Below, piece by piece: positions 1-32,581 of a stretch of DNA of 32,581 nucleotides. Under the pieces are notes generated by a model, which saw nothing but the letters and a program-made list of their open reading frames with translations, ran no database searches and was not told the DNA's origin. The stretch comes from Deltaproteobacteria bacterium (GTDB lineage: Bacteria; Desulfobacterota; Syntrophia; Syntrophales; UBA5619). Numbering within the stretch: position 1 is the stretch's first letter; every line of letters starts with the position of its first letter. Location of the stretch: NCBI GenBank assembly GCA_016935075.1, contig JAFGRP010000215.1, positions 1 to 32,581 of the forward strand. Direction: 5' to 3'. Made by a program: the position numbers and the translations under genes.

Positions 1-161
1 AGGAAGGAGACGATCTCGTAGGTCCCCCGATAAGGGGCGTGGAAAAGCCGAAGGACCACGTTGCCCGTAGCGAGGAGCATGAGCGCGAGCACGGCCATGC
101 CGCTCAAGACCAGCAGGATGCGGCCCAACAAACTGTCAATCTTATCAAGTGTGGTCATCAT
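1..161 (-). CDS. TRAP transporter small permease (DctQ family), 5' part only
   Basis: The N-terminal 53 residues are present; the gene runs off the left edge. It starts MMTTLDKIDSLLGRILLV, followed by a hydrophobic segment (about residues 12-35) and a PYRGTYEIVSF stretch, which is the usual opening of DctQ small membrane subunits of tripartite ATP-independent periplasmic transporters. The ATG overlaps the stop of the upstream dctP by four bases (ATGA, 158-161), so the two are translationally coupled; a second ATG three bases on is an alternative start. Function is inferred from this start and from the solute-binding protein next door. The large DctM permease would be expected beyond the window. 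Confidence 0.75.
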   Translation of the reverse strand, partial: MMTTLDKIDSLLGRILLVLSGMAVLALMLLATGNVVLRLFHAPYRGTYEIVSF

Positions 162-1183
162 TTTTTATCGTGCTTGTTCTTCAGCTTTTCGATCTCCGCG
201 ATGATCTCCGCCCCGGGGATCCCCTGGGCGCTCACCTTTTTGATGTAGCCGTCGATCATCGGCTTCACGAGCTTCCGTATTTCCGTCTTGCCTACGGCGG
301 GAAGCTGGATCACCTCGAGGTTGTACTTCTGTTTCGACCAGGCCAGCGACTCCGCCACGTGGTCGTCCACGTATTTGCCGGTCCATTCCGCCTGCTCGAT
401 GCGCATCCCGTCCATCGCCTTTTTCACGTCGGCCGGCAGCGCATTCCATTTGTCCCTGTTCATCACGACGGCAAAGGAGACCACAAAGAGGCTCGTATCC
501 GTCGCGAAGGGACAGTAAGCAGCGTAGTTCATGTCCTTGAGGACCTCGAGCGACGAGACGACCCCTTTGACGATCCCCTTCTGGATCGCCTCCGGCCTTT
601 CGGACTGGGGCATGGCAATCGGGATGCCGCCCAGGTTTTTGACGACCTCGGCGCCGGTTCCGGAAACAGCGAGCTCCATTCCCTTGAGGTCGTTCAGCGT
701 ACGGACGGGTTTACTCGTCATGAAATTCATCGGCGGGCAGGTAAACAGGGTCAGGATCTTCACCTTCTCGAACTCCTTCGGTTTGTACTTTTCGATCAGG
801 TCATAGAGGACGAGGCTCGCCACGCGGGCGCTCGGAAGACCAAGCGGCAGGTCCACCGCTTCCGAGACAGGGAAGCGGCCCGGCTGGTAGCTCATCGCGA
901 AGTTTCCGATGTCGGCCGATCCGGCGATGACGCCGTCGAAGATGTTCTTGGCCGGAAGCAGCGTCCCGCCTGGGAAGGTGTTGATCTTCACCTGGCCGTT
1001 GGTCCGCTTCTCGATCTCCTTGACCCACCGCTCCATCTGGACACAGGGGAAGGTCGAGGCCGGCGGGAAGTTCGCGTAGGTAAGCGTAACGGGCGCCGCT
1101 TTTGCAGGCGCCGGCGCAAGCGCGGCCGCAACGGCCAGACACAGGACCATCAGGACTGTCTTGAACAAAGCATCTGTTTTCAT
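158..1183 (-). CDS. dctP: TRAP transporter solute-binding protein (DctP family)
   Basis: 341-aa periplasmic binding protein that would deliver an organic acid to the DctQM permease. It has a signal peptide (MKTDALFKTVLMVLC, cleavage near APAKA-AP), then the DctP-like order: WVKEIEKRTNGQVKI, FPGGTLLPAKNIFDGV, a GSADIGNFAMSY segment, NDLKGMELAVSG and IQKGIVKGVVSS. I chose the ATG at 1183 because GGAGGAG sits a few bases upstream; an in-frame ATG at 1219 would add a basic 12-residue leader and lacks such a site. The position where many TRAP binding proteins carry the carboxylate-binding arginine (KIRV-type motif) reads ELAV here, so ligand binding may differ. It follows iorB by 32 bp, so the ligand may feed the ferredoxin oxidoreductase (inference). 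Confidence 0.85.
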   Translation of the reverse strand: MKTDALFKTVLMVLCLAVAAALAPAPAKAAPVTLTYANFPPASTFPCVQMERWVKEIEKRTNGQVKINTFPGGTLLPAKNIFDGVIAGSADIGNFAMSYQPGRFPVSEAVDLPLGLPSARVASLVLYDLIEKYKPKEFEKVKILTLFTCPPMNFMTSKPVRTLNDLKGMELAVSGTGAEVVKNLGGIPIAMPQSERPEAIQKGIVKGVVSSLEVLKDMNYAAYCPFATDTSLFVVSFAVVMNRDKWNALPADVKKAMDGMRIEQAEWTGKYVDDHVAESLAWSKQKYNLEVIQLPAVGKTEIRKLVKPMIDGYIKKVSAQGIPGAEIIAEIEKLKNKHDKK

Positions 1184-1215
1184 TTTTCTCCTCCTTTGTT
1201 TATGTTTATATCTTT

Positions 1216-1713
1216 TCAACAGCCTGCCAGGCGGAAACCCGCCAGGTTCGTCTCAAGCTTTCCGGCCGGCGAGATCCGCCGGAGGACCGCCTCGACCGTT
1301 GCCGCGTCGCAGAAAAGCCCTCCCTGACGGACGGCAAATCCGAGAAGCACCAGGTTCGCGATGACCGGCGTCCCCTGCTCCCTGGCGAGACTTGTCGCAT
1401 CAATCGCTTCTCCGTCTCCATTCTTTTCCCGGTTGATGTAAATCAATCCCTGCGGTTTCAGGAATCCCCGGTGAACCTCCAGATTGCCCGCGTGGAGGAA
1501 GAGGCCGATGTCGGCCTGCCCCGACCGGATGAGCGGGCTCGTGAAGGGACCGACCTTCACATGGGAGATCACCGTCCCGCCGCGCATCGCCATCCCGTGC
1601 GTTTCCGAGGTCAGAACCTCCATCCCCTTTTCGATGGCCGCCTCCGCGAGGATCCGTGTTGCGAAAAGGACCCCCTGGCCGCCGATGCCGCTCACAACGA
1701 TCTGTTGTTTCAT
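1216..1713 (-). CDS. iorB: Indolepyruvate:ferredoxin oxidoreductase beta subunit
   Basis: 165-aa gamma-type domain of the 2-oxoacid:ferredoxin oxidoreductase superfamily. It opens QQIVVSGIGGQGVLFATRIL, with the typical SETHGMAMRGG and SHVKVG motifs. The partner alpha subunit carries the TPP and Fe-S sites; this subunit completes the CoA-dependent oxidative decarboxylation of aryl pyruvates (indolepyruvate, phenylpyruvate) to aryl-acetyl-CoA with reduction of ferredoxin. Its start overlaps the iorA stop by four bases (1710-1713), showing tight coupling. Length is normal for the short form of IorB. The exact aryl substrate cannot be read from sequence. Confidence 0.9.
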   Translation of the reverse strand: MKQQIVVSGIGGQGVLFATRILAEAAIEKGMEVLTSETHGMAMRGGTVISHVKVGPFTSPLIRSGQADIGLFLHAGNLEVHRGFLKPQGLIYINREKNGDGEAIDATSLAREQGTPVIANLVLLGFAVRQGGLFCDAATVEAVLRRISPAGKLETNLAGFRLAGC

Positions 1714-3542
1714 GGCTTTTCCCCTTCCGCCCGGATGGCGCCCGCGGGGCAGACGTGCACGCAGACGCCGCAGCCGATGCAGCGGTCCTGATCGATCCCT
1801 GCCCGGTTTTCCTCTGTATCAAACAGGATGGCGGGACATTCAAATTTTTCGATGCAGGCCCGGCAACCGATACAGTCGTCCATGATGCTCATCGCGAATA
1901 CGGCCTGAGCCCGGCGCGCCGCCCGGTTCACAATGCAGGGGTGCCCGGCGATGAGGACGGCGATATTTCCCTCCGGCGACCGGATGAAGCCGTCCGCCTC
2001 CTTGAGTGCAGCGGTGAAGGCCTCGACGTCGTAGGGGTCGATCTCCCGGAGGTGCCGGACGCCGCAGGCTCGGACAAGATCGGATATGAAGACCTTCCTT
2101 CCGGCGCTTCCGTCCGCCCGGATGCCGATTTGGGGGGTCGGCTGGTGGCCGGTCATGGCGGTTGTCGCGTTGTCGAGGATAACGACGATGAAGCGCGCCC
2201 CTTGGATGACGGCGTTGATCAGGCCCGGGATCCCCGCATGGAAGAAGGTGGAATCCCCGATCGTGACGACGATCGTCGGAAAATCGGCTCCGGCGGCGGC
2301 GTAGGCATGGTAGAAACCCGCCCCCTGGCTGATGCAGGCGCCCATGCAGTGGCAGGTATCCACCGCGCCGAAGTTCATTCCCAGCGTGTAGCACCCGATG
2401 TCGCTGGGGAAAATACCTGCGGGAAAGGTCTCGCGGATTGCATAGAAGGCCGCCCGGTGGCCGCACCCCGCGCAGAGCGACGGGCGAATCCCTTTCTTCG
2501 CCGCGGGCGCAAGCGAAACGGCGGGAAGACCGAGGAATTTCCGAAAGATTTCCTCGATGACGTCGGGCGTGAGTTCCCCCTGGCGGGGAACATCACCGGA
2601 GTTCCGGCCGCTGATTCCGCCGTCGGCGAATTGCATCTCAATCACGCTGTCCGTCTCTTCCAGGACGAGGACTTTCTCATAGCGTCCCCGGATTTCCTCG
2701 ATGAACGGTTGGTGGAGCGGATAGGCAAGGCGGACCTGGTAGAGGTCGATCTTGCCCTCCGTCCCCAGGTTGTCAAGCAGTTCGCGGGCGTGGGCGAAAG
2801 AAACGCCGGAGGCGACGATACAGGTCCGGGGACGTGAGCGGTCGCCGGCAAAGAGCATCGGGGCGAAGGCCGGCTCCCCGGCAATCCGGTCCAGTTTTTC
2901 ATTCAGAAGACGGTGGAGTCCGGTGAGGAACTGCGGCGTGGCCACCCACCGGCCGGGGTTTTTTTCAAAATTCGCCTTCTGCTGCCGGGGTGAGGGGGTA
3001 TGGCAGGAAACGTTCTGGCGGGCGTGGCAGACGCGCGTCGTCGGCCGGAGGATGACCGGAATCTCATACTTCTCCGAGAGGGCGAAGGCCTCGGTCACCA
3101 TCTCCCGCGCTTCCCTGGGCGAGGAGGGATCGAAGACCGGCGCCTTGGCGAAGAGGCCGAACAGCCGGCTGTCCTGCTCCGTCTGCGAGCTTTGCGGCCC
3201 CGGGTCGTCCGCAGCAATCAGGATGAACCCGCCCTTGACGCCGAGGTAGGCCGCGCGGGTGAAGGGATCGGCCGCGACGTTCAACCCCACCTGCTTCATC
3301 GCCACCGCGGAGCGCCGCCCCGCCATGCTGTTGGCAAGCGCCGTCTCGCAGGCAACCTTCTCGTTGACCGACCACTCCGCGTGGAGCGCTGTGCCGGTCT
3401 CCTTCGAAAAGGCGACGACCGAAGAGAGGATCTCCGAGGCGGGCGTCCCCGGATAGGCGGCGGCCAGCGTGCACCCCTCCTCGACGAGGCCGCGGCCGAT
3501 CGCCTCGTTGCCCATCAGGATCCTCTGTTCCGTTTTGTCCAT
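1710..3542 (-). CDS. iorA: Indolepyruvate:ferredoxin oxidoreductase alpha subunit
   Basis: 610-aa cytoplasmic subunit. The order is that of IorA: N-terminal pyrimidine domain (GNEAIGRGLVEEG, AAYPGTPASEI), middle transketolase-like domain, TPP-binding domain (CAGCGHRAAFYAI; GDSTFFHAGIPG then DNATTAMTGHQPTP), and a C-terminal ferredoxin domain with two 4Fe-4S sites: CIGCRACIEKFECP and CIGCGVCVHVCP. The first cluster has the shifted cysteine spacing usual for IorA. ATG at 3542 is preceded by a GGGGAAA-type site. It heads the iorAB-dctPQ unit and sits 41 bp downstream of an intrinsic terminator, so readthrough is probably regulated. The reaction is aryl-pyruvate + CoA + 2 oxidised ferredoxin to aryl-acetyl-CoA + CO2. 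Confidence 0.93.
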   Translation of the reverse strand: MDKTEQRILMGNEAIGRGLVEEGCTLAAAYPGTPASEILSSVVAFSKETGTALHAEWSVNEKVACETALANSMAGRRSAVAMKQVGLNVAADPFTRAAYLGVKGGFILIAADDPGPQSSQTEQDSRLFGLFAKAPVFDPSSPREAREMVTEAFALSEKYEIPVILRPTTRVCHARQNVSCHTPSPRQQKANFEKNPGRWVATPQFLTGLHRLLNEKLDRIAGEPAFAPMLFAGDRSRPRTCIVASGVSFAHARELLDNLGTEGKIDLYQVRLAYPLHQPFIEEIRGRYEKVLVLEETDSVIEMQFADGGISGRNSGDVPRQGELTPDVIEEIFRKFLGLPAVSLAPAAKKGIRPSLCAGCGHRAAFYAIRETFPAGIFPSDIGCYTLGMNFGAVDTCHCMGACISQGAGFYHAYAAAGADFPTIVVTIGDSTFFHAGIPGLINAVIQGARFIVVILDNATTAMTGHQPTPQIGIRADGSAGRKVFISDLVRACGVRHLREIDPYDVEAFTAALKEADGFIRSPEGNIAVLIAGHPCIVNRAARRAQAVFAMSIMDDCIGCRACIEKFECPAILFDTEENRAGIDQDRCIGCGVCVHVCPAGAIRAEGEKP

Positions 3543-3582
3543 TGTGTCGTTTCCCCTTTTCCTCTTCCGTTTTACTCACAAC

Positions 3583-3612
3583 AAAAAAAGCCAGGGGCTG
3601 TGCGCCCATGGC
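3583..3612 (-). terminator. Intrinsic terminator before iorA
   Basis: Arms 3604-3612 and 3590-3598 form a nine-position stem with one central mismatch and a five-base loop, followed on the minus strand by seven Ts (A-run at 3583-3589). It lies between the predicted promoter and the iorA start, so it either attenuates iorA or ends a small RNA. Confidence 0.7.
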
Positions 3613-3740
3613 CTTGGATTCCGTTATCAAATGTCTTAAATTCCTATTTGCCGCAGACCCGCACGCCCCGTGCCCTATGTGAGCTGCGCCACCACCAGAG
3701 TTTCACCCGCGGGATCTGCAAGTCCATAAAACTTCCCTTC
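3583..3740 (-). ncRNA. Structured leader or small RNA upstream of iorA, unassigned
   Basis: From the predicted start at about 3740, the minus-strand RNA would be about 160 nt and end in the terminator at 3583-3612. A strong stem pairs GCGGGATCTGC (3709-3719, plus strand) with GCAGACCCGC (3653-3662) with one bulge, enclosing about 45 nt of mostly G/C sequence. A purine-rich linker follows, then the terminator hairpin 41 bp before iorA. This is the architecture of a riboswitch or attenuator, or of a stand-alone small RNA. I do not recognise a known family. 6S RNA was considered because of length and position, but the two ends do not pair as 6S ends should. Confidence 0.5.
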
Positions 3741-3746
3741 ATTGTT

Positions 3747-3775
3747 TATATACCCGAACCGAAAAAAGAATGCAA
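3747..3775 (-). promoter_or_regulatory. Sigma-70-type promoter for iorA leader
   Basis: Reading the minus strand, TTGCAT (3770-3775) and TATATA (3747-3752) are separated by exactly 17 bases in an AT-rich stretch. Transcription would begin near 3740. Confidence 0.6.
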
Positions 3776-3801
3776 GTTTTTTTTGAAATTTTAAAAAAAC
3801 C

Positions 3802-3830
3802 TTGACAACCACATTCATCCTTGGTAGCGA
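3802..3830 (+). promoter_or_regulatory. Candidate promoter for Mn2+ riboswitch and P-type ATPase
   Basis: TTGACA (3802-3807), 17-bp spacer, then TAGCGA (3825-3830). The -35 is perfect and the -10 weak. It lies just before the riboswitch aptamer, with an AT-rich upstream tract shared with the divergent iorA promoter. Confidence 0.5.
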
Positions 3831-3834
3831 GTCC

Positions 3835-4031
3835 GGTCAAAGGGGAGTAGCTGAACAGCGCTATCGCCAACACGGCCTTGTGCCCGGTGCCGCTGGTCAG
3901 ATTCAAACAGACAGGCGGGACCTTGATCACGGCAGGTCCAGGGGCAAGATTCTTCAGAGCCTGTCGGTCGACATCGAAAAAGACAAGCGAGACCTTGACC
4001 GAGGAAGCAGCCTCTCAAAGGTCTTTTTTTT
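3835..4031 (+). ncRNA. yybP-ykoY (Mn2+) riboswitch with intrinsic terminator
   Basis: The family hallmarks are visible: AAAGGGGAGTAGC (3839-3851) at the 5' side and GCGAGACCTTGACC (3987-4000) at the 3' side. The outer helix pairs GGTCAA..GG (3835 onward) with CCTTGACC (3993-4000). The same 3' strand can instead form a terminator: AGACCTT (3990-3996) pairs with AAGGTCT (4018-4024) around an inner GAGG/CCTC stem, followed by a run of seven Ts (4024-4030). Aptamer and terminator are mutually exclusive, which predicts an ON switch: bound Mn2+ prevents termination. This matches what is known for the family, which controls Mn2+ exporters including P-type ATPases. A near copy of the 3' half occurs at 3910-3928. 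Confidence 0.87.
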
Positions 4032-4144
4032 AGCCTGCAATGGACGCCTGATCCAATTGACGAGGCGCCTGCGGGCGTCTTGAAACGGCAACATGCTTGG
4101 ATGGACCGTTCAGATGACAACCGATAGAGGAGGAGGAAACCCCC

Positions 4145-6967
4145 ATGATGGATGGACAATGCCATTTCAAAAAGATTGACGATCTCGTCGGCGAACTGCG
4201 TACCCATGTCGAACAAGGTCTCAGCAGCCAGGAGGCGAATGACCGCCTGCAAACGCATGGTCCCAATGAACTCACCGAAAAGCCCCGGCCGGGGTTCCTC
4301 AAACTGCTCCTCGACCAGTTCAACAACTTTCTGGTCATCATCCTGATCGTCGCCGCGGTGATCACGCTTTTTCTGGGCGAATATATCGACGCCATCGCCA
4401 TCACCATCATCGTCGCCCTCAATGCCGTGGTCGGCGTTGTCCAGGAATCGAAGGCCGAAAAGGCGATCGCCGCCCTCAAGAAGATGGCCGCCCCGAATGT
4501 CCAGGTCGTCCGCAACGGCGAGCAGCAGACGATTCCCGCCCGGGAACTCGTCGTCGGCGACATTGTCGTTCTGGAGGCGGGCAACTATGTCCCCGCCGAC
4601 ATGCGCCTGGTCGAGAGCGTCAACCTCAAGATCGAAGAGGCCTCACTGACGGGAGAATCGGTGCCCGTTGAGAAGAACGCGGCGGTGGTCCTGGACCGGG
4701 ACATCCCTCTGGGCGACCGGAAAAATACCGTCTTCATGAGCACCCTGATCACTTACGGGCGGGGGAAGGGTCTCGTGACGGGGACCGGCATGCACACGCA
4801 GATCGGCCTGATCGCCGAGATGCTCCAGTCCTACGAGGACGAGGCCACTCCCCTCCAGCAGAAGCTGGAGCATTTGGGCAAGATCCTCGGCACGATCTGC
4901 CTGGCCATCTGCGGCGTCGTCTTCATCTACGGTCTGTTCCGGGACACGCATCTGGCGAACGTCTTCGATATCGGCGTCCTTCATTACCTGACCACCGAGA
5001 AGGCCGACATCATCAACCTTTTCATGGTCGCCGTGAGCCTGGCCATCGCCGCCGTCCCGGAGGGGCTGCCGGCGATCGTGACCATCTGCCTGGCCCTCGG
5101 GATGCAGCAGATGATCAAGAGAAACGCACTGATCCGCAAGCTTCCCGCCGTGGAAACCCTCGGCTGCACCACGGTGATCTGTTCCGACAAGACGGGAACG
5201 CTCACCCAGAACAAGATGACCGTTCTCCAGGGATGGGCGGGGAACAAGCGTTTTCGGGTGAGCGGTGAGGGGTATGACCCGAACGGGTCGTTCACACTGG
5301 ACGGCCAACCCCTGGATCCCGCGGCGGATCCGGATGTCGCGGTGCTGCTGCAGGGCGGCCTGTTGTGCAACGATGCAATGCTCGAACAGAAAGAGGACGA
5401 TTCCGGCGCCAAACGCTGGCGGATCATCGGTGACCCGACGGAAGGGGCGATGATCGTCGCGGGGGGCAAGGGCGGCTTCTGGCGCAAGGAACTGGAGAAG
5501 GTTTTGCCGCGCGTGGAAGAGATCCCGTTCGATTCGGACCGCAAAAGGATGACGACCATCCACGAAAAAAAGCAGTCCGATTACGGAAAGGCGTCGGGTT
5601 TTGATTTTCCGCCCATTATCGCCTTTGTCAAGGGGGCGCCGGACGTGGTGCTGGACCTCTGCGGCAGATTCCTGAAAGACGGCAAACCTGTCGACCTGAC
5701 GGAAGGGCAGCGCCGGGAGATCCTCGATCAGAACCATTCGCTGGCCAGCAGCGCCCTGCGGGTTCTGGGGGTTGCCTACCGCCCCCTGTCCGAGGTGCCT
5801 GCAAACTGTATTTGTGATGAGATTGAAAAGGATCTGACCTTCATCGGCCTGATGGGGATGATCGATCCGCCGCGTCCGGAGGTGATCGAGGCGGTGAAGC
5901 TGGCCGCGGGCGCGGGATTGAAGAGCGTCATGGTGACCGGTGATTACCGGGACACCGCCGAGGCGATTGCCGGCGAGATCGGCCTTTTGACCCCCGGCGG
6001 CCTGGTCTTCACCGGGGCGGAACTGGATCGGATGAGCGACGAGGAGCTGGCGGCCCGGGCGGACCGGGTGGATGTCTGCTGCCGCGTCTCGCCGGCGCAC
6101 AAAACCAAGATCGTCGACGCCCTCAAGGCGCGCGGCCATATCGTGGCGATGACCGGCGACGGCGTGAACGACGCACCGGCCCTCAAGCGGGCGAACATCG
6201 GCGTGGCGATGGGAATCACCGGCACCGACGTCTCGAAAGAGTCGGCGGACATGGTCCTGACGGATGACAACTTCGCCAGCATCGTTTCGGCGATCGAACA
6301 GGGAAGGATCATCTATGCCAACATCCGCAAGTTCGTCTACTTCCTGCTGGCCTGCAACGTCGGCGAGATCCTGATCGTCTTCGGTGCAATGCTGATGGGG
6401 TTCCCTATCCCGCTGAAGCCCATCCAGTTGCTCTACCTGAACCTGGTCTCCGACGGGGCGCCGGCCCTGGCGCTGGGGATGGAAAAAGGCGAGCCGGACA
6501 TCATGAAGACCCCCCCCCGGCCCCCGAAGGAACCGGTAATCAACCGCGACATGGCCATCGGCATCTCCGTGGTGGCCGTCGTCGACGCCATCGCCATCCT
6601 GACGGTCTTCTACCTGGCCATGCATCGCTTCCCCGGAGATTTTGACCACACCCGAACCATTGCCTTCGTGACCCTCTGCACCTCGGAATTGCTCCGGGCC
6701 TTCACTGCCCGTTCGGAGCACCACAGCGTATTTTCGATCGGCGTTTTCTCCAACCGCTGGATGGTCTGGGCCGCAGGCGGCTCTTTCGTGCTGGTGCTTT
6801 TGACGGTCTATGTGCCTTTCCTGCGGCCCTTCTTCGACACGGTGGCCTTGGGCTGGGACGAGTGGTTATTCATGGCGCCGTTCTTCTTTGCCGCGCCGGT
6901 GGCGATGGAACTGGTCAAGGTCTATTTGCGGATCACCCGGAAAAATATACCGGCGGCACAACAGTAA
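4145..6967 (+). CDS. P-type cation-transporting ATPase (type IIA-like), probable Mn2+ exporter
   Basis: 940-aa membrane pump that couples ATP hydrolysis to cation export. In order: cation-ATPase N-terminal domain, membrane helices near residues 55-100, actuator loop TGES (169-172), helix 4 with PEGLP (305-309), phosphorylation motif DKTGTLT (Asp348), and the hinge MTGDGVNDAPALK from residue 669. Then come CNVGE (Asn738, Glu741) in helix 5 and NLVSDG (Asn766, Asp770) in helix 6. The Glu in PEGLP plus these Asn/Glu/Asp residues match the Ca2+/Mn2+ site of SERCA/PMR1-type pumps, so this is not a Cu/Zn P1B ATPase. ATG at 4145 follows GAGGAGGAGG; ATG 4148 is also possible. The Mn2+ riboswitch upstream makes Mn2+ the likely cargo; Ca2+ is the alternative. 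Confidence 0.92.
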   Translation: MMDGQCHFKKIDDLVGELRTHVEQGLSSQEANDRLQTHGPNELTEKPRPGFLKLLLDQFNNFLVIILIVAAVITLFLGEYIDAIAITIIVALNAVVGVVQESKAEKAIAALKKMAAPNVQVVRNGEQQTIPARELVVGDIVVLEAGNYVPADMRLVESVNLKIEEASLTGESVPVEKNAAVVLDRDIPLGDRKNTVFMSTLITYGRGKGLVTGTGMHTQIGLIAEMLQSYEDEATPLQQKLEHLGKILGTICLAICGVVFIYGLFRDTHLANVFDIGVLHYLTTEKADIINLFMVAVSLAIAAVPEGLPAIVTICLALGMQQMIKRNALIRKLPAVETLGCTTVICSDKTGTLTQNKMTVLQGWAGNKRFRVSGEGYDPNGSFTLDGQPLDPAADPDVAVLLQGGLLCNDAMLEQKEDDSGAKRWRIIGDPTEGAMIVAGGKGGFWRKELEKVLPRVEEIPFDSDRKRMTTIHEKKQSDYGKASGFDFPPIIAFVKGAPDVVLDLCGRFLKDGKPVDLTEGQRREILDQNHSLASSALRVLGVAYRPLSEVPANCICDEIEKDLTFIGLMGMIDPPRPEVIEAVKLAAGAGLKSVMVTGDYRDTAEAIAGEIGLLTPGGLVFTGAELDRMSDEELAARADRVDVCCRVSPAHKTKIVDALKARGHIVAMTGDGVNDAPALKRANIGVAMGITGTDVSKESADMVLTDDNFASIVSAIEQGRIIYANIRKFVYFLLACNVGEILIVFGAMLMGFPIPLKPIQLLYLNLVSDGAPALALGMEKGEPDIMKTPPRPPKEPVINRDMAIGISVVAVVDAIAILTVFYLAMHRFPGDFDHTRTIAFVTLCTSELLRAFTARSEHHSVFSIGVFSNRWMVWAAGGSFVLVLLTVYVPFLRPFFDTVALGWDEWLFMAPFFFAAPVAMELVKVYLRITRKNIPAAQQ

Positions 6968-7004
6968 TTATGGCCGGCAGCCGATAAACCGGTCTAAGTG
7001 TTCT

Positions 7005-7051
7005 AAAAAAATCCCTCCCCGCTGAATGCGAAAACTGGGGAGGGATTTTTT
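7005..7051. terminator. Bidirectional intrinsic terminator between the ATPase gene and paaK
   Basis: Ten-base perfect arms ATCCCTCCCC (7011-7020) and GGGGAGGGAT (7037-7046), flanked by an A-run on the left and a T-run on the right. It can stop both the plus-strand ATPase transcript and the convergent minus-strand paaK transcript. Confidence 0.88.
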
Positions 7052-7116
7052 AGATGGGAGAACCCCTTTGCCGGGTGCAGGGGTTTCCGCATCGTTGTGT
7101 TTGGATTCTCAGTGAT

Positions 7117-8406
7117 TTACGTCCGGTGGTCGAAGACACGCTTCGCCTTGCGTTCCGTCCGGGGCAGGGATTGGTAATCGACGATCTCGACCTTGCCGCT
7201 GACCAGCGTCTCCTTGCGGACCGCGCGCTCGATCCTCGCGGCAAGTGCGACGTCCTCTTCCGGCCTTCCCGCATCCTCCCGCTCCACCTTGATCAACATA
7301 TAGTCCTTGCCGTCCTCGTAATGGTCGAGGTGGATCTGGAATTCGCTCCCGATCTCCTTCTCGCGGGAGAGGATCTCGTCGATGTGGCTGGGATAGATGT
7401 TGACCCCGCGGACGATGAACATGTCGTCGGAGCGGCCGACGATCCGGTCGTGGCGGGGAAGGGGCGAGCCGCAGGGGCACGCTCCGGGAATCGCCCGCGT
7501 GAGGTCCCGTGAGCGGTAGCGGATCAGCGGGGCGCCCTCCTTCCGGAGCGTCGTGTAGACCATCTCGCCCACCTCGCCCTCGGCGACCGGTTCCAGCGTA
7601 TCCGGGTCGAGGATTTCCAGGATGTAGTAGTCCGCCCAGTAATGGATTCCCGTGTGAAAGGTGCAGTCGAGACCGGTGCCCGGCCCGTAGACCTCCGTGA
7701 GGCCGGGGATGTCGAAGACATGGTCGGCCCCGGTCAGGGCCTTTACCTTGGCGCGCATCGCATCACTCGACCGCTCGGCGCCGAAGATCACCTTCTTGAC
7801 GTGGATTTTATCACACAGGCCGCGCTTGTCGATCTCCTCGGCCAGCAGCAGCGCCATCGAGGCGGTGCAGCACAGAACCGTGGTCTCAAAATCGATGAGG
7901 AACTGGAGCTGGAGGTCGATATTCCCGGGACCCGCCGGGATCGCGAGTGCCCCGAACCGCTCGCAGCCAAGCTGGAATCCCACGCCTGCCGTCCAGACGC
8001 CGTAGCCGACGCAGATCTGGACCCGGTCATCACGGGAAAGTCCTGCCGTTTCATAGCAGCGGGCGAACATGTCCGCCCAGTCGTCGATATCCTTGGCTGT
8101 GTAGACGAGGACCTTTCGTTTTCCCGTTGTTCCCGTGGAGGCGTGGAGACGGACGATCTGCGTCATCGGAACGGAGAGGAGCGGCCAGGGGTAGTGCTCC
8201 CGGAGGTCCCGGGCGGTGACGAAGGGGAGGCGCTTGAGATCGTCAAGGCCTTGGATCCGATCCGGTGTGACACCGGCCTCAGACAGCCTTTTGCGGTAGA
8301 AGGACGATCCCTCCCAGGCGTGGCGGACCGTCCATTGCAGGCCGGCCAGTTGGATGGCGGCCAGTTCCTCCTTCGTCCTGAATGCGGGCAGAAAACTTCG
8401 GTTCAT
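7117..8406 (-). CDS. paaK: Phenylacetate-CoA ligase
   Basis: 429-aa AMP-forming acyl-CoA ligase of the PaaK type. It has the P-loop-like STGTTGKRK, ERFGALAIPAG in the substrate region, LTEVYGPG, the hinge-region RYRSRDL and the C-terminal GRSDDMFIVRGVNIYP motif. It activates phenylacetate (or another aryl-acetate) to its CoA thioester using ATP, giving AMP and PPi. A GGAG site lies just upstream of ATG 8406. It stands alone between a terminator and the mntP region. PaaK-like ligases often occur with IorAB-type oxidoreductases, and iorAB is 3.6 kb away, so a shared role in aryl-acetate or aromatic amino acid metabolism is plausible. Confidence 0.92.
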   Translation of the reverse strand: MNRSFLPAFRTKEELAAIQLAGLQWTVRHAWEGSSFYRKRLSEAGVTPDRIQGLDDLKRLPFVTARDLREHYPWPLLSVPMTQIVRLHASTGTTGKRKVLVYTAKDIDDWADMFARCYETAGLSRDDRVQICVGYGVWTAGVGFQLGCERFGALAIPAGPGNIDLQLQFLIDFETTVLCCTASMALLLAEEIDKRGLCDKIHVKKVIFGAERSSDAMRAKVKALTGADHVFDIPGLTEVYGPGTGLDCTFHTGIHYWADYYILEILDPDTLEPVAEGEVGEMVYTTLRKEGAPLIRYRSRDLTRAIPGACPCGSPLPRHDRIVGRSDDMFIVRGVNIYPSHIDEILSREKEIGSEFQIHLDHYEDGKDYMLIKVEREDAGRPEEDVALAARIERAVRKETLVSGKVEIVDYQSLPRTERKAKRVFDHRT

Positions 8407-8490
8407 GGCATCTCCTTTCGGGGATTTCCGCTATCACATCCGGCACGCAATTTCAACCCTGACGACTTCGGATACCCTTTACGGATATCC

Positions 8491-8634
8491 CCATTGAAAC
8501 TCCATGTCTTTTTCGTCTGGCCGGCCTTCGACTCCCTGCGCCTCTCCCTCTTCAAGGTCGCCCCGTTCGGAGACAAGGAGATCTTTGTGGGGATCGACAA
8601 TTTCATCGATCTGCTGACCGCCACTCCCAAATAA
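8491..8634 (+). pseudogene. Remnant of sugar-type ABC permease (UgpA/MalF-like) N-terminus
   Basis: One frame reads LHVFFVWPAFDSLRLSLFKV followed by FGDKEIFVGIDNFIDLLTATPK and a stop. This matches the first membrane helix and the FVGxxNFxxLL signature at the start of carbohydrate/glycerol-phosphate ABC permeases. There is no start codon or upstream signal, and the other roughly 240 residues of such a protein are missing. It is a decayed fragment in the intergenic region upstream of mntP. Confidence 0.6.
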
Positions 8635-8653
8635 TTCGTCCAATGATTTTCGT

Positions 8654-8825
8654 TTGACAGACAATATGTTTTATGTCAGTTTCCTGCGCAATCGGAAAAA
8701 TGAAATTCGCGGTGATTAGGAGCAGAGCCCGTGAGCCCTGTCCTGTGGACGGGGATGAGAGGCAATACATTGAACCTCCCGCGATGAAGGGAAACGCCCC
8801 ATCTCGCACCCATTGAAACTTCTGA
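8654..8825 (+). promoter_or_regulatory. Structured 5' leader of mntP, family unassigned
   Basis: Upstream of mntP, TCGCGG (8707-8712) can pair with CCGCGA (8779-8784). This would enclose two hairpins: CCTGTCC/GGACGGG with a three-base loop, and GAGG/CCTC around a 12-base loop. A further hairpin, GATG..GGG/CCC..CATC, follows at about 8783-8803. The yybP-ykoY landmarks are absent. A TGACA...TGTCA inverted repeat (8655-8659/8674-8678) lies upstream and could be an operator. No obvious ribosome site precedes the mntP ATG, so the leader may control translation. Confidence 0.4.
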
Positions 8826-9392
8826 ATGAGCATGTCCACTGTTTCTGTGCTGTTGATTGCGGTCGCTCTCGCGATGGATTCATTCGCGGTGTCTATCTCC
8901 AGCGGCATTGCGATCTCACGGGTGCGGATCCGGCATGCGCTGCTGATCGCGTCGTTCTTCGGCCTGTTCCAAGGCCTCATGCCCTTTGCCGGGTGGCATG
9001 CCGGACAGGGATTGAAGCATATGATTGCCGACTGGGATCATTGGATCGCCTTCCTTCTGCTTCTTGCGGTCGGAGTGAAGATGATCTATGACGCCTCCCG
9101 GACCAGGGGTTCGGAGAAAAAGCTTGATCCGCTGAACATCGGCACGCTGTTCGTCCTGGCTCTTGCGACGAGTATTGACGCCCTTGCCGTTGGGATTGCG
9201 CTGTCGTTTTCCGATGTCGGCATCATACTTGCCGTAATCGCCATTGGCGCTGTCACCTTCATCATGTCGTTCTTCGGAACATACGTCGGGGCGATGTTCG
9301 GGCATCTTCTGGAAGAAAAGATCGAGGTGGCCGCGGGGATCCTGTTGATCGGCATCGGCTTCAAGATTCTGCTTCAGCACACGCTCTGGTAG
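8826..9392 (+). CDS. mntP: Manganese efflux pump MntP
   Basis: 188-aa inner-membrane protein with six predicted helices. Two internally related halves each carry the family aspartate motif: ALAMDSFAVS near residue 17 and ATSIDALAVG near residue 118. It also has the FFGLFQGLMPFAGW segment typical of MntP (formerly YebN/DUF204). It exports Mn2+ from the cytoplasm. ATG 8826 and ATG 8832 are both possible; neither has a clear Shine-Dalgarno sequence. It is followed 16 bp later by the TrpF-like gene, so the two are probably co-transcribed. It is the second predicted Mn2+ exporter within 5 kb. Confidence 0.92.
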   Translation: MSMSTVSVLLIAVALAMDSFAVSISSGIAISRVRIRHALLIASFFGLFQGLMPFAGWHAGQGLKHMIADWDHWIAFLLLLAVGVKMIYDASRTRGSEKKLDPLNIGTLFVLALATSIDALAVGIALSFSDVGIILAVIAIGAVTFIMSFFGTYVGAMFGHLLEEKIEVAAGILLIGIGFKILLQHTLW

Positions 9393-9408
9393 AGGGTTTG
9401 AACCATCC

Positions 9409-10218
9409 ATGAAACGAATCATGGTTCAGCTTTACGAAATCCAGGACCCGCACGAGGCGGAGAAACTGATCGCGTTGGGGCTGGATCGCATCGGCAGTGT
9501 GATCCTCTCGCCGGAGTCTTGGAAGGTTCCCGCCGTGCGGGATGTCGTCCAGCTCGTCCGTGGATCGGGGACAAAGAGCAGCCTGATCCCGCTGCTGGAG
9601 CGGGAGGATGACATCCTCCGCGCCATGGATTACTACCAGCCCGACTTCGTCCATTTCTGCGAGCTGATCCCCCCGACACCCGATGACCGCGGGAGGCGTG
9701 AAACCCTCTGTGCGGAACTCACCCGGATCCAGCAGCGGGTAAAAAAAGAATTCCCCCCGGTCGGGATCACCCGCTCCATCCCGATTCCCGAACCGGGCAT
9801 GGCCGATCCCGCCCCCATCCGGGAGACCATCCTCGAAATTGCCCACACGATGGAAGGGACAAGCGACTTCTTCATGACCGACACCTTCCGGGGATACGCA
9901 AAGCAAAACGCCGACCAGCCGGTAGCGGGGTACGTCGGCATCACCGGAGAGGTCTGCGACTGGGATCTCGCCGCCGCACTCGCCAAGGCGAGCCGCATCC
10001 CCGTGATCCTCGCCGGGGGCGTCTCCCCGGAGAACGTCTTCGATGCCGTCGGCCGCGTGAGGCCGGCGGGGATCGACAGCTGCACGCAGACCAATGCCAG
10101 GGACAACCGGGGGCGGCCGATCCGCTTCCGCAAGGACCTCGACCGCGTCCGCCGTCTCCTGGACGAGGTCCGCCGGGCCGAAGAGATATATTCCAATTTG
10201 CGGCCCTCTGCCCTATAA
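9409..10218 (+). CDS. TrpF-like (phosphoribosylanthranilate isomerase-like) TIM-barrel protein
   Basis: 269-aa protein with barrel-like pattern. The C-terminal VILAGGVSPENVFDAVGRVR then GIDSCTQTN resembles the phosphate-binding end of TrpF, and SDFFMTDTF resembles the strand with TrpF's catalytic aspartate. The first strand, however, reads MVQLYEIQD where TrpF has KICG with the catalytic cysteine, so true isomerase activity is doubtful. No other trp gene is nearby. ATG 9409 is preceded by GAGGG at slightly long spacing. It is probably co-transcribed with mntP. A different activity on a phosphorylated sugar-like substrate is possible; function unassigned. Confidence 0.6.
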   Translation: MKRIMVQLYEIQDPHEAEKLIALGLDRIGSVILSPESWKVPAVRDVVQLVRGSGTKSSLIPLLEREDDILRAMDYYQPDFVHFCELIPPTPDDRGRRETLCAELTRIQQRVKKEFPPVGITRSIPIPEPGMADPAPIRETILEIAHTMEGTSDFFMTDTFRGYAKQNADQPVAGYVGITGEVCDWDLAAALAKASRIPVILAGGVSPENVFDAVGRVRPAGIDSCTQTNARDNRGRPIRFRKDLDRVRRLLDEVRRAEEIYSNLRPSAL

Positions 10219-10249
10219 TGTACCAGCAATAAAATAAGGAATGGAGACG

Positions 10250-10708
10250 ATGCGGAAGGCAAACCGGGAGATTCAGGACAAGGCGGCGATCCGGGCGATC
10301 ATGGAGGAGGCGCTTGTCTGCCGGATCGGGCTTTCCGACGACGGGATGCCCTACGTCGTGCCGATGAACTTCGGCCTCGGGGAGGGCTGTCTCTACATCC
10401 ACTGCGCAACGGAGGGACGAAAACTCGACATCCTCCGGCGGAACGACAGGGTCTGCTTCGAGATGGACCTGCTACAGGGAATCAGGCAGGGGCAGGAGGC
10501 GTGCGGATGGGGTGCGCGTTACGAAAGCGTCATCGGCTTCGGCCGGGCGGTTTTCGTGGATGGCACCGCCGAAAAGAAAGCCGCCCTCGACCGGATCATG
10601 GAGCACTACGGGGCAAAAGGCCCCTTCTCCTACCCGGACGAAACACTGGCCCGGACGGCGATTATCCGGATCGACATCGAAAGCCTGACCGGCAAGCGCC
10701 GCGAATAA
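10250..10708 (+). CDS. Pyridoxamine 5'-phosphate oxidase-family flavoprotein (NimA-like)
   Basis: 152-aa split-barrel protein with the NimA-type pattern: REIQDKAAIRAIMEEALVCR, then PYVVPMNFG, LYIHCATEGRKLDIL and NDRVCFEMD. Members bind FMN (or haem) and some reduce nitroimidazoles; the physiological substrate is usually unknown. I chose the ATG at 10250 because AAGGA lies nine bases upstream and family members normally begin M-R-(R/K); an ATG at 10241 would add three residues with the AAGGA directly abutting it. It lies 31 bp after the TrpF-like gene, at the end of the mntP transcription unit. Confidence 0.85.
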   Translation: MRKANREIQDKAAIRAIMEEALVCRIGLSDDGMPYVVPMNFGLGEGCLYIHCATEGRKLDILRRNDRVCFEMDLLQGIRQGQEACGWGARYESVIGFGRAVFVDGTAEKKAALDRIMEHYGAKGPFSYPDETLARTAIIRIDIESLTGKRRE

Positions 10709-10802
10709 CGCCTCGACGGATGACCCTCCCTGAAAAACGCCGTCGCGAGGATCGATGCGGAATGAGGTCGACGCCGGCGCCGACCAGCGGCGCCTCCCCG
10801 TC

Positions 10803-10863
10803 TTTACATGTAAAAAACGGCGGGCGTTCTCCCATTGACGCCGGCCACCTGATTTTATATAAT
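10803..10863 (+). promoter_or_regulatory. Strong plus-strand promoter with upstream palindrome
   Basis: TTGACG (10835-10840), 17-bp spacer and a perfect TATAAT (10858-10863). A 12-bp perfect palindrome, TTTACATGTAAA, lies at 10803-10814. No plus-strand gene follows for more than 5 kb; the promoter reads into the 3' end of the minus-strand 77-aa gene. The 10709-10834 stretch otherwise holds only GC-rich partial hairpins. Confidence 0.6.
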
Positions 10864-10886
10864 ACAAAATATCCCTGGGCATAATC

Positions 10887-10935
10887 AAGAAAAAAGCCGC
10901 GGCAAATGCAATCTTTTCGTACATCTGCCGCGGCT
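10887..10935 (-). terminator. Intrinsic terminator of the 77-aa gene
   Basis: Perfect ten-base arms AGCCGCGGCA / TGCCGCGGCT (10895-10904 and 10926-10935), followed on the minus strand by six Ts. It lies 21 bp after the stop of the small gene. Confidence 0.85.
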
Positions 10936-10956
10936 ATTAACCCGTATGGAAAGCAT

Positions 10957-11190
10957 TTATTCTTTCTGTCTGCCGTTGATCATGGTTCTCTGATAGCTAT
11001 AGAGCCACATTGTGCCGTGTGCTTTATATTCGTTCCGGGTACGTATGCCCCATTCCACTGCCTCAAAAAGAACCCTTGCCGCATCAAGCATCTTCTTCAG
11101 AAAACTCTTTCCTTTTTTTACGGCTAATACCTGAATCTTATGTTCTGTTGCCATTTCTGTTGCCATTTCTGCTGCCATTTCTGCTGCCAT
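10957..11190 (-). CDS. Small protein of unknown function with N-terminal MATE repeats
   Basis: 77 aa, starting with four tandem tetrapeptides (two MAAE, two MATE) encoded by a 12-nt repeat. A basic, partly amphipathic body follows (KKGKSFLKKMLDAARVLFEA, then EYKAHGTMWLYSYQR). I recognise no family. It is supported as real by a full transcription unit: a TTGACA-17-TATAAA promoter at 11264-11292, a purine-rich GGAAGAAAGG site upstream of the ATG, and a strong terminator after the stop. Base composition is clearly more AT-rich than the neighbours, suggesting acquisition. An opposing promoter could produce antisense RNA across it. Confidence 0.55.
   Translation of the reverse strand: MAAEMAAEMATEMATEHKIQVLAVKKGKSFLKKMLDAARVLFEAVEWGIRTRNEYKAHGTMWLYSYQRTMINGRQKE
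11143..11190 (-). repeat. Four tandem 12-nt repeats in the 77-aa gene
   Basis: Four copies of ATGGCARCAGAA in frame at the 5' end of the small gene. Each copy begins with ATG, so translation could start at any of four positions. Copy number is prone to slippage. Confidence 0.9.
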
Positions 11191-11228
11191 TTCTTAATAC
11201 CTTTCTTCCTTTCTTAATCTTTAATTGC

Positions 11229-11262
11229 CTTAGCTGGCCTTCTGCCAGCTAAGTTAATTTTT
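11229..11262 (+). terminator. Hairpin plus T-run, plus strand
   Basis: Perfect arms CTTAGCTGGC (11229-11238) and GCCAGCTAAG (11244-11253) with a five-base loop, then TTAA and a run of Ts. It would end a plus-strand transcript from 10863. On the minus strand the same hairpin lies at the extreme 5' end of the 77-aa gene's mRNA and could stabilise it. Confidence 0.55.
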
Positions 11263-11263
11263 T

Positions 11264-11292
11264 TTTATATATGTTTATCAATTAATTGTCAA
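11264..11292 (-). promoter_or_regulatory. Promoter of the 77-aa gene
   Basis: Minus strand TTGACA (11287-11292), 17-bp spacer, TATAAA (11264-11269): near-perfect sigma-70 elements, with the expected start near 11257. Confidence 0.7.
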
Positions 11293-11327
11293 ATACAATT
11301 TTCTGGCCTCCTGATCTCAATGGATAA

Positions 11328-11366
11328 AACCACGTGACCTCCGGAAAAGCCGGAGGTCACGTGGTT
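11328..11366. repeat. Perfect 17-bp inverted repeat (hairpin)
   Basis: The arms contain CCACGTGACCTCCGG and its exact complement, extended by two A-T pairs, around a five-base loop. On the minus strand a short T-rich tract follows (GTTTTAT), so it may be a weak terminator for the transposase-remnant side. It may equally be a mobile-element end hairpin. Confidence 0.75.
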
Positions 11367-11511
11367 AGCCGCGCCAATGCAATCCTTCTTGGCACATCGT
11401 TTTTTGCGAACGCTGCTCGATCTCAAATCTATGCCGTCGCGAGAAAATAATGATTAGAACACCGGCAGTCGATTCGATCATTCAACTCGCCTCCGTGATG
11501 AACCAAGTCGA

Positions 11512-11703
11512 TTATTTTAATGAGTAAAGCAGGAAGGCATCCGAGGAGTATTCGGGATCGCCGTAAAGAGTGTATTCATAGGGACACGATGCGACATCAC
11601 GTTCCCATTGGGCGTGAGCTTTTGGCGGCGGTCCTGATTTTGCCAGCCATAGTCCCCGATGATTGAGGATATCCCGGATCACCAACGGACCATCTTTGAT
11701 GTT
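11512..11703 (-). pseudogene. C-terminal fragment of a transposase (IS91/Y2-type likely)
   Basis: 63 codons open after an in-frame stop and with no start codon, reading PLVIRDILNHRGLWLAKSG, then PPPKAHA, and ending GDPEYSSDAFLLYSLK. The (D/G)PxVIRxILxHxGL...PPP pattern followed by a short acidic/aromatic tail is the usual C-terminus of IS91-type (Y2) transposases. The catalytic part is absent. It directly abuts the 3' end of the lectin-like gene. Family assignment is from remembered pattern and not secure. Confidence 0.55.
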
Positions 11704-11715
11704 TCATCATCGGGA

Positions 11716-12429
11716 TCATTTCTGCCGGATGCGGAGATTGGAAAAATACGCAGCCGTTCCGTCGTCCACCCACAATCCGATCTTGCCCGTAGAGTTCCCG
11801 AATCTGAGATCACCGACCGTCAGCGCCGGCTCCTTCTCGTCGTTGATGAACGCCTTCAGCTCGCTTCCCGAGATTTCAAGACGTAAGTGGATCCACATGC
11901 CGGGGGCGATGTTGGCCCCCTTTTCATACTTGCCGGGAAATTCCTTCCGACTGACCGGCCAGTGGAAGTCGGGATGGGCCGTGTATTGAATGGCGCGTGA
12001 AATGATCGGCTCGGGCGGGGTGGGCTGCGTTAAACGACCGTTTTTCATACGCAGATACACCGCCTCGTAAGTGCTTCTATCCGCCGGGATATGAAATGCG
12101 ACTCCGACGAATGCCCGTGCACTGGGAGTCCCCTTTCCGTTCAATTCCCCGGCGATATCCACCTCGATGATCCCGTTTTTGAAATCGGCCGGCAGGATGG
12201 CGAATGCCGGAAAGTTGCTGCCCTGGCCCTTCAGTATCTGCCGCTGGATCTCATCGGTCAGCTCAATCTTGAGTGCGTCGCGGCCCTGGTAGGTCTCCGC
12301 CTGTGCAGTCACGTTGTGCAGAGTCACATCATTGGGCGATCTCAGTTTGAACTCGGCAGCGCCGGCGCCGGCGGCCAGAAAGACCAGCAGACCCACAAGG
12401 ATTGTCGGGATAACATTTTTTGTCTTCAT
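11716..12429 (-). CDS. Exported lectin/glucanase-fold (LamG/DUF1080-like) protein
   Basis: 237 aa with a clear signal peptide (MKTKNVIPTILVGLLVFLAA, then GAGAA-EF). The body is beta-rich, with FKNGIIEVDIAGELNGKG, ARAFVGVAFHI, YEAVYLRMKNGR, MWIHLRLEISGSELKAFIND and GKIGLWVDDGTAAYFSNLRI. These are the strand patterns of concanavalin-A-like domains of the DUF1080/3-keto-glycoside hydrolase group. It is probably periplasmic or extracellular and may bind or act on carbohydrate; catalytic residues are not identifiable. The start at 12429 is chosen because GGAG lies seven bases upstream and the signal peptide begins there; an upstream in-frame ATG at 12543 is less likely. The AraC gene upstream may regulate it. 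Confidence 0.75.
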   Translation of the reverse strand: MKTKNVIPTILVGLLVFLAAGAGAAEFKLRSPNDVTLHNVTAQAETYQGRDALKIELTDEIQRQILKGQGSNFPAFAILPADFKNGIIEVDIAGELNGKGTPSARAFVGVAFHIPADRSTYEAVYLRMKNGRLTQPTPPEPIISRAIQYTAHPDFHWPVSRKEFPGKYEKGANIAPGMWIHLRLEISGSELKAFINDEKEPALTVGDLRFGNSTGKIGLWVDDGTAAYFSNLRIRQK

Positions 12430-12669
12430 AGATTCTCCTTTCTTTTTTTCTCGAGAGGCAACGATCAGCCAATCCTCCCTTCTGGCTATCAATATGTGAT
12501 CGGTCGAATCATTAGAAGGGATAATGTTAATCAGATCTGGCACTATTCTCAGATGCGTTTAAATGGTGATCAACCGCAGGAAGAAAGAAGCAGAGGGATA
12601 ACGAGGTCATAAAATGGGGGGTCTTCTGTATAATGGTCTTCCGTAGTGTTGCTGCATCATGGTGGGGAT

Positions 12670-13566
12670 TCATTCTGTGGACAAAATATTCCGATATTTG
12701 CTTCGGATCTGTTCACGAAAGGCGGTTGGACTCAGCCCGGTTGCCTTTTTGAAGAAGCGGCCGAAGTATGAAGGGTCCTCGAAGTTCAGCCGGTATCCCA
12801 CCTCGGCAGCCGTAAGATCCGTATGGGCGAGCAGGCGTTTCGCTTCCAGTGCGATTTCCCGCCTGATGATCTGTCCCGGCGATTGACCGGTCAACGCCTT
12901 GATCGTGTTACTCAGATGTCCCATGCTGACATTCAATGCTGCCGCACAGGTTTCCAATGTCATCTGCTGGGTGCAATGGGTAGACACGAGATGTTTGAAT
13001 TTTCGGACGAAAGAGGCCCCCTTCGCCGAATTTTGTCCGGGGTACTGTGCCGAATACAGTCGCTGGATATTCACCATCAGGATATAGAGATGGGCGCGCA
13101 GAACCGGAATGCGATCCGGCGCGCCGGCTTGATACTCTTCTTCGATGGCCGACATATAAGATCTGATCCTCGCGGCGTCCTGGGGATTCAAATGCAAGAC
13201 AGGTTTTTCACCGACGGTGTGGAAAAAGGACAGTTCATAGATATTTTCGGAGAAGGAACCCGGATACAACAAGAACTCTTCCATGAAAACAAGAACAAAT
13301 CCTTGCAACGGCTGGGTGAATCGTCCGAAGTGGACCTGGCCGGGGGAAATGAAATACAGTGTGTCGGACGACAGGGCATAAGGGGAAAAGTCGATGACAT
13401 GCTGTCCCTTTCCTCCCGTGACATACTGGATCGCATAGAATTCATGCCGGTGAGGCAAGTCATCCTGCGTCTTGGACCCCGGCTCACCCAATGCCACGAT
13501 GGCGAAGGGAGCCGGGGTTTCCGTCTCGGGAAATCCATGAATGGGCAAAACTCGCGATGTCTTCAT
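12670..13566 (-). CDS. AraC-family transcriptional regulator
   Basis: 298 aa. The N-terminal cupin-type sensor region contains LPHRHEFYAIQYVTGGKG and YFISPGQVHFGR, a typical effector pocket. The C-terminal about 100 residues form two helix-turn-helix motifs (LETCAAALNVSMGHLSNTIK; AAEVGYRLNFEDPSYFGRFF, then KKATGLSPTAFR). Such regulators usually respond to a sugar or other small molecule and activate neighbouring genes. It lies 240 bp upstream of the exported lectin-like gene on the same strand, the obvious candidate target. No ligand can be assigned. Confidence 0.92.
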   Translation of the reverse strand: MKTSRVLPIHGFPETETPAPFAIVALGEPGSKTQDDLPHRHEFYAIQYVTGGKGQHVIDFSPYALSSDTLYFISPGQVHFGRFTQPLQGFVLVFMEEFLLYPGSFSENIYELSFFHTVGEKPVLHLNPQDAARIRSYMSAIEEEYQAGAPDRIPVLRAHLYILMVNIQRLYSAQYPGQNSAKGASFVRKFKHLVSTHCTQQMTLETCAAALNVSMGHLSNTIKALTGQSPGQIIRREIALEAKRLLAHTDLTAAEVGYRLNFEDPSYFGRFFKKATGLSPTAFREQIRSKYRNILSTE

Positions 13567-13660
13567 TTCCGTGCCGGAATATTATTGCATCATGTGAATC
13601 GGCGTGCGCTCTGTCTATATTTTGATCTCATAAGCCCCGGACTTATCCACTCTTGAATTC

Positions 13661-15358
13661 CTATGCGATGGGGACGGGGGGCGGCTCCTTCTCTCCTCCC
13701 TGAAGATAGCGCCGGATCTTTCCCCGGATCGAATCCGGGAGTTTGATCCCGACGGCGCTCAACCTCGCCTCATATTTGCTGAAGGAGCTGACGTGCTGGG
13801 AGGTGGTCACGAAGATTTTGAAATAGGAACGGATGCTCCCTTCCAGCTCCTTACGGTAAGCCATGTCCTCGTTGAGAAGGTCTTCAATCGGTGCAATGAC
13901 CCGGTAGTGGATCGGACGGCAGAGCGACCGGTAGGCGACGAACCGCTGGGTCACCTCGCACTCGTAATTCTTCTCCCGGATGCTCTTCTCCACCCGGTTG
14001 AGGTCGATGCAATCCAGGATTTCCGCCTTGAACCGATTCCCGAGGATCTCCCGGATCATCTTCTCCGTCTGCCGGTAACGTTCACACTGGGAAAAGTTAT
14101 CGGCGCAGCCCGGGTCGCAGCGGAGGTAGAGGATCATGTCGATGTCCGAGTCCTCTTCGGACATGCCCACATTCACCGAGCCCACCACATCCATCGCGAT
14201 ATCGTCCAGGATCTTCTCTTCCATCAGAAGCGCCGCCTGTTCGAGCTTGTCGAGGCGTTCCTCCGTCTCCTGGGTCTGGAACATCCTGTAAAACTCCTTG
14301 ATCTCGTTGTAGAGCTGAATCTCGGGGATGTGGGAGTACCTCAGGATCTTCGTGTCGAAGTTCTCGCGCCTCAGGAGGGCCTGATAGCGCTCTCGATCGA
14401 TGATCTCCTCCACCCATCGGCCGTCCTGCAAAGAGTAATCGGCGATGTCATGGATCCGGTGCTCGACCAGCTTCTTCATGGTCACCTTGACGACCTGCCG
14501 CCCCTCGATTTCAATCACATAGAAGAACCCGCCCTCGAAGACCTCTGCGGTGATGTCCGTGACCTCGCCGAAATTGGACGGATTCAGAAAAATCGCGTTT
14601 CCCGAGGACTGAAAGCCGCAGGAAGCATGGATGTGGCCCGAGAGTGCCAGCAGAACGGGGTTGTTGTCGCAGAATGTGCGGAGCGCGGGGGAACCGGAGG
14701 GTCCGGTCGAGGGGACGCCGTCGTGGATGCCGTAGGGGGGCTGGTGGGTCACGATGATGTCCGGCTTGACCGCCTTGAAGAAGCGGTACATCTCATTGTG
14801 TTTGCTGTCCACCCCGATCCCCGCCCGGTACTTGACGATGTAGCGTTCGGGGATCCCGCCCGTCCAGACATCCGCCCCGCCGTAGCCCGCGATCCGGAGC
14901 TCTTCGAGCTGGTACCAGTGAAGGTGGAGGTCCTGTTCGTGGAGGGAGGTGTAGCGAAGGTCCATGTCGTAATTTCCGGGGAGGCAGAAGATCCGGGAAT
15001 TCGGCTTCAGGGAGATGATGTTTTCGAGGACCTTGTACTTCTGCTGCATGACCCGCCGGGCGCGGATCGTGTACTCCTGGTAGATCGTCCCCTGTCGCTG
15101 CATCTCTTCCGGGATGTCCGGGACTTCGAGAAGCTCGTCGACAAAATCCTCAATGACCGTCTCCGTCTTTCCCATCCGTCCGCGCAACCCGTGGAAAAAG
15201 GTCTGGATGTCGTGGTAGCGGATGGCCGTCTCCATGCTGTAAAAGGGGATGTCGATCAGATCGCCGGAGACAATATAAGCGTCAGCGACGGTCTCGTACA
15301 GGAGGGTTTTGACCTTTTCGATGGCGCCGTGGATGTCGGCCGCATAGATGAGCTTCAT
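13661..15358 (-). CDS. Metallophosphoesterase-nucleotidyltransferase fusion protein
   Basis: 565 aa with two recognisable domains. Residues 1-300 are a calcineurin-like phosphoesterase: DIH (8-10), GDLID (Asp33), GNYD (128-131, where GNHD is usual), THQPP (His205) and GHIH (241-244). Around residues 380-500 is a polymerase-beta-type nucleotidyltransferase: VVGSVNVGMSEEDSDID, with GS at 393-394 and Asp405/Asp407. A charged, likely coiled-coil linker (about 350-390) joins them. It may act on a nucleotide-modified substrate, adding with one domain and removing with the other, but no pathway is evident. Start ATG 15358 lies 8 bp after the glyoxalase stop, so it is the last gene of mutY-glyoxalase-fusion. 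Confidence 0.8.
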   Translation of the reverse strand: MKLIYAADIHGAIEKVKTLLYETVADAYIVSGDLIDIPFYSMETAIRYHDIQTFFHGLRGRMGKTETVIEDFVDELLEVPDIPEEMQRQGTIYQEYTIRARRVMQQKYKVLENIISLKPNSRIFCLPGNYDMDLRYTSLHEQDLHLHWYQLEELRIAGYGGADVWTGGIPERYIVKYRAGIGVDSKHNEMYRFFKAVKPDIIVTHQPPYGIHDGVPSTGPSGSPALRTFCDNNPVLLALSGHIHASCGFQSSGNAIFLNPSNFGEVTDITAEVFEGGFFYVIEIEGRQVVKVTMKKLVEHRIHDIADYSLQDGRWVEEIIDRERYQALLRRENFDTKILRYSHIPEIQLYNEIKEFYRMFQTQETEERLDKLEQAALLMEEKILDDIAMDVVGSVNVGMSEEDSDIDMILYLRCDPGCADNFSQCERYRQTEKMIREILGNRFKAEILDCIDLNRVEKSIREKNYECEVTQRFVAYRSLCRPIHYRVIAPIEDLLNEDMAYRKELEGSIRSYFKIFVTTSQHVSSFSKYEARLSAVGIKLPDSIRGKIRRYLQGGEKEPPPVPIA

Positions 15359-15366
15359 GGGTTATA

Positions 15367-15738
15367 TTACCGCCGGTCAGGGACGATTTCAATCCAGTAG
15401 TCGTCCGGATCGTGGATGAAGTAGATCCCCATTTTTTCGTTTTCATAACAGATGCATCCCATCTTCCCGTGCAGGGCGTGGGCGGCGGCGAAATCGTCCA
15501 CGGCGAGCGCCAGGTGGAATTCGTTGTCGCCGAGGTTATAGGGTTCCTTCCGGTCCCTAAGCCAGGTCAGCTCCAGTTGATGGCCGGTCTCGCCGTCGCC
15601 GAGGAAGACGAGGATGAAGCTTCCGTCGGCGGCCTCCTTTCTCCGCACCTCTTTGAGCTGGAGGGCCTCCCGGTAGAAGCGGACGCTTTTCTCCAGGTCG
15701 AGTACGTTGAAATTGTTGTGGGCAAAGCGGAATTTCAT
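15367..15738 (-). CDS. Glyoxalase/VOC-family protein (lactoylglutathione lyase-like)
   Basis: 123-aa vicinal-oxygen-chelate protein. It has MKFRFAHNNFNVLDLEKSVRF with a metal-ligand histidine, HQLELTWLRD with a glutamate, EFHLALAVDD with a second histidine, and YWIEIVPD with a second glutamate. This His-Glu-His-Glu pattern matches GloA-type glyoxalase I, which isomerises the methylglyoxal-thiol hemithioacetal. The start at 15738 is supported by GGAG seven bases upstream; an ATG at 15759 would add seven residues. Other VOC activities cannot be excluded. Confidence 0.85.
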   Translation of the reverse strand: MKFRFAHNNFNVLDLEKSVRFYREALQLKEVRRKEAADGSFILVFLGDGETGHQLELTWLRDRKEPYNLGDNEFHLALAVDDFAAAHALHGKMGCICYENEKMGIYFIHDPDDYWIEIVPDRR

Positions 15739-15798
15739 GGCATTTCTCCTTTTCAGCATTGGACCGTCTCATTTATTCTACCCATTAAAAAGCAATAT

Positions 15799-16881
15799 TC
15801 AAGCCTGTTTTATGGGTGCGACGGTACGGGCGATCCGGCGGTCCGCACTGGAAAAGGGCAACGCTTCCGATTCGCCGGCGTCGGCCCAACGCCACTGTTG
15901 GCCGGCGGGGGATCCCTCCAACAGGGTGCAGGAAAAGGCGGTGAGCGTAATCCGGAAATGGGTATAGGCGTGTTTCACCGAGGCGAGCGCCGATCCGACG
16001 CCGATTCCGATGCCCAATTCGTCCCGGACGATCCGTTTGAGGCCTTCTTCCCGAACTTCCCGGGGATTCAGTATCCCTCCGGGAAATTTCCAGAGCGACC
16101 CGAGGAGACCGCGGGCCGGCCGCTGAACGATGAGAATCCGCCCCTTTCTATCGCGGATGACCGCGGCAACGACCTCCCGATGGGGGACGGTTTTTTTCTT
16201 TCCCCGGACGGGCAGGCGATGTGCGAGGTCCTGCGCCCGGCAGTCGCCTCGGAGAGGGCAGTCGGGGCAGGATGGGGATTTCGACGTGCACCGGACCGCC
16301 CCCAATTCCATGAGGGCCTGGTTGAAACGGCCGGGATCCCGCTTCGGGACCAGGGTTTGGACCAGCGCTTCGATCCGTTCCCGGGTTTCACCGTCATCGA
16401 CCGATTCCCTGATTCGAAACAGACGGCTGATCACGCGGCGGACATTGCCGTCTACGGCGGGAACGGCCCGGCCGAAGGCAATGCTGAGAATCGCCCCCGC
16501 CGTGTACCGCCCGATCCCCGGAAGCCGCATAAGCTCCTCCCGGCTGTCGGGAATCCGTCCCCCGTGCTGCCCCGCAATTTCTCCAGCGGCTTTATGGAGG
16601 TTCCCCACCCGGGCATAGTAGCCTAAATTTTCCCAAGTTTTAAGGATTTCGCCGAGCGGGGCGTGCGCCAGCGTTTGAACGGTCGGGAATCTTTCGAGAA
16701 ACCGCATATAATAGGGAACGACCGTCTTCACCTGTGTCTGCTGGAGCATGATCTCGGAGATCCAAATCGCATAGGGATCCCGTGTCTCCCGCCAGGGAAG
16801 GCGGCGCCGGTGCCCCTCGTACCATCCGAGAAGCTTCCGGCGGATCCGCTTCGGATCGGGAAAAATCTCTTGTGCCTTCAA
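15799..16881 (-). CDS. mutY: A/G-specific adenine DNA glycosylase
   Basis: 360 aa with a TTG start preceded by GAGGAG. It removes adenine mispaired with 8-oxoguanine. Visible features: SEIMLQQTQV with the catalytic glutamate, the helix-hairpin-helix LPGIGRYTAGAI, VDGNVRRV with the catalytic aspartate, and the 4Fe-4S cysteines CTSKSPSCPDCPLRGDC. A C-terminal NUDIX-like domain (REVVAAVIRDRKGRILIVQR; WKFPGG) recognises 8-oxoG. Length is normal for MutY. It is the first gene of a minus-strand operon with the glyoxalase and the fusion protein. Confidence 0.95.
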   Translation of the reverse strand: MKAQEIFPDPKRIRRKLLGWYEGHRRRLPWRETRDPYAIWISEIMLQQTQVKTVVPYYMRFLERFPTVQTLAHAPLGEILKTWENLGYYARVGNLHKAAGEIAGQHGGRIPDSREELMRLPGIGRYTAGAILSIAFGRAVPAVDGNVRRVISRLFRIRESVDDGETRERIEALVQTLVPKRDPGRFNQALMELGAVRCTSKSPSCPDCPLRGDCRAQDLAHRLPVRGKKKTVPHREVVAAVIRDRKGRILIVQRPARGLLGSLWKFPGGILNPREVREEGLKRIVRDELGIGIGVGSALASVKHAYTHFRITLTAFSCTLLEGSPAGQQWRWADAGESEALPFSSADRRIARTVAPIKQA

Positions 16882-17187
16882 TATCCGCTCTCCTCACAAA
16901 TGCACTTCCCAAAACCCGCCGGATCTGATCGTCTCCGTTTCAGGTAGAAACCATTTCAGGACAGGTTCTACAACGAACGGAAAATGATTTCAAAAAAAAG
17001 GTTCAAGTTCATATGATTCCAAGACCTTACACCACGCGGCTTTTGACGGAACTGACCGGTTACAGATTATTATCGATGATATGACTATTATTATTTTGAC
17101 ATATATTGTGAAATGTATAGATATATATACACGATCTTTATCAAAACGGTTTCGTTAAATCTTTATGGCGAATTTCAGGAGGACGAT
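16882..17187. promoter_or_regulatory. Divergent intergenic region with ald promoter and palindrome
   Basis: AT-rich region between divergent mutY and ald. A TTGACA at 17096-17101 is followed by alternating AT sequence that could supply the -10 (no perfect TATAAT). An imperfect inverted repeat, GTAGAAACC (16944-16952) / GGTTCTAC (16964-16971), could be a regulator site. No gene is seen here. Confidence 0.4.
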
Positions 17188-18300
17188 ATGATTACAGGAA
17201 TTCTGAAAGAGATCAAGATCGAGGAAAACCGTGTCTCCATGACGCCGGCCGGCGTCGAGGTGATAAAGGACCATGGTCATACGGTCCTCGTCGAGAAAAA
17301 CGCGGGGGCAGGAAGCGGCTTCGAAGACAAGGCCTATGCCTCCGCCGGCGCCCGGATCGTTAAAACCGCAAAGGAAGTTTATGACCGCTCCGACATGGTG
17401 ATGCATGTCAAGGAGCCGATGCCTTCCGAATACGACATGATCCGGAAGGATCAGATCGTCTTCACCTATTTCCATCTCGCCGCGAATGAGGTGCTGACGA
17501 AGGCAATGATCAAGACGCAATCCATCGACATCGCCTATGAGACGATCCAGAAAGCGGACGGATCGCTGCCCCTGCTCATCCCCATGAGCGAGGTCGCGGG
17601 CCGGATGGCGATCCAGGAGGGGGCGAAGTACCTGGAGATGGAATACGGCGGAGAGGGGGTTCTCCTCGGCGGCGTTCCCGGCGTGGATCCGGCGACGGTC
17701 CTGGTCATCGGCGCGGGGACGGTCGGCACCCAGGCTGCAAAGATGGCGTGCGGGCTCGGGGCCAAGGTGTATGTGGTCGATTCCTGCCTGTCGAGACTCC
17801 GTTATCTTAATGACGTGATGCCGCAGAACTGCTTTACGCTGCTCTCCTCCCCGGCGACGATCCGCAGGCTGATCCGGGAGGCGGATCTCGTCATCGGCTC
17901 CGTCCTCATTCCCGGGGCGAAGACCCCCAAGCTCGTCACGCGTGACATGCTCAAGACCATGAAGAAAGGTGCCGTCATGGTGGATGTGGCCATCGATCAG
18001 GGCGGCTGTTTTGAAACCTCCAGGATCACGACGCACAAGGATCCGATCTACACGATCGACGGCATCATCCATTACAGTGTCGGAAACATGCCGGGCGCCG
18101 TGGCGAAAACCTCCACGCTGGCCCTGACCAATGCCACCCTCCCGTACGCGGTCGAGATTGCGGACCGGGGCTGGAAAAAGGCGATGAAGGAAAATCCTGA
18201 AATCAAAAAGGGCGCCAATGTGATCCGGGGGCGGATCACCTTCAAGGGCGTGGCCGATGCCTTCGGCATGAAACTCACGCCGGTAGACAAGCTTCTGTAG
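17188..18300 (+). CDS. ald: Alanine dehydrogenase
   Basis: 370 aa catalysing L-alanine + NAD+ + H2O to pyruvate + NH4+ + NADH. It begins MITGILKEIKIEENRVSMTP, with the substrate-site MHVKEP lysine, the FTYFHLAAN histidine, the NAD-binding VIGAGTVGTQAAKMACGLGA and the C-terminal VDVAIDQGGCFE and NMPGAVAKTST. ATG 17188 follows AGGAGG at seven bases; in-frame upstream codons are non-family sequence. The gene is monocistronic by position, convergent with the ABC transporter operon. It may link amino-acid (alanine) use to pyruvate. Confidence 0.95.
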   Translation: MITGILKEIKIEENRVSMTPAGVEVIKDHGHTVLVEKNAGAGSGFEDKAYASAGARIVKTAKEVYDRSDMVMHVKEPMPSEYDMIRKDQIVFTYFHLAANEVLTKAMIKTQSIDIAYETIQKADGSLPLLIPMSEVAGRMAIQEGAKYLEMEYGGEGVLLGGVPGVDPATVLVIGAGTVGTQAAKMACGLGAKVYVVDSCLSRLRYLNDVMPQNCFTLLSSPATIRRLIREADLVIGSVLIPGAKTPKLVTRDMLKTMKKGAVMVDVAIDQGGCFETSRITTHKDPIYTIDGIIHYSVGNMPGAVAKTSTLALTNATLPYAVEIADRGWKKAMKENPEIKKGANVIRGRITFKGVADAFGMKLTPVDKLL

Positions 18301-18322
18301 CTTTGATCAGCTGAAGCCCCGC

Positions 18323-18350
18323 GCCGGTTCCCGGACTTTTGGGAATCGGC
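18323..18350 (+). terminator. Hairpin after ald
   Basis: Ten-position stem, GCCGGTTCCC / GGGAATCGGC with one G-T wobble, around an eight-base loop ending in TTTT. There is no strong T-run after it, so it is a weak or Rho-assisted terminator for ald. Confidence 0.4.
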
Positions 18351-18364
18351 TCGTTCAAGCCCGC

Positions 18365-18398
18365 AAAAAGGCCGGCCACCCCCGAGGGCAACCGGCCT
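18365..18398 (-). terminator. Intrinsic terminator of the ABC transporter operon
   Basis: Arms AGGCCGG/CCGGCCT (18369-18375 and 18392-18398) with an inner C/G stem, followed on the minus strand by a T-run (A-run 18365-18369). It lies 27 bp after the ATPase-subunit stop. Confidence 0.8.
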
Positions 18399-18424
18399 AT
18401 CCGGTTTTGCTATCCGAACGGCGA

Positions 18425-19552
18425 CTACTTCTTTTTCAGGAGATGGATGCTCCTGGGAATTTCGACCTCGACCTTGTCGGCACGCTTGAAACGTTGTGCG
18501 TCCCGCGGGTTGTACTGGTCGATGATCATGGTCCTGTCACCGATGGTCACCGTACATTTCGCAATCGATCCCGCATACATATAGGATTTCAAGGCGCCGC
18601 AGAGGACATTCCGGCTTTCGCCGCCGCAGTTCAATGAGAGGTTCACGCTCTCCGGCCGAATGACCATGAGGACCTCATCCCCGTTCCGGACATTGTCCTG
18701 TTCCAGCGTGATCTCGATCTTTCCATATTTCGTGTCGATAACGGTATTGCGCGTTTTCTCATCTATGGAAGCGATCCGGCCCTCCATGAAATTGACGTAG
18801 CCCACAAATCCCGCGATGAATTCATTTGCCGGCCGCTCGTAGATCTCGATCGGGGTCCCGACCTGTTCGATCAGGCCGTCCTTCATGACAACCAGGCGGT
18901 CGGAAATCGCCATCGCCTCGAACTGGTCGTGGGTCACAAATACGGTCGTGATGCGCAGCTTTTCCTGAAGCTTGCGGATCTCTTCCCGCATGACCAGTCT
19001 CAGGTTTGCGTCAAGGTTGGAGAGGGGTTCGTCGAGCAGCAGGACCTTCGGTTCGAGGCTGAGCGCCCGCGCGAAGGCGACGCGCTGCTGCTGGCCGCCG
19101 GAGAGCTTGTCGATCATCCGGTCTTTAAACGCCTCCAGTTCGACCATCTCGAGCAGCTCCCGGACCCTTTCGGCGGTCTTGTCCTTGGGCCACTTGTTGA
19201 TCTTTAATCCGTATCCGACGTTTTCCGCGACGGTCATGTGGGGGAAAAGGGCGTAGTTCTGAAAGCAGATTCGCGTATCCCGGAGGTTTGGGGGAAGATC
19301 GTTGATCCGCTGGCCGTCGAGGATGATGTCCCCCGCGCTGATATCGGTGAAGCCGCCGATCAGTCTCAGAAGAGTCGTTTTGCCGCAGCCGCTGGGTCCG
19401 ACAAACGTAACCAGCTCTCCCCTTCCGACCTCCAGCGATATGCCTTTGAGAACCTCGTTGCTTCCGTAAAATTTGTGGATGTCTTTCAAAATCAACATCG
19501 GTTTTTCGTTTTCTTTCCTGTCCATATCTCCGGCGACCCCTTTCGTTGTCAT
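18425..19552 (-). CDS. ABC transporter ATP-binding subunit (FbpC/PotA type)
   Basis: 375-aa ATPase powering uptake through the adjacent fused permease. Walker A is GPSGCGKTT, the Q-loop is FQNYALFPHM, the signature is LSGGQQQR, Walker B is VLLLDEP and the switch is THD. A C-terminal TOBE domain (about 250-370) is typical of the iron/polyamine/phosphonate importers. The ATG overlaps the permease stop (ATGA, 19549-19552), which supports this start although the MLILKDIHKFYG core begins 18 residues later. It is the third gene of a binding protein-permease-ATPase operon. Confidence 0.92.
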   Translation of the reverse strand: MTTKGVAGDMDRKENEKPMLILKDIHKFYGSNEVLKGISLEVGRGELVTFVGPSGCGKTTLLRLIGGFTDISAGDIILDGQRINDLPPNLRDTRICFQNYALFPHMTVAENVGYGLKINKWPKDKTAERVRELLEMVELEAFKDRMIDKLSGGQQQRVAFARALSLEPKVLLLDEPLSNLDANLRLVMREEIRKLQEKLRITTVFVTHDQFEAMAISDRLVVMKDGLIEQVGTPIEIYERPANEFIAGFVGYVNFMEGRIASIDEKTRNTVIDTKYGKIEITLEQDNVRNGDEVLMVIRPESVNLSLNCGGESRNVLCGALKSYMYAGSIAKCTVTIGDRTMIIDQYNPRDAQRFKRADKVEVEIPRSIHLLKKK

Positions 19553-21243
19553 ACGGCTCCCGACTTTCTCATACTGCCGCCCAGCCTGGTTTTGTTGCTG
19601 ATAAAATTCAGGATCAGCATACAGATCATGACGATGAAAACCAGTTTCATCGTCGTGGCGGAGGCGATGCCGATCTCGCCATAGACAGCGGCGTCAAAGA
19701 TCTTCACGGCAGCCAGGTCGAATCCCGGGCTGACCAGAAAGACGACGGCGCTCAGGGAGACGATCGCCGTCATGAAGGTATAGATGAACCCTGCGATAAA
19801 AGCGGGGAACATGATCGGCAGGACGATCCTGTAGAAGGTGGTCAGAAAGCTGGCGCCCAGATCCGCGGAGGCCTCTTCGATTTCGATATGGATCTGATGC
19901 AGTTTGCTGATCCCCGCCTCGACGCCGACGGCCAGGAAACGGAAGACGCAGTTCAGGGCCAGGATCATGATTCCGCCCGTCAGTTTCAGGGGCGGGGCGC
20001 TGAAGGCCAGCAGATAACCGATGCCGAGAACCGTTCCGGGAAGGGCGAAACCCGACAAAGAGACCATCTCGATGAAGGACCGGCCGAAAAATTTCCCCCG
20101 GACGATCACGTACGCCAGAAGGACGCCGATGACGGCGCCGATGACGGCCGCTAATAAACTCACGCGGATACTGTTGTATATCGCCTGATTGGATGTGAAA
20201 TCCAGATAATTGGACAGAACAAAATTGTGCGTGACGCCGAGTATCTTGTAGAAGGAGGCGACAAAGACCACGGCGAAGCAGATGAAGATCGCCCCGGCCG
20301 CCACTGTCGTGATGATGACGAATGGGACCTTGATCAGCGGGGTGATCTTCCGCGGTTCGGAGGCGACCGGTTTGCCCCCGATCGTGGTGAATTTCTTCCC
20401 CTCCAATAGATAATTATGAATGAAAAAGATCAGGATGCAGGGGGCGATCAGGACGACGGACAGGACGCTCCCCATGTTGAAATCGGACTCCCCGGTGATC
20501 ATCGTGTAGGTGTCCGGCGCCAGGAAGGGGGTCCGGCCGCCCAGGATGGCGGCGTTCCCGAACTCGGCGATGGTCATCACGAAGATGAGAAGCGCCGCCT
20601 TGAGAAGCCCCGGCGCCAGAAGCGGAATCGTGATCGTCCGGAGGATGATCGCCTCCGACGCCCCCATGTCATAGGCGCTCTCCTCGAGGTTGGGGTTGAG
20701 CGACATCAGTGTGCTTTCGATCATCATGTAGGCGAGCGGAATGAACGCCAGGGTCTGGGAGATCACGACGCCGCCGAAGCCGTAAAGCTCCCAGTGAAGG
20801 TCCAGCGCCCGGGTGACGAGCCCGTTGCGGCCGAAAAGGATGATCAGGGAAAGGGCGAACAGATACGGCGGCGCAATCAGCGGAATCAGGGAGATGATCT
20901 TCAGCGGTTTCCGGAGGATCCAGGGTCCCCGCGTGGTCATGTAGGCAAGGCAGAAACCGATGACGAGACAGACCGAGGTGTTGATCGCCCCCAACAGCAG
21001 CGTGTTGATCAGCGACTGATAATAGTAATTTTTACTGAAAAAATTCTGATAGTATTGCAGCGTGAATCCCGACGGACCCCGGAGGCTCTTGATCAGGACC
21101 GCGATGATGGGATAGAGAAGAAAGAAGGCGAGCAGCAGGAACAAAAAAGCGGCCAGGATGTTGACCATGTTTGCATTCAGAAAATCCTTGACCCTGCTGC
21201 CGCTGCCGGCCTGCAATTTGACGGATAGTTCCGCTGTCGCCAT
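19549..21243 (-). CDS. ABC transporter fused permease (FbpB type)
   Basis: 564-aa inner-membrane protein with about twelve helices formed from two fused permease halves. Each half carries an EAA loop that contacts the ATPase: EESAYDMGASEAIILRTITI in the first half and EEASADLGASFLTTFYRIVL in the second. Such double-length permeases belong to the Fe3+/2-aminoethylphosphonate-type family. It lies 33 bp after the binding-protein gene and overlaps the ATPase gene. Confidence 0.92.
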   Translation of the reverse strand: MATAELSVKLQAGSGSRVKDFLNANMVNILAAFLFLLLAFFLLYPIIAVLIKSLRGPSGFTLQYYQNFFSKNYYYQSLINTLLLGAINTSVCLVIGFCLAYMTTRGPWILRKPLKIISLIPLIAPPYLFALSLIILFGRNGLVTRALDLHWELYGFGGVVISQTLAFIPLAYMMIESTLMSLNPNLEESAYDMGASEAIILRTITIPLLAPGLLKAALLIFVMTIAEFGNAAILGGRTPFLAPDTYTMITGESDFNMGSVLSVVLIAPCILIFFIHNYLLEGKKFTTIGGKPVASEPRKITPLIKVPFVIITTVAAGAIFICFAVVFVASFYKILGVTHNFVLSNYLDFTSNQAIYNSIRVSLLAAVIGAVIGVLLAYVIVRGKFFGRSFIEMVSLSGFALPGTVLGIGYLLAFSAPPLKLTGGIMILALNCVFRFLAVGVEAGISKLHQIHIEIEEASADLGASFLTTFYRIVLPIMFPAFIAGFIYTFMTAIVSLSAVVFLVSPGFDLAAVKIFDAAVYGEIGIASATTMKLVFIVMICMLILNFISNKTRLGGSMRKSGAV

Positions 21244-21276
21244 CTTTCTCCTCCGGGGATACGAATCTCATGAATC

Positions 21277-22269
21277 CTATTTGAATTCGGTCCTGAACTT
21301 CTGCTTCCAGATATCGTTGTTCTTGGGGCGATCTTCGGCTGCCTTGCCCTGATCGATTTTGATGAATTTGGGCAGGGTCTTCCCGTAGAGTTTGTTCGGC
21401 GCCGGCCGCGGCGTTACATACCCGATACCGGCCATGAGTTCGCTGAGCTCAGGGGTACCCAGGGCATTGATCACCTTCCTGCAGGTGTTAAGCTTCTTCG
21501 TACCCTTGAGGATCAGCGCGTAGGTCCCGTCATAACCGGTTCCCTCCTTGGGTATGGTCCAGAACAGCGGATAGCCGTCGTCTAATCGTTTCTTGACGTT
21601 CTCGTCCGAGGTGATCCCCAGGATGAATTCGCCCCTGCCGACGAGGTCGGTCGGGGCGTTTCCGCTGCGGGTATAATGATGAATGTTCTTGTCGAGATCG
21701 GCAAGATAGTTCCATCCACCGTCATCTCCGTAGAGGGCAAGGAAGGTGTACCTCATCATGTTGGCGGTACCGGAGCTCAGCGGCGACGGCATGACGATTT
21801 CACCCTTCCATTTGGGATCCAGGAGGTCTTTCCAGCTCTTGGGCATCGTGTAGCCTGCCTTGGCCAGTCGGTCCTTGTTTCCGACCAGAACGAAGGAAAA
21901 ATTGGCATAGTTATACCAGGCCCCCTGCGGATCCATGAACACATCCGTGACCCCTTTCCAGTTATCGGACACGTACGGCACGGACCAGCCGTTTTTCTTC
22001 GCCATGAAGGCCAGCGGAGAACCGCAACCGAGGATCATATCTGCGTTGAAGTTAGGAGCTTCGGCTTTAACCTTTGCTTCGATTTCACCGAAAGACTGGA
22101 AGTTCTGTTTGACGGTGATCCCTGTTTTTTCCTTGATGAAATTGACAACCTTGACATTGTTTTCCGGAGACAGTCCCATGTAGGCGTTGATATCCTCCGC
22201 CATGGCACTGCCGGCGAGCACGACCGAGAAGATCGCCGCGACGACGCCTGTGATGAACTTTCCTTTCAT
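21277..22269 (-). CDS. ABC transporter substrate-binding protein (Fe3+/phosphonate type)
   Basis: 330-aa periplasmic protein. The signal peptide is MKGKFITGVVAAIFSVVLAG, then SAMA-ED. The body has the extracellular-solute-binding family 1/FbpA-like pattern: YNYANFSFVLVGNKDRL, PKSWKDLLDPKWKGEIVMP, SPLSSGTANMMRYTF and a C-terminal GYVTPRPAPNKLYG. A strong AGGAGGA site precedes ATG 22269. It heads the three-gene importer operon. The ligand could be ferric iron, an organophosphonate or a phosphorylated compound; I cannot decide, as the diagnostic iron-binding tyrosine pair is not evident. Confidence 0.88.
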   Translation of the reverse strand: MKGKFITGVVAAIFSVVLAGSAMAEDINAYMGLSPENNVKVVNFIKEKTGITVKQNFQSFGEIEAKVKAEAPNFNADMILGCGSPLAFMAKKNGWSVPYVSDNWKGVTDVFMDPQGAWYNYANFSFVLVGNKDRLAKAGYTMPKSWKDLLDPKWKGEIVMPSPLSSGTANMMRYTFLALYGDDGGWNYLADLDKNIHHYTRSGNAPTDLVGRGEFILGITSDENVKKRLDDGYPLFWTIPKEGTGYDGTYALILKGTKKLNTCRKVINALGTPELSELMAGIGYVTPRPAPNKLYGKTLPKFIKIDQGKAAEDRPKNNDIWKQKFRTEFK

Positions 22270-22468
22270 ATATTCCTCCTGTTCGATTTAAGGGTTAAAT
22301 GTTGATGCTTCAGAAGCGCCAAGCCGGTGCTTTGTCACCCCCTTTCCCGATCCGATCCTGGCCGGAATAACATGAGAACCCATGATCTTCCTGACGGAGC
22401 TGGAACCGTTTAACGCGTAACAAATTCGCCAACGCCTGTCAATGAAAAGAGGCGAACGGAAACACCCT
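22270..22468. other. Intergenic region between ABC binding-protein gene and acsE, nothing definite
   Basis: 199 bp on the minus-strand path from acsE to the importer. A TTGACA occurs on the minus strand, but no matching -10 at 16-18 bp. Some GC-rich repeats occur near 22320-22360. No gene, RNA family or terminator was recognised. Confidence 0.3.
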
Positions 22469-23266
22469 CTATAATTCAAACTTTTTGGCACGGTGGGCCT
22501 TGATGAAATTCATGCAGAAATTGTCCCGGCCGGCCAACGCCTCCGCCGCGATGATGATCGCCATCATCCGCTTGTCCAGGGGATTGACGATGGCGCCGTC
22601 CAGACCCAGTGCAATCGCCATGGGCATGAAGGTCTGATTCACGAAGGACCTGCCGGGCAATCCGTAGGACACATTGGAAAGACCGCACATGGTATGTACC
22701 CCGACGAATTTTTCCCTGATCAGCGCAATCGCCTTGAGAAATTCAATGCCGAATGCTCCGTCCACGGAAATCGGCTGCACCAGGGGATCCACGTAAATAT
22801 TCTCCAGCGGAATCCGGTTCTGCACAAGCCCGTTGATCAGCCTGTCGGCAATCCGCAGCCGATCTTCCGCCGTTTTGGGCACCCCCTCATCGCTCATGCA
22901 CAGGGCCACAATCCGGCAATCCGTTCCGGCCAGCAGCGGCATCATCCGGTCATACCGATCGGACTCCAGGGAAATGGAATTGATCATGGGCGTCCCCCGA
23001 TGCACCGAAAGACCGGCCTCGATGGCCTTGGGATTCGGAGTGTCGATGGAACAGGGACCGTCCACGGCGGCCTGCACCGTTTGGACAAGCCAGCGCATGT
23101 AATCCTCTTCCTCACCCAGAAAGATTCCCGCATTGACATCAATATAGTGCGCGCCGGCCTCATGTTCCTGACGCGCCACCGATTGAACCGCCTCGACATC
23201 CCGGTTCTGGATTGCCTCCTTGATCGCCTTTCGGCTGGCATTGATGAGTTCTCCCACAATGATCAT
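22469..23266 (-). CDS. acsE: Methyltetrahydrofolate:corrinoid/iron-sulfur protein methyltransferase
   Basis: 265-aa TIM barrel of the pterin-binding family that moves the methyl group from methyl-tetrahydrofolate to the corrinoid iron-sulfur protein in the Wood-Ljungdahl pathway. The start IIVGELINASRKAIKEAI is diagnostic. Expected active-site residues are in place: SIDTPN with Asp75, MINSIS with Asn96, YVDPLVQPIS with Asp160 and GLSNVS with Asn198. Length equals the family's. It lies 73 bp downstream of the acyl-CoA synthetase gene on the same strand and about 3 kb from the divergent acs cluster. Confidence 0.95.
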   Translation of the reverse strand: MIIVGELINASRKAIKEAIQNRDVEAVQSVARQEHEAGAHYIDVNAGIFLGEEEDYMRWLVQTVQAAVDGPCSIDTPNPKAIEAGLSVHRGTPMINSISLESDRYDRMMPLLAGTDCRIVALCMSDEGVPKTAEDRLRIADRLINGLVQNRIPLENIYVDPLVQPISVDGAFGIEFLKAIALIREKFVGVHTMCGLSNVSYGLPGRSFVNQTFMPMAIALGLDGAIVNPLDKRMMAIIIAAEALAGRDNFCMNFIKAHRAKKFEL

Positions 23267-23339
23267 CGGATGTCTCCTTAATTATTGCTTTTTCGATCGA
23301 TGAAGCCTTTCACAAGCGCTATGGCTGGGGTACGGGCCG

Positions 23340-26015
23340 CTACCCGGTCAAAGAGAGGCTGACCCGCACGAGATCGTCGTATACGCTGCGGCGGGTCATG
23401 CCCAGCCGTTCGCACAGGGCGGTCATCCGGCGGTTGGCCGGTTCCAGGAATCCGTAGAATTCATGCAAGCCCCGCTCCGAGGCGATCCCCACGAGGATGT
23501 CCAGGAGCTTGGCGGCCAGCCCCTTCCCCTGGAACTCGTCGTGAACGATGATGGCAAATTCCCCCGCGATCCCATTCGCGTCGATGATCAGGTTCCCGAT
23601 GCCGATGAGCCGCTTTTGCTTCTCCCGCCGGATCTCGGCCACGATCGCCATCTCCCGGCTGTAATCGATGTTGCAGGAGCGCACGTGCATGGCGTGGCTG
23701 ATCTGCTTGACGCTGTGGTAGAACCTGGAACGGATCGTTTCCGGTGAAACGCTGGTGAGCATCTCATGTTCCAGGGGTTCGTCCTCGGAGCGGATCGGCC
23801 GGAGGATCACCTCGGTCCCGTCGGACAGACGCCATGGCGTCACATACCGCGTGGGATAAGGCGTGATCACGAGGTGGGGATAGGCCGCGGTTTTTCCTTC
23901 AACGCAGTCCGTGTCCAGGATGATCCGGGCGTCCAGCGCAAAAGCCTTACCTCCACTGACGGCAATGGGGTTGATGTCCATCTCCCGGATCTCGGGAAAA
24001 TCGATGATCATATTGGAAAATCCCACGAGGATCTGCTCGATCTGGCGCAGATCGGCGGCCGGCTTCCCCCGGTACCCCTGGAGCATGCGGTAAACGTTCG
24101 TCTCCTCCATAAGCCGGTGGGCCAGGGTCTGGTTCAGGGGCGGAAGGCCGACGGAGAAATCCCGGAACAGCTCCACACCGATCCCCCCCATGCCGAAGAG
24201 GATGACGGCGCCGAACTGGCGGTCCTTCTTCGCCCCCAGGATCAGTTCGTAGTCGATGCGCTCGACCATCTTCTGAACCGTAACGCCCCGGACGGTCGCC
24301 TCGGGGGCGAGCTGGCGGACCCCATCGAGGATCCGATGGTAGGCGGTCTTGAGCGCCTCGTCGGAATCGACCCCCGTGATGACCCCCCCCACGTCCTGGC
24401 GGAAGACGATCTCGGGAGAGGCGACCTTGAGGACCACAGGATAGCCGATCCAGTGGGCATGGGAGAGGGCATCTTCCAGTGAAAAGGCCATCCGGGAGGA
24501 GACGACGGGAATTCCGTAATTCCGGAGGAACTTCCATGAATTTTCCTCCGTGAGGACGAAGCAGGCCTCCCGGCAGGACTGGTGGATCAGGGCCCTGAGA
24601 TGGTTCTTCGGCGGCGCTTCGTCCATGGGGAGTTCCGCAGGCGTCTCCTGGAGGAGTTGGAGGTTCCGCTCATACTGGGTCATGTAGATGTAGGTCCGGA
24701 CGGCGTCCTCCGCCGTCTGGTAGGCGGGGATCCCTTTTTCCACCAGATGTTTCCGCCCCTGCCTGACATCGCCTCCCCCTATCCAGGTCGTCAGCAGAGG
24801 TTTTTCCGTCCCGGCCGCCGCGTCGATGAGGGCTGCCGCCACTTCCTCGGCGTTGGCAAAGTCCTGGGGGGTATAAATGGCCAGGAGGCCATCCACTGCG
24901 GGATCCTTCAAACAGGCGGCGGCCGTCTCTGCGTACCGGCGGACATCGGCGTTGCGGAGCAGATCGATGGGATTATCTGGTTTCCAGTAGGGAGGCATCA
25001 GGGCCTCCAGCGCCCGGACGGTCGGTTCGGAGAGGGTCGCCAGTTCGCCTCCGGAGCGCAGCAGGCGGTGGGTGGCCATGATCCCGATGCCGTCGGCGTT
25101 GGTCATGATGGCCAGACGCGGGCCCTTGGGCCGGTTTCGGGCGTACAGAACAGTGGCGGCGTTGAAAAGATCCTGCGGCTCCCGGACCCGGACGACGCCC
25201 AGGCGGCGGAAGAGGGCGTCATAGACCTCTTCCGGGCAGGCCATCATCCCCGTGTGGGTCAGGCCGAAACACTTGTCCCCTCCGAGGAACGGCGGCTTGA
25301 GCAGGATGACGGGCTTGTTGCGGGCGAAGCCGCGGATGGCGCTGACAAAGTGCTTCACGTTGCCCACAACCTCTTCCAGGTAGATGATGATGCTCTTCGT
25401 GTGCGGATCGTCGCATAGGAAGTCAATGACGTCTCCGAAATCAACATCGATCGCCGACCCCAGAGAGAAGATCATGCTGAAACCGATATGGGCGCCGATT
25501 CCCCAGTCGAACAGGGTCCGGCCGAAACCGCCGGACTGCGCAATGAAGGCGACGTTGCCCACTTCAGGGGTCTTCCGGAGGAAGGTGGCATTGAGGTTGA
25601 CATTGGGCCGCATGACTCCCAGGCAGTTGGGACCGATGATCCGCATCCCGTAGGCCTGATTGATCCGTATGATTTCCCCTTCCAGCCGTTTCCCCTCTTC
25701 GCCTGTTTCCCGGAAACCGGAGGAGATGACGATGATCCCCTCCGTACCGGCCCGGCCGCAGGCATCGACTAACGCCGGTACGGTGGCGGCGGGGGTCACA
25801 ACGACGGCCAGATCCACGGGTTCGGGCAGTGCGTCGATGCCCGTCCAGCAGGGACGTCCCAGGATCTCTTTCCGCCCCGGATTGACGGGATAAACCGTAC
25901 GGTCGCCGGAGGCCAGTGCGTTTTCCAGGATGGTCCGCCCGAACGTTCCCTCCCGTTCCGTTGCGCCGATGACGGCGATTGTTTTTGGATTGAAGAGCTT
26001 CTGCAGATCACCCAT
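23340..26015 (-). CDS. ADP-forming acyl-CoA synthetase fused to GNAT acetyltransferase
   Basis: 891 aa. In order: a CoA-binding Rossmann domain (PKTIAVIGATEREGTFGRTI), succinyl-CoA ligase-like domains with FGLTHTGMM in the position of the catalytic phospho-histidine, an ATP-grasp domain (FLRNYGIPVV, YPVVLKVASP, DINPIAVSGG), and a C-terminal GNAT domain (LRPIRSEDEPLEHEMLTSVS; FQGKGLAAKLLDIL). The architecture is that of bacterial Pat-type lysine acetyltransferases. Because the histidine is retained, the synthetase part may be active, interconverting acetyl-CoA + ADP + Pi and acetate + ATP. ATG 26015 follows GGAGG at seven bases; an ATG at 26081 is less likely. It is upstream of acsE. Confidence 0.9.
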   Translation of the reverse strand: MGDLQKLFNPKTIAVIGATEREGTFGRTILENALASGDRTVYPVNPGRKEILGRPCWTGIDALPEPVDLAVVVTPAATVPALVDACGRAGTEGIIVISSGFRETGEEGKRLEGEIIRINQAYGMRIIGPNCLGVMRPNVNLNATFLRKTPEVGNVAFIAQSGGFGRTLFDWGIGAHIGFSMIFSLGSAIDVDFGDVIDFLCDDPHTKSIIIYLEEVVGNVKHFVSAIRGFARNKPVILLKPPFLGGDKCFGLTHTGMMACPEEVYDALFRRLGVVRVREPQDLFNAATVLYARNRPKGPRLAIMTNADGIGIMATHRLLRSGGELATLSEPTVRALEALMPPYWKPDNPIDLLRNADVRRYAETAAACLKDPAVDGLLAIYTPQDFANAEEVAAALIDAAAGTEKPLLTTWIGGGDVRQGRKHLVEKGIPAYQTAEDAVRTYIYMTQYERNLQLLQETPAELPMDEAPPKNHLRALIHQSCREACFVLTEENSWKFLRNYGIPVVSSRMAFSLEDALSHAHWIGYPVVLKVASPEIVFRQDVGGVITGVDSDEALKTAYHRILDGVRQLAPEATVRGVTVQKMVERIDYELILGAKKDRQFGAVILFGMGGIGVELFRDFSVGLPPLNQTLAHRLMEETNVYRMLQGYRGKPAADLRQIEQILVGFSNMIIDFPEIREMDINPIAVSGGKAFALDARIILDTDCVEGKTAAYPHLVITPYPTRYVTPWRLSDGTEVILRPIRSEDEPLEHEMLTSVSPETIRSRFYHSVKQISHAMHVRSCNIDYSREMAIVAEIRREKQKRLIGIGNLIIDANGIAGEFAIIVHDEFQGKGLAAKLLDILVGIASERGLHEFYGFLEPANRRMTALCERLGMTRRSVYDDLVRVSLSLTG

Positions 26016-26322
26016 GCCGTTTCCTCCTTCGGTGCGAGCCGCTTGCGGGTCTATGGGATAGGCCGAAATTTGGAAATGCAACCCTTGGATGCATATTGTT
26101 TTTTAACGTAAATAACGCGGAGAAGCAAAGACTTTTTGATGGAAGCGTCTCAACGGCAGGTGAAAAACAAATAAAATCAATATAATTCATCGATATTCCG
26201 CAGGATTCAGAAAGATGCCTGCGTAAAAATGTAGGGCCGCCCCATTTTGATTTGACACCCCTTTTTGATTATGATAGGGGTCGCGCATCATTATTTCATG
26301 GAAACAGGGGATTTTCGGGGTG
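26016..26322. promoter_or_regulatory. Divergent intergenic region between the synthetase-acsE and cooC-acs units
   Basis: No gene is seen. The left half is AT-rich and carries a candidate minus-strand promoter TTGCTT (26123-26128), 17 bp, TAAAAA (26100-26105). The right half carries the plus-strand promoter and inverted repeat described separately. Confidence 0.45.
26247..26281 (+). promoter_or_regulatory. Promoter of cooC-acs operon with overlapping inverted repeat
   Basis: TTGATT (26247-26252), 17-bp spacer, TATGAT (26270-26275). An inverted repeat ACCCCT (26257-26262) / AGGGGT (26276-26281), with a 13-base centre, brackets the -10, so a bound regulator would block polymerase. The first gene starts about 45 bp downstream. 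Confidence 0.6.
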
Positions 26323-27093
26323 ATGAAGATAGCGATCAGCGGGAAGGGCGGAGTCGGCAAGACGCTTCTGAGCGCCTTTTTAGCGCATGCGTTCGCGGCT
26401 GGGGGCTACGAGGTCATCGCCATCGATGCCGACCCCGATGCCAACCTGGGCACCGCCCTTGGCTTTCCGGATGCCGGTCAAATCGTCCCGATCTCCCATC
26501 TTAAAGATCTCATTCGGGAGCGCACAGGCGCCAAAGAGTCGGCCAGCGGCATCTATTTCAAGCTGAATCCCAAGGTTGACGACCTGCCGGAAGAGCACTC
26601 GGTCAGGCACGACGGCATTCGCCTGATGGTGATGGGCGAGGTGAAAAAAGGGGGTAGCGGCTGTTACTGCCCGGAAAACACCCTGTTGAGATCGCTTATA
26701 TCCCATCTGCTCCTGGGGCGGGATGACGTCGTCATACTGGATATGGCCGCCGGCATTGAACATTTAAGCAGGGGCACGGCGCAAGCGGTCGACCGGCTTA
26801 TCATCGTCGTGGAACCGGGGCAGGCCAGCATGGAAACGGCTCGCCGGGTGAAGCAATTGGCCTCCGATATCGGTATTAAAAAACTGGCGGTTGTCGGCAA
26901 TAAGGTGCACGACGCCGATGAGGAAGCCTATATCAGAAAAGGTACCGAGGGCCTGGATATGCTCGGCGTTATCCCTTATGACACAGGTCTTGTGGATGCC
27001 CAGATGCGGGGGCTTCCGGTAATCCGGAGTCAGGCAATCAAATCGTCGGTTGACGCCATTTACACGAAACTGATTGCCCCACGAAATACATAG
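26323..27093 (+). CDS. cooC: CO dehydrogenase nickel-insertion ATPase CooC
   Basis: 256-aa MinD/ParA-type ATPase that helps insert nickel into the CODH C-cluster. It starts MKIAISGKGGVGKTLLSAFL with the deviant Walker A, has DADPDANLG and DMAAGIEHL switch regions, and has GCYC, the conserved CxC of CooC proteins thought to bind nickel at the dimer interface. ATG 26323 is preferred; GTG one codon earlier is possible. It is the first gene of the plus-strand acs cluster, 93 bp before acsV. Confidence 0.92.
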   Translation: MKIAISGKGGVGKTLLSAFLAHAFAAGGYEVIAIDADPDANLGTALGFPDAGQIVPISHLKDLIRERTGAKESASGIYFKLNPKVDDLPEEHSVRHDGIRLMVMGEVKKGGSGCYCPENTLLRSLISHLLLGRDDVVILDMAAGIEHLSRGTAQAVDRLIIVVEPGQASMETARRVKQLASDIGIKKLAVVGNKVHDADEEAYIRKGTEGLDMLGVIPYDTGLVDAQMRGLPVIRSQAIKSSVDAIYTKLIAPRNT

Positions 27094-27186
27094 GCAAAAG
27101 GAAAAGGGGAAGGGGAAAAGCGGCGGCCGGTAGCGGGTCTGATTGTGCTCATATCCGGCACGTTTTTCATGTTTGTGGGTAATTGA

Positions 27187-29175
27187 ATGGCTAAGGTTAA
27201 AGTCACATTTCATCCGAGCGGGAGGAGCATCTCTGTCGATAAAGGAGAAAATCTCCTCCAGGCGGCGATGGAGGCAGGAATACACATCAACGCTTCCTGC
27301 GGCGGCAGTGGAACCTGCGGGAAGTGCAAGATCAAGATTGTTGGCGGCTCTGCCGATTCTCCGATGCACGATAGACTTTCGCCCGCGGAGTATGAGGAAG
27401 GATTCCGTCTGGCCTGTCTGACTTCGATCAGGGGAAACCTGGATGTAGAGATCCCTCTGGAATCACAGGTGGACAAATCGGCGCTATCCCTCAAAGGCGA
27501 CAGGGAGCAGGGCTCTTACCTGCTCTCTCCTAAAGACATTTACCAGCTTGTTCAGGGATGGGATGTGGATCCCACGGTTTTTAAAAGATACGTCGAGCTG
27601 GACCCGCCGACCATTGCAGACAACGTAAGCGATTTGACGCGTTTGATTTCCGCGATAAACCGCCAGCACGGCATGAACGGGATTTCCACCGACTTTAGGG
27701 TCATCAGGAAATTTAGCCGCATCCTGAGGGAGGCGGATTGGAAAGTGACGGTAACCCTCGTTCTCACGAAGAAAGGGTATAAGCTCATCAATGTGGAAGC
27801 GGGAGACAACAGACAGCAAAACTACTCCATCGTCATCGATATCGGCACCACCACCATTTTCGGTCAATTGCTGAATCTCAACGAGTGCAAGGTGGTTGCC
27901 TGTCCCGATGGCCTCTGCGACGGGGCGAAGCTTTTTGCCCTTGCTGAGGCATCCGATTACAATGCCCAGATCAGTTTCGGAGAAGACGTCATTACGCGCA
28001 TCGTGTATGCACAGAAGCCCGGCGGCCTGAAAAAAATGCAGGAAACCGTCGTCGGCACCATCAACGGCATCATCGACGAACTGCTGAAGATGAGTGGCAT
28101 CAAACGTTCCCTGATCTCGCACATGGTCGTGGCGGGGAACACCACGATGACACAGTTGTTTTTAGGGATTGATCCCAAGTATATCCGCGAAGCCCCCTAT
28201 GTTCCTACGGCACATTTTATTCCCCCTGTAAGAGCCGTCCATCTGGGGATACATATCGGCGAGCATGTGCATGTGTACACCTTCCCCATGGTGGCCAGTT
28301 ACGTGGGAGGCGACATCGTGGCGGGGGTTTTGGGATCGGGCATTTTCCAGCGCGAATCCCTGACCCTCTACATGGACATCGGCACCAACGGCGAGATCGT
28401 CCTGGGCAACAAGGACTGGCTTGCCAGTGTTTCCTGTTCCGCGGGACCTGCCTTTGAAGGGGCGGGGATCAAGTTCGGGATGCGGGCGACGCGAGGCGCC
28501 ATCGAGGAAGTGAGCATCAATCCCCGTACCTACGAGCCCATGATCCTGACCATAGGGAGGGTGAAGCCCATCGGCATCTGCGGTTCGGGTCTGATCGACG
28601 CTGTGGCGGAGCTTATGGAGACGGGGATTATCGATCAGAACGGAAAGTTCCGGCTGGATATCGCCGCCGATCGGGTGAGCAAGGGAACGGACGGCTACGA
28701 ATACATCCTGGCACGCAAAGAAGAAACGCAGATCAAGGACGATATCGCCCTGACGGAAATCGACATCAGCAACCTGATTCGCACCAAGGCCGCCATCTAT
28801 GCCGGCTGCAAGGTGCTGCTCGACAGCGTCGGTTTGAGTTTCCGCGACCTGGAACAGGTGATCATCGCCGGCGGCTTCGGCCGTCATCTCGATCTGGAAA
28901 AGGCGATCTTCATCGGCCTTCTGCCCGACCTGGAAATCGGCAAGTTCATCTTCGTCGGCAACGGTTCCCTTTTAGGCGCAAGATTGCTTTCCTTTTCTCA
29001 GGCTCTTCTCAAAGAGGCGGAACGCATCTCCCTGATGATGACCAATCTCGAACTGAGCAATCATGCGGGTTTCATGAACGAGTTTATGGCCGCCATGTTT
29101 CTGCCCCATACGGATACGGGGGCATTCCCCGGGGTACAGGAGCGCCTGCGGCTGAAGAGGGGGTCGCTTTTATAG
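27187..29175 (+). CDS. acsV: Reductive activator of corrinoid/iron-sulfur protein (RACo/AcsV type)
   Basis: 662 aa. The N-terminal 2Fe-2S ferredoxin domain has CGGSGTCGKC plus a later Cys (Cys38, 44, 47, 77). Next is a linker and middle region, then a large ASKHA/DUF4445 ATPase domain: SIVIDIGTTTIFGQLL, MVVAGNTTMTQLFLG, YMDIGTNGEIVLGN, PIGICGSGLIDAVAEL and IIAGGFGRHLDLEKAIFIG. Such proteins use ATP to return Co(II) to Co(I) in the corrinoid iron-sulfur protein after accidental oxidation. The next gene starts on the base after its stop, so the pair is tightly linked. Confidence 0.93.
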   Translation: MAKVKVTFHPSGRSISVDKGENLLQAAMEAGIHINASCGGSGTCGKCKIKIVGGSADSPMHDRLSPAEYEEGFRLACLTSIRGNLDVEIPLESQVDKSALSLKGDREQGSYLLSPKDIYQLVQGWDVDPTVFKRYVELDPPTIADNVSDLTRLISAINRQHGMNGISTDFRVIRKFSRILREADWKVTVTLVLTKKGYKLINVEAGDNRQQNYSIVIDIGTTTIFGQLLNLNECKVVACPDGLCDGAKLFALAEASDYNAQISFGEDVITRIVYAQKPGGLKKMQETVVGTINGIIDELLKMSGIKRSLISHMVVAGNTTMTQLFLGIDPKYIREAPYVPTAHFIPPVRAVHLGIHIGEHVHVYTFPMVASYVGGDIVAGVLGSGIFQRESLTLYMDIGTNGEIVLGNKDWLASVSCSAGPAFEGAGIKFGMRATRGAIEEVSINPRTYEPMILTIGRVKPIGICGSGLIDAVAELMETGIIDQNGKFRLDIAADRVSKGTDGYEYILARKEETQIKDDIALTEIDISNLIRTKAAIYAGCKVLLDSVGLSFRDLEQVIIAGGFGRHLDLEKAIFIGLLPDLEIGKFIFVGNGSLLGARLLSFSQALLKEAERISLMMTNLELSNHAGFMNEFMAAMFLPHTDTGAFPGVQERLRLKRGSLL

Positions 29176-29922
29176 ATGAGTTTCACTATCGCCGTTTCGG
29201 GAAAAGGCGGCACGGGAAAAACGACGTTTGCGGGGATGATCGTCCGTTACCTGCTTGAAAAGGGCAAAAGTCCCGTACTGGCTGTCGATGCCGATGCCAA
29301 TGCAAATCTCAACGAAGTTTTGGGCATCGATGTCAAAACGACCATCGGCCAGATGCGGGAACTGATGAAGGAAAAAGTTCCCGCGGGCATGACCAAGGAT
29401 GTGTGGTTTGAATATAAGGTGCAGGAGGCGCTGACGGAGTCCAAGGGATTTGATCTTCTGGCCATGGGACGCCCGGAGGGTGCCGGCTGTTATTGTGCGG
29501 CCAATACCCTCGCCAGGAAGTATATCGATCTTCTCTCGGGGAATTATCCCTATGTTGTTATTGATAACGAAGCGGGAATGGAACACTTCAGCCGACTCAC
29601 AACACAGGATGTGGACCTGCTCTTTATCCTGTCCGATTCCAGCCGCCGCAGCATCATTACGGCGGGACGGATTCGCGATCTGATAAAGGAGCTCAAATCG
29701 AACATCGTCAGGGATGTCCTGATCTTGAACGGCATGACCGGTCCCCTGGAGGAAGAGATATCGGAGGAAATCCGGAAGCATCATCTCGATTTGGCAGGGA
29801 TGATCCCGGCGAGTGAGGAAATCAGCCGCTTTGACCGTAGCGGAAGTCCCACTTTTGGGCTTCCGCTTTCGGCGCCGTCAGTGCAGGCGGCCTGGCGTAT
29901 TTTTGACCAATACATTCCGTAA
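29176..29922 (+). CDS. cooC: Second CooC-type maturation ATPase
   Basis: 248-aa MinD-like ATPase: IAVSGKGGTGKTTFAGMIV (Walker A), VDADANANL, GAGCYCAAN (CxC) and VIDNEAGMEHFS. It is clearly paralogous to the first CooC but differs in P-loop (GTGKTT against GVGKTL) and in the middle region. It may mature a different nickel site, for example the acetyl-CoA synthase A-cluster (AcsF-like role), while the first serves CODH; this split is inference. It sits directly between acsV and a 55-aa gene. Confidence 0.9.
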   Translation: MSFTIAVSGKGGTGKTTFAGMIVRYLLEKGKSPVLAVDADANANLNEVLGIDVKTTIGQMRELMKEKVPAGMTKDVWFEYKVQEALTESKGFDLLAMGRPEGAGCYCAANTLARKYIDLLSGNYPYVVIDNEAGMEHFSRLTTQDVDLLFILSDSSRRSIITAGRIRDLIKELKSNIVRDVLILNGMTGPLEEEISEEIRKHHLDLAGMIPASEEISRFDRSGSPTFGLPLSAPSVQAAWRIFDQYIP

Positions 29923-29957
29923 GCGGCGTAAATACATTGGCGCAAGGAGGAGACGAG

Positions 29958-30125
29958 ATGACCGAACAGCAGCAGCTTGAAGAAAAGACCTCTTTTGATG
30001 GAAGCAAGGTGAAGGTGTTGGGCGAGACTTATGAACAGGGAAAGCCGGAGAAACCGGAGAACTGGCGTGAAAAACTGAAAAACCGGGAAGATATGATAGC
30101 CTATCTTAAGGCAGGAGTTCGTTGA
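29958..30125 (+). CDS. Small charged protein in acs operon, function unknown
   Basis: 55 aa, MTEQQQLEEKTSFDGSKVKV, then LGETYEQGKPEKPENWREKL and a KNREDMIAYLKAGVR tail. It is hydrophilic with no membrane segment, cysteine or metal motif. ATG 29958 has an excellent AAGGAGGAG site at normal spacing, and the gene is in the same orientation between cooC and acsD, so I consider it real. I recognise no family. Its place suggests an accessory role in CODH/ACS assembly or in corrinoid protein handling (inference). Confidence 0.65.
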   Translation: MTEQQQLEEKTSFDGSKVKVLGETYEQGKPEKPENWREKLKNREDMIAYLKAGVR

Positions 30126-30141
30126 TAAGCAACGCTTCAAA

Positions 30142-30187
30142 TTCAAAGGGGTAATTTTCGCGCATCTTGTCGGATGCGCCCTTTGAA
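30142..30187 (+). promoter_or_regulatory. Long hairpin between the small gene and acsD
   Basis: Outer arms TTCAAAGG (30142-30149) / CCTTTGAA (30080+100 to 30187), continuous with an inner stem GCGCATC (30160-30166) / GATGCGC (30173-30179), with an unpaired 5' bulge of about ten bases. No T-run follows, so it is more likely an mRNA-processing or stabilising element, or a sensor, than a terminator. Confidence 0.5.
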
Positions 30188-30234
30188 CGAGGGGCAGTCA
30201 ATTAAGCGGTCAATTAATAAGGAGGTAAAAACTC

Positions 30235-31173
30235 ATGGCATTTGCAATACCCAAAACGTCCTATACGGGAAAGATCAAGGAAGTCGTACTGGGTAAAGGG
30301 CCAAAGGCGATTACGGTGGGAGGAGAAACCTCATATCCTTTTCATCTCTTTGAAGGGGAAATGCCTCATTCACCCCGCATCGCCATCGAGGTGTACGATG
30401 CGCCTCCTGATGACTGGTCGGAGGCTGCTCTGGAACCATATAAAGACGTTCTCAACGATCCCGTCGCTTGGGCCAGGAAAGCGGCGGAGGCGTATGGCGC
30501 CGATATGATTGCCCTGCAACTGGTCAGCACCGATCCCAACGGTCTGAATACCCCGAGTGATCAGGCGATGGAAACGGCCAAAAAAGTCGCAGCGGCGGTG
30601 GATATTCCGGTGATCGTCAACGGCAGCGGCAATCCTGAAAAGGATGCCGAAGTGCTCCGCAAGGTTGCCGAGGTCTGCGACGGAATGAATCTCGTCCTCG
30701 GCCCCGTTGTGGTGGAAAATTACAAGCAGGTCGGTGCCGGCGCCATTGCCTACAAGCATACCCTGGCGGCCAACAGCCCGATCGACATCAACCTGGCCAA
30801 GCAGCTCAACATCCTTCTGGGCAACCTCGGGGTCCCGGACGGACAGATTGTCGTCGATCCGACCACCGGCGGACTCGGTTACGGGATCGAATATACCTAC
30901 TCGGTCATGGAGCGCGACCGTATGGCCGCCCTCACCCAGCAGGATGAGCGGCTGCAGTTTCCCATCGTCTGCAATTTAGCAAAAGAAGTCTGGAAAACGA
31001 AGGAAGCGAAGATGGGGGACTCCGAACTCATGGGTAACGCGGCAAAAAGGGGAATCCTCATGGAGGCGATCACGGCGCAACTGCTTCTTTTGGCAGGTAC
31101 GGACGTACTGGTGATGAGGCATCCCGAGGCCATCAGGCTTGTCAGAGAAATGATAGCAGATTTAACGGCTTAG
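30235..31173 (+). CDS. acsD: Acetyl-CoA decarbonylase/synthase delta subunit (corrinoid protein small subunit)
   Basis: 312-aa TIM-barrel subunit of the corrinoid iron-sulfur protein that carries the methyl group to acetyl-CoA synthase. Diagnostic stretches are KGPKAITVGGETSYPFHLFE, HSPRIAIEVYD, VIVNGSGNPEKDAEVL, DPTTGGLGYGIEYTYSVMER and VMRHPEAIRLV. AAGGAGG lies upstream of ATG 30235. Its partner AcsC is not in the window and probably follows cooS. It lies 38 bp before the CODH gene. Confidence 0.93.
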   Translation: MAFAIPKTSYTGKIKEVVLGKGPKAITVGGETSYPFHLFEGEMPHSPRIAIEVYDAPPDDWSEAALEPYKDVLNDPVAWARKAAEAYGADMIALQLVSTDPNGLNTPSDQAMETAKKVAAAVDIPVIVNGSGNPEKDAEVLRKVAEVCDGMNLVLGPVVVENYKQVGAGAIAYKHTLAANSPIDINLAKQLNILLGNLGVPDGQIVVDPTTGGLGYGIEYTYSVMERDRMAALTQQDERLQFPIVCNLAKEVWKTKEAKMGDSELMGNAAKRGILMEAITAQLLLLAGTDVLVMRHPEAIRLVREMIADLTA

Positions 31174-31211
31174 AAACACCGGCCCCCGGTCGGTGGAAGA
31201 AGGAGGAAATA

Positions 31212-32581
31212 ATGTCAGATTTGGAAAAGAAAAGTATCGACCCAGCGACGCTTAAAATGATTGATAAAGCCATCGCCGACCATTGTGAAACCGTATTTGA
31301 TCGCGCGGCGTCCATGAAACCATGCCCGATCGGCGCGGCCGGGGACTGCTGTAAGAACTGCGCGATGGGGCCATGCCGCGTTTCCGAGCCGAAAGATAAG
31401 ACTAAAAAGCGACCCACGGGGCTCTGCGGCGCAACCGCCGCGACGATCTCCGCCCGCAACTTCGCCCGCATGGTCGCAGGAGGAAGCGCGGCCCATTCGG
31501 ACCATGCCCGCGGCATCGCTCAGGCTTTTCTGGCGGCCGCGAAAGGCGAGGTGCCTGAATTCAAGATCAAGGACGAACAGAAGCTCTATCAGGTTGCGAT
31601 GGATCTGGATGTGGAGATCGGCAACCGCTCGATTCGGGAGATTGCCGTCGAGGTGGGTGAAAAGGCGCTGGCGGAATTCGGCCGCCAGAACGGGGAGGTT
31701 CAGTTTGTCAAGCGGGCGCCGGCCAAAAGGCAGGAGATCTGGCGGAAGACAGGGATGGCACCCCGGGGCATCGACCGCGAGGTAGTGGAACTGATGCATC
31801 GCACCCACATCGGTGTCGATCAGGACTATAAAAGCATCCTGTTATCGGCGGCCCGTTGTTCTTTGTCCGACGGCTGGGGCGGCTCGATGATCTCGACGGA
31901 TCTTCAGGATATCATTTTTGGGAATCCTGTACCGGTCCTGGGCCAGATCAACCTGGGCGTTCTGAAAAAAGACGAGATCAATGTCGTCGTCCACGGTCAC
32001 GAACCGCTGCTGCCTGAGGTCCTGGTTGCAATGGTCAACGATAAGGAGATTCAGAAGGCGGCCAAGGCCACGGGCGCCAAAGGGATCAACCTCGTGGGCA
32101 TGTGCTGTTCCGCCAATGAAATCCTGATGCGCCACGGCATACCGGTTGCCGGCAACTTTCTCCAGCAGGAGCTGGCGATTGTGACCGGCGCCGTGGATGT
32201 GATGGTGGTCGATGTGCAGTGTGAAATGCAATCGCTGGCCCAGGTCGCCAAATGCTATCACACCAAGCTCATTACCACCTCCCCGAAGGCGAAGATCGAA
32301 GGGGCCCTGCACATCGAATTCGATGAACATCATGCCACGGCCGTCGCCAAAAAGGTTTTGATGGAGGCGATCGACAACTACAAGAACCGGCGGGCCAACG
32401 TCGAGATACCGGATGACAGGACGGATCAGGTCGTGGGATTCAGTTATGAAACCATCAATTATCTGCTGGGCGGGATGTTCCGCGCCTCCTATCGTCCGCT
32501 GAACGACAACATTATCAACGGCCGCATCCGGGGGATCGCCGGCGTCGTCGGTTGCAACAACGCCCGGGTGACCCACGACGA
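31212..32581 (+). CDS. cooS: Ni-Fe carbon monoxide dehydrogenase catalytic subunit, 5' part
   Basis: The first 456 residues are present; the gene runs off the right edge. It begins MSDLEKKSIDPATLKMI. The N-terminal cysteines match CODH: CPIGAAGDC (D-cluster pair Cys38/46, spacing 7), then CKNC, GPC and LCGA (B-cluster Cys47, 50, 55, 72). VVHGHEPLLPE holds a C-cluster histidine, MCCSANEIL follows, and GVVGCNNARVTHDE holds a C-cluster cysteine. It reversibly reduces CO2 to CO for the Wood-Ljungdahl pathway. GAAGGAGG precedes the ATG. Linked to acsD, it is most likely the acsA-type subunit of the CODH/ACS complex rather than a free CO oxidiser. Confidence 0.95.
   Translation, partial: MSDLEKKSIDPATLKMIDKAIADHCETVFDRAASMKPCPIGAAGDCCKNCAMGPCRVSEPKDKTKKRPTGLCGATAATISARNFARMVAGGSAAHSDHARGIAQAFLAAAKGEVPEFKIKDEQKLYQVAMDLDVEIGNRSIREIAVEVGEKALAEFGRQNGEVQFVKRAPAKRQEIWRKTGMAPRGIDREVVELMHRTHIGVDQDYKSILLSAARCSLSDGWGGSMISTDLQDIIFGNPVPVLGQINLGVLKKDEINVVVHGHEPLLPEVLVAMVNDKEIQKAAKATGAKGINLVGMCCSANEILMRHGIPVAGNFLQQELAIVTGAVDVMVVDVQCEMQSLAQVAKCYHTKLITTSPKAKIEGALHIEFDEHHATAVAKKVLMEAIDNYKNRRANVEIPDDRTDQVVGFSYETINYLLGGMFRASYRPLNDNIINGRIRGIAGVVGCNNARVTHD

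Follow-up and report, generated by a model that had tools for sequence, protein, structure and literature searches.

In the window, as the whole 32,581-nt stretch of DNA analysed here is called, the leader of a putative Mn2+/Ca2+ export pump gene has a single aptamer 5′ half and, downstream of it, the 3′ half in two copies. Judged by its core motifs, gene context and covariance model score, the leader element is a Mn2+ (yybP-ykoY) riboswitch, and comparison with a second genome from the same family and another genus (G017) indicates that the leader is a lineage-specific partial tandem duplication, neither an assembly error nor a family-wide helix. Our preferred reading of the modelled folds, held tentatively and at a little below an even chance, is a transcriptional Mn2+ ON switch with the second copy (copy B) as its closing strand; the first (copy A) would be an early competitor and then the strand of a side arm. 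The riboswitch class is known, and among the commonest, and the element is not a new kind of riboswitch; what is new is the partial tandem arrangement.

Architecture of the leader and the downstream gene

Copy A (GACAGGCGGGACCTTGATC, 3910-3928) and copy B (GACAAGCGAGACCTTGACC, 3982-4000) are identical at 16 of 19 positions (three mismatches) and lie 72 bp apart. Pairs of 19-mers with at least 16 matches were found in 0 of 200 dinucleotide shuffles of 3835-4032, in which the maximum was 14 and the mean 12.4. The duplicated block exceeds the 19-mer, because approximately 3885-3928 aligns locally with approximately 3955-4000 (score 41.5, 0 of 1000 shuffles), and the copied block comprises the third arm (GGTC...GAC) and the 3′ half. 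The 5′ motif GGGGAGTAGC has a single exact occurrence (3842-3851). The 5′ strand GGTCA-AAGG can pair with copy A via one G-U and with copy B entirely by Watson–Crick pairs, and only copy B forms the 5′ strand of a terminator-like hairpin at 3990-4031. Sequence and comparison thus bear out the original prediction that a duplicated 3′ half follows a single 5′ half, that both copies can pair with the same 5′ strand and that the second copy alone feeds the terminator; the 5′ strand that it proposed is confirmed as well, with its start corrected to 3835.

All features described here are on the + strand. A likely sigma-70 promoter (TTGACA at 3802-3807, 17 nt, TAGCGA at 3825-3830) is predicted to start the RNA near 3835. 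Its −35 element and spacing align in G017 and in two relatives with single-copy leaders on the same gene, G009 (from the window's genus) and G020 (from the genus of G017); a consensus promoter scanner did not flag 3802-3830. The putative aptamer 5′ half (3835-3852), assigned from GGGGAGTAGC and from covariance model R1 described below, consists of the P1.1 5′ strand GGTCA-AAGG, L1 (GGGGAGTA) and P1.2 (GCT). Folding predicts a P3 arm at 3856-3895, in which 3856-3860 would pair with 3891-3895 and TCGCCAACACGG (3864-3875) would form the metal-site loop L3.

The copy A unit (3895-3928) is predicted to include a third-arm segment, GGTC...GAC, and the first 3′ half, whose L1 carries G in place of adenine at 3918. 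It is followed by a diverged spacer (3929-3957) that has no T run and in which AGGUCC (3934-3939) may pair with GGACCU (3918-3923). According to folding, the next segment, GCCTGTCGGTCGAC (3959-3972), would be the 3′ strand of an arm, complementary to the copy A unit at 3896-3898, 3900-3903 and 3910-3916; an equivalent long helix is predicted at the arm position of G017. The copy B unit (3966-4000) again appears to combine GGTC...GAC with a 3′ half, the second, in which the L1 motif is intact. Overlapping copy B is a candidate intrinsic terminator at 3990-4031 (AGACCTTGA/TCAAAGGTC, top stem GAGG/CCTC, T run at 4024-4031), the hairpin of which folds at −13.9 kcal/mol and shows homology with the terminator in the single-copy leader of G020 (2 of 2000 shuffles); it went unmarked by a simple terminator scanner.

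The gene presumed to be regulated (4145-6967) encodes a protein of 940 aa that is probably a PMR1/SERCA-type calcium/manganese P-type ATPase. It matches TIGR01522 with an E-value of 6e-220 and 732 bits, under the cut-off of 798, and the assignment is also based on Pfam and on PDB relatives including Calcium-transporting ATPase type 2C member 1. Its closest named relatives are Syntrophales records, by which the genome of the window is Syntrophales-like. An mntP-type manganese efflux pump gene is located 1.9 kb past the ATPase gene (8826-9392), for which no Mn2+ riboswitch of its own was detected in the window.

Riboswitch identity and occurrence among relatives

The Mn2+ riboswitch identity suggested at the outset agrees with several features. 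The 5′ L1 strand GGGGAGUAGC occurs exactly at 3842-3851 and is invariant in 13 single aptamers, the CAA of L3 with the metal-binding adenine matches the loop in relatives (GCCAACACG, 3866-3874, aligns with their L3), and a Mn2+ homeostasis gene, the PMR1-type ATPase, is located downstream. The 3′ L1 strand GC[GA]AGAC is present in copy B and broken in copy A (GCGGGAC). With one 5′ half only, the leader does not contain the two complete aptamers of a tandem riboswitch. Riboswitch family and gene together point to Mn2+ as the probable ligand.

Model R1, a covariance model built from 13 single aptamers among which the window and G017 were not included, matches the window at 3834-3931 (53.6 bits, E-value 2e-11) and G017 at 65.3 bits, placing the 3′ half at copy A in both; its training set carried the L1 3′-strand adenine, which is a mild bias. 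RF00080, proposed in the original prediction as the arbiter between the two 3′ strands, was run and scored 13.9 bits against a gathering cut-off of 45. Its alignment reached no further than model position 24, which offered no choice between the strands, and it was dropped for this purpose. RF00080 is a poor judge here because none of the 197 genomes searched, relatives included, has a match above the cut-off, and the low score is a weakness of the model and not of the element. The Rfam 15 version of RF00080 also fails to recover many evident Mn2+ riboswitches that carry the invariant core (L033, L081, L057, L084, L003, L004 and other Syntrophales loci).

Among 155 genomes of the class, R1 identified 19 elements in 17 genomes. 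Seventeen of these have one 3′ half running straight into a terminator and precede ATPase, UPF0016/Gdt1-like or TerC-like genes (the latter two named by sequence reading and not by profile search), which constitute the usual Mn2+ riboswitch regulon. Two 3′ halves are found only in the window, at offsets of 73 and 145, and in G017, at offsets of 74 and 147; pattern search and model revealed no further element of this type in the 155 genomes. A second, weak R1 match in the window's own genome was rejected, as it is without a 3′ half and resembles coding sequence. The sole other phylum-wide pattern match (G322, locus L118, G322:C1:1181440) is a tandem array of ~80-bp units unrelated to riboswitches, and these units contain GGGGAGTAGC/GGGGAGCAGT and GGAGACC. 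A pattern search of a second class (274 genomes around that of L081) gave no matches and missed the element of L081 itself, the pattern being too strict. TerC-like genes in three Syntrophales genomes (L155, L156 and L157) have Mn2+ riboswitches of a GCAAGACC subtype with longer spacing (88-97 nt).

Identity between the window and G017 is 83% in the 5′ half, 86% in P3, 85% in the A unit and 79% in the B unit (95% in the B 19-mer), compared with 59% in the spacer and 61% in the terminator loop and 3′ strand. On this alignment, both 3′ units are preserved across two genera and the spacer is not. Two observations that the original prediction had named as counting against it were not made: the single-copy relatives have no internal helix strand equivalent to copy A, and the repeat is shared by one relative, G017, at near-equal spacing. 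The ATPase genes of G003 (L128) and G007 (L127), the closest orthologues at 90% identity, have unrelated upstream DNA without a riboswitch, and G015, the sister of G017, has no riboswitch on its ATPase gene. The ATPase control region also varies inside one genus (L127 and L128). As judged from these comparisons, the patchy distribution needs loss or transfer.

The 72-nt period is close to the combined length of the third arm, 3′ half and terminator in single-copy relatives (61-66 nt; G020 and G009). The spacer after copy A bears a faint resemblance to the terminator of G020 (46 of 2000 and 123 of 2000 shuffles), which is no more than suggestive of a decayed first terminator. The leader might have originated by tandem copying of the third arm and the 3′ half, perhaps together with the terminator, which would leave one 5′ half and two 3′ halves.

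Closing strand and possible mechanisms

The Lactococcus lactis riboswitch is an ON switch: P1.1 is stabilised by Mn2+, which keeps the 3′ strand of this helix out of the terminator (PMC11087558). Riboswitch family and gene suggest the same ON logic in the window. The single-copy leaders of G009 and G020 run from the 5′ half through P3 and the 3′ half to the terminator, and copy B with its terminator would therefore keep the regulatory junction of the family. Without Mn2+, copy B would build the terminator and the ATPase gene would be off; with Mn2+, the 5′ half would pair with copy B, the terminator would be blocked and the pump gene transcribed. In the Mn2+ fold, copy A would not close the aptamer and would instead be paired with the strand GCCTGTC preceding copy B, in an enlarged side arm. 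Since copy A is transcribed first, it may engage the 5′ half for a short time until the arm strand emerges, and we infer a transient competition of this kind.

The original prediction took copy B as the normal strand and copy A as the oddity. This is not upheld, because in R1 and in the 17 single-copy relatives the 3′ half typical of the family occupies the position of copy A. In terms of sequence comparison, copy B is the extra copy by position and the better 3′ half by sequence, because copy A has lost an otherwise invariant adenine. This L1 3′-strand adenine, the first of the AGA motif, is found in 24 of 24 distinct single aptamers (13 of one set and 17 of another), in copy B of the window and in both copies of G017. 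The metal site is connected with helix P1.1 through a sarcin-ricin-like turn formed by L1 (PMC6754395).

Folds were compared in ViennaRNA with the aptamer helices forced, and the resulting energies leave Mn2+, tertiary contacts and kinetics outside. The strand complementarity is consistent with the competition for a single 5′ half originally envisaged. At transcript lengths of 166-182 nt, where the terminator is nearly complete, the pairing of the 5′ half with copy B is predicted to be better than that with copy A by 5.8-6.7 kcal/mol in the window and by 1.9-9.2 kcal/mol in G017. Relative to the free ensemble, the copy B fold of the window costs 6.6 kcal/mol, similar to the 4.2-8.3 kcal/mol of single-copy relatives, and the copy A fold 12-13 kcal/mol. 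In G017, both folds are more costly (9-15 kcal/mol for copy B) and P1.1 is weak with either copy. Forcing the arm helix GACAGGC/GCCTGTC onto the copy B fold costs nothing, so the arm would always be contained in that fold. The predicted arm helix is long in G017 (z −2.56); its window counterpart is shorter and of ordinary stability (z −0.57). Base 3918, at which copy A departs from the aptamer consensus, is predicted to pair with C3939 in the arm, and a duplex between copy A and the spacer is modestly beyond chance (55 of 1000 in the window and 16 of 1000 in G017).

Several points speak against closure by copy B: spacing favours copy A, as the side arm would have to accommodate 72 inserted nt, and the A unit matches the 5′ half in conservation. 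The modest duplex statistics, the ordinary stability of the window arm, the adenine kept in both copies of G017 with its weak P1.1 and costly copy B fold, and the tie in the full transcript given below count in the same direction. If copy A instead closed a compact aptamer and copy B served only the terminator, Mn2+ would leave copy B free to terminate, an inverse logic that would result in a Mn2+ OFF, two-step or band-pass switch. The R1 placement in both doubles, the earlier transcription of copy A, the good conservation of its unit and a tie in the full transcript (−60.0 kcal/mol for the 5′ half with copy A plus terminator and −60.6 kcal/mol with copy B) favour this alternative, which we nevertheless consider distinctly unlikely: copy A of the window is without the adenine of the single aptamers, at its own length its fold lies ~10 kcal/mol above the free ensemble compared with 4-5 kcal/mol in single-copy relatives, and it would be surprising for Mn2+ to shut down a putative Mn2+/Ca2+ exporter. 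Pairing between spacer and copy B, which as an antiterminator could restore the ON logic, is not above chance in either genome (302 of 1000 and 732 of 1000) and finds no support; a relay model, with the spacer either freeing copy A or pairing with copy B, was rejected on the same ground. That one 5′ half builds two mutually exclusive, complete Mn2+ aptamers with opposite outcomes, and hence an inverted, two-step or band-pass response, seems improbable.

The duplication might also be the scar of a degrading riboswitch that has largely or wholly ceased to respond to Mn2+, a reading that we regard as unlikely. Such decay would be in keeping with the closest ATPase orthologues and G015 having no riboswitch, with the damaged L1 of copy A in the window and with the weak P1.1 of G017, while the apparently intact promoter and terminator and the conservation of the 5′ half, L3 and 3′ units between two genera next to a spacer of 59% identity argue against it. 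A remnant of two full tandem aptamers, the second without its 5′ half, is highly improbable. From sequence reading, only GGTCCAGGGGCAAG (3935-3948) faintly resembles a 5′ half, whereas the local alignment in the window matches from ~3885 on with no match to the 5′ half, the 72-nt period falls short of an aptamer length and comes close to that of third arm, 3′ half and terminator together, and two full aptamers were found in 0 of 155 class genomes. Despite a fragmented assembly with ~8% estimated contamination, chance likeness or an assembly artefact is barely conceivable: the shuffles speak against it, and it can be excluded because an independent genome of another genus, G017, has the same arrangement with divergent copies. 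Most economically, copy B would have taken over the closing role and copy A become part of an enlarged side arm; the conservation of copy A suggests a possible further role beyond the arm.

Relation to known riboswitches

The double-3′-half leader in two genera represents a natural experiment in which the closing strand and, possibly, the terminator were copied, and it poses the question of whether the second copy takes over or the RNA gains a second decision. The element is small and testable in vitro, and single-copy relatives can serve as controls. It is similar to the transcriptional type of RF00080, such as yoaB of L. lactis, in the invariant GGGGAGUAGC, the CAA loop of L3, the GC-AGA-C 3′ strand, the sharing of the P1.1 3′ strand with an intrinsic terminator and the P-type ATPase gene downstream. 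That type lacks the second 3′ half that the window leader carries behind its single 5′ half.

No tandem arrangement was reported among more than 5,000 Mn2+ riboswitches in a review of tandem riboswitches (PMC9481103). Similar to tandem riboswitches, the window leader contains duplicated riboswitch sequence; unlike them, it doubles the 3′ part only, and the copies use one 5′ half. The nearest analogues are ghost glycine aptamers and partially tandem T-boxes. In glycine singlet riboswitches with a ghost aptamer, an intact sensing unit likewise stands beside a partial copy, whereas the partial copy in the window would compete for the same 5′ strand. Partially tandem T-box riboswitches, the mode of action of which is unknown (PMC7583486), share with the window leader a partial duplication and differ from it in ligand and fold.
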